A stretch of DNA of 64,000 nt from Defluviitaleaceae bacterium (GTDB lineage: Bacteria > Bacillota > Clostridia > Lachnospirales > WQUN01), in NCBI GenBank assembly GCA_009779835.1, contig WRBD01000005.1:1-64000 (forward strand), in the 5' to 3' direction. Numbering within the stretch: the first letter of the stretch is position 1; each line of letters starts with the position of its first letter. The position numbers and the translations under genes were made by a program. The notes under the pieces were generated by a model. It worked only from the letters and a program-made list of their open reading frames with translations. It was not told where the DNA came from and searched no databases. Of the stretch, positions 1 through 64,000 are shown in pieces.

Positions 1-1565
1 CACTCAGGGCGTGGGGATTAAATTCGAGCGGTCAACTGGGAGACGGGTCAATAATCAATCAACTAACACCTGTACAGGTACAAAATATTAATAACGCAGT
101 ATCGGTAACAGGTGGGTTGCGTTATACAATTGTACTTAGAGATGATGGTACAGTGTGGTCTTGGGGCGATAATTTGGGCGGTCAACTGGGCGACGGGACA
201 AGAACCAGACGCATAACACCCGGACAAGTATTAGGCCCGGATGGTATAGGCTTTTTGAATTTGAGTCCAACGAATACGGGAAATACTTTGGAATTGGACG
301 GCACTCGTGTTTCAAAAACAATTACACACGTACCCGGAAACGTAAATCATATTGATGTAACCATTAGGCTGGATACAAACCCGGGGATATTTTCATTCAT
401 GACTAATTTGGTTTTTGATAATACAAAGCTAACGCCTGTTTCTATCGAAGATGGGTTTGATTTATATGATTTTGGTATTACGTTGCCTGAGGTTGAAGGC
501 GGACGTTTTCCTAATCGCCTAATATTTGCGGCGGTCAGCCCGGAGATAACAAATGAAACAGGTGCGTTAGCTACGGTTAGGTTTAGGATAAACGGCCAAA
601 TTAACCATGCGTTGCCAATCGCTATTGAACACCTTAATTTATCAGTCAGCGACGGAAATGGCGGGGTAAAGAGCATTTCGACTTCAACGGGCAGCAGAAC
701 ATTATCGCAATTTGGAATTCTTTCTAACGATAATGAGCTTGACACTATTAAAATCCGGGTTGGGCCCGGAATTCCATGGGGGGATGTTAATGATGACGGA
801 TGGCTATGTATTGCTGACGCGACACTTTTTGCGCGGCGTTTAATCGGTCAAAGCTCTCCGGGCTTCAATGCACGCGTTGCAGATGTTGATTTAGATGGAC
901 AGGTAACTCTAGCTGACCTTGTTCTTCTCACCAGATTTTTAGTGGGTCAAAGGGTGGCACTTGGGATTCCTTATTTAGATATGAGCTACAGAATTTTTGT
1001 AAGCACTGTCGGGGGTCCAACAATTAACGAAGCAAATGCAATAATAAATGATATACGGCCTGGTTTTAGGAATGTTTTAAATACAACGCTAACAATGGGG
1101 CAATCTGGTGTTGCAACATCTGACCTTAATGTGAGGGATGGTTGCACCGGTGCTCTTGGGCAATGTTTCACTTGGAATTGCGGTTCAATTTGCTTTGTTA
1201 ATGAACCAAGTCACCTATCTCATCACAGGTCAGCAAAGTATTATCTTGAACTTAATTCCCTTAAAAGTAATAATATAAACACCTTTAGGTTTGTTGGTCA
1301 CGTTATCTGCTATGATTGTCCTACTCGCGGACATGGTAGTGTTAATGGTCTAGCATCACATGCAGGCGGAAGGGATATGATTGTTACAATGCGAGCTCCT
1401 AATCGTGAATATACTACTGCGCATGAAATATCACATCTTCTTGGTGCCACACACTCTATACCCTGTAATATCGGTCAACCTTGCGTGATGAGAGAAGGCA
1501 TTTTTCCTGTCGTCCTTAATGAATGGTGTACAAATTGCAAAAGAGCTATAGCGAGTCAACGTTGA
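1..1565 (+). CDS. Secreted RCC1-cohesin-dockerin-metzincin peptidase (5' end outside window)
   Basis: The frame is open from base 3, so the gene enters from the left; the TTG at 117 is internal. Visible modules in order: two RCC1-type repeats (WGLNSSGQLGDG, then WSWGDNLGGQLGDG); a cohesin-like beta domain (about 240-720); a dockerin with two calcium loops (GDVNDDGWLCIADA and ADVDLDGQVTLADL, about 780-960); and a C-terminal metalloprotease domain with HEISHLLGATH near 1420, the HExxHxxGxxH metzincin zinc site, followed by CVM and a CTNC pair. Dockerins bind cohesins on scaffold proteins, and this window also encodes an SLH-anchored cohesin protein at 53607. Inference: an extracellular zinc protease tethered to a surface complex. 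The signal peptide would lie upstream. Substrate unknown. Confidence 0.85.
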   Translation, partial: LRAWGLNSSGQLGDGSIINQLTPVQVQNINNAVSVTGGLRYTIVLRDDGTVWSWGDNLGGQLGDGTRTRRITPGQVLGPDGIGFLNLSPTNTGNTLELDGTRVSKTITHVPGNVNHIDVTIRLDTNPGIFSFMTNLVFDNTKLTPVSIEDGFDLYDFGITLPEVEGGRFPNRLIFAAVSPEITNETGALATVRFRINGQINHALPIAIEHLNLSVSDGNGGVKSISTSTGSRTLSQFGILSNDNELDTIKIRVGPGIPWGDVNDDGWLCIADATLFARRLIGQSSPGFNARVADVDLDGQVTLADLVLLTRFLVGQRVALGIPYLDMSYRIFVSTVGGPTINEANAIINDIRPGFRNVLNTTLTMGQSGVATSDLNVRDGCTGALGQCFTWNCGSICFVNEPSHLSHHRSAKYYLELNSLKSNNINTFRFVGHVICYDCPTRGHGSVNGLASHAGGRDMIVTMRAPNREYTTAHEISHLLGATHSIPCNIGQPCVMREGIFPVVLNEWCTNCKRAIASQR

Positions 1566-1626
1566 ATAATCGCGCGCAATGTGACCAACCTGTTTTCAGG
1601 ATATCAAAAATTTAGGAGGCTATATT

Positions 1627-2907
1627 ATGCTAAAACGATTTTTTAAAATGTTCGCCATTCTTATTGCAGTAATAACCATAGCTGCACATACCGGGCAAGA
1701 GGTTGTTTTATGTCACTCGTTTATAAATTATTTGACATTTTATTCGCTTGAAGATTTTTTAGATGCTTATGTTGCAGCACGCGAAGGCAGAGTTTCCCCT
1801 GATTCGCGAATCGCGGAGCAAATAGAACATGTAGATTTTGCATCACGGGAAGCAATTTATCTGCTTGCAGAAGCCGAGAGGATAATGGCGCATGTAGATT
1901 TCGCATCACTGGAAACAATTTATATGCTTACAAACATTCCGGAGACATATCGACTTGTCCAAATCACGGCAGGCAGAGAATTGGTAAGTATTGTATATAT
2001 GCCTATTGTTGGAGAAAATACCCATGAGGCGAGAAGTGATGCGATGCTCAATCAACAATACTTTGTACTTGAATTTTTTCGTTTGACATATGAAGATTTG
2101 GAGTCGGCGGGATATAATTCTCCACTGGATGGTGTTATGCGACAAGTTGGTGTCGACTTAACGGAAGAAGATTTGATTGACGGAAAGTATTTATTTTGCG
2201 AACGCACACGCAATTTGTATTGGGCGCATGGCAGCAATCTTCTTATGCTGATAACGCCTATGGTGGTAGCACACGGAAACAATGAATCATCAGGGCTTAC
2301 TACCGCAGACTTAGGGTTTGCAACGGAAATCAGCATTAATGACATGATTAGATTTACAGAAACAGTTGCCGTAGATTTGCATGATGAAAATAACATTGCA
2401 TCATGGCGTGCCGGGGATTTTGCAATGATTGATGAACTGTTAGGGTGCACGCAAAATGAACCCGAAAGTAGTACCACGCCTGCGGAATCAAAGACTTCAT
2501 ACCATGCGGAGGAAACCTCTCAATACAGTGAAATTGAATTGCCGGGCGTTGTAGCCCCAACACTGCGCTTTACCGTTGGAAGCAATAATTTTCTCCATAA
2601 CGGCACAGTAAAGCAATCAGAAGTTGCCCCGTTCATCAACCACGAACGGACAATGGTTCCGTTGCGTATTGTCGCGGAAACCCTTAACGCGGAAGTTGAC
2701 TGGGACAGTGCTACCCGAACTGTAATTATCACAGGGCGCGGAGAAACGATAAATTTAATTGTTGATGTTCCTCTGCCCGGTGATATGGGTACGCCGATAA
2801 TTGTAAACAGTTCTACTTTTGTACCGGTGCGTTATGTATCCGAAACATTAGGTGCAACCGTCCGATGGGACGAGGAGAATAAAGCCGTATATATCTACAG
2901 TACGTGA
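1627..2907 (+). CDS. Secreted protein with C-terminal copper-amine-oxidase-N-like stalk domain
   Basis: 426 residues. Start ATG follows AGGAGG with good spacing. The N-terminus is a signal peptide (MLKRFFKMFAILIAVITIAA). The central part is unrecognised and contains a 21-codon direct duplication (HVDFASREAIYLL then HVDFASLETIYML). The last ~115 residues form the stalk-domain fold common in secreted Clostridia proteins: FINHERTMVPLRIVAE, a tryptophan-aspartate pair, then a second half-repeat FVPVRYVSETLGATVRWDE. Known of the family: the domain is a cell-surface or wall-associated module, not a catalytic amine oxidase. It follows the dockerin peptidase by 61 bases in the same direction, so may be cotranscribed. 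Function unknown. Confidence 0.8.
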   Translation: MLKRFFKMFAILIAVITIAAHTGQEVVLCHSFINYLTFYSLEDFLDAYVAAREGRVSPDSRIAEQIEHVDFASREAIYLLAEAERIMAHVDFASLETIYMLTNIPETYRLVQITAGRELVSIVYMPIVGENTHEARSDAMLNQQYFVLEFFRLTYEDLESAGYNSPLDGVMRQVGVDLTEEDLIDGKYLFCERTRNLYWAHGSNLLMLITPMVVAHGNNESSGLTTADLGFATEISINDMIRFTETVAVDLHDENNIASWRAGDFAMIDELLGCTQNEPESSTTPAESKTSYHAEETSQYSEIELPGVVAPTLRFTVGSNNFLHNGTVKQSEVAPFINHERTMVPLRIVAETLNAEVDWDSATRTVIITGRGETINLIVDVPLPGDMGTPIIVNSSTFVPVRYVSETLGATVRWDEENKAVYIYST

Positions 2908-2936
2908 TAAACGAGACAGTCTACTTCTGTCACAAG

Positions 2937-2970
2937 AGCCGCGCGAATTATTTTAATTCGTGCGGCTTTT
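2937..2970 (+). terminator. Rho-independent terminator after the stalk-domain gene
   Basis: A 14-bp stem (AGCCGCGCGAATTA, 2937-2950; partner 2954-2967) with a TTT loop and one G-U pair is followed by T residues on the plus strand, 30 bases after the stop at 2907. Confidence 0.75.
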
Positions 2971-3122
2971 GCGACGGTGTCTGTTTTATTTACATACCAT
3001 TTTGATTCGATGCGATGCCCGCAGTGTGGATGGAAGTCAAATGATTGCCATAAACTTATATAACGGACACGTAAGTATTCTTTCACGAAGAAAACCCGCA
3101 CGTGAAAATATCGCCATATAAC
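2971..3122. other. Intergenic stretch between convergent units
   Basis: About 150 bases between the plus-strand and minus-strand terminators. An isolated 17-codon plus-strand frame (3010-3063) reads MRCPQCGWKSNDC and resembles the start of a zinc ribbon, but has no ribosome site; it may be a remnant. Nothing else is recognised. Confidence 0.4.
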
Positions 3123-3161
3123 AAAAAAATCCGTTTAATGCATTTCTGCACTAAGCGGATT
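3123..3161 (-). terminator. trp operon terminator
   Basis: On the minus strand the hairpin AATCCGCTTAGTGCA / TGCATTAAACGGATT (3161-3128) is followed by seven T residues (3129-3123), 20 bases past the trpA stop. Confidence 0.8.
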
Positions 3162-3182
3162 ATTTTATTGTGGTTTTTCGTA

Positions 3183-3959
3183 CTATCCTTGATTAATCGC
3201 ATCCCTAACGCGTGCCACATATTGTTTGACGGGTTCGACGGAATCATAGCCGTATTCACCGATTATTTTTACGATTGCGGAGCCTATGATTGCACCGTCA
3301 GAGACAGCAGCCATATCGCGTGCTTGTTCGGGGGTGGAGATTCCGAAACCGACTGCACACGGAATTTGCGAGACGCTGCGTACTTTTGAGATTGTTTCGG
3401 TTATGTTTGTGCGAACCTCGTCGCGAATGCCGGTTACACCTAGGGTCGAGACGCAGTAGATGAAACCTTCTGCGCCCAGTGCGATTTTTTCCACGCGCTC
3501 TTTCGATGTGGGGGCGACTAAAGCGATTTGAGTTATGCCGTATTTTTCGCAAACTCCGGAAAGTTCGTCTTTTTCTTCATGGGGAATGTCAGGGACGACT
3601 ACGCCGTCTATGCCGGAGTTGCGACAGCGTTCCATGAAGCGCTCTTTTCCGTATGCGAAAATTGAATTCGCATAGGTAAGAAAAACAATTGGCTTTGTAA
3701 TTTTTTCGCGCAAGCGTTTTACCATGCTAAATAAATCATCAGCCGTACAGCCTTTTCCCAATGCGCGGACGCTTGCCGCTTGAATAATTGGGCCGTCGGC
3801 TGCGGGGTCGGAGAACGGGATTCCTATTTCAAAAATATCCACGCCCGCTTCCGACATCGCAAGGATTAATTTTTCTGTTGTTTGGATATCGGGGTCGCCG
3901 CCCATTATAAATGTGATTAATGCTTTTTTTCCCGAAAATGCATCTTCTATTTTATTCAT
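3183..3959 (-). CDS. trpA: Tryptophan synthase alpha subunit
   Basis: 258 residues. Cleaves indole-3-glycerol phosphate to indole and glyceraldehyde-3-phosphate, passing indole to TrpB in the alpha2beta2 complex. Visible: the early FIMGGDPD strand, the catalytic glutamate in [18 protein letters not shown], the catalytic aspartate in [11 protein letters not shown], and the phosphate-binding GFGISTPEQ and [10 protein letters not shown] segments. Full family length. The start overlaps the end of trpB by 8 bases, which fits translational coupling. Last gene of trpDCFBA, with a terminator 20 bases downstream. Confidence 0.97.
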
Positions 3960-5136
3960 TTATTTTTACCCCCATGTATCTTGCGATGCTGGCGACGTCT
4001 TTGTCGCCGCGCCCGGACAGGTTTACTACTATGATTTTATCGTCGCCCATTACGCCCGCAATTTTTCTTGTGTAGGCAATAGCGTGCGCACTTTCCACAG
4101 CGGGAATTATCCCTTCCGTTCGCGACAGATATCTGAACGCGTCAACGGCTTCTTCGTCCGTTACGGGAACATATTCGGCGCGGTGCATATCCGCTAAATA
4201 CGCGTGTTCGGGGCCAACACCCGGATAGTCCAGTCCGGCGGAAATGGAATACACCGGAGTAATTTGCCCGTAAACATCTTGGCAGAAATATGTTTTCATG
4301 CCGTGTAGAATACCTACGGTTCCGTTTGTCATTGTTGCGGCGTGCTTTGGAGTGTCAACGCCAAGACCGGCGGCTTCGCAAGCGATTAAGCGAACTTCTT
4401 TATCCTCTATGAAATCGTAGAACGCGCCGATTGCGTTGCTTCCGCCGCCGATACATGCAATTACCGCGTCGGGAAGACGACCTTCCGCTTTTAGCATTTG
4501 CTCTTTAATTTCAATGCCTATTACTTTTTGAAAATCACGAACCATCAAGGGGAACGGATGAGGTCCTACGACAGAACCTACGATGTAATGCGTGTCGTCC
4601 AAGCGTGAAGCCCATTCTCGAAGTGTTTCGTTTACCGCGTCTTTGAGGGTCATTGTGCCACTTGTAACCGGATGAACCTTCGCGCCCAGCATTTCCATGC
4701 GAAATACGTTCAAAGCTTGACGCTCCGTGTCTTCTTTTCCCATGAAAACTTCGCATTTAAGGCCCAATAAAGCCGCCGCCGTTGCCGACGCAACGCCATG
4801 CTGACCTGCGCCCGTTTCTGCAATCACGCGGGTTTTCCCCATTTTTTTCGCAAGCAGTGCTTGACCGAGAACATTGTTAATTTTGTGTGAGCCTGTGTGG
4901 TTCAAATCTTCGCGCTTTAAATAAATCTTCGCACCGCCCAAGTCCTTTGTCATTTTCTCCGCGTAATATAGATTAGACGGGCGACCCGCGTAATTATTTA
5001 ATAAATCGCGAAGCTCCGCCTGAAATGCAGCGTCGTTTGAGTAGTGTTCATATGCCGCTTCCAGTTCCTTCAAGCTACTCATGACTGTTTCGGCAACGTA
5101 TTGCCCGCCGTACTCGCCGAATTTGCCTTTGTTCAT
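3952..5136 (-). CDS. trpB: Tryptophan synthase beta subunit
   Basis: 394 residues. PLP enzyme that condenses indole with serine to give tryptophan. The PLP lysine is in the hallmark [15 protein letters not shown] near residue 90; the glycine-rich phosphate cradle is [18 protein letters not shown] and SGRGDKD are also present. Full length, TrpB1 type. Start ATG is preceded by AAGGAGCGATAAA. Lies 27 bases after trpF and overlaps trpA by 8 bases. Confidence 0.98.
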
Positions 5137-5163
5137 TTTATCGCTCCTTTATTAGAGATTAAT

Positions 5164-5763
5164 TTAGAACCTATTTTGCACGAATTTTTTTATTTCTTCC
5201 GGGCATTTTACACCGGGCGAAATTTCCACGCCGCTGCTTGTGTCCACCGCGTATGGCGAAATTTTTTTTATTGCATCCGCGACGTTTTTAGCGGAAAGCC
5301 CGCCCGCAAGAAAAAACGGTTTAGCTACCTCGCCAATTAAACTCCAATCAAAGGTTTCGCCCGTTCCACCGCCTTTCTGGTCGAGCAAAAGAAAATCTGC
5401 GGAAGAATTTTCCCACTTTTGCGCGTCGCCTTTATTTTGAATTGAAACGGCTTTTATTATTTTAGCGTCAGTTTGCGATTTTAATTTTTCAATAAAGTTT
5501 TCGTCCTCCGCGCCGTGAAGCTGAATCATGTCAATTGTATTATTTCGCACAAGTTCTAAAATATTTTCGATTGTTTCATTTACAAAAACGCCCACGGGCG
5601 TAATGCTTTCGTGTAGCGCACCGCGTAACTCCCGCGCTTGCCGGGGCGTTACTTTCCGGCGGCTTTCCGCGAAAACAAATCCGATGTAGTCAGGTTTTAC
5701 GACGTTTACGGCTTCGATATCTTCAAGGCGCGACAGCCCGCAGATTTTTATTTTTGTATGCAT
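5164..5763 (-). CDS. trpF: Phosphoribosylanthranilate isomerase
   Basis: 199 residues. Isomerises PRA to CdRP, the third dedicated step of tryptophan synthesis. Visible: KICGLSRLEDIEAVN with the catalytic Cys near the N-terminus, YIGFVFAESRR, VGVFVNE, IQLHG, and the C-terminal FLAGGLSAKNV with VDTSSGVE, where the catalytic aspartate sits. Monofunctional, not fused to trpC. The gene is separated from trpC by 51 bases holding a small AT-rich hairpin. Confidence 0.96.
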   Translation of the reverse strand: MHTKIKICGLSRLEDIEAVNVVKPDYIGFVFAESRRKVTPRQARELRGALHESITPVGVFVNETIENILELVRNNTIDMIQLHGAEDENFIEKLKSQTDAKIIKAVSIQNKGDAQKWENSSADFLLLDQKGGGTGETFDWSLIGEVAKPFFLAGGLSAKNVADAIKKISPYAVDTSSGVEISPGVKCPEEIKKFVQNRF

Positions 5764-5814
5764 AAATTACCGCCTTTGCAAAACATGAATTAATTATTCT
5801 GAATAATTCTTTTT

Positions 5815-6645
5815 TCATGCGCAACCCCGCAAAAAATTAATCGCTGCTTTTTTATCCGAGCTTCGCATTATACTTTCTCCGATTAGCGCGGCGTCCGCAC
5901 CTATTTCTCGTAGTATTTGAATATCTTCGGGGTGGGAAAGACCGCTTTCTGAAACAAAAATAATTTCGGGAGGGACAAGTTTTTTCAAGCGTTCGCTTAA
6001 AGTGATATCAACCTCGAATGTTTTCAAGTTGCGATTATTCACGCCGATAATGCGCGAACCCGCCTTTATTGCCATTTCTACCTCGTTTTCGTCGTGTGCT
6101 TCCACAAGAACCGAAAGCCCGATTTCGTGCGCAATTTCAAGATACTCCGCCAGTGTTTCATCGTTCAAAATCGAGCAAATCAACAAAACTGCGCTTGCGC
6201 CAAGAATTTTCGCTTCGTAAATCATGTAGCTGTCAACGGTAAAATCTTTTCGGAGAAGAGGGGTTTGCACCGCATTAGAAATTTCGCGCAGATAATCATC
6301 GCTTCCTTTGAACCAAAACGGTTCAGTTAAAACGGAAATTGCCGCCGCGCCCGCCGATTCGTAGTCTTTTGCAATTTCGATATACGGAAAATCTTCCGCT
6401 ATAATCCCCTTCGACGGCGACGCTTTTTTTACTTCGCAAATAAAAGAAATATCTCCGCCGCGTAATGCCGATTCAAATGGAAACTTTGCGCCCGAAGCAC
6501 CGTAAACTCCGGAAAGTTTGTTAACCATTTTATCCATAGCATATGCGTTTTTTGCTTCCTCTTTTATTTTCTCAAACGAACAATTTTTTTTTTGTGCTTC
6601 AACGCGTTCTTTCGTGCGTTCTGAGATTTCTTGTAAAATATTCAT
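5815..6645 (-). CDS. trpC: Indole-3-glycerol-phosphate synthase
   Basis: 276 residues. Ring-closing decarboxylation of CdRP to indole-3-glycerol phosphate. Visible: ICEVKKASPSKGII with the catalytic lysines, ISVLTEPFWFKGS, LLRKDF, EAHDENEVE, GVNNRNLKTFEVD, VSESGLSHPEDI and the phosphate-binding ALIGESIMRS. About 20 residues longer than the minimal form because of an extended N-terminal helix. Starts 4 bases after the trpD stop behind a GAGGGGTGACACA ribosome site. Confidence 0.97.
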   Translation of the reverse strand: MNILQEISERTKERVEAQKKNCSFEKIKEEAKNAYAMDKMVNKLSGVYGASGAKFPFESALRGGDISFICEVKKASPSKGIIAEDFPYIEIAKDYESAGAAAISVLTEPFWFKGSDDYLREISNAVQTPLLRKDFTVDSYMIYEAKILGASAVLLICSILNDETLAEYLEIAHEIGLSVLVEAHDENEVEMAIKAGSRIIGVNNRNLKTFEVDITLSERLKKLVPPEIIFVSESGLSHPEDIQILREIGADAALIGESIMRSSDKKAAINFLRGCA

Positions 6646-6649
6646 TGTG

Positions 6650-7660
6650 TCACCCCTCGTTTGAACGCAGAATAAAATCGTTTAATTTTTGCTCTGCTTT
6701 GCCGCTGTCAATGACTTCGTTTGCAACCTTAACCGCCGCGTCGATTGAATCAAATTTTTCCGAAACAAACATTGCAGCAGCCGCGTTTAACACTGCAGCG
6801 TCGCGCATCGCGCTTTTTTCGCCGGAAAGTAAATGACGTAATATTTTTGCGTTTTCAGCGGGTTCGCCGCCTTCCAAATCGCTTTTTCTGCAACGCGTGA
6901 AGCCGAAGCGTTCGGGAGTAATGGTATACGAACGCACCCAGCCGTCCTTAACTTCACAAACAAATGTTGGCGCGGAAAGCGAAATTTCGTCTATGCCGTC
7001 CTCGCCGTGAACAACCATCGCGCTTTTTACGCCCAAATTGCACATAACCTGCGCAAGTGGTTCAACAAGGTCACGGTCGTAAACACCCATCAATTCCATT
7101 TTCGCGCCGGCCGGGTTAGTAAGAGGCCCAAGAATATTGAAAACTGTGCGAATCCCAAGCTCGCGGCGAATTGGCGCGACATGTTTCATCGCGATATGAT
7201 AATTCTGCGCGAACAAAAAACAAATTCCAATTTCGCTTAAAAGCTGTGCGCTTTTTCCGGGCGAAACGTCTATTTTTACGCCCAACGCTTCAAGAACATC
7301 GGCGGCACCGCATTTACTTGACGCACTGCGGTTTCCGTGCTTGGCAACGGGAATTCCCGCCGCCGCCGTTATAATTGCCGCTGCCGTTGAAATATTAAAA
7401 GTATTTGCGCCGTCGCCTCCCGTTCCCACAATTTCAAGCGCGTCTATATTGTGCAACAGACGCACGCAATGCGCACGCATTCCTTTCGCGCTTGCCGTAA
7501 TTTCCGTAATGGTTTCGCCCTTCAAGCTAAGCGCGGTAAGATACGCACTCATCTGCACAGGCGATGCTTCGCCCGTCATGATTTCGTGCATAACCGCTTC
7601 CGCAACTTCATAAGTTAAATCTTGTTTTTTTGAAAGCGCGACAATCGCTTCTTTAATCAT
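6650..7660 (-). CDS. trpD: Anthranilate phosphoribosyltransferase
   Basis: 336 residues. Transfers phosphoribose from PRPP to anthranilate. Visible: the GTGGDGANTFNISTAAA PRPP loop near residue 80, KHGNRSASSKCGAADVLEALG, the MKHVAPIRRELGIRTVFNILGPLTNPAG block and the acidic DGIDEISL metal site. Ribosome site AGGAGGGTTTAT before the ATG. First gene of the operon here: the anthranilate synthase genes trpE and trpG that usually precede it are not in this window. Confidence 0.97.
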   Translation of the reverse strand: MIKEAIVALSKKQDLTYEVAEAVMHEIMTGEASPVQMSAYLTALSLKGETITEITASAKGMRAHCVRLLHNIDALEIVGTGGDGANTFNISTAAAIITAAAGIPVAKHGNRSASSKCGAADVLEALGVKIDVSPGKSAQLLSEIGICFLFAQNYHIAMKHVAPIRRELGIRTVFNILGPLTNPAGAKMELMGVYDRDLVEPLAQVMCNLGVKSAMVVHGEDGIDEISLSAPTFVCEVKDGWVRSYTITPERFGFTRCRKSDLEGGEPAENAKILRHLLSGEKSAMRDAAVLNAAAAMFVSEKFDSIDAAVKVANEVIDSGKAEQKLNDFILRSNEG

Positions 7661-7691
7661 ATAAACCCTCCTATGTATTAATTAATTAACT

Positions 7692-7748
7692 TTACCACAT
7701 TCCCACCATACCGGGCAACCAATCACTCCCTCTTGGCTTGTTGCTCAC
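7692..7748 (-). other. Possible trp leader mini-ORF with Trp codons
   Basis: A minus-strand frame between the leader terminator and trpD ends ATG-GTG-GGA-ATG-TGG-TAA and contains two tryptophan codons, one of them the last sense codon before the stop. The GTG at 7748 has no ribosome site; an internal TTG (about 7718) has GGGAG seven bases upstream. It lies downstream, not upstream, of the terminator, so it does not fit classical attenuation. Speculative. Confidence 0.25.
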
Positions 7749-7779
7749 AAAAAAAAGGACGGGTTGAACTTCCCCGTCC
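7749..7779 (-). terminator. Early terminator / attenuator in the trp leader
   Basis: On the minus strand GGACGGG pairs with CCCGTCC (7779-7757) and is followed by eight T residues (7756-7749). It lies about 35 bases after the expected start of the trp transcript and about 90 bases before trpD, so it should stop most transcripts unless overridden. An ACCGC element sits just before it, as in T-box antiterminators, but there is no room for a full T-box stem I. Confidence 0.65.
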
Positions 7780-7819
7780 GATATGCGGTAAAATCTTAGT
7801 TTTCAGATATTATGACATA

Positions 7820-7848
7820 AATATACACTCACGCCAATTATGTGTCAA
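7820..7848 (-). promoter_or_regulatory. trp operon promoter
   Basis: On the minus strand TTGACA (7848-7843) and TATATT (7825-7820) are separated by exactly 17 bases, directed at trpD. Start expected near 7812. Confidence 0.75.
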
Positions 7849-7905
7849 CCGAAAAAAATTTACTTTTTATGTTATTATTTTAAAAATTAACGAGAGGAAT
7901 TTTTT

Positions 7906-8799
7906 ATGTATCCGATAAAATTTCTACCTATTAAAAAGGAAATGATTTGGGGAAGTGAGAGTTGGGAAATAACTTGCCGCCCGCGCGAGATGGGCATAAT
8001 TGAAAACGGTGAATTTGCGGGGAAAACTTTTGCGGAATTTATTTCAAAAAATCCGGCGGGGGTGCTGGGTGTTGCGCTTGTTGAAAAGGAGAATAATTTT
8101 CCGTTATTGGTAAAAATTATTGATGCGCGCGACGCACTTTCGGTGCAGGTTCACCCTGATGATAAATATGCGCGGTTGAACGGAACAGATGGCGACACAG
8201 GCAAAAGCGAACTTTGGTATATTCTTGAGCCGCCGACGGACGGGCATCTAATCATCGGGGTAAAAAAAGGCGTGACCCGCGAGACATTAGCGCAAGCTTA
8301 TGAAAACGGCACGGTTGAAGCGCAATTAAATCGTATAAAAGTTCAGCGCGGCGATATCGTGAACATTCCGGCGGGACTTATTCACGCGTTAACGCCCGGT
8401 ACTGTTGTTGCGGAAATTCAACAAAATTCCGATATCACATATCGCTTGTGTGATTTCAACAGGCTCGATGCGAATGGAAACCCGCGTGAACTTCACGTAA
8501 AAGATGCACTTGACGTAACGAATTTTTCCGGCGAATTTCAATATGATGAACACTTCACCGTGCAAAAAAAAGAAATTTCCGCGCCGTTTGCCGCAGTTTC
8601 AAACACGCAGGTTTTTTCAATTTACACAGCCGTAAAGAATTCCGCAATTATTGAAACATTTACGCACACAGTTTTTCTTCCCGAAAGACGCTCAGTTTTT
8701 ATTCCCGCCGCGCTCGGCGAATTTATTATTCACCCCGAAGCAGGAATAGTCACCCTCTTAAAGTCGGAACCATTTTGTCCACCTTTGCATATTATTTAA
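7906..8799 (+). CDS. manA: Mannose-6-phosphate isomerase, class I
   Basis: 297 residues. Interconverts mannose-6-phosphate and fructose-6-phosphate, using a cupin zinc site. Visible: MIWGSESWEI at the N-terminus, the zinc ligands in LSVQVHPDD and GKSELWYIL, and the second cupin strand VNIPAGLIHALTPGTVVAEIQQNSDITYRLCDF, which carries the third histidine and the substrate residues. Length matches the short Firmicute form. Start ATG preceded by GAGAGGAAT. Divergent from trpD; it could supply the sugar importer locus downstream. Confidence 0.93.
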   Translation: MYPIKFLPIKKEMIWGSESWEITCRPREMGIIENGEFAGKTFAEFISKNPAGVLGVALVEKENNFPLLVKIIDARDALSVQVHPDDKYARLNGTDGDTGKSELWYILEPPTDGHLIIGVKKGVTRETLAQAYENGTVEAQLNRIKVQRGDIVNIPAGLIHALTPGTVVAEIQQNSDITYRLCDFNRLDANGNPRELHVKDALDVTNFSGEFQYDEHFTVQKKEISAPFAAVSNTQVFSIYTAVKNSAIIETFTHTVFLPERRSVFIPAALGEFIIHPEAGIVTLLKSEPFCPPLHII

Positions 8800-8813
8800 A
8801 AAAGGACATGACC

Positions 8814-9221
8814 ATGAACAATAAAACAAAAATAACCGTTATTTTTATCGCCGCAGCAATAATCGCCTTTGTTCTGGTCGCGACAAATAAGGGAGCCGAC
8901 ATGAATAATTACAGACATATTCGCATAAGCGCGTCCGAGGCACATAAAAGAATGCTTGCTAATCCGGGCGCGGTAATTCTTGACGTAAGAACAGCCGGTG
9001 AATATGCGACAGGCAGAATTCCGGGCGCGATGCTTTTGCCGGAAGATACAATCAGAGAAATGGCGCGTACGGTTCTTCCGAACCCAAACGCACTTATCTT
9101 TGTATATTGTCGTAGCGGAATCCGCAGCGCAAACGCGGCATGCACTTTGATGTCCATGGGATACACAAATGTTTTAGACTGTGGGGGAATACTGGACTGG
9201 CCGTACGATATAGAGCGGTAA
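8814..9221 (+). CDS. Membrane-anchored rhodanese-domain protein
   Basis: 135 residues from the ATG at 8814, chosen because AAGGA lies 7 bases upstream; the frame is open back to 8775 inside manA. An N-terminal transmembrane helix (VIFIAAAIIAFVLVA) places the rhodanese domain outside the membrane. The domain shows VILDVRTAGEYATGRIPGA and the active-site loop VYCRSGIRSA with the sulfur-carrying cysteine. Single-domain rhodaneses carry persulfide sulfur; the substrate here cannot be told. Coupled closely to manA. Confidence 0.88.
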   Translation: MNNKTKITVIFIAAAIIAFVLVATNKGADMNNYRHIRISASEAHKRMLANPGAVILDVRTAGEYATGRIPGAMLLPEDTIREMARTVLPNPNALIFVYCRSGIRSANAACTLMSMGYTNVLDCGGILDWPYDIER

Positions 9222-9253
9222 AGTAATAAATGGAGAATTATGACAAATAACAG

Positions 9254-9284
9254 GGGTTGTTTCACAAATATGGAACAACCCTTT
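9254..9284 (+). terminator. Terminator after the rhodanese gene
   Basis: GGGTTGTT (9254-9261) pairs with AACAACCC (9274-9281), followed by TTT and AT-rich sequence. Confidence 0.6.
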
Positions 9285-9296
9285 AAAATATTTATT

Positions 9297-9344
9297 TTGT
9301 AATTTATTTGTAATATACTTGTAATTTGATTGTAAGTATTGTAA
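9297..9344. promoter_or_regulatory. Five phased TTGTAA direct repeats before the sugar importer
   Basis: TTGTAA begins at 9297, 9308, 9319, 9330 and 9339: four copies at an exact 11-bp period and a fifth 9 bp later, about one helical turn each. The last copy runs into TAAAAT, a possible -10. A GGGAAA/TTTCCC inverted repeat follows at 9354-9369, then the gene start at 9403. Likely an operator array or curved promoter. Confidence 0.6.
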
Positions 9345-9402
9345 AATGTGCGAAGGGAAATTTTTCCCTATCCAAATAAAACATCAAACAGGAGGTAATC
9401 AA

Positions 9403-10866
9403 ATGAAAAGGAAATTGCTTTTCCTTGTAACATTGGCAGTAATCGCAATGCTTGCATTCGCGGCTTGCGGCGGAGGAACACCTGACCAGCCGGCACAACA
9501 AGACCCTGTTTTCGGCATCGGAGGAGCAGGCGAAACCGAACAAACCGAACAAACAGGTGAAACCGGTCAAACCGAAGAAACACCCAATCAAGATGATCAA
9601 CCGCAGGAAAGACCGGTACCCGTAGTGGGAGAAGGTCAAACATTAATCAACTTATGGTCGTTCACCCCCGAATTACCACGGATAGTAGATGAATACAGCA
9701 GGCGTAATCCGGAATTTGCCGAAAGATTTGTAGTAAATCCCACAGTTATAGCTACAGACAATGGCGCATATCAGTTAGCGTTAGACATGGCTCTTGCGGC
9801 AGGCGAAGTTGATTTGTTCGCGGCAGAATCGGCATTCGTTGTAAGATATACGCAGGGCGATATGTCAGGTTATGCAATGCCCTATTCCGAGTTGGGTATT
9901 GAAAATCTGATGGGCAGAATTGCAAGTGCCGACCTTGCACAATACACCGTAGACCTCGGAACACGCGACGGCGAAGTTGTCGGGCTTGCGTTTCAACATA
10001 CCGGCGGTGCGTTAATTTATCGCCGCAGTCTTGCGCAACAAGTATGGGGTAACGATGACCCGGAATTTGTACGCACAAAAGTAGGTCCCGGCTGGGAGCG
10101 TTTCCTTGAAGCTGCTGCAGAACTTGACGCAGAAGGAATCAGTATAGTATCCGGCACAGGCGATGTTTGGCAAGCAGTAAGAAACACAGGCGGCCCGTGG
10201 ATTGTAAACAACAGAATCAATATACATCCCGAACGTATGGCAATGTATGATATCGCAAGAGAGCTTTACCAAAACGGCTGGATTAATGATTCGGCAGCAT
10301 GGGAAGGACCGTGGTTTGCGGATATGTCCGGCTCGGGCGAACGCCCCGTATTTTCGTTCCTCGGTCCTGCATGGTTAATCAACTATATTATGGCAGACAA
10401 CGCTGGCGACACCTACGGCGACTGGGCGATTACAGTGCCTCCCGCAGGCTTCAACTGGGGCGGAACATGGGTTATCCCCGCCAATGACATGAATCCCGAA
10501 GTTGCTGAAGGTATCCGCGAGCTCATCGAGTGGATTACACTTGACACATCAGACGAAGGTCTTCAATATCACTGGGCAGCGGGAACTTTGTTCCCGGGCG
10601 GCGGAACTAAAGACGCTGTTGCTTCCGGCGTAATTATGGCAGACGCAGACGGAACAATTCCGTTCCTCGGCGGTCAAAATATGTTTGAAGTATTCATTCC
10701 CGCCGGTGCATACGCAGACGGTACCCTCTTCACACAACACGACGAGTTAATCAACGAATGGTTCCTTGACGAATCAGTAATGCACTACGCTCGCGGCGAT
10801 ATGACACGCGAAGAAGCTCTCGAAGCATTCATGCTGCTGGTTAACGAAAACTTAGGCATTAGCTAA
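9403..10866 (+). CDS. Extracellular sugar-binding lipoprotein of an ABC importer
   Basis: 487 residues from the ATG at 9403, chosen for AGGAGG 8 bases upstream. Signal peptide and lipobox end at FAAC, giving a lipid-anchored cysteine, followed by a flexible Glu/Gln/Thr-rich linker. The mature part has the family-1 solute-binding layout (TLINLWSFTPELPRIVDEY at its start, WVIPANDM late). Captures a carbohydrate outside the cell for the two permeases downstream. A stem-loop after the stop may favour high expression of this gene relative to the permeases. Substrate not determinable; the neighbouring manA hints at mannose-type sugars. Confidence 0.9.
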   Translation: MKRKLLFLVTLAVIAMLAFAACGGGTPDQPAQQDPVFGIGGAGETEQTEQTGETGQTEETPNQDDQPQERPVPVVGEGQTLINLWSFTPELPRIVDEYSRRNPEFAERFVVNPTVIATDNGAYQLALDMALAAGEVDLFAAESAFVVRYTQGDMSGYAMPYSELGIENLMGRIASADLAQYTVDLGTRDGEVVGLAFQHTGGALIYRRSLAQQVWGNDDPEFVRTKVGPGWERFLEAAAELDAEGISIVSGTGDVWQAVRNTGGPWIVNNRINIHPERMAMYDIARELYQNGWINDSAAWEGPWFADMSGSGERPVFSFLGPAWLINYIMADNAGDTYGDWAITVPPAGFNWGGTWVIPANDMNPEVAEGIRELIEWITLDTSDEGLQYHWAAGTLFPGGGTKDAVASGVIMADADGTIPFLGGQNMFEVFIPAGAYADGTLFTQHDELINEWFLDESVMHYARGDMTREEALEAFMLLVNENLGIS

Positions 10867-10884
10867 AAATAATAAAACCTTTAT

Positions 10885-10922
10885 GGGGGAGAACCTTTTT
10901 GTGAACAAAAGGGTTCTCCCCC
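10885..10922. repeat. Palindromic repeat, copy 1 (intergenic, terminator-like)
   Basis: Two 18-base arms, GGGGGAGAACCTTTTTGT and its near-perfect complement, with a 2-base loop. The element plus the flanking AGGTTTTAATTCTA is nearly repeated inside addA at 31309-31350. Here it sits between the binding protein and the permease genes and may act as an RNA stabiliser or partial terminator. Confidence 0.75.
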
Positions 10923-10965
10923 TGAGGTTTTAATTCTAAATTTATCTTTACATAGGAGGTGAACC

Positions 10966-12882
10966 ATGAAAAAAGAGCGCAAGCTTGCTAAGAGGATTAA
11001 TTATGCCAAGTATGGTTATATATTTTCTATTCCGTTTGTGCTTGCATTTTTAGTGTTTCAATTGTATCCGTTAGTGTTTACTACGGCAATTGGTTTTACG
11101 AATATGCAGGGTTCTGTGATGCTTGGTTCAGGTTTGTCGGAAGCTACGTTTACATGGAATACAGTGGTTGACGGCGGAAGCGAATTGCAAATGCATAGCG
11201 ATGTTTCGCCCGAGTATGCGACAAACCGGTCGGTAACGTGGGAAGTGATTCCGGGAACGGGTAACGCGATAATAAATGCGAATGGTTTACTTACTGCAAT
11301 AGATAACGGCGCTGTAACAGTACGCGCAATGGCTAATGATGATTCGGGCGTGTACGATGAATTTGAAATAAATATACTCGGCCATATCGAGCCGGTGAGA
11401 GCAATCAATCTTGCGAACAGTACCCGCACGATTACATCGGTGGGCGGCACCTTACGTATAAATGCGGAAATTTATCCCGAAAACGCAACAACGCAATCCA
11501 TTGTGTGGGAAATTATTCCCGGTACCGGAAACGCGTTTATAAACGCAACAGGCTTGGTAACAGCCGTTGCGGACGGCACCGTGACAGTACGCGCAACTTC
11601 AATAGATGGCACAAACGTATCCGCCGAACTGGAACTGACTATAAGCGGTCAAACAACAAACGGGTTAACGCCGTTTGTTCCTGTTTCGGAAATAAGTGTA
11701 GTAAGCGAAAGTGCTGAAATTTATACAGACAACGGCATTTTACAATTGAGCATGGAAGTTTATCCCGCCGACGCGGGACGTTACAACGTATCCGGCGAAA
11801 ATATACGACATACACCTCCCACTGCCAGATGGGAAGTAATAAGTAAAACCGGTGACGCAAGAATATCCAATCAAGGTCAAATGACGGCACTTGCCAACGG
11901 AATCGTTATAGTTCGTGCAACCGCAACCGATGGCTCTGAAGTTTTCGGCGAAAAAGAAATTACAATAAGCGGTCAGGACGAGCCTTCGGTTCCCATAGCC
12001 GAATTAACCATTTCAAGCGCGAACGATTCAACGGTAATCAGCATAGAAGGACATACACTACGCCCCCTCCACTATTTCAATGACGTTTTAAATTCTCCGC
12101 TTTTCAGAACCGCTTTAAGAAACACAATTTTCATTTGGCTGATGAACTTTATTCCACAGATAGTTCTTGCGCTCGCGCTTGCTGCATGGTTTACAAATTC
12201 AATGATGAAATTAAAATGTGTAGGTTTTTTCAAAATAATGTTTTATATGCCAAATATTATCACCGCAGCGAGTATCGCGCTGTTGTTCAACACGCTGTTC
12301 GGGCATCCGATAGGGCCGGTGAATGATTTTCTTATGCGGGTTGGTTTCACCGGTGAATCTATAAACATTATGGTAGGAATTTTCGCAGAACCTTTCGGTT
12401 TCAGAATTTTTAACGCACAGTTAATTGTTGCGTTTATCCAGTTTTGGATGTGGTACGGCGTAACAATGATAATTTTAATCGCGGGCATAATGGGCATCAG
12501 CCCGTCCCTGTTCGAGTCCGCCGCGATTGACGGCGCATCCCATTTTAAAACATTTATCCATGTAACATTGCCGTCTTTGCGCACAGTTGTAGTTTACGTG
12601 CTTGTTACAAGCTTCGTAGGCGGTATGCAAATGTTCGATATACCGCGCTTGTTTAACAACGGACAGCCTCATAACTCTACGCTCACAACTTCGCTTTTTA
12701 TATTCCATCAAGCATTTGAAGGCGCGCAAAGGTTTAATCGCGCCGCCGCCGCAAGTATGATAATGTTTGTGATTATCTGTGTTGTCTCAAGTATTTTGTT
12801 CTTTGTGACGCGCGACAGAGATGCCGCCCAACTTCGCAGAGAATATAAAGCAAGAGAGAGAGCAAGGAGGGCGAGCGAATGA
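10966..12882 (+). CDS. Sugar ABC permease with three Ig-like domains inserted after TM1
   Basis: 638 residues, roughly double the ~300 usual for MalF-type permeases. TM1 (YIFSIPFVLAFLVFQLYPLV) is followed by ~280 extra residues (about 60-340) made of three bacterial Ig-like (Big_2) repeats, each carrying a copy of GTGNAxI...GxxTAxxxGxVTVRA. The permease then resumes with FRTALRNTIFIW and further membrane helices, and has the EAA loop ESAAIDGASHFKTFIHVTLP that docks the ATPase. The insert should face outside, where the binding protein acts. It overlaps the next permease by 4 bases (ATGA). No ATPase gene is adjacent, so a shared MsmX-like ATPase is probable. Confidence 0.92.
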   Translation: MKKERKLAKRINYAKYGYIFSIPFVLAFLVFQLYPLVFTTAIGFTNMQGSVMLGSGLSEATFTWNTVVDGGSELQMHSDVSPEYATNRSVTWEVIPGTGNAIINANGLLTAIDNGAVTVRAMANDDSGVYDEFEINILGHIEPVRAINLANSTRTITSVGGTLRINAEIYPENATTQSIVWEIIPGTGNAFINATGLVTAVADGTVTVRATSIDGTNVSAELELTISGQTTNGLTPFVPVSEISVVSESAEIYTDNGILQLSMEVYPADAGRYNVSGENIRHTPPTARWEVISKTGDARISNQGQMTALANGIVIVRATATDGSEVFGEKEITISGQDEPSVPIAELTISSANDSTVISIEGHTLRPLHYFNDVLNSPLFRTALRNTIFIWLMNFIPQIVLALALAAWFTNSMMKLKCVGFFKIMFYMPNIITAASIALLFNTLFGHPIGPVNDFLMRVGFTGESINIMVGIFAEPFGFRIFNAQLIVAFIQFWMWYGVTMIILIAGIMGISPSLFESAAIDGASHFKTFIHVTLPSLRTVVVYVLVTSFVGGMQMFDIPRLFNNGQPHNSTLTTSLFIFHQAFEGAQRFNRAAAASMIMFVIICVVSSILFFVTRDRDAAQLRREYKARERARRASE

Positions 12883-13868
12883 AACCCGGAGCCGGAACTA
12901 AAATCGCAAGGATTTTAATTTATTTTTTGTGTATCGTCCTGACAGTTCTCAGCGTTTTGCCGTTTATCATAATGTTTGTGAACTCAACAAGAAGCACTCC
13001 GCAAATTCAGCAAAACGCGCTTTCTTTCAGACCAAGTGATTATTTGATGGACAATTACAGGCATATGATGGGATATGTCGAAGTGCCGGTGCTGGACGCG
13101 AGAGGCAACGAAATTCCAAGCGACCAACGCCTTTATAATGCGCACGGCGAGCCTGTTCTTGATGCGAACGGCGAATATGTATTCCGTCCTTTAATGCAAT
13201 ATGAGCGGATAATAGAACGCGCATTTAACCCCTATGTCGGGTTTAAAAATTCATTATTAATTTCCATAGGCGTTACCATTCTTGCCTTATACTTCTCGTC
13301 TCTTACCGCATACGCAAACGTGGCATATCAATGGAGATTCAAAAACGCGCTGTTTGCTTTCATTTTATTTGTAATGATGATTCCGACGCAAGTTACCGTC
13401 ATCGGTTACTTCCAGTTTGTGTTCAGAATGGGCGGGACGAATGCATATTGGCCGCTCATTTTGCCGGCAATTGCCTCGCCGACCCTTGTATTTTTCATGC
13501 GTCAATATATGATTGCATCCCTTCCCTTAGACTTAGTAGAAGCCGCAAGGATCGACGGTGCGAAAGAATTCTCCACATTTAACAGAATAGTTCTGCCATT
13601 ATTAAAGCCCGCCGTTGCAACCCAAGCAATTTTCGTATTTGTTGGAAGCTGGAACAACCTGTTCCTGCCGTCAATACTGCTTACCTCAAACGAAAAGCGC
13701 ACCATGCCTGTTATGGTGCAATTATTACGCGGCGACATCTACGACACCGTTCTCGGCGCGCAGTACCTCGGTCTTGCCATGACCATACTGCCACTGTTCG
13801 TCGTATACTTCATCTTTTCAAAATATATTATCGCAGGCGTGGCTATCGGCGGCGTTAAGGATGAGTAA
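12879..13868 (+). CDS. Sugar ABC permease, MalG type
   Basis: 329 residues, about six membrane helices. N-terminal helix (ILIYFLCIVLTVLSVLPFIIM), a longer than usual first external loop with two DARGNE/DANGEY half-repeats, and the EAA motif EAARIDGAKEFSTFNRIVLP. Forms the heteromeric membrane channel with the preceding permease, to which it is translationally coupled. A terminator follows. Confidence 0.94.
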   Translation: MKPGAGTKIARILIYFLCIVLTVLSVLPFIIMFVNSTRSTPQIQQNALSFRPSDYLMDNYRHMMGYVEVPVLDARGNEIPSDQRLYNAHGEPVLDANGEYVFRPLMQYERIIERAFNPYVGFKNSLLISIGVTILALYFSSLTAYANVAYQWRFKNALFAFILFVMMIPTQVTVIGYFQFVFRMGGTNAYWPLILPAIASPTLVFFMRQYMIASLPLDLVEAARIDGAKEFSTFNRIVLPLLKPAVATQAIFVFVGSWNNLFLPSILLTSNEKRTMPVMVQLLRGDIYDTVLGAQYLGLAMTILPLFVVYFIFSKYIIAGVAIGGVKDE

Positions 13869-13881
13869 CTATGTAATTATA

Positions 13882-13916
13882 AACCGCCCGGGAAAATTTC
13901 CTCGGGCGGTTTTTTA
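13882..13916 (+). terminator. Terminator of the sugar importer operon
   Basis: AACCGCCCG (13882-13890) pairs with CGGGCGGTT (13903-13911), followed by a T tract. Confidence 0.85.
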
Positions 13917-13954
13917 TTCAGAGTTTTTGTTTTTACTTTCTTCAAGAAGTCCGT

Positions 13955-14830
13955 CTATGACTTCCGAATACGAATAACAAGTAAAATTAAAGTTATTAAA
14001 AATGCCACAAACGCTGCTGATGCAATAATCCACGGGAGAAATACCGATAGGACGGAAGATGTGGGAATAATTTCCGCATTACCGACAACTTCCCATTCAT
14101 CGCCGCGCCTTACCATATTGATGGAAAGGGTTAATGCTTGTGTCCATTCGCCGTGACGTTCCCATGCTCCGGACGGTATTTGCACACTAAGAGGTGTGCG
14201 CCCGGTTACAATCGGCTCGTTATTATTGTTTTCGCGGGCTGTGTCGGCTATATACTCTACATTTTCGGGAATGGGAACGGGTTCGGGAACGGTAATAGGT
14301 TCAGAAGCAGGAACGGGTTCGGAAATAGGTACAGGTACGACAGGCTCATGAGTAATGCTCTCTGTAATGCTAACGCCAATGCATTCGTGAGGTGGCGGTG
14401 TGCCGTGCCGAGGATTTACACCAAACTCAAATATAAAATTATCATCATCAAGCCGCAACCCCTGTATATTGTGGGGGTAATCGGCGGCAAAAAAATTGTG
14501 ATGAACTCTTAAAGTGGTTAGGTTATTATTTTGCCGGATATCCAATTCTGTTAGGTCGTTGTCAAGTGCACTAATTACTCTCAAATTCGGCAGATACTCA
14601 ATGCCCACCAAACACCTGATTCCTTCCCCGTGCAATGTTAATTCCCTGACATCATACAAATGTTCGATTGTGAGGGGTTCGCCGTCATTTAGCTGCACCT
14701 GTCTGCGTATGAAATTACGAAAATTATCATCGCAAAAACGATACGAGAGGTCGTTTTCGTTCGCATAAACCAAATGCGTGGGCAAAATGAAAATGGCAAT
14801 CAATAAAACAAAACCAATTATTTTTTTCAT
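13955..14830 (-). CDS. Surface protein with leucine-rich repeats and C-terminal membrane anchor
   Basis: 291 residues from the ATG at 14830, which follows AGGAG with 9 bases between. Signal peptide (KKIIGFVLLIAIFILPTHLVYA), then an LRR-like region (LTLHGEGIRCLVGIEYLPNLRVISALDNDLTELDI, given here as two stretches: residues ~70-90 and ~90-105), a repetitive Pro/Glu/Val linker (PVPISEPVPASEPITVPEP), a beta-rich stretch and a final transmembrane helix (FLITLILLVIRIRKS). No sortase motif. Probably membrane-tethered outside. It lies 11 bases after the histidine-kinase gene and may be cotranscribed with it. Function unknown. Confidence 0.75.
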   Translation of the reverse strand: MKKIIGFVLLIAIFILPTHLVYANENDLSYRFCDDNFRNFIRRQVQLNDGEPLTIEHLYDVRELTLHGEGIRCLVGIEYLPNLRVISALDNDLTELDIRQNNNLTTLRVHHNFFAADYPHNIQGLRLDDDNFIFEFGVNPRHGTPPPHECIGVSITESITHEPVVPVPISEPVPASEPITVPEPVPIPENVEYIADTARENNNNEPIVTGRTPLSVQIPSGAWERHGEWTQALTLSINMVRRGDEWEVVGNAEIIPTSSVLSVFLPWIIASAAFVAFLITLILLVIRIRKS

Positions 14831-14841
14831 AAGATTCACTC

Positions 14842-17454
14842 CTATTGTAAAAATGACCGTGCGATATCGCCCGCTCTTTTAAATTCTGAATGCAGTAACG
14901 CAGAAGCAATTTCGTCAAGCATTTGCTGTGTTTTGGTTGACCAAGATTTATCATGCAAAGCCGCAAGGGCTTTTCTTGCGTCTTTTTTGCTGAATACTTG
15001 GCAATTCTCGCTGATGATTTGCATTTGCTTGCGCAAAAACCCAATGTCCTCATCACGTGCGTTGGGGGAATCTTTAGGTTTTAGTTTTTCCACGACTTCC
15101 GCTAATTGTTCTAAGAATAATCCGGTTTTGGCTTTTATTTTTCCGATATCCCCGGCGCGGCCGGCTTCTTCGAGGGTGTAGGCGATGTTTGAAAGAGCGG
15201 TTTCGTTTATGTTTGCCAGCGCGCTTTTCATTGCGTGCGTGCTGATTGTGTATAAATTTAAGGATTTTTCACAATAATCCTGCGAAACATAAATTTCTGT
15301 TAAAACTTTTGAAACTTTTTCCGAGTCGCGAAGGAAGGCGGCGATTAATCTTTTTGAAATATTTGTTGGGGCGGGTGCTGATTTTTTTTCCTCAACACTT
15401 TTATTTTTTATAAACATACGCAAATATTCGTCCAGTTTGTTTGCGTCAATAGGTTTTGGCACGAAACCGTTAAACCCGTTGCTCATAAACATTTCTTCCT
15501 GCCCCGCAAGAATATTCGCGGTAAGCGCGACAATAGGCGTTGTATAACCTTCTTCGCGAATACGCCGTGCTGTTTCAATTCCGTCCATTTCCGGCATCAT
15601 GTGGTCCATGAAAATTATGTCATATTCTTTGCCGCTTTGAACTTTCGCCAAAGCTTCGTCGCCGCTTAACGCAGTGTCAACGGTAAGTTGATACGGCTCC
15701 AGCATTCCCTCCGCTACATATAAATTTGACTCTATATCATCAACAACAAGCACTCTGCCGTGTTCGAGATTTTCGCGTTCAATTTTTTCGATTTTTCTTA
15801 AAAATTTTCTGATTTTATCTACGTTTTGTAATTGTTCGGCGAGTTCGCCCAATGGTTCGTATTTTTCAAATTTTTGCGGAATGCGCACGGTGAATTTAGT
15901 TCCCTTGCCGGGAGTGCTTTCAACAGAAATTTTTCCGTCCATCAAACTGACAAGCAAATAAGTAATTGTCATGCCAAGCCCGCTGCCTTGAACGTCGCGA
16001 TTCGCTTGTATATTATGCCGGTTAAATTCAAGCTCAAACAGGGTGTTTAGCTGCGACTTACTCATGCCTTGCCCGGTATCGGTAATTTCGATTATAAGCT
16101 CGACCGAATTTTCTTCTGTCAATGCTTCATAACTTATAGAAAGTGTAACGCTTCCTCTTTTTGTGTATTTAAACGCATTGGAAAGTAAATTGTTCATTAT
16201 TTGTTTAATGCGAAGTTCATCGCCAATCATAAAGCGCGGTATACCTTTATCCGGCTCTAGTTTTAGTTCAATTTTCTTTCCGCCAATGTGAATCATGTTT
16301 AGCTGAACGGTTTCTATTAACATATTTGAAAAATCATACGGCTGCGGAATAATTTCCATTTTTCCCGCTTCAACTTTTGATAAATCCAAAATATCGTTGA
16401 TAATTGAAATCAACAGATGAGACGAGTGATTTATGCGCGAGAAAGCGTCTTCGGTTTCGGGTGGATGACTTTTTTGCAATTGAATTTCTGATATCCCCAA
16501 AATGGAATTCATGGGCGTACGTATTTCATGGCTCATCCGCGCAAGAAAACGCGTTTTTGCACGACTTTCTTCTTCCGCAACTTCACGAAGCTTTGTTTCG
16601 CTAAGGTCACGCATATAAAATGCGTAGCCCTGCTGTCCTCTGTATTTTGCCGGCACAAGCGTTGTTTCAACAAATATTTCTTCACCCATCAATGTTTTAC
16701 GATAATTTGTGCTTACGCTTTTACCTTTTTCTTGTGCAAGCTCGCAGCTTTGTTTAATCCAATCTGCTATTTCATCGGGATTTTCCTTATATCCTTTGAT
16801 TGTGTGCCGCCAATTTCGAAGCAAACAGCGTTTCGCAATACAACTTGCAAGCTGATAATGTCCGCATATTTCGCATTGATTGCTGCAATAATAAATTTCA
16901 AAATCTTCGGATTCCAAATATTCAAACGGTTCGCGCGGTTTCAGCGCGAGAAGTTCAACGGCGGCTTGATTGCATTCTATAATCTGATAGTCCGGAGCAG
17001 GGGCAACCAACACGCTTGGAATAGGCAACGCGCTGATTAGCGTTTGTGCGCGTTCATCCGCTTCGCGAAGTTCTTCCATTGCCTTCTTAACTTCGCGAAG
17101 GTCAACCGTATACATCGCAACAAAAAATTCATGCTCTTTGAGATAACTGACCATGGTAAGTTCAAGCGGCAATTGTTCGCCCTGCAATGTTTGGCTCATC
17201 CATTCAAAGCGTACCGTTTCGCCGTCGAAGGCGCGTTTCAGATTAAACGTGAAAGTATCCTGCGACGGCAGCCCGTTCGGCTGATACTCAACGAAAGGCT
17301 TATTGTATTTCGCAAGAAACTCGCGCTCGTTTATCGCACCATAAAGTTTCATCAACTGGCGGTTCACGCTTACAACCTGATGTCTGTTGTTCCAAATAGA
17401 AACGCCGTGCGGTGACGATTCTAACAGAATATGATTTACATCCAGCATATTCAT
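14842..17454 (-). CDS. Hybrid sensor histidine kinase (PAS-PAS-HisKA-HATPase-REC-Hpt)
   Basis: 870 residues from the ATG at 17454 (GAGGGGG just upstream; the ATG at 17448 is equally possible). Two PAS domains; the second holds a cysteine cluster (CSNQCEICGHYQLASC, then IAKRC) near residues 190-212. HisKA phospho-acceptor in FLARMSHEIRTPMNS, HATPase with GSGLGMTI, a receiver domain with phospho-aspartate in DIIFMDHMMPEMDG, and a C-terminal Hpt-like domain with ISTHAMKSALANI. No transmembrane segment, so a cytoplasmic sensor, perhaps redox or metal responsive. No separate response regulator is adjacent, so output is unknown. Follows hepT on the minus strand. Confidence 0.9.
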   Translation of the reverse strand: MNMLDVNHILLESSPHGVSIWNNRHQVVSVNRQLMKLYGAINEREFLAKYNKPFVEYQPNGLPSQDTFTFNLKRAFDGETVRFEWMSQTLQGEQLPLELTMVSYLKEHEFFVAMYTVDLREVKKAMEELREADERAQTLISALPIPSVLVAPAPDYQIIECNQAAVELLALKPREPFEYLESEDFEIYYCSNQCEICGHYQLASCIAKRCLLRNWRHTIKGYKENPDEIADWIKQSCELAQEKGKSVSTNYRKTLMGEEIFVETTLVPAKYRGQQGYAFYMRDLSETKLREVAEEESRAKTRFLARMSHEIRTPMNSILGISEIQLQKSHPPETEDAFSRINHSSHLLISIINDILDLSKVEAGKMEIIPQPYDFSNMLIETVQLNMIHIGGKKIELKLEPDKGIPRFMIGDELRIKQIMNNLLSNAFKYTKRGSVTLSISYEALTEENSVELIIEITDTGQGMSKSQLNTLFELEFNRHNIQANRDVQGSGLGMTITYLLVSLMDGKISVESTPGKGTKFTVRIPQKFEKYEPLGELAEQLQNVDKIRKFLRKIEKIERENLEHGRVLVVDDIESNLYVAEGMLEPYQLTVDTALSGDEALAKVQSGKEYDIIFMDHMMPEMDGIETARRIREEGYTTPIVALTANILAGQEEMFMSNGFNGFVPKPIDANKLDEYLRMFIKNKSVEEKKSAPAPTNISKRLIAAFLRDSEKVSKVLTEIYVSQDYCEKSLNLYTISTHAMKSALANINETALSNIAYTLEEAGRAGDIGKIKAKTGLFLEQLAEVVEKLKPKDSPNARDEDIGFLRKQMQIISENCQVFSKKDARKALAALHDKSWSTKTQQMLDEIASALLHSEFKRAGDIARSFLQ

Positions 17455-17468
17455 GCCCCCTCTTCGTA

Positions 17469-17852
17469 CTACGTCGTATAATCCTTCATTTGAGATTCTT
17501 CGCATTCGGCAATCTTGTAGCACTCTTTTAACAGTTCCTCGGTTTTTTCAGATGTGAGTTTTTTACAAAGTTGTTTAACCCGATTCCAGTTCAACGCATC
17601 GTAATCATGTGCGGAAATATTCCTGCATATATTTAGCGAACGGATTCCCATTTCTATTTGCTTTGCCGCGATTTTTTCACTGGAAATCCTATCGAAAAGC
17701 GAATTAATGTTTGTAATAAATTGCGTTAAAGCAAAACTTTCATCAAGTTTAATTATTTCATGTTCATCCATGTCTTTAATGATTTCATAAATTCGGTTGA
17801 CTCGCTTGATGTATTCTTCGATTTTCATAATCATCAGCCGGTCTTTTTTCAT
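17469..17852 (-). CDS. hepT: HepT-like toxin (HEPN ribonuclease)
   Basis: 127 residues. Contains RNISAHDY, matching the R-x4-H-x-Y motif of HepT/DUF86 HEPN ribonucleases, which cleave RNA unless neutralised by the MntA nucleotidyltransferase. It overlaps the mntA-like gene by 68 bases and has its own AGGTG ribosome site. A later start (MKIEEY) is possible. The pair is a type VII toxin-antitoxin system by family knowledge; activity is inferred. Confidence 0.85.
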   Translation of the reverse strand: MKKDRLMIMKIEEYIKRVNRIYEIIKDMDEHEIIKLDESFALTQFITNINSLFDRISSEKIAAKQIEMGIRSLNICRNISAHDYDALNWNRVKQLCKKLTSEKTEELLKECYKIAECEESQMKDYTT

Positions 17853-18210
17853 AAAGCCATATCACCTCGTTTAACATTTGTGCGAAACCTTCACGGTAAT
17901 ACCAGGCTTCATTTTGTACAGGGTCGCGGCTTGCGCGTTCCGCCACAAATTCATATTTTACAATATCCAGCCGTTTATTGAATTGATAATCTAAAATCTT
18001 TCGGACATATTCACCGAAGGATTCAAGAATGTCCGAAAACCGCCCATGCCCTTTAATCAGAAGGTCAACATCGCTGCGAAATGTTTGCTCACCACGGGCA
18101 AAACTTCCAACAAGCCCAACCGCTTCAACACACGGGCATGATTCTACGGCATCCGCAATAACACGGGATAATTGCTCGGTTGTGAGAGTTGGAAATTTTA
18201 TTTTTGTCAT
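17785..18210 (-). CDS. mntA: MntA-like nucleotidyltransferase antitoxin
   Basis: 141 residues. Minimal nucleotidyltransferase with GSFARGEQTFRSDVD, an exact GSx10DxD catalytic signature. In characterised pairs MntA AMPylates the HepT tyrosine next to its catalytic histidine, silencing the RNase. Lies 6 bases after valS and overlaps hepT. The valS linkage is probably accidental but would give constitutive expression. Confidence 0.85.
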   Translation of the reverse strand: MTKIKFPTLTTEQLSRVIADAVESCPCVEAVGLVGSFARGEQTFRSDVDLLIKGHGRFSDILESFGEYVRKILDYQFNKRLDIVKYEFVAERASRDPVQNEAWYYREGFAQMLNEVIWLYEKRPADDYENRRIHQASQPNL

Positions 18211-18216
18211 TAATTC

Positions 18217-20868
18217 CTACAACCCTTCAAGTTCGCTTTCGATTTTCTCAAGCATCGCGGCGAAATTTTCGCGTTTTTCGCGTTCGGCTTCTACAAGTGC
18301 GGGCGGGGCTTTTGCCGTGAAGCCGTCATTTGAAAGTTTGGAGTCTATGCGGGAGATTTCTTGTTCGAGTTTTTTCTTCTCTTTTGAAAGGCGGGCGCGT
18401 TCTTTTTCGGTGTCGATAAGTGAGTCCAGCGGAAGATAAATTGTTGCGCCGGAAACTACGATTGATACCGCGTTGTTTGGTGTTGTTTGTGTGAATAAAA
18501 CTTCTTTCGCACCGGAAAGCAACGCGATTGCGGCTTTGTTATTTTCAAAAACTTGCGATGTATCCGACGGAATTATCTCCACAGAAATTTTTTGCGAAGG
18601 AGGTACTTGTTTTTCCGTTCGCACCGTACGAATTCCGCGTACGGCTTCTTTCACGCGCTCAATTGCTTTTTCGGCGGCGGGGTCGGAAATATAATCGTCC
18701 AAAGGCCAATCGGAAAGCATTATCGTTTTCGTATCTTGTTCGATACCGATTCGTGAAATTTTTCCGTAAGGGTTGAGAAGTGCTAAAAATAATTCCTCTG
18801 TTACGAATGGCGAAAACGGGTGCAGAAGCTTTACCGCGTCCATCAAAACCGAACGCAGGGTGCTTTGTGCCGTCTTGCGGGATTCTGGATTATCTTTCGC
18901 GTACAAGCGCGGCTTTACCATTTCTACATACCAGTCGCAGAATTCGTCCCAAATGAAATCAACGATTTTTTGCGCCGCAAGACCAAGTTCGTGCGCTTCA
19001 AGCTTTTCCGTTACTTCCGAAATCAAATTGTTAAGGCGCGAAAAAATCCATTTGTCTTCCTGTTCAAACTCAACAACCTCGTTTGCCTCGTATCCCTCGT
19101 AGTCCTCAAGGTTCATTAAAACAAAACGCGTCGCGTTCCATAATTTGTTTAAGAAATTACGCGTCGGTTCCAGCCGTTCGCGGAAAAAACGCATGTCGTT
19201 TTCAATCGCGTTACCGCTTACAAGCATAAGACGCAGAACATCCGCGCCGAATTCATCTATAATTTCAAGCGGGTCGATACCGTTGCCAAGCGACTTGGAC
19301 ATTTTGCGTCCTTGCTCGTCTAAAACCGTGCCGTTTATAAAAACATCCGTGAACGGTAATTCGCCCATAAATTTTTGGCTCATAAAAACCATTCGCGCAA
19401 CCCAGTGAAAAATAATTCCGCGGTCGGTTACAAGAACATTCGTGGGATGAAATTTTTTCAAATCTGCTGTTTTTTGTGGCCAGCCCAAAGTAGCAAACGA
19501 CCACAACGCAGAAGAAAACCATGTATCTAAAACATCGGGGTCTTGTGTAAAATTTTTTCCGCCGCAACCGGAGCAATTTTGCGGCGCGGTTTTCGCAACG
19601 ACTATATGACCGCATTCGCAGTAATACGCGGGAATCCGATGCCCCCACCACAATTGCCGCGAAATACACCAGTCGCGGATATTTTCAAGCCAATTAGCGT
19701 AAATTTTACCGAAGCGTTCGCGGTTAAATTTCAAACGCCCGCTTGTGTACGCTTCAAGCGCGGGCTTCGCAAGTTCTTTCATTGCCACAAACCATTGCAA
19801 TTTTTGCAACGGCTCTATAATTGTGCCGCAACGGTCATGCTCCCCGACAGAATGCGAAAGCGCGTCGGTTTTTATATATAACCCGAGTTCGGTCATTTCT
19901 TCTATAATTTTTTTACGCGCTTCCTCGCGGGTTAAGCCGCTGTACGCGCCGCCGTTTTCGTTAATTGTTCCGTTGTCATGCATTATATTTATGCGCGGCA
20001 AATCATGACGATTCCCCACTTCAAAATCGTTAGGGTCGTGCGCGGGCGTGATTTTTACCGCACCCGTTCCGTATTCCGGGTCAACGTATGAATCTGCGAT
20101 AATTGGAATTTTTCTGTTTACCATCGGAATAAACGCGAACTTCCCAACAAGCGAAGCAAACCGAGAATCATCCGGGCTTACGGCAATGGCGGTATCGCCA
20201 AGCATAGTTTCCGGCCGCGTCGTTGCGAAGGAAATAAATTCACCTTCCGCGCCATCTATGGGATATTTGAAATAAAATAAATTCCCCTGCCGGTCTTCGT
20301 GCTCGACTTCCGCGTCGGAAATACTTGTTTTGCATTTCACGCACCAATTAACAAGACGCTCGCCGCGATAAATTTTACCTTCTTCGTATAATTTTACAAA
20401 AACTTCAAGCACAGCGTCAGAGAGTCCTTCGTCCATTGTAAAACGCAAGCGCTCCCAGTCACACGAACAACCAAGCATTTTCAATTGACGAATAATTGTT
20501 CCGCCGTAAAGTTCATTCCATTCCCAAAGTTTTTCCAAAAAACCGTCACGCCCAAGAGAATCTTTTGTAATCCCTTGCTCTGCCAATGCGCGAATAACCA
20601 AAACTTCCGTGGCAATAGCCGCGTGATCTGTTCCCGGCATCCAAAGTGCTTCAAAGCCCTGCATTCGCTTGAAACGTATAAGAATATCCTGAATCGTATT
20701 GTTAAACGCATGACCCATATGCAGCTTAGCCGTAATATTAGGCGGCGGAATCACAATCGTATACGGCTTTTTGTCCGAATTAGCGTCCGCACGAAAATAA
20801 CCCTCGCGCTCCCAACGCTCGTAAATTTCTGTTTCTCTGTTTTTGTCATATGTCTTCGGAATGTTCAT
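18217..20868 (-). CDS. valS: Valyl-tRNA synthetase
   Basis: 883 residues, the usual length for bacterial ValS. Class I aminoacyl-tRNA synthetase that charges tRNA-Val and edits Thr-tRNA. Visible: PPPNITAKLHMGHA with the HIGH-type site, TTRPETMLGDTA of the editing domain, GRKMSKSLGNGIDP with KMSKS, a zinc-binding insert (CECGH...CSGCGG), the anticodon-binding region and a C-terminal coiled coil. The start overlaps the preceding gene by 23 bases. No T-box leader is seen because the gene is internal to an operon. Confidence 0.98.
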   Translation of the reverse strand: MNIPKTYDKNRETEIYERWEREGYFRADANSDKKPYTIVIPPPNITAKLHMGHAFNNTIQDILIRFKRMQGFEALWMPGTDHAAIATEVLVIRALAEQGITKDSLGRDGFLEKLWEWNELYGGTIIRQLKMLGCSCDWERLRFTMDEGLSDAVLEVFVKLYEEGKIYRGERLVNWCVKCKTSISDAEVEHEDRQGNLFYFKYPIDGAEGEFISFATTRPETMLGDTAIAVSPDDSRFASLVGKFAFIPMVNRKIPIIADSYVDPEYGTGAVKITPAHDPNDFEVGNRHDLPRINIMHDNGTINENGGAYSGLTREEARKKIIEEMTELGLYIKTDALSHSVGEHDRCGTIIEPLQKLQWFVAMKELAKPALEAYTSGRLKFNRERFGKIYANWLENIRDWCISRQLWWGHRIPAYYCECGHIVVAKTAPQNCSGCGGKNFTQDPDVLDTWFSSALWSFATLGWPQKTADLKKFHPTNVLVTDRGIIFHWVARMVFMSQKFMGELPFTDVFINGTVLDEQGRKMSKSLGNGIDPLEIIDEFGADVLRLMLVSGNAIENDMRFFRERLEPTRNFLNKLWNATRFVLMNLEDYEGYEANEVVEFEQEDKWIFSRLNNLISEVTEKLEAHELGLAAQKIVDFIWDEFCDWYVEMVKPRLYAKDNPESRKTAQSTLRSVLMDAVKLLHPFSPFVTEELFLALLNPYGKISRIGIEQDTKTIMLSDWPLDDYISDPAAEKAIERVKEAVRGIRTVRTEKQVPPSQKISVEIIPSDTSQVFENNKAAIALLSGAKEVLFTQTTPNNAVSIVVSGATIYLPLDSLIDTEKERARLSKEKKKLEQEISRIDSKLSNDGFTAKAPPALVEAEREKRENFAAMLEKIESELEGL

Positions 20869-22288
20869 GTGAAATATCCTTTCCTTTTATGTCCTCCGTG
20901 ATTTCAGTTGCGATTTCCGTTAAACCTTCTTCGCCCTCCGCGATAAGATCGAAAAGCTTCCAAATCGGACGCGGTTCAGGCTCTTCTTCATCTTTTTTAT
21001 TATGCGTCTCGAAGAGTTTTTGTGCTTCATTCATGTATGATTCCAGAATTCCCGCGATTGTTCCCGTTTTGTCGTCCGCGCTTAGTATTGTGAGCGTGTC
21101 CCAAATTTCTTCGTGGCGTTTATCTAAGTCGAGCAGGGTTTTATCAGAAATTAATTTTTCGGCGTTAAGTTCAGTAAATCGGCGGCGTTTATCTTCGAGG
21201 TTTATTGTCTTTGCGAAGCCTTCAACGGTGGATTTTACGCCGCCGAGTTTTTTCTCGCGCAGAAAACGTTCAATGCCTGTTTCGGTTTCGTACATCAGGG
21301 AACGCACGGTGTCTATTCGGTTTGCCAAGTGTCGGTAACTTTCCAAGTCATTTAAATTATTTTCCAATGTGCGCGAACTTGTCGCCTTGTATTTTTTATA
21401 ACAGTAACGCAAAAAATTTGTGTAGTAAGCATAAACAACGCTTTTCTTGTTAAGAAGCTCGATAGCGCGTTGTTGCTTTTTACCGTTTATTTTTATTTCA
21501 CGCCGAACGCGGTGCGCGAAAACATTTATAACCACTACAAACGCCATTGCAAGAATAACAAGTAAAAATGTCGGAATTAAAATATTAAACTCCGCTACAA
21601 ACGCTATTAAAATCAGCGTTCCCGCCATTAGCGCAAACACACTAAGCGTTATCATTGTAAAGTTTCGTATGAATTTTAAATTTTTTTGCATATCGTCGCG
21701 CTCGAAGATTAATTCTTCTTTCTCACCGGAAAGATATCCAATGTCCATGCGAAGCGCGCGCTGATGCTTCTCCGCGTCTTTGATTGACGGCATTGCCTGC
21801 CACGCATCTTCCGCAAGCGGTTCCATCTGCACAAGAGATGCGTCGTAGTCCGTTAGTTTTTCCAGTAATGTTGCGCGCTCTTTTGCCAATGCAACAAACC
21901 GCTCCAACATTCGTTTCAGGTTGTCAATTTCTTCTTCCGTTAAATTCATAAATGCATCAAGCTCTGAAAGCTGATTCGATAAAACATTCAGCCGCTTGCT
22001 TACTTTAAGACGCTGTGTTGCCACTCGAAGCGCGTCGTCGCAAAGGGTTGCCGCGTGACGTATTTTTACATATTCCGGGTCTGTTTTATCCAGTTCGTAA
22101 TAATAACGCTTGAACTTGGAATACGATTCCGTGTCTGTAACTAAAACAGGTTCTTTTTTTCGCACTCCGAAAAGCCGCTTAAAAAAGCGACCGGCACGAT
22201 TAAAGAACCCGATTTTCTCAATAGGGATTGCTTCAAAAAATTCGTCAATCATTTCTTCGTTATAAGGCAGTGCGGAGCGTTGTTCCAT
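20846..22288 (-). CDS. Hypothetical coiled-coil protein with two central membrane helices
   Basis: 480 residues. Start ATG preceded by GGAGATGAACC. Long charged helices surround two adjacent hydrophobic segments near residues 210-265 (MITLSVFALMAGTLILIAFV and ILIPTFLLVILAMAFVVVI). Heptad-like stretches occur before (LSNQLSELDAFMNLTEEEID) and after them, and the C-terminus is acidic. The gene overlaps valS by 23 bases and so is translationally linked to it. No family is recognised; the topology suggests both coiled-coil ends in the cytoplasm. Confidence 0.7.
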   Translation of the reverse strand: MEQRSALPYNEEMIDEFFEAIPIEKIGFFNRAGRFFKRLFGVRKKEPVLVTDTESYSKFKRYYYELDKTDPEYVKIRHAATLCDDALRVATQRLKVSKRLNVLSNQLSELDAFMNLTEEEIDNLKRMLERFVALAKERATLLEKLTDYDASLVQMEPLAEDAWQAMPSIKDAEKHQRALRMDIGYLSGEKEELIFERDDMQKNLKFIRNFTMITLSVFALMAGTLILIAFVAEFNILIPTFLLVILAMAFVVVINVFAHRVRREIKINGKKQQRAIELLNKKSVVYAYYTNFLRYCYKKYKATSSRTLENNLNDLESYRHLANRIDTVRSLMYETETGIERFLREKKLGGVKSTVEGFAKTINLEDKRRRFTELNAEKLISDKTLLDLDKRHEEIWDTLTILSADDKTGTIAGILESYMNEAQKLFETHNKKDEEEPEPRPIWKLFDLIAEGEEGLTEIATEITEDIKGKDISHEHSEDI

Positions 22289-22324
22289 GGTTCATCTCCA
22301 ACTTAACTGTATTGACAATCCATG

Positions 22325-22843
22325 TCACTCGAAATCCCTATATAAATAACTGGGTTGTATGCCACTGTTATTTTGATATTTTCCCGAAATATACGGTTCA
22401 TATTCGCCTTCGATGGCGTGATAATAAATTTGACAAATTTCAACCCCCGCATAAACGCGTATCGGTTGCACACAATGAATTTCCAACGTCCAATATCCTT
22501 TAAAACCAATATCGCCGAAACCTGCGCATACATGCACAAAAAGCCCAAGCCGACCAACACTTGAACGCCCTTCAAGCATAGGAACATACTTGTGCGTTTC
22601 GGTATATTCGCGGGTTCGGGCAAGATACAATTTCCCCGGTTCCAACACAATTCCCTCGTTGGGAATAATTATCGTGCGCGTTGCGTTGGGTTTTTTCATA
22701 TCTAAAATTTCTTCATCGTAAACTAAAAGTTCATTGTGTAGAGATAAATTGTAACTATTGGGGTTTACGGCATTTTCATTGAACGGTTTTATTATTATTT
22801 CATTCCCAATTTTTTCTTTAATCGTCTTGCCGGATAAAATCAT
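22325..22843 (-). CDS. dcd: dCTP deaminase
   Basis: 172 residues. Deaminates dCTP to dUTP for thymidylate synthesis (or dUMP directly in the bifunctional subclass). Visible: the N-terminal MILSGKTIKEKI, VNPNSYNLSLH, and the catalytic block EGRSSVGRLGLFVHVCAGFG with the glutamate base and nucleotide-binding residues, then GYWTLEI. Its own promoter lies upstream. Confidence 0.93.
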   Translation of the reverse strand: MILSGKTIKEKIGNEIIIKPFNENAVNPNSYNLSLHNELLVYDEEILDMKKPNATRTIIIPNEGIVLEPGKLYLARTREYTETHKYVPMLEGRSSVGRLGLFVHVCAGFGDIGFKGYWTLEIHCVQPIRVYAGVEICQIYYHAIEGEYEPYISGKYQNNSGIQPSYLYRDFE

Positions 22844-22868
22844 GATTGTTCACCCCTTGTTTTCAACT

Positions 22869-22897
22869 ATTATAATCAGCGTGGCGTAGTGCGTCAA
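22869..22897 (-). promoter_or_regulatory. dcd promoter
   Basis: On the minus strand TTGACG (22897-22892) and TATAAT (22874-22869) are 17 bases apart. A divergent TATAAT on the plus strand (22904-22909) may serve wecB. Confidence 0.7.
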
Positions 22898-22935
22898 ATA
22901 ATGTATAATATTTTTTGGAAGGACTGTGAAAACTT

Positions 22936-24057
22936 ATGAATAAAGAAAAAATAAAAGTTATGTCTGTTTTCGGAACGCGTCCGGAAGCGGGAAAAATGAT
23001 TCCGTTATTATTGGAAATGCGGGAGAAGCCGCAAATTGAATCGCTTGTGTGCGTAACGGCACAGCACAGAGAATTACTTGACGGTATGTTAGAGCCTTTC
23101 GGAATTAAACCGGACTTTGATTTGAATTTAATGAAAGCGGGACAAAGTTTAACGGATATTACATCGCGTGTATTGTGTGAGTTCGCGCCTGTTTTGGAAC
23201 AGACTAAACCGCATATTTTGCTTGTTCACGGCGACACCACTACAACTTTTGCCGCGTCGCTTGCGGCGTTTTATGCGCGTGTTTCGGTCGGGCACGTAGA
23301 GTCGGGGTTGCGTTCGTATGATAAATACCGTCCGTACCCGGAAGAAATTAACCGAAAGCTTACAACGGCATTAGCGGATTTTCATTTCGCGCCGACGGAG
23401 CTTTCGCGTGAAAATTTATTAAAAGAAAATATTGCCCCCGAAAAAATTTTCGTAACAGGCAATACCGCAATTGATTTAATCAAGCATACCGTTTCCGCAA
23501 ACGGAAGGTTTAACAGTGATGCGCTTAATAATGCAAATTTTTTAGACAAGCGTGTTATTTTGATGACCGCACACCGCAGAGAAAATTGGGGACAACCCAT
23601 GACCGAAATTTGCCGCGCAGTAAAGCGAATCATAAACGACTTTCCCGATGTTTTTCTTGTGTGGCCTGTTCACCCGGGCAAGGCGGTCATTGAGCCGGCG
23701 TACGAAATTCTTGGCAATACGGAACGCGTTCTTCTAACCGAACCGCTTGACATTTTTGATATGCACAATATGATGAAACACGCATATTTGTTGCTTACCG
23801 ATTCCGGCGGCTTGCAGGAAGAATCGCCGACGTTCGATTTGCCTACAATTGTTTTGCGTGAAGTAACCGAACGCCCGGAAGGTTTAACCGCTGGAACACT
23901 AACGCTTGCAGGCGTAGCGCAAGACTCCGTTTACAACGAAGCCACACGGCTTTTAACAGACCGCGGGGCATACGAAAAAATGGCCGCCGCACAAAACCCA
24001 TTCGGCGACGGCAACGCAAGCAAAAGAATAGTTGAGGTGATATCGTGCTTACATTAA
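22936..24057 (+). CDS. wecB: UDP-N-acetylglucosamine 2-epimerase (non-hydrolysing)
   Basis: 373 residues. Interconverts UDP-GlcNAc and UDP-ManNAc, supplying ManNAc for teichoic acid linkage units or polysaccharide. Visible: VFGTRPEAGKMIPLL, the HGDTTTTFAASLAAFY block, GHVESGLRSYDKYRPYPEE with catalytic residues, TAHRRENWG, and LLTDSGGLQEESP. Full length. No glycan cluster surrounds it. Confidence 0.96.
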   Translation: MNKEKIKVMSVFGTRPEAGKMIPLLLEMREKPQIESLVCVTAQHRELLDGMLEPFGIKPDFDLNLMKAGQSLTDITSRVLCEFAPVLEQTKPHILLVHGDTTTTFAASLAAFYARVSVGHVESGLRSYDKYRPYPEEINRKLTTALADFHFAPTELSRENLLKENIAPEKIFVTGNTAIDLIKHTVSANGRFNSDALNNANFLDKRVILMTAHRRENWGQPMTEICRAVKRIINDFPDVFLVWPVHPGKAVIEPAYEILGNTERVLLTEPLDIFDMHNMMKHAYLLLTDSGGLQEESPTFDLPTIVLREVTERPEGLTAGTLTLAGVAQDSVYNEATRLLTDRGAYEKMAAAQNPFGDGNASKRIVEVISCLH

Positions 24058-24527
24058 AGTGGTTCATGGGAGAGAAAGAAGATTTGTCGGAAGTTAGAGC
24101 TATCCGTCGTGAAGTTTTTGTAGAGGAACAATCCGTTGCCGAAGATGTAGAATTCGACGGAACAGACGATTCATGTGTTCATCTGCTAATTTACGACGAC
24201 GATTTACCCGTTTGCACCGGGCGGATTTTCATTGCAGACGATTATTTTAAAATAGGACGCGTTGCCACGGTTATGACACATCGCGGGCGCGGAATTGCGA
24301 CGGGACTAATGCAATCGCTGATTAACGCCTGTGTTGCAATGGGCGGAACGCGTCAGATAATTCACTCGCAAGCCGGCTCGCGAGGGTTTTATGAAACACT
24401 GGGCTTCACCACATACGGTGAAGAATTTGAAGAAGCGGGCATACCGCACATAGCAATGGAGCATTTCGGCGGCGCGAAAAAATGCGGCGCGGGCGGACAT
24501 TGCGGCGGTTGCGAGAAAGGAAAATAA
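24045..24527 (+). CDS. GNAT acetyltransferase with cysteine-rich tail
   Basis: 160 residues. GTG start overlapping the end of wecB, with AGGTG five bases upstream. ElaA/YjcF-like GNAT fold: VRAIRREVFVEEQSV at the N-terminus and the acetyl-CoA pyrophosphate loop VMTHRGRGIATGLMQ. The last 16 residues, KKCGAGGHCGGCEKGK, form an unusual CxxxxCxxC-type tail that may bind a metal. Substrate unknown. Followed 2 bases later by the S4 gene. Confidence 0.85.
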   Translation: MLTLKWFMGEKEDLSEVRAIRREVFVEEQSVAEDVEFDGTDDSCVHLLIYDDDLPVCTGRIFIADDYFKIGRVATVMTHRGRGIATGLMQSLINACVAMGGTRQIIHSQAGSRGFYETLGFTTYGEEFEEAGIPHIAMEHFGGAKKCGAGGHCGGCEKGK

Positions 24528-24529
24528 AA

Positions 24530-24772
24530 ATGCGATTAGACAAATACCTAAAAATAAGCAGGATAATAAAACGCCGCACCGTAGCAAACGAAGCCTGCGA
24601 TGCGGGACGTGTAGAAGTAAACGGAAAACCCGCCAAAGCATCGCACGAAGTAAAAATCGGTGACATAATTTCCATACGCTTCGGCGACAAGACAACAAAA
24701 GTTGAAGTCCTTGCCGTGAAAGAAACCGTGCGCAAGGAAGACGCGGCTTTGTTGTATAAAATATTTGAATAA
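24530..24772 (+). CDS. S4-domain RNA-binding protein, RqcP/YabO-like
   Basis: 80 residues from the ATG at 24530, directly after the GNAT stop. The whole protein is an S4 domain: MRLDKYLKISRIIKRRTVANE, AGRVEVNGKPAK, VKIGDIISI. Small S4 proteins of this type (RqcP in Bacillus, Hsp15 elsewhere) bind obstructed 50S subunits during ribosome quality control. The family assignment is strong; the exact orthologue is inferred from length. Confidence 0.88.
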   Translation: MRLDKYLKISRIIKRRTVANEACDAGRVEVNGKPAKASHEVKIGDIISIRFGDKTTKVEVLAVKETVRKEDAALLYKIFE

Positions 24773-24779
24773 ATAAGTA

Positions 24780-24808
24780 TTGACGCATTACACATTGCGT
24801 GATATTAT
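24780..24808 (+). promoter_or_regulatory. Promoter of the 24.8-kb non-coding region
   Basis: TTGACG (24780-24785) and TATTAT (24803-24808) separated by exactly 17 bases; transcription would begin near 24815, where no plausible gene follows. Confidence 0.65.
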
Positions 24809-24814
24809 AGGTTT

Positions 24815-25050
24815 GCAACAGCCTAACAGACGTTTTATGCTATGAACGGGTTTTGCCAATTTCGGAAGGGGCTTCGCGCCCTGAAACGAACCGCACCGAT
24901 TCCGCTCTAACCTCTGAATAATGTTGCAACTGCTTTACCCGCCGCACCGCATATATAAGGGGGTAGCGCACCGGGCTCCGGTACCGGCTCGGCTTCGCTA
25001 CCCACGCATGCACCTTTCATACGCGTTGCGGCAACCCGCCGGGGGCACGT
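24815..25050 (+). ncRNA. Candidate structured non-coding RNA, family unknown
   Basis: About 235 bases behind a near-consensus promoter. TTGCAACA (24813-24820) pairs with TGTTGCAA (24922-24929), enclosing a stable AGGGGC-loop-GCCCT hairpin (about 24867-24882). A second domain is closed by GGGTAGCG (24961-24968) and CGCTACCC (24996-25003) around the 10-bp palindrome CCGGTACCGG. GC content is visibly higher than the flanks. It lacks the recognisable cores of RNase P, tmRNA, SRP and the common riboswitches. No clear terminator. A repeat or mobile remnant is an alternative. Confidence 0.4.
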
Positions 25051-25211
25051 GACCTTGGCTTTACTTAAAAAACCGAAAAAGAAAAAGGTGAATGAAACGG
25101 CAAGCATCGTCAACGCATCCGCCGCGCTTCGTGTGCGTAGCGCGATGTCAGGGGGACGGTTTTCTTGGCATTTTAAAGCAAATTACATATATTCGCCGTC
25201 TTATGATAATT
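25051..25211. other. Intergenic remainder
   Basis: Short lysine-rich frames occur but none has a convincing start. TCAGGGGGACGGTTTTC near 25148 resembles tails of small repeats or transposon remnants in Firmicutes; unsupported beyond that. Confidence 0.25.
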
Positions 25212-25817
25212 TCAATCATCCCACTCAAATTTGACAATATAACCGTTATCTACATTGATATAAAACTCAATAAACGGCATTCTTTCGCCTTGTGTTCTGA
25301 ACAATAGCTCCCATACCCACTGACCTCTTTCCCAACTCATGCCCGAATCAGAACGATATGTGGCGTTTATTCCGCGACTTACAAGGTCGGCTTCCGCAAT
25401 TTCTATTGCTCTTTCCACGGAAATGGCAGGGTCAGAGGGGCGGTTGCCCCGTTCGGACGGTGGGCTTGTTGGTTGCGGCGTTTGTGCCGGCTGATGCGTG
25501 GGATAATTTGGTACAATATTAAGGTTTGTGTTTGAAGTTAGATGCACGGTATTTGTTGCGTTCTCCCATGTAACATTGAATCCCGCCGCATTGGCTATAT
25601 CACGAGTAGGCAGATATGTCCGTCCTTGAAAAATGAATGGCTCATGTTCAGTTTGCAAAATCTGCCCGTCTACGGCAATTCGGATATTGTTATAATTCAC
25701 AGTAATTGTTTCCTGCGTTACCCTCGCCAGTATGGGCATTGCAGTCATGAAGGCGAAAGTGAAAACAATGCCGATTACTACGCCTATGAATCTCTCTTTA
25801 ATTTTTCCTTTTTGCAT
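25212..25817 (-). CDS. Stalk-domain protein with C-terminal PepSY-like domain
   Basis: 201 residues from the ATG at 25817, preceded by AAGGAG. One N-terminal membrane helix or signal (FIGVVIGIVFTFAFMTAMPI), a copper-amine-oxidase-N-like stalk module (EPFIFQGRTYLPTRDIANAAG), a Pro/Gln/Thr linker, then a PepSY-like half (ISVERAIEIAEADLVSRG, FYINVDNGYIVKFEWDD). PepSY modules are often inhibitory or regulatory domains outside the membrane. Stands alone. Function unknown. Confidence 0.75.
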   Translation of the reverse strand: MQKGKIKERFIGVVIGIVFTFAFMTAMPILARVTQETITVNYNNIRIAVDGQILQTEHEPFIFQGRTYLPTRDIANAAGFNVTWENATNTVHLTSNTNLNIVPNYPTHQPAQTPQPTSPPSERGNRPSDPAISVERAIEIAEADLVSRGINATYRSDSGMSWERGQWVWELLFRTQGERMPFIEFYINVDNGYIVKFEWDD

Positions 25818-26026
25818 TTTTAGTTTGCTCCTTCCTGCGGGATAAATCCTTATTACCATTAAATAATTGTATTAAATCATAGAACTCATTACTAAGCAAC
25901 AGCATTTGTCTTGCTGATGTAATTAAAAGATGCATACATCTTTGTGCAAATGAAAATACAAATGATGACGAGATTTTACTTAGTCTTGCAGAGGAGTTTC
26001 AATGCAGGCAGAAGTCGAAAAATGCG

Positions 26027-27352
26027 TTGGATTACGTTAGGAAAATGGAGAAAAGCGGTACATTTTACAGGGATGAAATGTATGAAAAAAATGCTCGAAA
26101 GTTTCAATATGATTTTGACAACGGCAGCCTTAAACTTTTAGTAAACAATAATTTATTTCAACTTTTGTTAACAGTTACTGAAGATTGTAATTTGAGATGC
26201 AAGTATTGCTATCTTACCGATGTTTATGATTACACAAGAAATAGAACTAACGCAAATATGACATTTGAAACTGCAAAAAAAGCTATAGATATGTTTTTGG
26301 AAAATATTTCTGAAATTTCTAAAAGGAATCCCGGAAAAAAGGCTGCAATAACCTTTTATGGCGGAGAACCCCTTATGAATTTTCTTTTAATAAAAGAATG
26401 TGTTGAATATGTGAAGCTAAAAACCAAGGTAGAGATTCTATTCAATACTACAACAAATGGTGTTTTATTGGATGGTGAAATACTTGATTATTTAATTGAA
26501 AATGATTTTATTATATCTGTGAGTTTTGATGGAGCAAAGAAAAACCATGACAGGAACAGAGTTTTTCATGGAAACAAAGATTCATACGAACTTATTTATC
26601 AGCGTTTGAAAAATATTAAACACAAGTATCCTGATTATCAGAAAGTAAAAATTGTTTCGGTTATTGACTATGAAACAGATTTAACAGCCAATGTCGATTT
26701 TTTTATAAAACATAAAGGCATATTGCCCGATTTAGCAATGATAAGTTTTGTTTCGCCAACAAATACTCGTTACTTTGAACACATTACACCTGAAATATTT
26801 CAGGAATATAACCTATAGTATGAAGCAATCATTCGCGAGTATATCGAATCATTTGGACGAGAAGAAAGCGTTTCGCCCTTTATTAAAATGTTGGTTGAGC
26901 CAAGTTTATTTATGGTATTAAACAGAACTAGAATTAATGATGTGCGACCTCCAATGTTGCCATTTACAAGCACTTGTGTTCCGGGTATGAAGATAAGCGT
27001 CAGAGTAGACGGCACATACGATATGTGCGAAAGAATCAATCAAATGTTTCCGATAGGTAATGTTGTAAATGGTCTTCATTACAATGATATTGCGGATTTA
27101 ATAAGGCAATATAATGAAACTATTACTAAAAATTGTCACCTTTGCGCAATAAATAAAGTTTGTGCGCTTTGCTTCGCGCAGTGTGCTGGTGAAAATTGCT
27201 TTAAGTTAGCCGTTAATGCTTGCAACGGTAACATTATTGTTTTTTTGAGAAACTTAGCAATTCTTTATTCAATTGGAGAGCGCAATCCTGATGAATTGCA
27301 AAAATTCATTGATGTTTTTGAAGAACCGATTGAATGGTTGCTAAATAATTAA
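26027..27352 (+). pseudogene. Radical SAM/SPASM peptide maturase interrupted by an in-frame TAG
   Basis: One frame carries an N-terminal radical SAM half (CNLRCKYCYL with the CxxxCxxC cluster site, AAITFYGGEPLMNF, TTNGVLL) and, after an amber TAG at 26816-26818, a SPASM half with clustered cysteines (CVPGM, YDMCERIN, CHLCAINKVCALC, CAGENC). Apart from the TAG the reading frame is intact. The frame is also open and codon-like upstream to 25883, without any ATG, suggesting loss of the true start. TTG 26027 or ATG 26045 could start a truncated product. Known relatives modify Cys-rich peptides. Most likely a recent pseudogene; TAG is used as an ordinary stop elsewhere here. Confidence 0.85.
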
Positions 27353-27465
27353 ATCGAATATTTATAACGTTAATGATTAAACCTTTCCGATTTCCGGGTA
27401 TTGCAATTCCCCTTTTAAATCGGGAGTTTAATATCATCTGCAAGCAGAGTGAAAGGGGTAAAGTC

Positions 27466-28644
27466 ATGAATTATTTAAAATTATCTCCTAAAGTATTATA
27501 TTACGGAGATAAAAACGAAGGCTGTTTATATCACATATTCGAAGAGAAGATAGAGCCTTTAACGGGTTACAAAAATGAAATATTACACAAATCTATCTGT
27601 GATAGGATTTCATTTGATGAAATTGAGAAAATATATGGAACTCTTGCAGGAAATTTTGTAAAAGAAATGATTGCAAATGGAGTTGCATATTTATATGATA
27701 AAGATGTTTATGTAGAGCCAGTCAAATTAGTATCTGAATGGGAAATTCGAGGTTGTCTTGAAAAACCAATGGATTTAGATGACTTATATATTCAAATCAC
27801 CGATGAATGCAATTTAAAATGTGATTTTTGCTCTTTAGATGCTGTTTATAACAAATGCAAAGGTTGTTTTAAATGGAAAATACAGGACAAGCAGATATCT
27901 ACGGAAAAATTCTTGAGTATCTTAGGTCAATTTTGTAAACTAAAAATTGGCAATGTGGTGTTTTCTGGAGGAAATCCGTTGTTGTCTTGGGAGCGTGTTG
28001 TAGAAACCGTGCTTTATTTAAAAAACAAGGGTATGAAAACAAACTATTGCGTTAAAACAAATGGTTTTGGAATTTCTGATAGTATCATAAAAGACTGCAT
28101 GAAGCATGAAATAACATTTGACTTTGTTATGATTGAAAACAGTGATGTTACATCTGTTGCAATTGAAAAAATTCGAAATATAGTGGAATACAAGACATCA
28201 GAAATAATGTATAAAGACAAAAACGCAAAAATTAATTATGATAATGTTAATACAGCGGAAGTTATTCTTAATGAAAATAGGTCTAAAACTATTAAGACGT
28301 TTCTTGAGCGCATGGATACTGCCATAACCGATATATCAAATAGGAAGAAGTTTAGCAATTGTTTGTCAAAAACGTTAGCAATTACTATGTCCGGTAAACT
28401 GTTACCTTGTCCAGCTTTTGATGATTATATTGGTGATTTAACAAAAGAAAGTTTAATTGACATCTTTCAGCTACAAAAACAAGACAGATTTACTAGACTG
28501 TCAAAAGATAATATGCTTATTTGTAAGAAGTGTCCTTATCGTTACGCTTGTGTAGATTGCACATATGTAGATATGTTGGCTAACAATGGTGATATAGGTT
28601 TACTGTGTTCAAAGCCTGAACACGTACCTACGGATTTGTCTTAA
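27466..28644 (+). CDS. Radical SAM/SPASM protein, second of the peptide-modification locus
   Basis: 392 residues from the ATG at 27466, seven bases after AGGGG; the frame is open back to an ATG at 27373 without a ribosome site. An N-terminal winged region (PKVLYYGDKNEGCLYHIF...) like the peptide-recognition part of maturases, the radical SAM motif CNLKCDFC, VVFSGGNPLLSW, CVKTNGFG, and a C-terminal cysteine set (LLPCPAFDD, CKKCPYRYACVDC) for auxiliary clusters. Lies between the interrupted maturase and an ABC exporter. AT-rich like its neighbours. No Cys-rich precursor gene was found nearby. Confidence 0.88.
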   Translation: MNYLKLSPKVLYYGDKNEGCLYHIFEEKIEPLTGYKNEILHKSICDRISFDEIEKIYGTLAGNFVKEMIANGVAYLYDKDVYVEPVKLVSEWEIRGCLEKPMDLDDLYIQITDECNLKCDFCSLDAVYNKCKGCFKWKIQDKQISTEKFLSILGQFCKLKIGNVVFSGGNPLLSWERVVETVLYLKNKGMKTNYCVKTNGFGISDSIIKDCMKHEITFDFVMIENSDVTSVAIEKIRNIVEYKTSEIMYKDKNAKINYDNVNTAEVILNENRSKTIKTFLERMDTAITDISNRKKFSNCLSKTLAITMSGKLLPCPAFDDYIGDLTKESLIDIFQLQKQDRFTRLSKDNMLICKKCPYRYACVDCTYVDMLANNGDIGLLCSKPEHVPTDLS

Positions 28645-28701
28645 CAAGTAAGGTATTCGCTATTTACTATTACGTATTGGCATTAATGAAGGAGGCTGCA
28701 A

Positions 28702-29598
28702 ATGTTAAACGTAATAAACTTAAAAAAGAAATTCAAAGAAAATGTTGTTTTAAATGATGTAAGCATAAATATAAAAAGAGGTGAAATAGTCGCTTATCTT
28801 GGGTCAAATGGTGCAGGAAAAACTACTACAATAAAATGCATATGCGGATTAAATACGCCAACAGGAGGTAGGGTTGAGCTTAATAATAATACTATCGGAG
28901 TTGTGTTTGATGAAAACGGACTTTACCCGTTATTGACTGCATATCAAAATCTACTGTTTTTTGCAAAGCTTTCTGAAAACAAAAGCCAAGAAATAAACAT
29001 AGAAGAAATGCTGCGCATTGTGGGTCTTGAAGATGTTATGTACAAAAGAGTGAAGAACTTTTCAAAAGGAATGAAAAGGCGTGTTGCCTTAGCAAGGGTA
29101 TTAGTATGGAATCCACAAATTTTGATTCTTGATGAACCTTTTGATGGCTTAGATGTTTCAAGTAACAATTATATGATTAATTTTTTAAAAAACTGGGTTA
29201 AGGAACGTAATCGGTGCATCATGTTTTCTTCTCATAACATGGGTGAGATTGAAAATTTTTGCGACAGAGTAATCGTATTAAATGACGGAAAAATTATCGA
29301 AGATGATTCAGTTTGTGGTTTAATGAGAAAAAACATTTTAGGCACAGAAGTTTGCGTGCGACACGACTCGGATTTGATTAAAAGCATGGAAATACTTGAA
29401 AGTTTAACTAACTGTAATAACATACAGTCTAACGGTAATTGCATTTTTATTCCTCATCGGCAGGCATACAACAAGGAAATTCACGACTTGTTCGTAAAAA
29501 ATAATATATCGTTTGATGAGTTATCTATTCGCTATTCATCGCTTGAGGATATTTATATCGAACTTACTTCTGGCAAGGGTGACAAACATGAACAATGA
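28702..29598 (+). CDS. ABC transporter ATP-binding protein
   Basis: 298 residues. AAGGAGG before the ATG. Walker A GSNGAGKTTTIKC, signature NFSKGMKRRVALARV, Walker B ILILDEPFDGLD, switch histidine in MFSSHNMGE. The C-terminal ~80 residues resemble exporter ATPases of the bacitracin/lantibiotic-immunity type. Pairs with the permease that begins 11 bases before its stop. Likely exports or gives immunity to the peptide product of the adjacent radical SAM enzymes; that link is inferred from position. Confidence 0.93.
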   Translation: MLNVINLKKKFKENVVLNDVSINIKRGEIVAYLGSNGAGKTTTIKCICGLNTPTGGRVELNNNTIGVVFDENGLYPLLTAYQNLLFFAKLSENKSQEINIEEMLRIVGLEDVMYKRVKNFSKGMKRRVALARVLVWNPQILILDEPFDGLDVSSNNYMINFLKNWVKERNRCIMFSSHNMGEIENFCDRVIVLNDGKIIEDDSVCGLMRKNILGTEVCVRHDSDLIKSMEILESLTNCNNIQSNGNCIFIPHRQAYNKEIHDLFVKNNISFDELSIRYSSLEDIYIELTSGKGDKHEQ

Positions 29599-30316
29599 CA
29601 AGATTTTTAAAGCTTTAATATGGCGTGAATTTATCGAAGGAAAAAGATTGTTGCTTATGATTATTTTCCCTGCTATTTGCATAATGTTCGTGCCCTTTAT
29701 ATCTATATATTCAATTTTCAATAGCTTAACTGACATTGAGATTACAACAAACAACACAATCAATTCGCTAAAAAGTTTTTATGCCGTAAATCAAATGTTT
29801 TTTATTGCACTTATGATTATTCCATTTATAAGCATATCGTTCTTTGCAAGAATGTTTGTTGAAAGAAACGAAAAGACAATTGCAGTTTTAATGGCAATGC
29901 AAATTAAGCCGCAAACCTTATGGAAAGCAAAGGTTTTTATGGCAAGTTGTTTTTCAGGGGCAGTGTATATAGTATGTTGTGTAATTTATATTGCCGGAAT
30001 TAATGTTGGATTTGGGGTTAGCATGAATTTTTCTATACGTGATGCACTTGGTGTATTTGTTGTTTCTCCTATTGTCGGTTTCACACTAGCCGTATTTATC
30101 GCGCTTTTACATTGGGTTGTTAAAAATTCTGAACTTATCACAATTCTAGCTATGGCTATATCTGTTTGTGGTATATGGTCATTAAGTAGCAAACTACAAA
30201 ACATGGTTATTACTTTTCCTGTAATCGCAATTGTTTTGCTTGTTTCTATTGCAGTTTTTTTGATATGTGTAAAGATTGTATCTAAGATTCCTAACGAATA
30301 TACTGCGAATTTGTGA
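29588..30316 (+). CDS. ABC-2 type transporter permease
   Basis: 242 residues from the ATG at 29588. About six hydrophobic segments (LLLMIIFPAICIMFVPFISIY, given as residues ~19-39; MFFIALMIIPFISISFFARM; and later ones) with an amphipathic N-terminus, as in ABC-2 exporters. Translationally coupled to the ATPase gene. Last gene of the AT-rich island. Confidence 0.85.
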   Translation: MNNDKIFKALIWREFIEGKRLLLMIIFPAICIMFVPFISIYSIFNSLTDIEITTNNTINSLKSFYAVNQMFFIALMIIPFISISFFARMFVERNEKTIAVLMAMQIKPQTLWKAKVFMASCFSGAVYIVCCVIYIAGINVGFGVSMNFSIRDALGVFVVSPIVGFTLAVFIALLHWVVKNSELITILAMAISVCGIWSLSSKLQNMVITFPVIAIVLLVSIAVFLICVKIVSKIPNEYTANL

Positions 30317-30402
30317 CTGTAGATAGTTGATGCGTTATTTGTTTTGAAGTATATATTTTTTATATACTACAATCTAATAAGTACGCCTCACGGTTTCCTT
30401 TC
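30317..30402. other. Short intergenic region after the exporter
   Basis: AT-rich, no clear hairpin terminator; right-hand boundary of the AT-rich island lies here or in the next small ORF. Confidence 0.3.
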
Positions 30403-30509
30403 CTACTCATCTATCAGTAGGGCATTATTTATGCGAACAGCTTCCAATATTGCTTTTTCTCGCGTTTTTTCGAGGAACTTAAAAAAAACTTGGTCGGATT
30501 CAAAAGCCA
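30403..30509 (-). CDS. Small 35-residue ORF downstream of addA, possible remnant
   Basis: Reads MAFESDQVFFKFLEKTREK then AILEAVRINNALLIDE and stop. Charged amphipathic composition looks like real protein rather than random frame, but there is no good ribosome site and it lies 43 bases past addA. Could be the tail of a deleted gene truncated by arrival of the AT-rich island. Not recognised. Confidence 0.3.
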
Positions 30510-30552
30510 TGATGAAAAAAATATTTTTTCCCTATTATCCACCCTGCGGAGA

Positions 30553-33500
30553 TTAGAGTTGAAATTCCGGCGGGGTTGGAACTTGTAATGCCGCGACCTC
30601 CCCGCGCGCGAAAGAGTAAAGAAGCGTTTCTGCTACTTCTGTTCTTGTGGCTTCGATTAGGGCTTGCTTGTAAATTTCCAATTGAATGCGGTGAGTTTCC
30701 GCCCATTCGTTTAACGTAGCGGTGTGGGGAATTTTATCGCTTTTAAAGTCGAGAAGAATCCACTTGCCGTCTTCTTCAAAGTGGCAGTCGATTATACCGT
30801 GAACCAAAATTTTTTCGTCTGCATTTTCTATTTCGGGATAAAGTTGCTTAGCGGGAAGCGCGAGTACAAACGGAGTTTCGCGATATAGCTTTGACCGCGC
30901 CGCGGCTTTACGCAGACGCTCTGCGATGGGCGAGTTGGTTAACTTTTCTATTTTTTCGCGGTCTAGGGCGGCGGCTTCTTCGGGAGCCAATAAATTTTTT
31001 TCAGCAAGCCCTGCAATTAATTCTTCGATTTCCCCAAGTGAGGTGTGACGTTCGTAATCAATAAATTCTGTAACTTTATGAAGCGCAGAACCCATTCGCA
31101 TAGCAGTCATCCCGCTTTCCGCCTTAATAAATGACGGCGGCTCAAACACCGGCGTAATAGTTTCTGTTTCACGAAAACTACTATCCGGCGTTATGTCGTA
31201 CAAACGTTTTATTTCGGAAATTGAAAGCTTAGAGGGCAAAGATGAGTACTTTGCGGGCAAGGAACTTAACGAAGCTGTTTCTCTTTCAATTATTAAGTTT
31301 TTTTTGGGTGGGGGGAGAACCTTTTTGTTCACAAAAAGGTTCTCCCCCCAAGGTCTTAATCTAAAATATTGCTCCGCATCTTTTCTTCGTAAAATGCACG
31401 GCATTATCCAGTCAAGGTAGCTTGTTACATTTCGGCGGTAGTGGGTTGGTAAGGTTGATGCGAGGTTGCCAAGGTGGTCGCTCCATTTTTCCATTGAGTC
31501 TTGCAGGTTTTTTGTGCGGCCTGTCAGGATTAGCAATTCTTTTGCGCGTGTCATTGCTACATATAAACAGCGAAGTTCTTCCGATAAATTTTCACGGCGT
31601 GTAAGGCGCGAAAGCCCAAAACGTGCCAATGTGTTCGAGCGTGTGCGAAGGGTTGTGTTTATATAATATGGCCCGATTCCTTCCGCCGAATGCAAAATTA
31701 CCGGGCGGCGTTCATCTTCCGTGTTGAATTTTTTCGCAAGAAACGCGCAAATTACAATCGGAAATTCCAGCCCCTTTGATTTGTGAATTGTCATAAGGCG
31801 CACTTTATCGGCGGAATTAGCGGATGGTTCAGCCGCGCTTGCAACGCCGCCTGCCGCGCTTAGTCTTTCAATGTATCGGATAAAATGAAAAAGTCCTTTT
31901 AAACTTGTTTCCTCAAATTCAATAGCGCGTTCAAAAAGAAGACGCAAATTCGCTTGCCTAATAATCCCGCCCGGCATATTTGCAACGTGCGCGGGATATT
32001 TCGTCGTATCATAAATAAACCCGATTAATCGGCTTATGGGAAGATGAACCGCCGCAGAGCGGAAGCTTTCTAAATCTTTAAAAAAAGCATGGATTTTATC
32101 TTTTAAGTTCCCGGAGTGAGAAAAATATTTTAGCTTTTCGTAAAAATCACCGGAGACTTCTGCGCGGCTTATTTCAAAGAGTTCGTCTGCGGTTAGGGCA
32201 TAGACGGGGCTTGTAAGCACTGTAATCAGGTCGATATCGGTGCGGGGGTTGTCTGCTACGCGAAGAAATGCCAATGCTGTTCTTATTTCTTGCTGCTCGA
32301 AAAAGCCTTCGTTTAAGTCTGCGATTGCGTCTATTCCGTAGATTTTAAGTTCTTCAATAACTTCACCCGCGATTCCGGAAAAACTTCGCGACAAAATCGC
32401 GATATCACCTTGACGGCATTCGCGGAATTCTTTTTTTTCTTCGTCCCATATTTTTCGCGCGGCAAGAAGCTCGTTTATGCATTCCGCCAGAACGCGTGTT
32501 TCCGCGATTATATTGGAAATCGGTTCGTCGTCTGTTTCGTCCGTTTCTTCGTTTTCATCGCCGGATTGGTCTAGTAATTCAATCCACATTTGCGGGTTTT
32601 CGTCTGTTTCCGGATACACCGCATGACCGGGATGAAGCGCGGCGGCACCGTCGTAATTTACATCGCCAACCTCGCGACACATCAACTGCGAAAAGAAAAA
32701 ATTCACCGCGTTAAGAACCTCCGGGCGGCTTCGGAAATTATGAGAAAGGTCAATGCGAACGCGTTCGCCGTGGTCTTGAAATTGTTCGTATTTCTTGCGA
32801 AACAATCCCGGGTTGGCGCGGCGAAAACGGTAGATACTTTGCTTTACGTCGCCGACCATGAAACGCCTCTCGGCTACGGCGGATAGAATTAGGTCTTGGA
32901 TTTCGTTTGAGTCTTGATATTCGTCGATTAGAACTTCAAAATATTTTTGCTCCGGTGACTGCGGATGCATATCTTCGGGGCCGTTCGGATACAGAATTTT
33001 TATTGCGAAATGTTCTAAATCGGAAAAATCCATGATGTTCCGTGCGCGTTTTTCTTTCGCATATTCTTCGGAAAAACGACATGCAAGCCGCATTAAAGCG
33101 GCAACACGCGGCGAAAGTGCTTTTAAATCATCTGTCATTTTATCCGGAGGTGCGAAAAAAACGCCTTGCACCAGTTTTTTTACCCGTTCCTTTACCGTCT
33201 TGTTGCGAATGCGCTGAACGCGTTCTTTTAAGATGGGGTCAACTTCGTCTTTCGCGGTTATTGTTGGCAACCTCCCCCATTCAATGCGTGAAAAAGCGTC
33301 GTACATTTCCTCGAACGACGAGAAGGGCAAATCTTCCAACATTTCTATTTCGTCTTGCAATTTTTCTACATATTTGCACGGTCCGCCGGGTGCATTGCAA
33401 ATTTTAATCGCCTGACGCAAGCTATTAATCGCACCATCAAGCCCAAGCGCGAGTTCTTCTCTTGCAATTGCCGCCCACGGTGTCGCGTCCAAGTCATGAA

Positions 33501-34074
33501 TATTTTCAAAAACGGCGGCATATCGTTTCGCTGCTTCGCCCGGAAAAGGGTCGCTTTCCATGAAATCGTAAATTCCGCGAACAAGCGCGTCCAACCGTCC
33601 GTCAGAAGTTTTTCCGCCGTAAACATCTACGAGGTCTATAAAATCCGCGTTATCTTCGCGGGAATATTCGGCTTCAAAAAGTTCGTCCATAACTTGCGAA
33701 CGTACAAGCGAAAGCTCCGCATCGTCTCCGACTTTAAACGCGGGGTCTATATCAATCTCGGTAAAATTTTCGCGGATAAGCTTGCGACAAAACGCGTGAA
33801 TAGTTGAAATATCCGCCATCGGCAACATTGCCGCGTGATGCGAAAGGTTTTCATTTTCAGAGAGCCGCTTGGAAATTCGCTCGCGCATTTCCGCGGAAGC
33901 GGCTTCCGTAAAAGTTACTACAAGCAATCTGTCAAGCGAAACACCTTCGGAAATATGCCGAATAATCCGCTCGGTAAGCACTGCAGTTTTTCCCGAACCC
34001 GCCGCGGCGGAAACCAAAATTTCAGAAGCGTTGCAAAAAATCGCTTCCCTCTGCGCGGGTGTGAAATTATTCAT
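30553..34074 (-). CDS. addA: ATP-dependent helicase/nuclease subunit A (AddA)
   Basis: 1173 residues. UvrD-family helicase with a RecB-type nuclease; with AddB it resects double-strand breaks for recombination. Visible: Walker A LVSAAAGSGKTAVLTERI, VTFTEAAS, Walker B-like FEVLIDEYQDSNEIQD, VGDVKQSIYRFRRA, MTIHKSKGLEFPIVI, LYVAMTRAKELL, and the C-terminal nuclease core KWILLDFKSDKIP with HRIQLEIYKQAL. A perfect 42-bp palindromic repeat (31309-31350) lies in frame at residues ~909-922, in the helicase-nuclease linker. addB, normally upstream, is absent; the upstream gene is a nucleotidyltransferase overlapping by 8 bases. Confidence 0.95.
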   Translation of the reverse strand: MNNFTPAQREAIFCNASEILVSAAAGSGKTAVLTERIIRHISEGVSLDRLLVVTFTEAASAEMRERISKRLSENENLSHHAAMLPMADISTIHAFCRKLIRENFTEIDIDPAFKVGDDAELSLVRSQVMDELFEAEYSREDNADFIDLVDVYGGKTSDGRLDALVRGIYDFMESDPFPGEAAKRYAAVFENIHDLDATPWAAIAREELALGLDGAINSLRQAIKICNAPGGPCKYVEKLQDEIEMLEDLPFSSFEEMYDAFSRIEWGRLPTITAKDEVDPILKERVQRIRNKTVKERVKKLVQGVFFAPPDKMTDDLKALSPRVAALMRLACRFSEEYAKEKRARNIMDFSDLEHFAIKILYPNGPEDMHPQSPEQKYFEVLIDEYQDSNEIQDLILSAVAERRFMVGDVKQSIYRFRRANPGLFRKKYEQFQDHGERVRIDLSHNFRSRPEVLNAVNFFFSQLMCREVGDVNYDGAAALHPGHAVYPETDENPQMWIELLDQSGDENEETDETDDEPISNIIAETRVLAECINELLAARKIWDEEKKEFRECRQGDIAILSRSFSGIAGEVIEELKIYGIDAIADLNEGFFEQQEIRTALAFLRVADNPRTDIDLITVLTSPVYALTADELFEISRAEVSGDFYEKLKYFSHSGNLKDKIHAFFKDLESFRSAAVHLPISRLIGFIYDTTKYPAHVANMPGGIIRQANLRLLFERAIEFEETSLKGLFHFIRYIERLSAAGGVASAAEPSANSADKVRLMTIHKSKGLEFPIVICAFLAKKFNTEDERRPVILHSAEGIGPYYINTTLRTRSNTLARFGLSRLTRRENLSEELRCLYVAMTRAKELLILTGRTKNLQDSMEKWSDHLGNLASTLPTHYRRNVTSYLDWIMPCILRRKDAEQYFRLRPWGENLFVNKKVLPPPKKNLIIERETASLSSLPAKYSSLPSKLSISEIKRLYDITPDSSFRETETITPVFEPPSFIKAESGMTAMRMGSALHKVTEFIDYERHTSLGEIEELIAGLAEKNLLAPEEAAALDREKIEKLTNSPIAERLRKAAARSKLYRETPFVLALPAKQLYPEIENADEKILVHGIIDCHFEEDGKWILLDFKSDKIPHTATLNEWAETHRIQLEIYKQALIEATRTEVAETLLYSFARGEVAALQVPTPPEFQL
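31309..31350. repeat. Palindromic repeat, copy 2 (inside addA coding sequence)
   Basis: Perfect 20-base arms (TGGGGGGAGAACCTTTTTGT and its complement) with a 2-base loop, 42 bases in all, 14 codons. Same element as 10885-10922; the similarity continues on the right for about 12 bases (AGGTCTTAATCTA versus AGGTTTTAATTCTA). Translated as WGENLFVNKKVLPP within AddA. Confidence 0.85.
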
Positions 34075-34825
34075 GAAGCACCTTGCTTAATTCATCAAAC
34101 CAAAATCGGGCCTCTTCCGTTTTCTTTTCGATATCCTCAAGAGAAGAAACACGCAGAAAATACTCAAGCCGTTCAATTTCTCCGACCGGAATATGCTGCG
34201 AAATATGCACCAAATAATAATCTGCATGGGCGGGTGTATGTATAAGGCGTAACAAATCAACCAACGGCTCAATAACATAACGGTTGTAGTACGCGTAGGC
34301 TTCAGCGTATTGCTCCCGGCGTACATATTTAATCACTCGGCTATGTTGGCTGTAACGGTACTTAATTTCGGAAAGCCGCTCGTCATTCTGTTTTGAAAAA
34401 TCAGAGGGATTGTAATCCTTATATCGTACAACATTTTTTTTATCAAAAATTATTTTTGCGGCTTCGATTTTATCACCTTTTATTAAGATACCATCATCTG
34501 TTTGCGTCCGGCTGTGGAGTTGCCAACAAAAATCTATCATTAAATATTCACTTGTGCCGTTTAAATGATAAACCCTCTGCCTTATTTTCGGGTGATTGTG
34601 ATTCATAACATATTTGAAATCAATGTCACCTAAGCTGCATAAAACGGCTTCGACATCGTTAATAATTTGGGCTTCATACTCATCCTCGAAATCCAGCCAA
34701 AAGTCTAAATCCGAATATTCATCAACCGTTTCGTTTGCGTCCGCGCCCTCCAACCAAAGTGCATATGCATACGGTAACGGCTCAAGCGACAACTCTAATT
34801 TTTTAATGATTTCATCCCTACTCAT
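34067..34825 (-). CDS. Nucleotidyltransferase-fold protein
   Basis: 252 residues from the ATG at 34825, preceded by GGGGGAG; the frame is open farther upstream inside the next gene. N-terminal nucleotidyltransferase core: WLEGADANETVDEYSDLDFW, with the G-[AS]-x-DxD pattern, followed by a helical half rich in Tyr and His (YAEAYAYYNRYVIEPLVDLL). Related to aminoglycoside adenylyltransferase-like or DUF4037-type proteins. It overlaps both neighbours by 8 bases. Substrate unknown; not evidently a toxin-antitoxin partner. Confidence 0.75.
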   Translation of the reverse strand: MSRDEIIKKLELSLEPLPYAYALWLEGADANETVDEYSDLDFWLDFEDEYEAQIINDVEAVLCSLGDIDFKYVMNHNHPKIRQRVYHLNGTSEYLMIDFCWQLHSRTQTDDGILIKGDKIEAAKIIFDKKNVVRYKDYNPSDFSKQNDERLSEIKYRYSQHSRVIKYVRREQYAEAYAYYNRYVIEPLVDLLRLIHTPAHADYYLVHISQHIPVGEIERLEYFLRVSSLEDIEKKTEEARFWFDELSKVLHE

Positions 34826-35609
34826 ACGAAACCATCTCCCCCGGAATATTCCGTTCCGCGACTTCCAACCGTGCCACAGAAATATTATTTCCGTCCAAAA
34901 CTCGCTGAACAGTATCGAAAGCAAGCATGGGCGTGTTATTCTCCTCGCTTAAATGCGCAAGAAAAACATGCGTTTTTCCGGGTATTACAACTTCCGAAAG
35001 AAGCATACCCGCCTGTGCGTTCGACAAATGCCCGCGCTTGCCCGCAACACGTGTTTTCAAGCTGGGGTGATATCGTCCGCGTTCAAGCATTTCCGGGTCG
35101 TGGTTGCTTTCAAGAAGCAAAACCCTCGCACCTTTCAACCTCTCTTTTATATCGTCGGTAGCGTATCCGAAGTCCGTTGCGATAACCATTTTTTTTGAAT
35201 CGTCCGAAATATCGCGGAAAACATATCCCACAGGTTGAGAAGCATCGTGCGGAACATCAAACGCAGTAACTTCCGCGCCGCCAAGAACAAGCGGAGCACC
35301 CGGCTCAATTATTTTAACCTGCTCCTCGTTTAACGCGCCAAGACTTCGGTGACGCAAAAAGTAACGCCACGTAAGTGGCGTTGCGTAAATATCAGTTTTA
35401 AAACGACGCGCAATAACACCCGCGCCCGAAATATGGTCGCGGTGTTCATGCGTTATAAAAATGCCGCTCAAATTGCGAACATTCATCTTTTGAAGCGCGT
35501 ACTCAATTTTTTTTCCGCTAACTCCTGCATCTATCAAAAAATGCCGCCCGCCAATTCCCAAATAATATGCGTTCCCACTGGAACCGCTGGCAATTGTAAA
35601 AAAGTTCAT
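34818..35609 (-). CDS. MBL-fold metallo-hydrolase, YycJ/WalJ type
   Basis: 263 residues from the ATG at 35609, overlapping the stop of the preceding gene (TGATATG). Metallo-beta-lactamase fold: FLIDAGVSGKKIE, zinc-binding THEHRDHISG, AFDVPHDASQPVGY, ATDFGYATD, LLLESNHDPEML, HLSEENNTP. In Bacillus the family member WalJ (YycJ) sits in the walKR operon and is linked to cell-wall and replication control; here walKR is absent, so orthology is by sequence only. Confidence 0.9.
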   Translation of the reverse strand: MNFFTIASGSSGNAYYLGIGGRHFLIDAGVSGKKIEYALQKMNVRNLSGIFITHEHRDHISGAGVIARRFKTDIYATPLTWRYFLRHRSLGALNEEQVKIIEPGAPLVLGGAEVTAFDVPHDASQPVGYVFRDISDDSKKMVIATDFGYATDDIKERLKGARVLLLESNHDPEMLERGRYHPSLKTRVAGKRGHLSNAQAGMLLSEVVIPGKTHVFLAHLSEENNTPMLAFDTVQRVLDGNNISVARLEVAERNIPGEMVSYE

Positions 35610-35610
35610 A

Positions 35611-37932
35611 TCAAAAATCCAACTCGTCAATTAAATTAAAATTACGAATATTATGTGATGTTATTTTTCTGTCCGAAACAGCGTACAACACATCACCAAT
35701 GGTAATTAACCGCTTGATGTATAACTCACTGCGGTTCGCATAAGGGGCAAGATGAGTTATTTCGGCGATAAGCTCAAAACCGGTATTAACGTTTACACGA
35801 TATATTTGCGCACCCGCCAAAGTAAATTCGCCGCGGGACGGCACCCGCCCGTCAACTGCCGGAGTATCCGATTCATATATGACAATCGGGAAAGCAAACA
35901 TATCGTTGCTTCTTGAAAACATCAAAGCCCTGTGGTTTCTAAGCAGTGGTGAATCTGTTCCGCGTGTTCCTATACTTTCGACAAACAATTCTATCGGGTT
36001 GTTCATATCGGAAATGTCGAACAGTGAAATTTTCATACCTACATCATAAGCGATTCCGCGGGATTCGACCGTGTCTTTTCCGAACCCGATAAGATGGTTA
36101 TCACCAAATGGATGCAAATAATCGCTGTAACCGGGGATTTTTAACTCGCCAAGTATGACAGGATTTCTTGGGTCGGATAAATCCATTGCGAAAAGCGGGT
36201 CAACAATATCGAATGTCACCATAAACGCGCGTTCGCCCATAAAGCGCGCGGAATAAATACGCTCGTTCGGGGCGATTCCTTCAATTCGCCCGACTGTTTC
36301 CATTGTATTGTCAAGTACAAACAACGCATTGGTTTCCCTTACTCCGCGTCCGCCGCCTGCAACAGTGGTGACAATACGGAAGTATGTCTGATATTCGTCC
36401 ATTGAGAATTGATTCAAAACTCTACCCGGAACGGTTCCCGTTTTAACAAAAATGAGTTGTCCGTCATCTGCCGCAAACCTGTGTATTGTGGTTTCGTTGT
36501 GACCGGCAGAGGCTATATACATGGAGCTTCCCGACATATATATTTCACTGCCGACACCCACAAAGGTATCAACAAACGCTTCTTCATCGGGTCTGTCGAT
36601 GTTAAAACCGGCTAACGTCGTGATACCGCCCCCTCTTATATAGGGAAGACAGCGTATATCGCCAAAACCCATCTCAATCGGTTCGGCTGATACTGCCGAA
36701 TCGTAAAAACGCGGCATTGGGATATGTCCCCACCAAAAGTCTTGATTTGCCACAAGGTATACACTTGTACCAATTTTTCTTGAACTTACATAGCTTCCTC
36801 TTATTTCCACAGTGCGTTCAAGCTTAGGTGCAGACCTGTCCGTTGCGCTTATGACTATCGCGGAAGTATATGTGCCGTCTCTCTTATTGCTTGTTCCGAT
36901 TGCGATAATTCTTCCATTGTCAATAAAAATATCGTTGAATTGTATATTATTTGTGCGTTGCAACGGAGGCACAGTGAACGTGGACATACTTTCCATAGTG
37001 CCGTCTTTGTTTGCCTTGACTATTTCAATTACACGCCCGCGAACATAATAAATATACTCGCCGTCCGTTTTTATGATATCCGCTTCATCAACGCCTTGAA
37101 CCTGAATATTAGTTTCGGAGAACTCTCTTGTACTTTGTGGTGATTCCGCCGCGTCGCTCATTGCGGGGCTTTCGGAAACACCCCGTTCCGACTCGGGTTG
37201 TATTCCTCCCGCAGCTCTGCGGGGAGACATTGAGGGCTCACCCGATGTTGCCGGGGGCATAGGTGCAGACGGCATTGGCATTGCGTCAAATTGCCACCCG
37301 CCGGAATCTTCAACGTCTATGTCATCAAATTCGTAATACCACATATCGTCATAAATCCCTGTCAGTTCAACGAACCTTTCTTCAGTACCTACAACGGTTA
37401 TTCCGGTGAATTTTTCGATTAAGCTGTCAACCGAGTTCATTGTTGGTTTTTCGTTCGCGATTACAATTAAACCACGTTCAAAGAAGTAATGTTTTCCCAA
37501 CACGGATGCCAAACCGCTTGCGGGAACATACAGGCGGCCCTCGTAAATTTCAACTCTTGCCGCCAATTGAATGTTTTCTCCGTTTACCCTAACAATGTTT
37601 GAATTGGCGGTAAAAACAAAAAATTTACCGTTTGCGTCTGTAACGGTTGCGGCACTTACGACGCCGTCCCATGTAATGCCGCCGCCGATTGCTTCGGAAA
37701 GAAAGCGCAACGGAATGAATACCTCGCCGCCATTCATATAAGGCGCGACCCTTTGATTGTTTTCGTCAATCCGCTTCTCAATTCCGTCTACATAGTAAAT
37801 GGGAGATTCAACGTAGAAAATAATTTCTCCCGCGCCTGTCCGCTGTTGGGCAATAGCCGTCAACACATTCGATGCCATAAACATGGTTAAAAGTATGGTG
37901 ATAACAGAAAGAAAGGTAAATCTCTTTTTCAT
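35611..37932 (-). CDS. Secreted beta-propeller protein with N-terminal stalk domain
   Basis: 773 residues. Signal peptide (FTFLSVITILLTMFMASNVL), a stalk domain of the copper-amine-oxidase-N type (GGEVFIPLRFLSEAIGGGITW, given as residues ~68-88; RLYVPASGLASVLG), a Pro/Ser/Met-rich linker, and a ~500-residue C-terminal domain matching the secreted beta-propeller family common in Clostridia and Bacillus (NIQVQGVDEADIIKTDGEYI at its start). Known of the family: extracellular, function unclear. Overlaps the MBL gene start. Confidence 0.85.
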   Translation of the reverse strand: MKKRFTFLSVITILLTMFMASNVLTAIAQQRTGAGEIIFYVESPIYYVDGIEKRIDENNQRVAPYMNGGEVFIPLRFLSEAIGGGITWDGVVSAATVTDANGKFFVFTANSNIVRVNGENIQLAARVEIYEGRLYVPASGLASVLGKHYFFERGLIVIANEKPTMNSVDSLIEKFTGITVVGTEERFVELTGIYDDMWYYEFDDIDVEDSGGWQFDAMPMPSAPMPPATSGEPSMSPRRAAGGIQPESERGVSESPAMSDAAESPQSTREFSETNIQVQGVDEADIIKTDGEYIYYVRGRVIEIVKANKDGTMESMSTFTVPPLQRTNNIQFNDIFIDNGRIIAIGTSNKRDGTYTSAIVISATDRSAPKLERTVEIRGSYVSSRKIGTSVYLVANQDFWWGHIPMPRFYDSAVSAEPIEMGFGDIRCLPYIRGGGITTLAGFNIDRPDEEAFVDTFVGVGSEIYMSGSSMYIASAGHNETTIHRFAADDGQLIFVKTGTVPGRVLNQFSMDEYQTYFRIVTTVAGGGRGVRETNALFVLDNTMETVGRIEGIAPNERIYSARFMGERAFMVTFDIVDPLFAMDLSDPRNPVILGELKIPGYSDYLHPFGDNHLIGFGKDTVESRGIAYDVGMKISLFDISDMNNPIELFVESIGTRGTDSPLLRNHRALMFSRSNDMFAFPIVIYESDTPAVDGRVPSRGEFTLAGAQIYRVNVNTGFELIAEITHLAPYANRSELYIKRLITIGDVLYAVSDRKITSHNIRNFNLIDELDF

Positions 37933-37960
37933 TTAAGACACCCCATTCTATTTTTACAGG

Positions 37961-39223
37961 CTATTCATCTCTCTTAATTCTTTTGATATCCGCACCGAGA
38001 GAGCGGAATTTTTCTTCAAAGTTTTCATAACCGCGGTCTAAATGTGAAACGCCGCCGATAACCGTTTCGCCTTTTGCGCAAAGCCCCGCGATTACAAGTG
38101 CCGCGCCTGCGCGAAGGTCTAACGCCGTAACTTCTGCGCCCGTGAAAACACACGCGCCCTTCGTCACCGCCATACGCCCGTCAACTTTTATTTGCGCGCC
38201 AAGCCGTTTAATTTCCTGAATGTAACGGAATCGTTGTTCAAAAACATTCTCCGTTATTGTGCTTGTGCCTTGTGCGCGGCAAAGAAGCGTCGCCATTTGC
38301 GGCTGTAAATCCGTTGGGAAACCGGGATAAAACGCCGTTTTTATATCGCATGAACGCAAATGATTATTACCGCAAACGTGAATCCAATCGCCGCCTTCGG
38401 TGATTGTGCAACCCATTTCTTTTAATTTCGCGGTGACAGAGTCCATGTGTTTAGGGATAATATTTTCTACAACAACATCGCCGTTCGTGATTGCGGCGGC
38501 AATCATGTATGTACCCGCTTCAATCGGGTCGGGAAGAACGGTGTATTCGCCGCCGCGCAGTGAAGGAACGCCCGTTATACGAATGGCGGAAGTTCCCGCG
38601 CCGTTTATTTTCGCGCCGATTTTATTCAAAAAGCTTGCGGCATCAACAACATGCGGCTCTTTTGCGGCATTCTCAATCAAAGTAACGCCATCCGCAAAAA
38701 CAGCCGCCATCATAATATTAATTGTCGCACCGACACTGGGGCAATCCAAATAAATATTCGCGCCCGTCAGTTTTTCTGCGGAAAGCTTAACAACCCCGTG
38801 TTCCTGAATGCAAGTTGCTCCAAGCGCGGCAAAACCTTTTAAATGATAATCTATCGGACGCAATCCGAGGTCGCAACCGCCGGGTAATGGCACTTCCGCA
38901 TGCTTATAACGCCCAAGAAGCGCGCCCATAAAATAATACGAAGCACGCATTTTTTTTGTTAATCTTTCGTCTAAAACTTGCCCGTTTATTTCGCGGGCAT
39001 CAACAATAAGCGTATGATTGTCACGGAATTCGCATTTCACTCCCATAGACCGCATTGCCGCTATCATGCCCAAAACATCTTCAATTTGCGGAAGATTATC
39101 AATTACACAAACCCCGTCAGACGCAAGTGCTGCGGGAAGAATAGCAACGGCCGCATTTTTCGCGCCGCTTATATTAACCTTGCCTTTTAACGTTTTTTGA
39201 CCATTAATGACGATGTAATCCAT
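37961..39223 (-). CDS. murA: UDP-N-acetylglucosamine 1-carboxyvinyltransferase, paralogue 1
   Basis: 420 residues from the ATG at 39223; the frame extends upstream but MDYIVINGQKTLKG is the family start. First committed step of peptidoglycan synthesis, adding enolpyruvate to UDP-GlcNAc. Visible: KGKVNISGAKNAAVAILPAA, the fosfomycin-sensitive active-site cysteine in PLPGGCDLGLRPIDYHLKGF, DCPSVGATINIMMAA, PGFPTDLQPQ, DLRAGAALVIAGLCA, HLDRGYENFEEK. A near-identical layout gene lies just upstream. Confidence 0.96.
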   Translation of the reverse strand: MDYIVINGQKTLKGKVNISGAKNAAVAILPAALASDGVCVIDNLPQIEDVLGMIAAMRSMGVKCEFRDNHTLIVDAREINGQVLDERLTKKMRASYYFMGALLGRYKHAEVPLPGGCDLGLRPIDYHLKGFAALGATCIQEHGVVKLSAEKLTGANIYLDCPSVGATINIMMAAVFADGVTLIENAAKEPHVVDAASFLNKIGAKINGAGTSAIRITGVPSLRGGEYTVLPDPIEAGTYMIAAAITNGDVVVENIIPKHMDSVTAKLKEMGCTITEGGDWIHVCGNNHLRSCDIKTAFYPGFPTDLQPQMATLLCRAQGTSTITENVFEQRFRYIQEIKRLGAQIKVDGRMAVTKGACVFTGAEVTALDLRAGAALVIAGLCAKGETVIGGVSHLDRGYENFEEKFRSLGADIKRIKRDE

Positions 39224-39301
39224 TGCGCGTACACGTCCCCCACGAAAATATATAATTGAGGGTAAGTATACCACTTTCATTTTCAATATAAAAGTCTTTT
39301 T

Positions 39302-39358
39302 TTACAATTCTATTACAAATTTGTAAAAAATATTGACAAACATAAGAACGTATGTTTG
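39302..39358. promoter_or_regulatory. murA1 promoter region with TTGTAA sites and LexA-like box
   Basis: On the minus strand TTGTCA (about 39337) and TAATAG are about 18 bases apart. The 14-bp perfect palindrome TTACAAATTTGTAA (39313-39326) overlaps the -10, and a further TTGTAA half-site (39302-39307) is 11 bp away, the same motif and spacing as at 9297-9344. AGAACGTATGTTTG (39345-39358) matches the Firmicute LexA consensus at most positions. Confidence 0.5.
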
Positions 39359-40633
39359 CTAAGGTTCGCTTTCGGCTCGCTTAATTGATGCTCCAAGCTT
39401 GTTTAATCTTAAATCGAAGCGGTCATAACCCCTGTCTATGTGATGGATGCCGGAAATTTCTGTTGCCCCGTCCGCACAAAGAGCCGCAAGAACCAAAGCC
39501 GCGCCCGCGCGAAGGTCGGAAGCGGCAACCTGTGCTCCCGTCAAGCGCGAAACTCCTTCAATAATTGCGCTTCGGCTTTCAATTTTTATATCCGCGCCCA
39601 TGCGTTTTAATTCGCCCACTTGCATAAAACGATTTTCAAAAACTGTTTCAGTAATTACACTTGTGCCGGAAGCGGTTGACATCAGGCTCATAAATTGGGC
39701 TTGCATATCTGTCGGGAAGCCGGGGTAGGGGAGGGTTTTCATGTCGGCGGCTATTATTTCGCGCGTGGGTTCGCAAAAAACACGCACGCTGTCGTCGTTT
39801 TCTTCCACGTTAATATTTACTTCTTTTAGTTTGGCGGTTACGGGCTTTACGTGGTCGGGAGTGACATTTGTTATTGTTACGTCGCCGCGCGAAATTGCGG
39901 CGGCAACCATAAATGTACCCGCTTCAATTCTGTCGGGAATTATGCTGTAACGCGGGTTTTGCGCCATCAAACGCGGTACGCCGTCTATTTTTATTGTATC
40001 CGTACCCGCGCCGCGAACCTTTCCGCCGATTGTGTTAAGAAAATTCGCGAGGTCTACTATTTCCGGTTCGTTTGCGCAGTTCTCCAAAATCGTTTGCCCC
40101 TCGGCAAGAGTCGCCGCCATCATAATATTTTCGGTCGCACCAACGCTTGGGAAGTCGAGATAAATTTTCGCGCCCTTCAGACGCTTTGCAGACACAGTGA
40201 CGAATCCGTGCGAATGGTCAATAATCGCGCCAAGTGCAGAAAATCCTTTCAAATGCAAATCCACCGGCCGCGAACCGATTGCGCATCCGCCCGGAAGCGG
40301 AACCTTCGCCCTCCCAAATCGCGCAAGCAACGGCCCCATCACAAGAAACGAAGCACGAAGCTTCCCCACCAGCTCATACGAAGCATCCAACGAATTAACG
40401 CCACTCGCATCTAAAAAGCGAAGATCTTTTTCCTTTCCGGAGCTAACACCAAGCGACTCAAGCAACGCCAACATCGCGTCAACATCGCTTAAATCCGGTA
40501 CGTTCTGTAAAACACAAGGCTGTTCCGTCAAAACAGAAGCCGCAAGTACCGGAAGTACCGCATTCTTAGACCCGCTTACTTCAACTGTTCCGTTAAGCGC
40601 ACCGCACGGCTCAATAATAAATTTCTCCGCCAT
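39359..40633 (-). CDS. murA: UDP-N-acetylglucosamine 1-carboxyvinyltransferase, paralogue 2
   Basis: 424 residues from the ATG at 40633 (MAEKFIIEP). Same enzyme family as the downstream gene: NGTVEVSGSKNAVLPVLAAS, active-site cysteine in PLPGGCAIGSRPVDLHLKGF, DFPSVGATENIMMAA, PGFPTDMQAQ, DLRAGAALVLAALCA, HIDRGYDRFDLR. Gram-positives commonly have two MurA enzymes (MurA and MurZ), but usually at separate loci. Both copies keep the catalytic cysteine and so look active. 135 bases separate the two coding regions. Confidence 0.95.
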   Translation of the reverse strand: MAEKFIIEPCGALNGTVEVSGSKNAVLPVLAASVLTEQPCVLQNVPDLSDVDAMLALLESLGVSSGKEKDLRFLDASGVNSLDASYELVGKLRASFLVMGPLLARFGRAKVPLPGGCAIGSRPVDLHLKGFSALGAIIDHSHGFVTVSAKRLKGAKIYLDFPSVGATENIMMAATLAEGQTILENCANEPEIVDLANFLNTIGGKVRGAGTDTIKIDGVPRLMAQNPRYSIIPDRIEAGTFMVAAAISRGDVTITNVTPDHVKPVTAKLKEVNINVEENDDSVRVFCEPTREIIAADMKTLPYPGFPTDMQAQFMSLMSTASGTSVITETVFENRFMQVGELKRMGADIKIESRSAIIEGVSRLTGAQVAASDLRAGAALVLAALCADGATEISGIHHIDRGYDRFDLRLNKLGASIKRAESEP

Positions 40634-40749
40634 AACTCTCACCCAAAAATAATTTTTATATTATAGTATTTCCAATTTTACCGGATTTAACGCACATGCA
40701 ATCTTAACACCGCATATAACGCCATGTTAACCAAAACGAAGTACGACTA

Positions 40750-40784
40750 TTGACCAATAAAGAGTAGTGTGCTATACTACTCTT
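40750..40784 (+). promoter_or_regulatory. Promoter with overlapping PadR-type operator
   Basis: TTGACC (40750-40755) and TATACT (40773-40778), 17 bases apart. A perfect inverted repeat AAGAGTAGT-7-ACTACTCTT (40760-40784) covers the spacer and -10; another AGTAGTAG follows. The operon encodes a PadR regulator, so autoregulation is likely. Confidence 0.7.
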
Positions 40785-40810
40785 CAATGAACAGTAGTAG
40801 GGTGGTTTTT

Positions 40811-41662
40811 ATGACAAGGAAAGATTTTTTGCGTAAACTACGCTTTGCATTGTGGGGCGGGTTTACCTGTAATGAACGCCGGGATGTAATTTCAGATTAT
40901 GAGGGTTTTTTTGTGCAAGGACAATCCGAAGGTATTAGTGAATCCTCTATAGCTGAAGGATTAGGCGACCCGACAGCAATTGCTTTTAATTTGGCGAATG
41001 AATCGGGAAAGTGGATGCCAATCGGAGCGTTAATTCTTAAATACTTAACACAAATTTATTTTGCCTTTGGCGGAATTATCTTTTTTGGCACAGCGTTAGT
41101 CTATTACAATATGAATGCTGATGTAACCCTCGTTATTGCGGGAATATTATGTGTGTGCTTAATGAGCGTATCATTATTTTTTGCACTTAAAATGAAAATG
41201 ACTGTACCTAACTTTCGGAAAGGGTTTAAGGGATTACTATTTACCAATTTAACGATATTAATTCTTGCCGCCTTCTGCATAATATTTTTCAACAGCAGAG
41301 CCAGTATGGATTTCGCCTTTTGGGTGTTTGAAAACTTCCAATCTCAACGGCTTAGGCTTACTACTGGTTTACTTGAAATTCGCATGATTTGTTTCCTCAT
41401 AGCCGCTTTTATAGGCATATGGGGTATTGTGGGAACATGGAAAGGAAAAACAGAAAGATTTATTTCGGCTGTACACGCCGTTGGCTTTTGTGTGTATTTA
41501 GAAACGGTATACAAATTATGGCAGTCGTTGAATGATATCGAATTATATTGGCGCCCGGCGGCAAGAGCCAGCTTGGTTTATGTAATTTCTATAATAATAA
41601 CAATAATATCGGTATTTGTATTAAAGGCATACGGAAAAGGAGCGGTGGCAAATGGCAAATAA
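40811..41662 (+). CDS. HAAS/DUF1700-type membrane protein
   Basis: 283 residues from the ATG at 40811, behind AGGGTGG. N-terminal helical HAAS signalling domain (RKDFLRKLRFALWGGFTCNE, ISESSIAEGLGDPTAIAFNL) of the kind found with PadR regulators, then about six membrane helices (IYFAFGGIIFFGTALVYY, DVTLVIAGILCVCLMSVSLF and others). The end overlaps padR by 11 bases. In related operons PadR represses the membrane protein gene; the stimulus is unknown. Here the regulator is second rather than first. Confidence 0.8.
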   Translation: MTRKDFLRKLRFALWGGFTCNERRDVISDYEGFFVQGQSEGISESSIAEGLGDPTAIAFNLANESGKWMPIGALILKYLTQIYFAFGGIIFFGTALVYYNMNADVTLVIAGILCVCLMSVSLFFALKMKMTVPNFRKGFKGLLFTNLTILILAAFCIIFFNSRASMDFAFWVFENFQSQRLRLTTGLLEIRMICFLIAAFIGIWGIVGTWKGKTERFISAVHAVGFCVYLETVYKLWQSLNDIELYWRPAARASLVYVISIIITIISVFVLKAYGKGAVANGK

Positions 41663-42038
41663 CCGCTTTTCATCATCGGATGCACAAATAAAAAAAGGGA
41701 TATTAGAAACGTGTGTATTATTCATGATTAGCGAAAAGCCAACATATGGTTATGATGTTATGAAAACTATTAAACAGTATTTTCCCGAGGTAAACGAAAG
41801 CACTATTTATGCAATTCTACGGCGCTTGTATACGGATAACTGTGCTGATATTACGCTAAGCAATGATAGTGGCGGGCCCCAACGCAAATATTATCATATT
41901 ACCGATAAAGGTATTTTGTCGTTAGAAAACAATGTTGTTTCATGGAAAAGAATAAATGATGTATTAACGCAAATGGGATTGCATGAATATAAGCAGAAGA
42001 ACTTGTTAGACAGGAGGTGTGATTTTGCCAAATTATGA
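41652..42038 (+). CDS. PadR family transcriptional regulator
   Basis: 128 residues. Winged helix-turn-helix: GILETCVLFMISEKPTYGYD, VNESTIYAILRRLYTDN, GPQRKYYHITDKGI. Short C-terminal dimer helix. Probably binds the AAGAGTAGT inverted repeat upstream of the operon. Overlaps both the HAAS gene and the next small gene. Confidence 0.9.
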   Translation: MANNRFSSSDAQIKKGILETCVLFMISEKPTYGYDVMKTIKQYFPEVNESTIYAILRRLYTDNCADITLSNDSGGPQRKYYHITDKGILSLENNVVSWKRINDVLTQMGLHEYKQKNLLDRRCDFAKL

Positions 42039-42237
42039 TTTACGCTGTATGAAATGCAACCGCGAACATAATATTCGCGTAACAATGGCAGAAAAATCAG
42101 AGAAGCGAGTGCCTTGCCCGGACTGTGGCTCGTTTGAATTGGAAACAATTTTTAAAACGCCGCCCGCTTACGTAAAAAGCGTAGGTACCGTGAAATGTCC
42201 TAAGCGCGGCAGTTGCGGCTCAAGTTGCCCGCATTAA
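42025..42237 (+). CDS. FmdB-type zinc ribbon protein
   Basis: 70 residues. TTG start at 42025 chosen because AGGAGG ends 7 bases upstream and it gives the family N-terminus MPNYDLRCMKC; the GTG at 42019 lies within the ribosome site. Zinc ribbon CMKC...CPDCGS, and a C-terminal cysteine tail KCPKRGSCGSSCPH. Family proteins are small putative regulators of unknown role. Confidence 0.85.
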   Translation: MPNYDLRCMKCNREHNIRVTMAEKSEKRVPCPDCGSFELETIFKTPPAYVKSVGTVKCPKRGSCGSSCPH

Positions 42238-42252
42238 GAATTCGGAGGAAAT

Positions 42253-42522
42253 ATGTATATCGAATCTGCAAAATTAATTTTTTTTATTCCGCACGCTAAT
42301 TCATTGAAAGAAAAGCGGCAAATTCGCCGAAGCATTGTTGATAAAACACAAAGGCGTTTTAATGTTTCTGTTGCGGAAGTGGATACGCAAGACATTCACA
42401 AAACACTGACAATAGGCATTGCCGTTGTATCGGGAGATGCCGCCCACGCACAAAATTCGCTTAACGAAATTATCCGCTTCATGGAAGAAAACACAGACGC
42501 GGAATTAACAACAGTAGAATAG
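42253..42522 (+). CDS. DUF503 (YlxP-like) protein
   Basis: 89 residues. AGGAGG-like site just upstream. Matches the DUF503 pattern: SLKEKRQIRRSIVDKTQRRFNVSVAEVD, given as residues ~17-44, then HKTLTIGIAVVSGDA. In Bacillus ylxP lies between infB and rbfA; here it stands with unrelated genes. Role unknown, ribosome-linked by family context. Confidence 0.87.
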   Translation: MYIESAKLIFFIPHANSLKEKRQIRRSIVDKTQRRFNVSVAEVDTQDIHKTLTIGIAVVSGDAAHAQNSLNEIIRFMEENTDAELTTVE

Positions 42523-42535
42523 GGGAAATAGTTCA

Positions 42536-43120
42536 ATGGAATTCATAAAAGTTAACGAATTATCCTTCGACCCGCGTCCGCAAATGGGAAAAATTTTTGC
42601 GGAAGGTTTTTACGAATTTGGCGGGTTGAAATATTTCAGCAAGGACAAAGAAAAATTAGCACGCGCAACGGAGCATATTTTTTTGCTGGAAAAATTTTAT
42701 GCGGCGGTTGATGGCGAAGAAATAATGGCGTTCATCGGTTGCACCGATAAAAAACCGCCCCCGTTAAAGTTAGACAAAAAAATATTAATTCGCGAGTTGG
42801 GATTTTTTCGCGGACGTTTAGCGCATTGGGGGTTGAATAAATTTTCCGTAAATCACAAATACCCCTTCGAAATGTCATCGCAGACGGGCTCAATCGAAAT
42901 TGTCGCAACTGCGCCAAAACACAGAGGCAAGGGAGCGGCGTTCGGGCTTCTTTCGTATGTAATGAAAACAGAACCGTTTTCCGATTATATGCTTGAAGTG
43001 GTTGACACCAACACGCCCGCGATTCGTCTGTATGAAAAATTAGGCTTTAAAGAATTTATGCGCAAACCATCGCCCACAAAGAAAACCGGTTTTAATTTTT
43101 TCGTATACATGAAAACATAA
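42536..43120 (+). CDS. GNAT family N-acetyltransferase
   Basis: 194 residues. Acetyl-CoA motif in IEIVATAPKHRGKGAAFGLL, followed by LEVVDTNTPAIRLYEKLGFKE. The N-terminal half is less conserved (KILIRELGFFRGRLAHWG). Substrate unknown. Start 13 bases after the DUF503 stop. Confidence 0.87.
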   Translation: MEFIKVNELSFDPRPQMGKIFAEGFYEFGGLKYFSKDKEKLARATEHIFLLEKFYAAVDGEEIMAFIGCTDKKPPPLKLDKKILIRELGFFRGRLAHWGLNKFSVNHKYPFEMSSQTGSIEIVATAPKHRGKGAAFGLLSYVMKTEPFSDYMLEVVDTNTPAIRLYEKLGFKEFMRKPSPTKKTGFNFFVYMKT

Positions 43121-43150
43121 GAACCTGTGTTCACTCAAAACACAGGTTCT
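43120..43150. terminator. Hairpin between convergent genes
   Basis: AGAACCTGTGTT (43120-43131) pairs with AACACAGGTTCT (43139-43150), perfect 12-bp stem. T tract is weak on both strands; likely a shared bidirectional terminator. Confidence 0.6.
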
Positions 43151-43160
43151 AAAAATTAAG

Positions 43161-43424
43161 TTATTGTTCACTTCCCACAAGCACATTCCCTGTGTTGCAA
43201 TCCACTAAAATTATATCGTCGCCTATTTTTTGTATTTTTTCCCACGGGATACGGTATTCCTGGTCACGACCGAAAACGCCCAGTACGCGACCGGGACCGG
43301 GCACAATTAATGCCGTTATTTTTCCTTCGTTTGTGTCAAGTTCCATATCGCTTACAAATCCGTATCGTGCGCCGTCACTTATGTTTACTATTTCTTTCTG
43401 GCGTAAGTCGTACATTCGCGCCAT
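43161..43424 (-). CDS. YlmC/YmxH-family PRC-barrel protein
   Basis: 87 residues. AAGGAG seven bases before the ATG. PRC-barrel: MYDLRQKEIVNISDGARYGF, DMELDTNEGKITALIV, IPWEKIQKIGDDIILV. Firmicute family conserved in spore formers; the role is poorly defined. 15 bases after uppP. Confidence 0.9.
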   Translation of the reverse strand: MARMYDLRQKEIVNISDGARYGFVSDMELDTNEGKITALIVPGPGRVLGVFGRDQEYRIPWEKIQKIGDDIILVDCNTGNVLVGSEQ

Positions 43425-43439
43425 TTTATATCTCCTTTT

Positions 43440-44234
43440 TTAAAAACGCCAATTGATAATTAAATAATCTAAAAGAATCAGCCCCGCCAATGTCCATACG
43501 TAATATGAAAAATAGCGAAGCTTGCACGCCTTAATCAGCTTTAACAGCAATTTTATTGAAACGTATCCGACAAGCGCGCTGGCAACCGCACCAAAAAGCA
43601 TTGGCGCAATGCCGATGTTTTCAATTGTGACGCGACCTCTTGCAAGGTCAAGAGCCTCAACGAAACCTACACCCGCGATTGCGATGATTGCAAGCATAAA
43701 CGAGAAATTCGCGGCGGCTTCGCGTTTTATGCCGCGCCCCAACGCGCCCGTGATTGTCATTCCCGAACGGGAAATTCCCGGAGGAAGCGCGAGAGCTTGC
43801 ATAAATCCTACAAAAAGAGCATCTTTGTAAGTTATTTCGGATTCCTCTTTAACGCAATTTTTGAATTTATCTGCCATAAGAAGCAATACGCCCGTTACGG
43901 TAAACGCCGCCGCAAGCCATATCCCGCTTGTAAAAATCGGGCCTTCAACTACGCGTCGAAGCGGAAACCCAACAACCACAGCCGGAAGTGTTCCAAGAAT
44001 GAGAAGCCCCGTCATTTTGCTAAACGGATTTTTTATAAGCTTCCAGACATCCGGCCAGTACACCGCCAAAATTGCGGCAAGTGAACCAACGTGAACAAAG
44101 ATATCAAATGTGAGCATATCCTCGTCGAGATGAAAAATCTCCCGCATAACCAAAAGATGCCCCGACGAACTGATTGGAAGAAATTCCGCAATTCCCTGAA
44201 CAATTCCCAATATTATTGCTTCAAAGATTGACAT
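43440..44234 (-). CDS. uppP: Undecaprenyl-diphosphatase
   Basis: 264 residues, about seven membrane helices. Dephosphorylates undecaprenyl pyrophosphate to recycle the lipid carrier for wall synthesis; overexpression gives bacitracin resistance in other species. Catalytic motifs GIVQGIAEFLPISSSGHL near the N-terminus and PGISRSGMTITG in the middle. AGGAGTAACAT before the ATG. Confidence 0.96.
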   Translation of the reverse strand: MSIFEAIILGIVQGIAEFLPISSSGHLLVMREIFHLDEDMLTFDIFVHVGSLAAILAVYWPDVWKLIKNPFSKMTGLLILGTLPAVVVGFPLRRVVEGPIFTSGIWLAAAFTVTGVLLLMADKFKNCVKEESEITYKDALFVGFMQALALPPGISRSGMTITGALGRGIKREAAANFSFMLAIIAIAGVGFVEALDLARGRVTIENIGIAPMLFGAVASALVGYVSIKLLLKLIKACKLRYFSYYVWTLAGLILLDYLIINWRF

Positions 44235-44243
44235 ATGTTACTC

Positions 44244-44630
44244 CTACCTCTTTGTATTTATCCCAAGTATACCACCAAGTCCGCCGCCCGCAATACCCAA
44301 AGCACAAACCATTACGGTGCGCCCGTCAACCGAAAATGTCGGAAGCATTACTATCATTACTATTGCCATGATAAGTACATAAACAAGCCCCGCGACCATT
44401 CCCCAAAGCCAGCCGCGTGTTTCCGAGCCGCGTGCCGCATCAAAACCCGCCACCATTACAGAAAGCACCGTTGTAATCGCCACCACTGTCGGTAAACTTC
44501 GTTCGCTTACAGTCGTGTAAGTAATAAGCATCGCATATCCCAAAAAAACTATGCTTGTAATGGCATACGCCATCAGCACCCCTATTACTAAATGCTTTAA
44601 TTGCATTTTTGAAAAATTTTGTTTTGTCAT
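44244..44630 (-). CDS. TIGR04086 family membrane protein
   Basis: 128 residues, four membrane helices (LVIGVLMAYAITSIVFLGYA, VVAITTVLSVMVAGFDAARG, GMVAGLVYVLIMAIVMIVML and a glycine-rich last one, GIAGGGLGGILG). Fits the Firmicute TIGR04086 family of unknown function. AAGGAG upstream of the ATG. Close upstream of uppP in the same direction. Confidence 0.8.
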   Translation of the reverse strand: MTKQNFSKMQLKHLVIGVLMAYAITSIVFLGYAMLITYTTVSERSLPTVVAITTVLSVMVAGFDAARGSETRGWLWGMVAGLVYVLIMAIVMIVMLPTFSVDGRTVMVCALGIAGGGLGGILGINTKR

Positions 44631-44634
44631 GATG

Positions 44635-44884
44635 TTGAATCTCCTTCATGCGCGTTTTTACAATATACGCGAAGGTTATGAGAATATGCCAAGAGATGAA
44701 AAAAATTTCGTAGAACGCGTTAACCATTCGTAATAATATAGACTTTTCACAAAAATTACAGTATATACATATTGAGGTAAATAATATGCGGGGGTGGCAC
44801 CCACAGACACGCGCTTTTTTGCCCGTGTAAAAACAGCAGAGCATATATCTGCCATCAAAATTTTGGAAAGGAGTGTATAACATT
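44635..44884. other. 250-base intergenic region
   Basis: Divergent promoters are expected here. A 14-codon plus-strand frame (44786-44830, MRGWHPQTRAFLPV) has GAGG eight bases upstream, and GGGTGGCACCC forms a small hairpin inside it. No known riboswitch is recognised. Confidence 0.3.
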
Positions 44885-45385
44885 ATGGAAAGTAAAATTT
44901 TGTTATATGATTCAAACAATGTAAAAATTGGGGAAACCTTCATACGTAGAGCAAAACAGCTTGTAAAGCAACAAAGAGCTGCATGGATAGATGATAGCCA
45001 AAATGCCGTTCGTTTTTTCCAAGATGTGGATGACTGGGAAACCGTTGCCGTTATGGATGAGGAAAAACCCCCCATTGATGACTCAAAGGATGATGCATGG
45101 CTGATTGCGTTAGCTGAAAGACGAATTAAGGAGCGTAAATGGTTTATACTCCACTCAGTTTTGACTATTCCGGTATGGCTTTTCTTGTTCTTTTTTTTCG
45201 GCTTTCTCACAAATAGAATGGAAATACCAATTTTCTTCACAGGAGTATGTCTAACAGCCTATTTAATCCATGCATGTTACTTTTTTGTTACAAGACAGAA
45301 ATATCCGTCACAAAGCAAGAAAGAACGCAGGGCAAGGGCTTTGGCGGCAGAGGTTGCTTTTTTAAAAGCAGAGTTACAAAGATAA
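44885..45385 (+). CDS. Hypothetical protein with two membrane helices
   Basis: 166 residues from the ATG at 44885, behind AAAGGAG. A cytoplasmic N-terminal half with repeated RRAKQLVKQQRAAWIDD-type basic and acidic stretches, then two closely spaced helices (LTIPVWLFLFFFFGFLT, FFTGVCLTAYLIHACYFFV) like 2TM domains, and a basic coiled tail (SKKERRARALAAEVAFLKAE). Not recognised beyond this. Confidence 0.7.
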   Translation: MESKILLYDSNNVKIGETFIRRAKQLVKQQRAAWIDDSQNAVRFFQDVDDWETVAVMDEEKPPIDDSKDDAWLIALAERRIKERKWFILHSVLTIPVWLFLFFFFGFLTNRMEIPIFFTGVCLTAYLIHACYFFVTRQKYPSQSKKERRARALAAEVAFLKAELQR

Positions 45386-45403
45386 AAAGGGGTACACAAA
45401 AAG

Positions 45404-45429
45404 CAAGCCTGTCCGAAAGGATAGGCTTG
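45404..45429 (+). terminator. Hairpin after the two-helix protein gene
   Basis: CAAGCCTGTCC pairs with GGATAGGCTTG around a GAAA-type loop (45404-45429). No strong T tract; probable weak terminator. Confidence 0.5.
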
Positions 45430-45477
45430 TAGTCGTTTACAATCATTGTGGGTGGTGCACCAAAGATAACACTTAAG

Positions 45478-46062
45478 TTATTCGTTTTTGTAAATGAGTT
45501 TTGTGTATACTATTTTATGGTCAATACCGGTGTCATGCCTTGCTCTTATCATGCCCTGTTGAATTTGCGCCCATGTTACATCATAATTATTAACAAGAAC
45601 ATAGTATATGCCTTCGGTAAAAGCGGCAAAAGCAGGTGGGGTTTCAACAAGTCTTTTAAGATACTTGTAGGTATAATTGTATTCACTTTCACCCTCTGTA
45701 TAAAAAAGTGTATATATATCTCCGTCAAAGCTTAAATCTTGAATGAAAAGAACAGGATAACCGTCTTTTATTTCCTCGTAATATTCAGGGCTGATGTTTT
45801 GGTTATCCAATGTATAATAAAATGCCAGTCGTACCATAGATGGTATTTCCGCCTCTGTCTTTGAAACAAATGCGTCCCAATCAGCCTGCCCTGAAGTTAT
45901 GCTACCGTTTTCGTAAACAACCAATCCATCAGCCTTTGCGTTTTCCAATGAATAATTAAGTGGTATTTCTCCGTATGGTATATAGCCATCATGATACGAT
46001 ATTTCTGTATCACAGGAAGTTAATAAAATTAAAGATAGTATGATTATAAAAACTTTTTCCAT
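45478..46062 (-). CDS. Lipoprotein of unknown function
   Basis: 194 residues. Short signal ending in the lipobox LLTSC, so a membrane-anchored extracellular lipoprotein. Rich in Tyr, Asp and Glu (YHDGYIPYGEIPLNYS, YEEIKDGYPVLFIQDL). A DUF-type lipoprotein is likely, but none is recognised with confidence. GGGAGAGAAG ribosome site. Confidence 0.75.
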   Translation of the reverse strand: MEKVFIIILSLILLTSCDTEISYHDGYIPYGEIPLNYSLENAKADGLVVYENGSITSGQADWDAFVSKTEAEIPSMVRLAFYYTLDNQNISPEYYEEIKDGYPVLFIQDLSFDGDIYTLFYTEGESEYNYTYKYLKRLVETPPAFAAFTEGIYYVLVNNYDVTWAQIQQGMIRARHDTGIDHKIVYTKLIYKNE

Positions 46063-46261
46063 GCGCTTCTCTCCCTGCCAACAAAGTTAATTTGTATTAT
46101 AATGATACTTTAAGTAATAACAATTGTTTCTTGTGGTAACTTATTGTTCATTTTATGATAAATATACAAAAAAATCAACAGTTACCAATTCGTATTAATA
46201 GAGTATTCCATTGTTTGAAAGCCTTTTTTTGTGGCTACTTCCCGCCGCGCCCTACGTAACC
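46063..46261. other. AT-rich intergenic region
   Basis: About 200 bases; a TATAAT on the minus strand near 46100 may serve the lipoprotein gene. No gene seen. Confidence 0.3.
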
Positions 46262-46570
46262 GGGCGCAATTATTGTTGGCGACTTAGACGGTGATGGTCG
46301 GGTAACAAGTGCTGATGCAACCGCTCTCGCTAGGTATCTTGTAGGTTACGCTGCGCAATTGACCTGCGTGCCGCAGATATAAATGGCGATAGACACGTAC
46401 CAAATAAGCCCAATGAAATTTTAGAGAAATGCCACGGTTTTTTACGCAATTTAACAGATGAAGAAGCCGCGTATTTAGTGAAGGAATACGAAGCTTGGAC
46501 ATCATACGATTACCCAAAAGATTTTCAATTTATCGCTAATAATTTTTCCGACCCTTATGAATGGCAATAG
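46262..46570 (+). pseudogene. Dockerin pseudogene fused to a gene tail
   Basis: Frame 46260-46382 encodes the first dockerin repeat (IIVGDLDGDGRVTSADATAL, ARYLVG) after an upstream stop. It breaks near 46355-46372, and the second repeat AADINGD continues one frame over; insertion of a single base after CAATTGA would restore LNLRAADINGD. The protein then leaves the dockerin pattern and runs as NKPNEILEKCHGFLRNL ... AYLVKEYEAW ... FSDPYEWQ to TAG at 46570. There is no start or ribosome site. Remnant of a second dockerin protein joined to the tail of another gene. Confidence 0.75.
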
Positions 46571-46622
46571 TATAGTAATCAAGTTGACACAACCACAAAC
46601 TGTAAGCATAATGGAAAAGTCT

Positions 46623-47039
46623 TTATGAAGAAATTAAAATTAAAGTCCAAAAAGGGATACCGTCGTCGAAAGTGACCCCAACCCCGGCAGAAGTGAAGTT
46701 TTCGTTAAGCAAATTCTCTTTGTGTGCGGGCGAACTAAGCCAAGCGTTAACCACTTCCCGCGCAGAATCCTGCCCCTTTGCGATATTAACCCCCGCCGCA
46801 GAAAAAACCACGCCAAACCGCAAAAGCATTTCGTCGGGTTCGCCATAAATCCGCGACTCATGCCCGAAAAACCCAAGCTCCGCCATTTCCTCGGACCTAT
46901 ACCGCGCAATCCGCGCAAGTTCCCAATTAAACGCCAAAGCCTCAACCCCCTGCATCTCCCTCTCTCTGTTAATCTCAAAAACCAAATCCGTCTCAATTCC
47001 CGAAAACAAAAAACAAGCACAAACCAATAAAACTTCCAT
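46623..47039 (-). CDS. CAP-domain (SCP/PR1-like) secreted protein
   Basis: 138 residues, with a short hydrophobic leader (MEVLLVCACFLFSG). CAP domain as in Bacillus YkwD: EINREREMQGVEALAFNWEL, ARIARYRSEEMAELGFFGHE, and the C-terminal WLSSPAHKENLLNENFTSAG. Extracellular; the family lacks an agreed enzymatic role. GAGGTGAAATTAT ribosome site. Confidence 0.87.
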   Translation of the reverse strand: MEVLLVCACFLFSGIETDLVFEINREREMQGVEALAFNWELARIARYRSEEMAELGFFGHESRIYGEPDEMLLRFGVVFSAAGVNIAKGQDSAREVVNAWLSSPAHKENLLNENFTSAGVGVTFDDGIPFWTLILISS

Positions 47040-47087
47040 ATAATTTCACCTCAAAAATAATTGTTCCAAAAAAAAAGGAGGATATAC

Positions 47088-47525
47088 ATGGACAACAAAG
47101 TAGATGTAGTCATTGGCGGCGAAATAATAACACTTAAATCGTCCGAGCAACCGGATTACCTCCAGCGTCTTGCCAGATATGCAGACGAGAAAATAGAAGA
47201 AATAAAATCTAAAAGCAAGGCGGCGGCGATTGACGACCGCGCAAGGAGCCTGTTGATTGCACTGAACATAGCGGACGATTATCACAAAGCTTTAGACAAG
47301 TTCGCCCGTTTGGATTCATTGCACAAGCGCTTAGTGCATGAAATGGGCAAGCTTCAAGAAGAAAACGCGCAAATAACGGAAGAAATGAAAAAGTTGAAAG
47401 CAGAACTTGCCTCTACTCAAAAAGAACTTGACGAATTTATAAAAAGCTTCGATACAGAAAACGCACCCGAGGGCGAAAATATTCTCACATTACCGAAAAA
47501 AGCAAGAAAAACGGCGGCACGTTAA
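47088..47525 (+). CDS. zapA: Cell division protein ZapA
   Basis: 145 residues from the ATG at 47088, behind AAGGAGG. N-terminal ZapA domain (VDVVIGGEIITLKSSEQPDY, ALNIADDYHKA) and a long C-terminal coiled coil (LHKRLVHEMGKLQEENAQIT). ZapA bundles FtsZ filaments at mid-cell. The stop overlaps the next start (TAATG). The tail is longer than the minimal form. Confidence 0.88.
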   Translation: MDNKVDVVIGGEIITLKSSEQPDYLQRLARYADEKIEEIKSKSKAAAIDDRARSLLIALNIADDYHKALDKFARLDSLHKRLVHEMGKLQEENAQITEEMKKLKAELASTQKELDEFIKSFDTENAPEGENILTLPKKARKTAAR

Positions 47526-49273
47526 TGCCGCATGAAAAACTGTCAGCTCTGCGAAAGCTGATGGCTGAACGCGGCATAAACGCATATATAATAACAAGCG
47601 CAGATGCCCACGCAAGTGAATACACTGCGCCTTTTTGGCGTGGACGCGAATGGATTTCGGGATTCACGGGTTCCGCGGGCATAATGGTAATTTTCCCCGA
47701 AGAAGCCGGCCTGTGGACAGATGGAAGATATTTTATTCAAGCCGAAAAAGAATTAGAGGGCAGCGGCATAAAACTATTCAAACACGGCGAACCAAACGTG
47801 CAGAAATACACAGAATATTTAGCAAAAAATCTACCCGCAAGCGGAAAGCTAGGTTTCGATGCACGTACGGTAACGGCCGCGGATTTTTTAAAAATTAAAG
47901 AAGCGTTACAGGACAAAAAAATTTCCTTCGCACATAACGAAGACTTGCTAGACGAAATCTGGGTAAATCGCCCTCCGATGCCCGAAGAAAAAGCATTTGA
48001 ACACGCACCGCAATTCGCGGGCAAATCCGCAAAAGAAAAACTTGCCGATGTCCGCGCAATAATGAAGAAAAAAAACATCGCGGCGTACCTTGTCACCGCG
48101 CCGGAAAGCACGGCATGGCTTGCAAACCTTCGCGGGCGTGACATACCGTGCCTTCCCGTTGTATATGCGTTTTCGTTAATCACGCAAGACGAAGCTCATA
48201 TTTTCATCGACCCGCAAAAAATCGAATCTACCCTTCTCCCTGATTTTACTTTGCACGATTATAATTCACTCCCGAGTTTTCTGAAAAATTTCAAAACGGA
48301 AAAAATATATTACAACCCAACAAACACAAATGTTCAGCTTACGGAAGCTATTCCGATAAAATCAGAATTAAAACCCGCAGACGATATAATTCCCCTGTTG
48401 AAAGCCGTAAAAACACACGCCGAGCTTGCAAACATAAAAAACGCCTTCATAAAGGAAGGCGTTGTACTAACAAAAATGCTTTTTTGGCTGCATGAAAAAA
48501 TAAAAGAACGCCCCGTTACAGAGGGCGAAATAGCTCGTGTTTTACAAAAAACAAGAAAAACACAAGCGCATTATATTTGCGACAGTTTTACAACAATTTG
48601 CGCATACGGCTCGAACGCGGCACAAGCACACTACAACTGCGGTGAAACAGGAGCGGTTCTGCATGAACGGGGCTTTCTCCTTATCGACACGGGAGGGCAA
48701 TATCTTGACGGCACAACAGACACAACCCGTACAATCTGCCTGGGAGAAATAACCGATGAAATGAAACGCGATTTCACTTTGGTGTTAAAGGGAAACATCG
48801 CGTTGTCACACGCCGTTTTTCCAAGCGGAACAACCGGCTCTGCGCTTGATATTTTGGCGCGGCAAGCTTTGTGGGAAAGCGGACAAAATTACCGTCACGG
48901 AACAGGCCACGGAATCGGCTATTGTCTAAGCGTACACGAAGGCCCCCACAATATTTCCCAAACATATAACGCCGTAGCCCTTGCACCCGGAATGCTGGTC
49001 TCCAACGAGCCTGCCATTTACAAAGAAAACCGCTACGGCATTCGCACAGAAAATATCTTATGCGTAACAGAAAAAAAACCCGGCGGTACATTTTTAACCT
49101 TTGAAACCCTAACCCACTGCCCCATAGACACCCGCGCAATATCCCCCGAACTACTAACCCCCACAGAGCGCGGCCGCTTAAATGACTACCACAAAAGAAC
49201 CTACGAAGTCCTGTCTCCCCACCTAACCACCCATGAGCGCGAATGGCTAAAACAAGCTACACATCCAATTTAA
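47525..49273 (+). CDS. Aminopeptidase P (Xaa-Pro aminopeptidase), three-domain type
   Basis: 582 residues. Removes N-terminal residues preceding proline. Two creatinase-type N-terminal domains and a C-terminal pita-bread catalytic domain with metal ligands in DTGGQYLDGTTDTTRT, RHGTGHGIGYCLSVHEGP, SNEPAIYKENRYGIRTEN. Matches the eukaryote-like XPNPEP1 size class common in Clostridia. Coupled to zapA; a terminator follows. Confidence 0.93.
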   Translation: MPHEKLSALRKLMAERGINAYIITSADAHASEYTAPFWRGREWISGFTGSAGIMVIFPEEAGLWTDGRYFIQAEKELEGSGIKLFKHGEPNVQKYTEYLAKNLPASGKLGFDARTVTAADFLKIKEALQDKKISFAHNEDLLDEIWVNRPPMPEEKAFEHAPQFAGKSAKEKLADVRAIMKKKNIAAYLVTAPESTAWLANLRGRDIPCLPVVYAFSLITQDEAHIFIDPQKIESTLLPDFTLHDYNSLPSFLKNFKTEKIYYNPTNTNVQLTEAIPIKSELKPADDIIPLLKAVKTHAELANIKNAFIKEGVVLTKMLFWLHEKIKERPVTEGEIARVLQKTRKTQAHYICDSFTTICAYGSNAAQAHYNCGETGAVLHERGFLLIDTGGQYLDGTTDTTRTICLGEITDEMKRDFTLVLKGNIALSHAVFPSGTTGSALDILARQALWESGQNYRHGTGHGIGYCLSVHEGPHNISQTYNAVALAPGMLVSNEPAIYKENRYGIRTENILCVTEKKPGGTFLTFETLTHCPIDTRAISPELLTPTERGRLNDYHKRTYEVLSPHLTTHEREWLKQATHPI

Positions 49274-49278
49274 TAAAA

Positions 49279-49318
49279 AACCTCTGCGAACCGATAAATA
49301 CGGTTTGCAGAGGTTTTT
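49279..49318 (+). terminator. Terminator after the aminopeptidase gene
   Basis: AACCTCTGCGAACCG (49279-49293) pairs with CGGTTTGCAGAGGTT (49301-49315), then T residues. Confidence 0.85.
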
Positions 49319-49345
49319 GGGTTCACAGATTAATGCTGTGCAGCA

Positions 49346-49564
49346 TTAAATCAAGCGAATTGTTTTTTGGGTAATTACATTCGCTCCGACGAGCTGCGTC
49401 AGACTGCCTACGGAACTGTCAAATACATTAAATTGCGTAAAAGTTTCTGCTGCCGCTGTCAAAGCCTCTGCAGTTATACCCGGGCGCGGGTTATTTATAC
49501 GCACAGATTTTTGTTTGCCCGGTGACGTTAAGAATGTCAATACACAAGTTTCGTTTGTTACCAT
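49346..49564 (-). CDS. DUF2922 small protein, copy 2
   Basis: 72 residues. Start ATG behind GAGGTG. Pattern KSVRINNPRPGITAEALTAA and a LVGANVITQKT end, as in Firmicute DUF2922. Partner of the DUF1659 gene just upstream; the pair repeats the cassette at 49832-50300. Function unknown. Confidence 0.8.
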   Translation of the reverse strand: MVTNETCVLTFLTSPGKQKSVRINNPRPGITAEALTAAAETFTQFNVFDSSVGSLTQLVGANVITQKTIRLI

Positions 49565-49605
49565 AATTTCACCTCCTTTCTATCAGTAATGGGGTGCTGC
49601 CTTTT

Positions 49606-49791
49606 CTAAAATTCAATAACGCGTTCACTGAAAACCTTCTCCACATTGCACACTTGGAAAGCGTTTAATCGCATAGCGATATCGTATAATTGTGCATCGG
49701 TTGCGGTTGCAATAAAATGGCGGAACGTAAACCGGCTGCCTTTGTCGTAACTAAGTACGAGCCGTCTTGAAAGTACTGCTGTAGTTGGCAT
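49606..49791 (-). CDS. DUF1659 small protein, copy 2
   Basis: 61 residues. AAGGAGG-type site upstream. LSRRLVLSYDKGSRFTFRHF, DAQLYDIAMRLNAFQ, then ERVIEF; matches DUF1659. Four small genes in a row follow one promoter at 50381. Confidence 0.8.
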   Translation of the reverse strand: MPTTAVLSRRLVLSYDKGSRFTFRHFIATATDAQLYDIAMRLNAFQVCNVEKVFSERVIEF

Positions 49792-49831
49792 TAATTTTCC
49801 TCCTTTCTGTTTGAGATTTTTTTGATTAAAA

Positions 49832-50053
49832 TTAGACTACTGCCCTGCGGCTGGTTTCGGTAATATGAACAGATTCTGCGGCTATAGGAGCACCTGAGCC
49901 AAACATTACCGCGCCGTTTCCTATTAGTCCGGAAATACTGAGATTTGTAGCATTTACGGTTTTGTGTTCATTCCCACGAGGAATTCTAAGGGTTGCTACT
50001 TTTCCAAGATCGGTTTTGAACTTCAAAGTAAAGTGCACTTGTGGTGTAGACAT
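49832..50053 (-). CDS. DUF2922 small protein, copy 1
   Basis: 73 residues from the ATG at 50053, behind GGAGGTG. HFTLKFKTDLGKVATLRIPR, VNATNLSISGLIGNGAVMFG. Diverged paralogue of 49346-49564. Confidence 0.75.
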   Translation of the reverse strand: MSTPQVHFTLKFKTDLGKVATLRIPRGNEHKTVNATNLSISGLIGNGAVMFGSGAPIAAESVHITETSRRAVV

Positions 50054-50096
50054 ATATTTCACCTCCTTCCTTTTGAAATTTTCTTAGCTTTTCGCC

Positions 50097-50300
50097 TTAC
50101 GCTGTTGTCAGCTCATCCCTGACGGTGTAGTTACCGCGGCTTATCGCTTGGTCGGTTCTGCGGATGCCGTTAATCGCAGTTTTGAGTGCGGTTAATTGCT
50201 CGCCGGTCAGGCTCGCATTAACGCGGCTAAGAGTTTGAACAGTGTTGTTACCATTAATAAATCTAATGGCAGCATTGACTGGCGTTCTGTTTACTGTCAT
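50097..50300 (-). CDS. DUF1659-like small protein, copy 1
   Basis: 67 residues behind GGAGGTGAACAC. AAIRFINGNNTVQTLSRVNA, LTALKTAINGIRR. First gene after the promoter; more diverged from typical DUF1659 than copy 2. Confidence 0.7.
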   Translation of the reverse strand: MTVNRTPVNAAIRFINGNNTVQTLSRVNASLTGEQLTALKTAINGIRRTDQAISRGNYTVRDELTTA

Positions 50301-50380
50301 GTGTTCACCTCCTTTCGTTTTTTTACTAAGGTTCCTACTTGTGGTGCAGCCCTGTTCGTGTCGGGCAACCTTGTGATGCT

Positions 50381-50408
50381 ATTATACACGATACGTGTAA
50401 TATGTCAA
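50381..50408 (-). promoter_or_regulatory. Promoter with operator-like palindrome
   Basis: Minus strand TTGACA (50408-50403), a 16-base spacer, TATAAT (50386-50381). TACACG-ATA-CGTGTA (50385-50399) lies in the spacer. Confidence 0.75.
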
Positions 50409-50449
50409 TAAGAACCGTTCTAAGTTTTTTGCAATATTAATTCATATGT

Positions 50450-50481
50450 AAAAAAGCCCCCTTTAAAAGGAAGCTTTTTTT
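50450..50481 (-). terminator. murI terminator
   Basis: Hairpin of the AAGCTTCC / GGGGGCTT type around TTTTAAA, overlapping the murI stop, with A/T runs on both sides, so it may work in both directions. Confidence 0.7.
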
Positions 50482-51242
50482 GCGGTACATTTTTCGTTTA
50501 GTATAAACTGGGCGATTTTTGCGAAATTTTTTGGGTTGCCGCTTGTGTAATATTCGATTATTGCCGGAGAATTTTCCGGCGGCGGGGGGAGAATCTCTCG
50601 CGTGGCTTCCGCTGTTGCCGTCGCGGGGTTTATAAATATAATTTCGCCCAATGTGCGGGTTAGTGCGTCGGTTAGAAGGGGATAGTGCGTACAGCCCAGA
50701 ATAAGAGCGTTTACTTTTCCGCGAAGGTCTGAAAAATAATTTTCGGCAGCGAAGTTCAACAGAGGATTATTTTTAGTAAGCCCCGCTTCAACCATCGGCG
50801 CGAAAAGGGGACAGGCACGAACGTATAGTTTGCAATTTTTTTCTTCCTCGTAAAAAAGTTTCTGGAAAACGCCACTTTTTACCGTGGTTTCCGTTGCCGC
50901 AAAAACCGGCTTAAAATCATGACTTTGTTGCGCAAGTAACAAAGTCGTTTTTACAGCCGGGCGGATTGTGTCAATAATCGGAAGCCCGGGAAATTCCTTG
51001 CGAAGCGGCTCAAGCGAAACGGACGAACTTGTTCCGCACGCCATTACTATTGCTTTCGCGCCTTTTTTTAAAAGAAAGCGAATTATTTCGCGTCCGTAAA
51101 TAAAAAGTATTTGCTCATCTTTGCCGCCGTATGGTGCGCGGGCGGTGTCGCCTACGTATATTATGCTTGTTTGCGGTATCAAGCGGCGCAGTTCTTTTAC
51201 TACCGTAAGGCCGCCAACGCCGGAATCAAATACCCCCAGCAT
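50463..51242 (-). CDS. murI: Glutamate racemase
   Basis: 259 residues. Makes D-glutamate for peptidoglycan. FDSGVGGLTVVKEL at the N-terminus with the catalytic aspartate, DTARAPYGGK, the first catalytic cysteine in MACGTSSSVS (usual ACNT changed to ACGT), and the second in LGCTHYPLLT. The start overlaps ddl by 17 bases, so the two wall enzymes are coupled. Confidence 0.95.
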   Translation of the reverse strand: MLGVFDSGVGGLTVVKELRRLIPQTSIIYVGDTARAPYGGKDEQILFIYGREIIRFLLKKGAKAIVMACGTSSSVSLEPLRKEFPGLPIIDTIRPAVKTTLLLAQQSHDFKPVFAATETTVKSGVFQKLFYEEEKNCKLYVRACPLFAPMVEAGLTKNNPLLNFAAENYFSDLRGKVNALILGCTHYPLLTDALTRTLGEIIFINPATATAEATREILPPPPENSPAIIEYYTSGNPKNFAKIAQFILNEKCTAKKASF

Positions 51243-52293
51243 GTTTTTTTTCCAATGCGATTTCTATTAAAATTTCAATTAATTTTTGACGCGGTATGCC
51301 GCTTTCTTCCCACATTTTTGTGTACATACTTATTGCGGTGAATCCGGGTATCGTGTTTATTTCATTGAAAATAACGCGATTTTTTTTGTCTATGAAAAAA
51401 TCCACGCGGGAAAGGCCGCTTCCGCCGATTGCACGGAAAATTTCCAATGCGTATTTTTGAATTTCTTTTATTGTTTCTTCGGGGAGGTTTGCGGGAATTA
51501 CTGTTTTGGATTCGGGGTTTTGATATTTTGCTTCGTAGTCGTAGAAATCGCCTGCCGCAAGAACTTCGCCCGGAACAGACGCTTTCGCGCAAACTCCCGC
51601 GCCTAGAATTCCCACCTCAACTTCGCGGCCTTCAATGCATTTTTCCACAACTACCCGTGAAGAAAATTTTAACGAGGTTTCCAACGCGGTACGGAGTTCT
51701 TTCCGGTTTGCGGCTTTGGAAATTCCGATTGACGAACCACCGACGGTCGGTTTTACAAAGCACGGGTATCCTATTTTATAACGAATTTTTTTCATAACTT
51801 CGCCCAAATCAATGTCTATTTCGTCCGCGCCGAACACAAGAAATTCCGCTTGCGGAATTTTTAAACTTTTCACAATTAATTTCATAATTGCTTTGTCCAT
51901 CGCGGCGGCAGACGCAGCAACATTGCAACCCACATATGGGATTCCCGCAAGTTCGCACAGCCCTTGAATTGTTCCGTCTTCACCATTTGAGCCGTGAAGC
52001 ACCGGAAAAACTACATCTACCGGAATGTGTTTTACTTTTTCGCTAACAATGCGAAGAAGCCCGCGATTCACCCTGTCGGGGCTTAAAATCGCAGGAGTTC
52101 CGAATTTTTCCCAATTGATTCCCTGTATGTTGTCAAGTTTTCCGTCGTACATTAACCATTTTCCCGCTTGCGTAATGTACACGGGAATTACCGTATGACC
52201 GTTCAGCGCGTTCAAAACAGTTGCGACGCTTTCTTTTGATATATCATGTTCCGGCGATACGCCCCCGAAAAGAACCAAAATATTTTTTCCCAT
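51226..52293 (-). CDS. ddl: D-alanine--D-alanine ligase
   Basis: 355 residues. Makes D-Ala-D-Ala for the peptide stem. N-terminal LFGGVSPEHDISKESVATVL, LHGSNGEDGTIQGLCELAGI, ATP-grasp core FVKPTVGGSSIGISKA, EKCIEGREVEVGIL, SRVDFFIDKKNRVIFNEINT, then IPGFT. The VanA-type Lys-Glu switch is not examined. Promoter not obvious. Confidence 0.96.
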   Translation of the reverse strand: MGKNILVLFGGVSPEHDISKESVATVLNALNGHTVIPVYITQAGKWLMYDGKLDNIQGINWEKFGTPAILSPDRVNRGLLRIVSEKVKHIPVDVVFPVLHGSNGEDGTIQGLCELAGIPYVGCNVAASAAAMDKAIMKLIVKSLKIPQAEFLVFGADEIDIDLGEVMKKIRYKIGYPCFVKPTVGGSSIGISKAANRKELRTALETSLKFSSRVVVEKCIEGREVEVGILGAGVCAKASVPGEVLAAGDFYDYEAKYQNPESKTVIPANLPEETIKEIQKYALEIFRAIGGSGLSRVDFFIDKKNRVIFNEINTIPGFTAISMYTKMWEESGIPRQKLIEILIEIALEKKHAGGI

Positions 52294-52363
52294 TTAACAC
52301 CTCTGATTTAATTTTTTTCATTGTACAGTATATGTTATAATTATTCAAAAGGAGAGAATTGAA

Positions 52364-53272
52364 ATGAATTTGTTTTCAAAAATAAAAGAAGGCTTGGCAA
52401 AAACGCGTGAAAGTTTAATCGGCAATGTGAATCAAGTTTTCGCGGCGTTTCGCACGGTAGACGAAGAACTTTTCGAGGAGCTTGAAGAAGCTTTAATCAT
52501 GGCGGACATGGGCGTTGAGACTACGATGTCAATTTTAGAGAAACTTCGCGAGCGTGTGAAATTGGAAGCGGTGAAAGACGGCGAAGTTGTAAAGACGATG
52601 CTTGCGGAAGAAATTTCCGCCGCGCTTACCGCCGATACCGAGACATTTGAATTAAAAACACCCGCCGTACTTTTAATTATTGGCGTAAACGGCGTTGGAA
52701 AAACCACGACCGTGGGAAAATTAACAAAGTGGTTTAAGTCGGAAGGAAAATCTGTGTTGGTGGCAGCGGCAGATACATTCCGCGCCGCCGCAATCGACCA
52801 GTTGGGCGTATGGTGCGAACGCGCCGGCGTTACAATGATTCGACAAGCGGATAATTCCGACCCGGCTGCCGTTGTTTACGATGCGGTTTCTTCTGCAAAA
52901 GCACGCGGAATTGATTTATTAATCGTAGATACGGCAGGGAGACTTCATAATAAAAAGAACCTCATGGAGGAGCTTCGTAAAATTAATCGAATAGTTTCGA
53001 CTCAATTTCCCGAAGCCCACAGAGAGGTTCTTCTTGTGCTGGACGCAACCACCGGGCAAAACGCGCTTCAACAGGCAAAATTATTCCGCGAAGTCGCTGA
53101 TATCACCGGAATTATTCTCACAAAACTTGACGGCACAACCAAAGGTGGCATCGTTGTTTCAATTAAAAATGAACTTGAAATTCCCGTACGCTTTGTAACC
53201 GTAGGTGAAGGCATCGACGATTTACAACCGTTCGATGCGGATATGTTTGCAAGAGCTTTGTTCGAGACATAA
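52364..53272 (+). CDS. ftsY: Signal recognition particle receptor FtsY
   Basis: 302 residues. SRP GTPase NG domain: P-loop GVNGVGKTTTVGKLTKW, AADTFRAAAIDQL, DTAGRLHNKKNLMEEL, TKLDGTTKGGIV. Lacks the long acidic A domain of enterobacterial FtsY, as usual in Gram-positives. AAAAGGAGAG ribosome site. Converges with the 6S RNA gene. Confidence 0.97.
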   Translation: MNLFSKIKEGLAKTRESLIGNVNQVFAAFRTVDEELFEELEEALIMADMGVETTMSILEKLRERVKLEAVKDGEVVKTMLAEEISAALTADTETFELKTPAVLLIIGVNGVGKTTTVGKLTKWFKSEGKSVLVAAADTFRAAAIDQLGVWCERAGVTMIRQADNSDPAAVVYDAVSSAKARGIDLLIVDTAGRLHNKKNLMEELRKINRIVSTQFPEAHREVLLVLDATTGQNALQQAKLFREVADITGIILTKLDGTTKGGIVVSIKNELEIPVRFVTVGEGIDDLQPFDADMFARALFET

Positions 53273-53291
53273 AGAAAGCCCGGAGTGCCGG

Positions 53292-53453
53292 TCCTATATT
53301 TTGACACCTAGCCCGAGAGCTAGGTGGGTGTCCGCAACAAAGTTTCCGCCTTCCGACTGAATCGGCACGGCGTATGCTTTGCAATAATAGGACTCCCGTT
53401 TTGCGTCTGTAGGTTCAAAATAATAGGGTATCGAGCACACCAGGCTCTGTTTT
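53292..53453 (-). ncRNA. ssrS: 6S RNA
   Basis: About 160 bases, minus strand. Matches Firmicute 6S RNA blocks in order: CCTGGTGTGCTCG, TTTTGAACCTA, GGGAGTCCTATT, GGCGGAAACTT, GGACACCCACCTAG, ending in the hairpin CACCTAGC / GCTAGGTG. Upstream on the same strand is TATAAT (53464-53459) with TTGCAT about 18 bases before. 6S binds sigma-A RNA polymerase in slow growth. Identified from memory of the family; ends approximate. Confidence 0.75.
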
Positions 53454-53544
53454 AAGATATTATAATCCGTAACGCATGAAATATGCAAGCTAAAAAATAA
53501 CAATTTAACAGGAAATTTTCGAAAAATTTTCCTTGAAAATCTTA

Positions 53545-53574
53545 TTGACATCTTCGGGGATAAAATGCTAGAAT
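53545..53574 (+). promoter_or_regulatory. Promoter of the SLH-cohesin gene
   Basis: TTGACA (53545-53550), 18-base spacer, extended TGC-TAGAAT (53569-53574); start 33 bases before the gene. Confidence 0.7.
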
Positions 53575-53606
53575 GCAACACGTATCTTTAAACAAGGAGC
53601 GGATAT

Positions 53607-55292
53607 ATGTATTGCACAAAAAAAATGACAATATGTAAGGCTATCACAAGCCTGATTTGTGTTTCGCTATTGTTTGTGGCTTTGTTCGGAGCAGTGACGG
53701 TGATTGCCGAACCGACACCCGAACCAACCGCCACGCCTACGCCCACACCTACACCTACCCCCAGGCCGACGCAAGGTATTATGGAGGTTATAAATGTGTC
53801 TGCCGAGCAGGGTGAAACCGCAAGGATTTCTGTCATGCTTAGGGAGAATCCGGGTATTGCAGGCTTAATACTTACTATTGAATACGACCAAACAAGGTTG
53901 CGTTTTAACCAGCCGAGATCTGTAATGCGCAATACTGCGCTAAGAGGAATGAATTTTTTAGGACCGAATGAGGATACATACAGGCGTAGCCCATTCAGAG
54001 CAATATGGTACGGAACTACAAACAATGTCTCTACCGGTGTATTGTTGACTATGGACTTTACCGTTTTAGATTATGCCCCGCAAGGCGATGCATTCGTAAG
54101 GGTAAGGGTCGAGGACAGAGATGCCAATGACCGCGACGGTGCAATCGTTCCATTTGCCCCGGCAGAAGGAAAAGTTGCTGTTACGGGTATTCCGCGGTCC
54201 ACGCCGGAACCAACGTCCACACCGGCTCCAACCCCTACACCGGAGCCGACTCCGTCATCACCTACACCAACCCCCGAGCCAACGGTAGCACCTACGGCGG
54301 CTCCATCACCTTCACCGGAACCGACTTCTCAACCACAGCCTACGCCCGAATCACCACAACCTACACCTCCCGCCGGCGGGTCATCACCATCACCATCACC
54401 ATCGTCGCAGAATGACAGTTGGCAGACGGTAGTACCCGCAGAAGTGGATGTGCCGGATTTGCCCCCTGAATTACAGGAAATAGTTGAAGATTATATGGTT
54501 TTTACGGTGCTTGACGAAGAGGGTGCCGTATCCGAAAGAGTTTTAATGTCAGTACCGTTCGGGCGGCGCAATGGCGCAATGGTTGAATCACTTGTGGCGT
54601 TTCGTATCGGCGCGGGCGAGGAATCTGCGATTATAATTCCAAGCCTTTATGATGAATCTTCATCGGAAATGCGTTTGCTTGGATACACGGGGGAACTTTA
54701 TATGGTAGCCCCAAATCTCGTAAGTTTTGCCGATGTTTCACAGGGTTCCTGGTATAACAAAGCTGTTTCGTTTGTTGCGGCGCGGGAACTTTTTACCGGT
54801 GTAGGTAATAATTTATATGCCCCGCAATCAACAATGACGCGGGCAATGTTTGTGGCTGTTCTTTCGCGTTTAGACGGCATAGACCCGGCGAATTATAATG
54901 TATCACCGTTTTCAGATGTTGCTATTGGAAACTGGTACGGCGCGGCAATTGCGTGGGCTTACTCCGAAGGCATTATTGATGAGGGAATATTACATGGTTC
55001 GGCAACGGGCGAGTTCCGTCCGCATGATGATATAACCCGCGAGGAAATGGCGGTAATTTTTGCGAATTACTTGTCTATGCGTGATTTTCCGCTGGTTCAA
55101 CTGAATGTTCCCGAGTTCTACGACTTAAATGAAGCCAACCCTTGGTCTAGGGTCGCTATACAGGAAATGCGCCAACACGCTATAATATCCGGGGTAGGTG
55201 GCAATCTTTACAACCCGAAAAGTTATGCCACCCGTGCCGAAGTTGCGCAAATATTTACAAACCTTGTGCGAGCGATAGTTGGCTTAAGTTAA
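53607..55292 (+). CDS. SLH-anchored cohesin surface protein
   Basis: 561 residues. AAGGAGCGG before the ATG. Signal peptide (ITSLICVSLLFVALFGAVTV), a short Pro/Thr repeat, one cohesin-like domain (about residues 55-195, IAGLILTIEYDQTRLRFNQP), a long P-T-P-E-P linker, and three C-terminal SLH motifs (SFADVSQGSWYNKAVSFVAA, FSDVAIGNWYGAAIAWAYSE, ATRAEVAQIFTNLVRAI). SLH repeats bind pyruvylated wall polymer; cohesins bind dockerins. Inference: cell-surface dock for dockerin proteins such as the one at 1-1565. An adjacent secreted cohesin protein follows. Confidence 0.9.
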   Translation: MYCTKKMTICKAITSLICVSLLFVALFGAVTVIAEPTPEPTATPTPTPTPTPRPTQGIMEVINVSAEQGETARISVMLRENPGIAGLILTIEYDQTRLRFNQPRSVMRNTALRGMNFLGPNEDTYRRSPFRAIWYGTTNNVSTGVLLTMDFTVLDYAPQGDAFVRVRVEDRDANDRDGAIVPFAPAEGKVAVTGIPRSTPEPTSTPAPTPTPEPTPSSPTPTPEPTVAPTAAPSPSPEPTSQPQPTPESPQPTPPAGGSSPSPSPSSQNDSWQTVVPAEVDVPDLPPELQEIVEDYMVFTVLDEEGAVSERVLMSVPFGRRNGAMVESLVAFRIGAGEESAIIIPSLYDESSSEMRLLGYTGELYMVAPNLVSFADVSQGSWYNKAVSFVAARELFTGVGNNLYAPQSTMTRAMFVAVLSRLDGIDPANYNVSPFSDVAIGNWYGAAIAWAYSEGIIDEGILHGSATGEFRPHDDITREEMAVIFANYLSMRDFPLVQLNVPEFYDLNEANPWSRVAIQEMRQHAIISGVGGNLYNPKSYATRAEVAQIFTNLVRAIVGLS

Positions 55293-55317
55293 AAAAATCT
55301 TAAGGAGATGAAGAGAA

Positions 55318-56169
55318 ATGAAGAAATGGTTTTTGTCTTTTGCAGTGATGGCACTTGCGCTGTCTGTTATGCTTTCAACGGTAGCCTTTGCCAGTGAGCC
55401 AAGAGATAGCGGAAGGATAACAGCAAAGGTGGATGGCGTGCCGACATTAGTAGGTACGCAAGCTGACAGAACTGAACTTTTGGCACGCATCGTATATGCA
55501 GAGGCTCGTTTTGGTGAAACTGATCCATCCGTAGATGGTACTGATGTTGCCACAAACCGGTATTGGGCGACGGATGAAGTAATGAATCTTTTTAAAGCTG
55601 CAATTAATGCTGCCAAAGTCGCAGTTACAAACATACCGGTAGCACCCGGGGTAGAATTCGATATAACCATAGGAATTGAAGGCAACACAGGCTTTGCAGG
55701 AATGATAATGCAACTTGGCTTCCCAACAGAAATTGAAGTAAGAGGCTTTAGTGATTTTAGCGATGACTATGACCCCCTTGCCGGTGGTAATTTTAATGAA
55801 GGTCTTGACTTTGATGCCGGTTTTACCGCACCGATAAATGATGCCGGTGGAATTGAAATAGCCAGAACAGCTGACGGATACAACTTTTTACACACTGGCT
55901 GGGCAGGCAGAACCGAAGATTTTGAAGGAAACGGTAATTTGTTTACCTTTACAGTACGCGTAGCATCCGGCACCACACCAGGGTTTTTGAATAAACCGAT
56001 TACAATAGCTATTGCTAATGCAATACCCCCACACAATGAAAACCCCACGGGTGCAGATATGGTACCGTTGCGCATAGAACTTCCTTGCGGAACAGTTGGC
56101 GGTGGTCTTGTTGCTGGTGCAATTGGTCAAATTGGTCACATTACAGTAGTAGCACCAACCACACCTTAA
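55318..56169 (+). CDS. Secreted cohesin-like protein
   Basis: 283 residues. Behind AAGGAGATG. Signal peptide (FLSFAVMALALSVMLSTVAF). The second half is cohesin-like: VEFDITIGIEGNTGFAGMIM, a long insert, NGNLFTFTVRVASGTT, then a Gly-rich tail. No anchor, SLH or dockerin is seen, so it may be released or held by another protein. Cotranscribed with the SLH-cohesin gene (25 bases between). A terminator follows. Confidence 0.75.
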   Translation: MKKWFLSFAVMALALSVMLSTVAFASEPRDSGRITAKVDGVPTLVGTQADRTELLARIVYAEARFGETDPSVDGTDVATNRYWATDEVMNLFKAAINAAKVAVTNIPVAPGVEFDITIGIEGNTGFAGMIMQLGFPTEIEVRGFSDFSDDYDPLAGGNFNEGLDFDAGFTAPINDAGGIEIARTADGYNFLHTGWAGRTEDFEGNGNLFTFTVRVASGTTPGFLNKPITIAIANAIPPHNENPTGADMVPLRIELPCGTVGGGLVAGAIGQIGHITVVAPTTP

Positions 56170-56194
56170 TAAAAAACCGATAAATATAAAAAAG

Positions 56195-56238
56195 AGCTGT
56201 TGCTAAACTGCTAAAAGCAGTAAGTAACAGCTTTTTTT
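56195..56238 (+). terminator. Terminator of the cohesin operon
   Basis: AGCTGTT (56195-56201) and AACAGCT (56226-56232) enclose an inner ACTGCT/AGCAGT stem; seven T residues follow. Confidence 0.85.
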
Positions 56239-56303
56239 GTGAGAAACTAATGATATAAAGAAAAAGACCTCCACGAACCCCTCGGAAGCCTTGTATTGTG
56301 CTC

Positions 56304-56376
56304 TGCGCTTGGCACGAATCGAACGTGCGACCTACCGCTTAGGAGGCGGTTGCTCTATCCCCTGAGCTACAAACGC
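56304..56376 (-). tRNA. tRNA-Arg (anticodon CCT)
   Basis: 73 bases. Acceptor stem GCGTTTG / CAAGCGC with one G-U pair, D-arm TAGCTCAGGGGATAGAGCA, anticodon stem-loop ACCGC-CTCCTAA-GCGGT giving CCT, T-arm GTTCGATTC. 3' CCA is not encoded. Decodes AGG. Confidence 0.93.
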
Positions 56377-56583
56377 GAGTTGTCTTTGGAATTGTGGATG
56401 CGATAAAAGCTAACTTTCGAAGGGAAGTATAGGTGATATAAAAGGGATTGTCAAGAATTCGGGCGTCTTAATTCACGGTAAACGTATGTGGCGAAAATCT
56501 ATTTTTACCCCAGAAAGTTTTTTATTTATATTTACATACTTATAATGTATTATTTATCCATAAAAAAATCAATGAGGAAAGAA
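56377..56583. other. Region between tRNA-Arg and comF
   Basis: The tRNA promoter should lie here on the minus strand; TATAAT at 56541 on the plus strand may serve comF. No gene seen. Confidence 0.3.
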
Positions 56584-57342
56584 ATGAAAACAAGACAAGA
56601 AATCAAGGCAGAGGTAAAAGAGGCAATGAAGGCGCTACTCGACTGGGTTTATCCGCCCGTTTGCATATCCTGCCGTACTTTGTTGCCATTGAACGAATCA
56701 CGGCGGTTTATCTGCGAGCCATGCGAAAATCTTTTTGAGCCAATAATTACGCCGTTTTGTGAAAAATGCGGCGCGCCAACGCAAGTGGAATCAAAGCATT
56801 GCGCTTCGTGTTTCGGAAAAAATTTTATTTTCGAGCAGAATCGTGCTGCTTTTACATACGACGAATTAATTCGCGACCTTCTTCATCAAATGAAATTTCA
56901 TAATAAAAAACGTGTGGCACAAGGGCTTGGTTTGTTTTGGGCGATGCAGTTTTCACAAAAGGATTTGCAAGAAGATTTCACGCTTGTTCCAATGCCGATG
57001 CATCAAAAAAAACAGCGCGAACGCGGCTTTAACCAGGCAGAAATTCTTACCGCCGCGCTTTCAAAAAAACTTGGGTATCCGATGGAAAATATTTTAATCC
57101 GCACCCACGATACTCCGCCACAAGCCGGGCTTCATCCTTCGCAGCGCGCAGAAAATGTGAAAGATGTTTTCGCAATTCGCAAAAATGAAATCGTCGAAGG
57201 AAAAAAAATTATTTTGACAGACGACATTTTTACAACGGGCTCAAGCTTGAATGAATGCGCAAAAACCTTGAAAAATGCGGGCGCATCAAAAATTTTATGT
57301 ATGACTTTAGCCATTGCAGTAAAAAATACTAACAAACACTAA
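56584..57342 (+). CDS. comF: ComF-family phosphoribosyltransferase-like protein
   Basis: 252 residues from the ATG at 56584, behind GAGGAAAG. N-terminal four-cysteine zinc finger (CISCRTLL, FCEKCGAP, CASCFGKN), then the phosphoribosyltransferase-like half with VPMPMHQKKQRERGFNQAE and the PRPP loop KIILTDDIFTTGSSL. Involved in DNA uptake by family; here, as in Bacillus, it directly precedes flgM, so the order is conserved. Confidence 0.93.
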   Translation: MKTRQEIKAEVKEAMKALLDWVYPPVCISCRTLLPLNESRRFICEPCENLFEPIITPFCEKCGAPTQVESKHCASCFGKNFIFEQNRAAFTYDELIRDLLHQMKFHNKKRVAQGLGLFWAMQFSQKDLQEDFTLVPMPMHQKKQRERGFNQAEILTAALSKKLGYPMENILIRTHDTPPQAGLHPSQRAENVKDVFAIRKNEIVEGKKIILTDDIFTTGSSLNECAKTLKNAGASKILCMTLAIAVKNTNKH

Positions 57343-57407
57343 TTATATTTTACCAAAATGCCGATATATAAATTGAAGAACAGAAGTTGAGAAAGGAGGG
57401 CCGTAAA

Positions 57408-57680
57408 ATGGACATGAGAATTTCAAGCGTATACAATGCCTACAGTGTGCAAACGGGAAGGGAAACCGCCCAAGCAGCGCGGACGGAAAAAAAGCGCGCC
57501 AATGCCGATGAGGTGTCCCTATCGGCCCAAGCGGGAGACTACCAAGCCGCAAGGAACGCCGTAGCAAACGCACCTGATATTCGCGAAAACTTGGTAAGCA
57601 GCATACAAGAAATGCTTAACAGCGGAACGTACCGTGTAAGCGCGCAAGACGTTGCCGCGAGCATTTTCAAGGGATTGTAA
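57408..57680 (+). CDS. flgM: Anti-sigma factor FlgM
   Basis: 90 residues from the ATG at 57408, behind AAAGGAGGG. C-terminal FlgM region: DEVSLSAQAGDYQAARNAVA, NLVSSIQEMLNSGTYRVSAQ. Inhibits the flagellar sigma factor (SigD type) until the hook is finished. First gene of the late flagellar operon. Confidence 0.9.
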   Translation: MDMRISSVYNAYSVQTGRETAQAARTEKKRANADEVSLSAQAGDYQAARNAVANAPDIRENLVSSIQEMLNSGTYRVSAQDVAASIFKGL

Positions 57681-57750
57681 GTTTTAAACAAATACAAGGA
57701 TGTTATAAAAAAGCTCTTGCGGACAGGTAAAACTGTTTGGAGGAGTTTTT

Positions 57751-58278
57751 GTGCTGGGAAGGTCGATTAGAATGGCTGGAATGATACACCAACTGGTTGA
57801 CGTAATGAACGAACAAACAGAGCGTCATACAGAGCTTTATGGGCTTTCGCTGGAAGAAAAGGATGCAATAATCAAAAACGATATAGATACCTTGCAGAAT
57901 CTTGTAAATTTAAAAAATATGGTAATCTCGCAGAACAGCCGTTTGGAGAAACAGCGCATTTCTCTTGTAAACGACATCGCAGAGGTAATGGGTCATAAGA
58001 GCAAAGACCTCTCGCTGGCGGACGTAATAGAAATGCTGAAAGAGCAACCAAACGACCAAGAGATTCTACGGGAATCGGGAACAAAACTGAAAGAAGCTGT
58101 TAACAAGTTGAAAGAAGTCAATGATATAAATAAATCTCTGCTGGAAAGTTCAATCGAATTCGTGGAATACTCGCTGAACGCCCTGCGCTCGACCATAGAG
58201 CCGGAGCTGCCCGAGTATCCGACACGCCTTCCGCACGCCAACAACGGCGGCGCGGGAACATTTAACACTACCAGTTAG
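57751..58278 (+). CDS. flgN: Flagellar chaperone FlgN
   Basis: 175 residues. GTG start with GGAGGAG five bases upstream; MAGMIHQ (57772) is an alternative. Helical FlgN-family protein (LVDVMNEQTERHTELYGLSL, EEKDAIIKNDIDTLQNLVNL). Holds FlgK and FlgL before export. Position between flgM and flgK supports the call. Confidence 0.85.
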   Translation: MLGRSIRMAGMIHQLVDVMNEQTERHTELYGLSLEEKDAIIKNDIDTLQNLVNLKNMVISQNSRLEKQRISLVNDIAEVMGHKSKDLSLADVIEMLKEQPNDQEILRESGTKLKEAVNKLKEVNDINKSLLESSIEFVEYSLNALRSTIEPELPEYPTRLPHANNGGAGTFNTTS

Positions 58279-58287
58279 CGTAGCGTT

Positions 58288-58307
58288 GGGGCTTGGGGCG
58301 AAGCCCC
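58288..58307 (+). other. Hairpin between flgN and flgK
   Basis: GGGGCTT (58288-58294) pairs with AAGCCCC (58301-58307). No T tract; may tune downstream expression. Confidence 0.5.
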
Positions 58308-58336
58308 ATTCAATTAAAAAAAAGGGGATTAAGACG

Positions 58337-60499
58337 ATGGGTTTTGGGGGATTATCAATTGCAACTACCGGTATTCGCGTCGCGCAAAGAAACCTTAACG
58401 TAACGGGGCATAACATTGCCAACGCCGAAATAGCGGGTTATTCACGTCAACGGATTGTTCAGGCTACCGCAACCAGCCGTTGCGCGGGGTTCAGTGCCGC
58501 GGGTAACCGTATGTTCGTCGGAATGGGTGCGCACTGGAGCGAAGTCCATCAAATCCGCAATGAATTTCTTGACATAAATTTTCGCAACAATGTAAGCCAG
58601 CTTAACTTTTATTCAAAAAAAGTTGAAGCAGGTGTAGAGATTCAAACGCTTTTGGGAGAGCTTCAAGGCTCGTACCCATTCCAAGCGGTACTTAATGATA
58701 TTTGGATGTCCATTCAAGAACTTACTAATACGCCCGAAGGTTTGGCAAACCGTCATTTCTTTCTTGCCAATGCAAACACATTTATAACGAAGGCACAGGA
58801 TGTTTTTGACGGCCTTGTTAGATATCAAACAAATTTAGACCTTCAAATACGCGAAATGGTAAATGGGCGCAACGGGATAAACGCAACAGTAGAGGCAATC
58901 GGCGAATTAAACCGTTTAATCCGTCTTAGCGAAGGTCACGGCGATAAAGCAAACGACTACCGTGACGAGCGTCACCGTCTTGTAGACCATCTTGCGACGA
59001 TGATCCCCATAGACGTATGGCAGGGGCCGAACGGCGACGTGAATATAACATCTTTGGGGCATCATATTTTAACCGGAACATCGCAATCACTGATGGGGTT
59101 GCGTTATATCTCAAACGATATGCCGTTTGTAGAGCCTGTTTTCACCACCTCGCCGGATATTCTTTCGTCGGGAACACCCCCGTCCGAATTTACTTCTTAT
59201 TTAAACTATATCACTCCACTGCTTCCCGAATTAAACAACGATCGCGGAGGTTTGATCGCGCTTATTCAAGCAAGAGGAAATGCCCCCGCGAATCATCTTA
59301 GCGCGGATATTTTGCCGCCCATGCCCCCGCAAAGAATAATCGAACTTGCGGGAATAGTAAGCGATGCGTTTGCAGTTTACCTTCCAGCGGGTTCTGCCGG
59401 GGATTTTAGCGAAAGATTAGCGGAAGTAATCTCCATCGTAAGCGCGGAACTGGCGGCCGCAATCGCCGCCGACCCTTCCGACCCTGCTGAAATAGCAAGA
59501 CTTCAAACATTGAGGGAAAATCTTCTCGACGCGCAATCTCACTCGGAACGCGACAGGAATATTTTTATCCGGCGTCTTGTGAACACCCCCGCCGGAACAT
59601 CTGCACACACCGATTTATTGATTGAAATAGACCGCGATTTTGCCGCGCAAATGCATAATCATCGTGCGCATGTGTGGTCATTGGAACACGCAATGATACC
59701 GCAGGTTCAAATGAATTTAGACAGAGTCGTAAACAGTGTTGTAACAATGATAAATGATGCTTTAACGGGCAACTTACGCGGCAAGGACGGAAATTTTCTT
59801 TTCTACCAAACAGACGATGACGGCAACCCCCTTCTTGCGTTTGATGAAAACGGCTTGCCCATCATTAACCCCTTCAACGGTGAGCAAGAGAGAATTCCCA
59901 TACGTCCATTGGATGGAAATATCCCGCCTCGTGAAGGTATTCCGCTATTTATCCGTGATGTGGACGTAAGAGAAAGAGAAGTACGAGAAAGAGAAGCTCC
60001 CGGCACATGGACTGCTACATGGCCGCTTTCTCAATTCGAAAACCCAAACCGCGTCGAAACCGTTTTCACAACAACCAATATCCGCATAAACCCGGAATTT
60101 TTGTTGGACGGCGGTCATAATAATTTGGCTCTTTCCCTAAGCGGTGACCCGGGAGACACAAGACTTCTTAATGCACTTCAAAATATATGGGTGTCCAACG
60201 AAGGCCCGTACTCCGTTACAATAGGCGACCTGAACTTCAACATACAAGACGCGTACATTCGCTTGACAGGACAAATCGCAACGGAAACCGCCGCCGCCGC
60301 CTCAAAAGTGTCATCTCAGACAGTTAAGGTAGAACAAGCACATAATATGCGAATGGCTATAAAAGGCGTATCAATGGACGAAGAAATGAGCGCGATGTTG
60401 CGTTTCCAATTTGCTTTCCAAGCCGCGTCACGCGCGTTTAATGTAATAGATTCCATGATTGACAGACTAATAAACGGCACAGGCCGTGTCGGATTATAG
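58337..60499 (+). CDS. flgK: Flagellar hook-associated protein FlgK, copy 1
   Basis: 720 residues from the ATG at 58337, behind AGGGGAT. N-terminal FlgK rod motif (GGLSIATTGIRVAQRNLNVT, GHNIANAEIAGYSRQ) and C-terminal D0 helix (MDEEMSAMLRFQFAFQAASR). First hook-filament junction protein. A second FlgK follows after 13 bases. Confidence 0.93.
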   Translation: MGFGGLSIATTGIRVAQRNLNVTGHNIANAEIAGYSRQRIVQATATSRCAGFSAAGNRMFVGMGAHWSEVHQIRNEFLDINFRNNVSQLNFYSKKVEAGVEIQTLLGELQGSYPFQAVLNDIWMSIQELTNTPEGLANRHFFLANANTFITKAQDVFDGLVRYQTNLDLQIREMVNGRNGINATVEAIGELNRLIRLSEGHGDKANDYRDERHRLVDHLATMIPIDVWQGPNGDVNITSLGHHILTGTSQSLMGLRYISNDMPFVEPVFTTSPDILSSGTPPSEFTSYLNYITPLLPELNNDRGGLIALIQARGNAPANHLSADILPPMPPQRIIELAGIVSDAFAVYLPAGSAGDFSERLAEVISIVSAELAAAIAADPSDPAEIARLQTLRENLLDAQSHSERDRNIFIRRLVNTPAGTSAHTDLLIEIDRDFAAQMHNHRAHVWSLEHAMIPQVQMNLDRVVNSVVTMINDALTGNLRGKDGNFLFYQTDDDGNPLLAFDENGLPIINPFNGEQERIPIRPLDGNIPPREGIPLFIRDVDVREREVREREAPGTWTATWPLSQFENPNRVETVFTTTNIRINPEFLLDGGHNNLALSLSGDPGDTRLLNALQNIWVSNEGPYSVTIGDLNFNIQDAYIRLTGQIATETAAAASKVSSQTVKVEQAHNMRMAIKGVSMDEEMSAMLRFQFAFQAASRAFNVIDSMIDRLINGTGRVGL

Positions 60500-60512
60500 G
60501 GGGTGTTAAGAA

Positions 60513-63419
60513 ATGCGTACAGCGTTTTTCGGGTTACATGTTGCTACATCGGGTTTGCACACCGCGCGCGGAGCGTTAAATGTAACTTCGCATAATATAG
60601 CCAATGCGGAAATTCCCGGCTTTTCCCGCCAAGTTACACAAATGCAGGCAGGCCGCCCGCTTGCCGGCACAGGCAGAGGTATGTACGGAACGGGTTCGCA
60701 GGTTACCGGCGTAATTCAAATACGCGACCGCTTTCTTGATAAGAAATTTTGGAGCCAAAACGCGCTTGCGGGGCGGTTTACTTCGGTTAATCAGCATTTA
60801 ACATTTGTTGAAACCGTGTTTAATAATGTAAGCGACGTGGGCGTTATGAAAACCTTTAATCGTTTTTTCTCCACAACTCAAGATTTAACAACGCGTGCGC
60901 ATGAGTTAACCTTCCGCACGAATGTTATAACAACCGCGAGTTCGTTAACGGAGCAGATTCGGCAGAACGCCGCTTCGTTGCAACGTCAGCAACGCGATTT
61001 AAACATGGAATTTGCAGACGTAGTTACAACAATAAACAGTCTTGGCAATCAATTGGCAGATATTAACCGTCAAATTCATTTATTTGAACGCAACGGCGAC
61101 AACGCGAACGATTTGCGCGACCAACGCGCTTTACTTATTGACCAGCTTTCCGAACTTGTTAACATAGAAGTTGACGAGCGTGATTTTTCGCGTCCGGGCG
61201 TGCAACACGACCGTCGCCTTTCCATATTGATAAACGGTCAAATGTTTGTAGACCACACACACGTGAATCTTTTACAGCTCGTACCGAGAGATAACCCATA
61301 TATAGAGAATTCCGGCACGAAACGCAACGAAATGGATGTACCCGGTCTTTACGATATATTTTTTGCGAATACGGGTTCGCGTTTCGATATTCACAGCCCA
61401 ACATTGGGCGGAGTGTTGCGCGGAATAGTTGATGTCCGCGACGGAAACGGCGGACAACAGACCGCACCTCCGACACTAACCGGGCGGTTTATGATACAAG
61501 CACAGCTTAGTGCTTTGAATAGAACAACAAACTTCCTAAACGGTATTGAAGCAAGACTTCTTGCTCTTGCAAGCCCCTCAGAAATGCCCGCGTGGGTTGC
61601 CTCGTGCGATGCCGCATTTGCCGCGATTGAAGGCACTTCTCCCACAAACCCCGTAAGAAACACGACACAAGCCAACGCATGGTTAACGGAGCTTCTTGCG
61701 ATTCAAACACAGCGCGAAGGTTATCACGCAACAATTGCGTCTACACGTGGCGCGCTTACGACAACCATAGGGTTAGCCGGTATACGCGCAACAATAGGCG
61801 TGAAGTTTTTGAATGACAACCCCGGATTCAATGATTTACTTAACAATATCCAATCCGTTTTAGATGAAATTTCAAATGACGAATTTGATTTAGATACCTT
61901 TAACTTGGATGCTTTTACGTCCAGATTGGAGGATGCAATCCGCAATTTGCATACCGCGCTTGATAATCACCCCGATTTTGTAAATCAAAATTTACTTAAC
62001 ACTCTTAGCAGCCGTGCAGACAACTTGAGCAACTTGGTCGTGCCTTTGCGCACCGCTTTAAACAATTTAGAAACCCTTAACCCCGACCCAAATCTTGATG
62101 CAACCATTACAACTGTAATTAATGCAATTGACCAGTTAAACACCGCAGTTACAAATATTGCCGAAATTACAACCTTCGCAGACCGCTTGAAGGTTCAGCT
62201 TGATTGGGCAGTTAGCAACGTGCAGGTTATGATTAACTCAATTGAACGAAGAATCTACGAAATTGAAAACGGAATCAGTGCAGGCAATGTCGAAGAGTAT
62301 GCAGACCTTCTACTGCTTTTACAAAACGAGATTGTTGCGTTGCGCAACATTGCAGAAGCATTGGAAACTATGCCTTCTCCCAGTGTTTATGATGATGAAG
62401 CCGTTCTGACAGCCTTTATTAACGGCTTGCTGGATGATTTAAACGGCAACGAGGGAATTACCCGCTTCATTGAAATTCTTGAAGATATAGCTGATGCTCC
62501 TATACCCGACGGCAGGTCAATTCCCGGTGTTCCTACAACAACTTTCAAAGGAATACCATTCTATATGAACCAGCTTAACGAACTTGTACGCACATTTGCC
62601 CGCGCAATAAATGAAGGGCGCAACCGCGACGGAAATATGATTCCGCCTACCGTGATTGGACGAGACGCAAACGGCACGAATATTTATTCAACCCCGGTGG
62701 GGCATATATTTGGCTTTGACGCAAACGGCGAAAACAGAAGTGCCTTGTTCTTCACATTTGAAGACCATTTGGGCAACCCGGCGGTTTTAGATGATGATGA
62801 CCCGTTCAGAAGCCTTCGTATGTGGATAATGTCCGAGACGGATGCGGACGGACGACCCACGGGTGTTCCGCAGCGTGACGCAAACGGCAATTTTGTCACG
62901 GTTTCAGACCCAAACCCTCCTGTTTGGGTAGACCCGGACACTGGCGAAGTTGTTTCGCTTGTTGCGCCGGATTCCACGGGCCACCCGATGTTCACCATTG
63001 ATTACAGCCAATTTAACGCGATGAATTTCATTGTAAACCCCGACCTTGTGGGCAACCCAAGCTTGCTTGCTGCTTCAAGCAACCAAAATATCGGTATGGC
63101 AAATAACGATATAATTCACGGTTTTGCTGCGGTGAATTTCAATGTTAATCTGTTCCGTGAAGGCAGGCTAATCGACTTTATCATAGCAACAAGTTCTCAC
63201 CTTGGAGTTGATAACCATCAGGCAAAATTATTTAGCCACAGTTATTCGGAAATAACAACCCAAACGCATAATCACCGTTTATCTGTAAAAAGCGTTGACA
63301 CCGAAGAAGAAATGATGAACCTTGTAAGATTCCAAAGTATGTTTATCGCAACATCGAAACTAATCAACGTTTTAGACACCGTTTATGACACTCTAATCAA
63401 TCGGCTTGGTAATTTTTAA
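60513..63419 (+). CDS. flgK: Flagellar hook-associated protein FlgK, copy 2 (long)
   Basis: 968 residues, longer than usual because of an expanded middle domain (about residues 300-640) rich in Asn, Asp and Leu helices (LNNIQSVLDEISNDEFDLDT). Same ends: GLHVATSGLHTARGALNVTS, HNIANAEIPGFSRQ, and DTEEEMMNLVRFQSMFIATS. GGGGGTG ribosome site. Probably a paralogue with an enlarged outer domain, followed by flgL. Confidence 0.92.
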   Translation: MRTAFFGLHVATSGLHTARGALNVTSHNIANAEIPGFSRQVTQMQAGRPLAGTGRGMYGTGSQVTGVIQIRDRFLDKKFWSQNALAGRFTSVNQHLTFVETVFNNVSDVGVMKTFNRFFSTTQDLTTRAHELTFRTNVITTASSLTEQIRQNAASLQRQQRDLNMEFADVVTTINSLGNQLADINRQIHLFERNGDNANDLRDQRALLIDQLSELVNIEVDERDFSRPGVQHDRRLSILINGQMFVDHTHVNLLQLVPRDNPYIENSGTKRNEMDVPGLYDIFFANTGSRFDIHSPTLGGVLRGIVDVRDGNGGQQTAPPTLTGRFMIQAQLSALNRTTNFLNGIEARLLALASPSEMPAWVASCDAAFAAIEGTSPTNPVRNTTQANAWLTELLAIQTQREGYHATIASTRGALTTTIGLAGIRATIGVKFLNDNPGFNDLLNNIQSVLDEISNDEFDLDTFNLDAFTSRLEDAIRNLHTALDNHPDFVNQNLLNTLSSRADNLSNLVVPLRTALNNLETLNPDPNLDATITTVINAIDQLNTAVTNIAEITTFADRLKVQLDWAVSNVQVMINSIERRIYEIENGISAGNVEEYADLLLLLQNEIVALRNIAEALETMPSPSVYDDEAVLTAFINGLLDDLNGNEGITRFIEILEDIADAPIPDGRSIPGVPTTTFKGIPFYMNQLNELVRTFARAINEGRNRDGNMIPPTVIGRDANGTNIYSTPVGHIFGFDANGENRSALFFTFEDHLGNPAVLDDDDPFRSLRMWIMSETDADGRPTGVPQRDANGNFVTVSDPNPPVWVDPDTGEVVSLVAPDSTGHPMFTIDYSQFNAMNFIVNPDLVGNPSLLAASSNQNIGMANNDIIHGFAAVNFNVNLFREGRLIDFIIATSSHLGVDNHQAKLFSHSYSEITTQTHNHRLSVKSVDTEEEMMNLVRFQSMFIATSKLINVLDTVYDTLINRLGNF

Positions 63420-63437
63420 AAAAGGGGCTAACAAAAA

Positions 63438-64000
63438 ATGATGCGTTTAACAAATGTAATGATGGCGAACACTAGCCTTATGCATATCAACCGCAACATG
63501 CGGAACCTAGATAAGATTGTCAGGTCGATTGAATCAGGCCAGCGAATTCAGCGGCCTTCCGATGACCCGATTATTGCAAGCCGCGCTTTGATGTTCCGTT
63601 CAAATGTGCAGGAAAACAAGCAATTCCAACGTAATGTTGACCAAGGAATTGCGTGGATGAATGTTACTGAATCAACGTTTAACAATGTAAATCGTGAGAT
63701 TATTTATGAGATGCGCAATTTGGCTGTGCAGGGCGCAAACATGACTAATAACCTGGAACCTATGCAGGCTATTATCAGGCAAATGAAGTCCATGTTTAAT
63801 CAAATTGGAGACGAAATGAACGCATCTTTCGGCGGGAATTATTTGTTATCCGGCTTCCGCACGGATGAACCGCCTGTTTTTACACAAGTTAATAACCGCA
63901 GTTTTGTTATAACGCAAAATTTTTCTTTGTCGGATATTTCGCGGGAATCTTCGTTCCAGAGGCTTATCAACTCCGAGGGGCTTGCCGAACCTGTTACACA
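63438..64000 (+). CDS. flgL: Flagellar hook-associated protein FlgL (3' end outside window)
   Basis: 187 codons visible, continuing past the window edge. AGGGGCT before the ATG. Flagellin-like N-terminus: SLMHINRNMRNLDKIVRSIE, SGQRIQRPSDDPIIASRAL, and GGNYLLSGFRTDEPP. Second hook-filament junction protein. Last visible gene of flgM-flgN-flgK-flgK-flgL. Confidence 0.93.
   Translation, partial: MMRLTNVMMANTSLMHINRNMRNLDKIVRSIESGQRIQRPSDDPIIASRALMFRSNVQENKQFQRNVDQGIAWMNVTESTFNNVNREIIYEMRNLAVQGANMTNNLEPMQAIIRQMKSMFNQIGDEMNASFGGNYLLSGFRTDEPPVFTQVNNRSFVITQNFSLSDISRESSFQRLINSEGLAEPVT

Follow-up and report, generated by a model that had tools for sequence, protein, structure and literature searches.

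Big_2 Domains in a Sugar Importer

The locus studied here raises the question of why a sugar importer should carry Ig-like domains within one of its membrane subunits, and whether these domains take part in transport or are simply tolerated. The window, by which the whole stretch of 64,000 nucleotides analysed is meant, contains an operon in the order lipoprotein binding protein (SBP), Ig-insert permease and partner permease, with the following features:

9403–10866, + strand: lipoprotein SBP of the importer, with lipobox LAFAAC, a 60-residue acidic tether and SBP_bac_1 (Pfam, E = 5e-9)
10873–10932, + strand: strong stem-loop between the SBP and permease genes, a putative internal terminator (MFE −39.7 kcal/mol, z −7.6)
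10966–12882, + strand: MalF-type ABC sugar permease with Ig-like insert, 638 aa (Pfam, PDB phmmer, AF2, VIA-align)
12879–13868, + strand: partner MalG-type permease (BPD_transp_1, E = 6e-19)
13071–13208, + strand: enlarged first extracytoplasmic loop of the partner permease, ~46 aa (orthologue comparison)
13881–13912, + strand: intrinsic-terminator-like hairpin ending the operon, 12 pairs and a T-run (consensus match only)

The reading frame of the Ig-insert permease is open throughout, with AGGAGG preceding its ATG. The C-terminal part matches BPD_transp_1 at aa 389–612 (Pfam; 29.8 bits against a cut-off of 26.4), and the core has the type I importer TMD fold, aligning with SugA over 276 residues in VIA-align. 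The NCBIfam MalF equivalog profile reached 58 bits, below its cut-off of 392, and judged by its sequence the permease is not an enteric-type MalF. From sequence and structure comparison it is classed as a MalF/SugA-type carbohydrate ABC permease (CUT1, BPD_transp_1); the operon supplies an SBP and a MalG-type partner, and a MalK-like ATPase with an OB domain is encoded in the genome, at G000:C6 near 25.3 kb, as it is once in each genome searched.

Elsewhere in the window, an ORF at 13955–14839 (− strand) encodes a possible surface LRR protein: it has a signal-like start, matches LRR_4 weakly (E 0.05) and carries a hydrophobic segment at its C-terminus. A short mannose-6-phosphate isomerase-like protein of 297 aa is encoded at 7906–8799 (NCBIfam manA, 99.7 bits against a cut-off of 116.2).

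Domains and Boundaries of the Insert

An earlier note on this DNA described a MalF-type permease in which three Big_2 repeats separate TM1 from TM2, and on this Pfam, phmmer against the PDB, AF2 and VIA-align all agree. The permease is laid out as follows:

11002–11097, + strand: core TM1, aa 13–44, counterpart of E. coli MalF TM3 (PDB phmmer, AF2, VIA-align)
11161–11379, + strand: D1, Big_2, aa 66–138, with the first ~10 profile positions missing (Pfam, repeats, AF2)
11386–11643, + strand: D2, Big_2, aa 141–226 (Pfam; VIA Z 13.7–13.9 against the Big_2 domains of BglH and T5 pb6)
11674–11970, + strand: D3, Big_2 with a loop insertion (NVSGENIRHTPP), aa 237–335 (Pfam, alignment, AF2)
11986–12063, + strand: truncated fourth Big_2 unit, A/A' strands only, aa 341–366 (repeat alignment)
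12064–12879, + strand: permease core from TM2 to the C-terminus, with the coupling (EAA) region at ~aa 514–534 (BPD_transp_1; SugA Z 22.2, MalF Z 20.7)

Pfam places Big_2 (PF02368) in three stretches of the permease (E = 1e-22, 80.2 bits, above the profile cut-off), and the insert as a whole extends over approximately aa 66–366 (11161–12063), comprising three units and the first strands of a fourth. The span given for it previously, 11143–11970 (aa 60–335), does cover the three domains but ends too early. The AF2 model, for which an alignment of 50 sequences was the input (pLDDT 73, pTM 0.54), has TM1 at 13–44, beta sandwiches at 73–138, 146–226 and 242–335, strands at 346–351 and 357–359, and then the other TM helices. 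The last two strands, which belong to the truncated fourth unit, are present in this full-length model and absent when the insert is modelled alone (pLDDT ~26). This C-terminal half-unit might conceivably pair with D1, closing the insert as a ring.

For the middle of the permease, phmmer against the PDB gave matches to BglH, in its Big_2 domain, and to the phage T5 tail tube protein, with D2 lying on the BglH domain at an rmsd of 1.8 over 87 residues. In two of the orthologues from other species (L036 and L037), D1 contains a Cys/His loop at permease aa ~85–115, C-P-T-N...H-E-E-x-C-x-I-C, which the window permease does not have; from its residues, this loop might bind a metal or form a disulfide.

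Position Relative to MalF P2 and Other Known Systems

The earlier note placed the Ig-like loop of E. coli MalF at a different position from the insert, which the alignments contradict. Permease aa 14–50 align with MalF 61–97, and aa 388–615 with MalF 280–509 (phmmer against the PDB), so that the insert corresponds to MalF 98–279, the P2 loop. In E. coli MalF, which spans the membrane with eight TM helices, TM3 is separated from TM4 by a periplasmic domain of 180 residues (PMC2246101), and P2, residues 91–271, is in direct contact with MalE (PMC3150292). As MalF bears two extra N-terminal helices, its TM3–TM4 interval is the TM1–TM2 interval of a six-helix permease, and by alignment and model the insert and the P2 loop are topologically co-located within it. 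P2 gave no Big_2 match and has no detectable sequence similarity to the insert, and so function would be carried over by position only.

The type I importer TMD is common to the window permease and MalF of MalFGK2 (Z 20.7 with 9nxc_H), and MalF likewise has a large folded extracytoplasmic insert, but in MalF a single P2 of ~180 residues goes with eight TM helices, whereas the window permease, for which six core TM helices are expected, has three Big_2 repeats (~300 aa). The nearest solved fold to the core is SugA of the mycobacterial LpqY-SugABC system, which also works with a lipid-anchored receptor; SugA, however, lacks an Ig insert, its chain (277–285 residues modelled) aligning end to end with the core. 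Lineage-specific large extracytoplasmic regions of CUT1 permeases are also found in the Thermotogales, as a MalF loop at TM3–TM4 and a hydrophilic region in MalG (PMC2246101), although that paper describes them by hydropathy and not as Big_2 arrays, and belong to another clade with another substrate. D1–D3 are of the same profile family as Big_2 surface proteins, yet Big_2 domains elsewhere are usually in secreted or adhesin proteins, and here they lie within a membrane transporter loop. The literature searched held no relevant report of Big_2 inside ABC permeases.

The closest comparison is with a short-loop subfamily from Lachnospiraceae, Paenibacillus, Fusibacter and Spirochaetes (e.g., L047, L066 and L086), whose core identity is ~50–60% and whose SBP-permease-permease order is that of the window, with a stem-loop 3' of the SBP gene in those checked. 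The distance from the TM1 motif to TM2 is 49–58 residues in this subfamily, compared with 355–391 in the insert carriers.

Distribution, History and Selection

The earlier note had allowed that the architecture might be unique to this genome and trace to assembly error or recent recombination. Orthologues of the insert are, however, present in three other species of the genus, in separate assemblies (G006/L035, G002/L036 and G004/L037), and synonymous divergence is near saturation, which excludes both. The L035 permease is 74% identical to that of the window overall, and the L036 and L037 inserts are 45–48% identical when aligned to the window insert, although Pfam does not recognise them as Big_2 at E 0.001. 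The genus is one of termite-gut bacteria, and the insert-bearing relatives are, from their isolate names, termite-gut MAGs.

The earlier note proposed a search for the same architecture in other Clostridia. It was found in these congeneric species and no further: no other permease with a comparably long frame and insert was found across 392 genomes of the order, scoring the best three candidates per genome, and no permease with a Big_2 insert was among the Big_2 matches of 398 phylum genomes. Within this sample, a general clostridial architecture is ruled out. The loop is short in about 80 other loci of the subfamily, which range from Lachnospiraceae to Paenibacillus and Spirochaetes. Two phylum-level Big_2 matches with several hydrophobic segments were rejected for want of a permease domain, and a 520 aa ORF (L019) was rejected as a further carrier, its extension being N-terminal.

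The orthologue in a fifth species (G005/L038) keeps the flanking ATFTWN and has no Ig domains. In a core-only tree L038 is nested among the carriers as sister to L036/L037 (99/96), the pairing of the window permease with L035 being less supported (98/77), and this nesting suggests one gain and one loss as the simplest history. Two gains would be compatible with the tree, but would explain less well why the carriers have a junction (TWNTVV-GGS-LQM) and an order of domains in common. The enlarged loop of the partner permease is present in all five clade orthologues, including that of the Ig-less L038, and absent from L061, L047, L066 and L086; this clade-specific insertion varies in length from ~30 to 50 aa.

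Between the window and L035, the insert has a dN of 0.25 with a dS of about 2 (near saturation), and between L036 and L037 a dN of 0.21 with a dS of 0.98. The dN of the permease core is ~0.10 in each pair, placing the nonsynonymous rate of the insert at ~2.3 times that of the core. On these sequence comparisons the insert is held by purifying selection, yet evolves faster than the core. Each of the four carriers retains the three domains, their reading frame and their core residues, whilst loops and lengths differ. Identity between the two carrier pairs is 56%/51% for D1, 45%/37% for D2 and 41%/48% for D3, the membrane-proximal D1 being the best conserved.

Binding Protein and Likely Substrate

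It had been suggested that the insert replaces a free-floating receptor step. This does not agree with the presence of a lipid-anchored receptor gene in the window, with orthologues (64–74% identity) in all four related species searched, nor with the stem-loop that follows it, which is of the type associated with SBP excess. Similar stem-loops lie behind the SBP gene in relatives, and in cellulolytic Clostridia such structures are reported to keep the SBP in excess over the translocator (PMC9045158); the stem-loop at 10873–10932 fits these internal terminators of ABC operons and may likewise set an excess of SBP. In the closest relative, G006, the orthologous SBP gene (L157, contig G006:C1, 74% identical) is on a different contig from the permease pair (L035, G006:C11).

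The SBP tether is 60, 51, 50 and 42 residues long in the insert carriers, compared with 36 in the insert-less L038 and a median of 36.5 in 56 others (rank test p 0.001, which overstates independence given that the four carriers group into two related pairs). The acidic linker of the window SBP, residues 21–80 between the lipid anchor and the binding domain, is the longest among the 60 compared.

The nearest PDB sequence to the SBP is the cellobiose-binding protein 8bfy, and GH1 or GH3 glycosidases and a LacI regulator adjoin subfamily members in other species. On both grounds, the substrate is probably a cello- or other beta-gluco-oligosaccharide.

Possible Roles of the Insert

The role favoured here, tentatively and at somewhat less than an even chance, is that of a surface, similar to MalF P2, on which the tethered binding protein would dock or be guided. 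The importer is a CUT1 system with a lipoprotein receptor, MalF- and MalG-type permeases and a shared MalK/MsiK-type ATPase encoded elsewhere, in which the first extracytoplasmic loop of the MalF-type subunit gained three Big_2 domains within one termite-gut genus. Placed above the translocation pathway, the Ig array would act like the P2 loop, holding the binding protein, on its lipid tether, close to the transporter and aligning it. Most of the contact would fall to the membrane-proximal domain, whilst the two outer domains would be a spacer or touch the binding protein secondarily. It is the position of the insert, the enlarged partner loop and the longer SBP tether that favour this role. 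The site is one shared with P2, which touches MalE (PMC3150292), and retention in four species with D1 best conserved, together with a receptor orthologue and MalK-type ATPase in every genome searched, also argues for docking. Contact between the insert and the binding protein, as proposed in the earlier note, is considered plausible from this analysis. However, insert and SBP are both acidic (charges of about −22 and −49, respectively), which disfavours tight docking; L038, whose operon is otherwise complete and includes the enlarged partner loop, shows that the insert is dispensable; and the correlation of tether with insert reflects few independent events, the carriers forming two pairs. 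A wider proposal, that a Big_2 docking mast arose independently of the enteric P2 in the same loop, alongside an enlarged partner loop and longer tether, and so represents a convergent receptor-docking platform in an importer whose receptor is lipid-anchored, appears doubtful.

It is also conceivable, if unlikely, that a run of Big_2 domains landed in a permissive outer loop of the genus ancestor and has been tolerated since, folding independently and doing little harm. The restriction of the insert to four species of one genus, its apparent loss in a fifth, its faster nonsynonymous evolution with varying loops and lengths, and the variability of the partner permease's outer loops would all agree with this, but purifying selection across a near-saturated synonymous distance, and the retention of domains, frame and core residues in every carrier, would not. 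Less probable again is a spacer or anchor in the envelope, an Ig rod reaching into the cell wall or surface layer that would place or immobilise the importer, for example near surface-bound cellulases. The other Big_2 proteins examined in the genome and family are large and show no permease-like TM pattern, many have signal-like starts, and those of the family resemble surface or secreted proteins; S-layer proteins are among the Foldseek fold matches of the Ig part, although this similarity to S-layer Ig domains is one of generic fold; in a Pfam scan the permease matched none of the wall-binding, S-layer-homology or cohesin/dockerin domains, and a need of the transporter for anchoring is unsupported. 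Very improbable, judging by the residues of the insert, is a grip on long glycans, as the earlier note suggested, by a module that would pass these on to the importer in place of the receptor or in addition to it. Big_2 can adjoin glycan-binding modules, as in the Big_2-CBM56 tandem of BglH that D2 matches, and a plant-derived oligosaccharide is the likely substrate. The insert, however, has just three Trp (aa 92, 181 and 289), each at a conserved Ig-core position, with six Tyr and few Phe, which makes glycan binding less likely; no CBM domain was found in the permease by Pfam scan, and a normal receptor gene with its terminator-like stem-loop is present.

What has been found is a genus-restricted, conserved domain insertion in an otherwise ordinary importer, a local variation on a well-known machine. 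If the insert is decorative, the TM1–TM2 loop would be permissive to domain insertion, which may be of minor use in protein engineering. If it does serve in docking, type I importers would have reached a receptor-docking loop by two independent routes, and the four carrier species, set against their insert-less close relative, would form a natural experiment, helping to separate the roles of the loop in receptor retention and alignment from the transport cycle.
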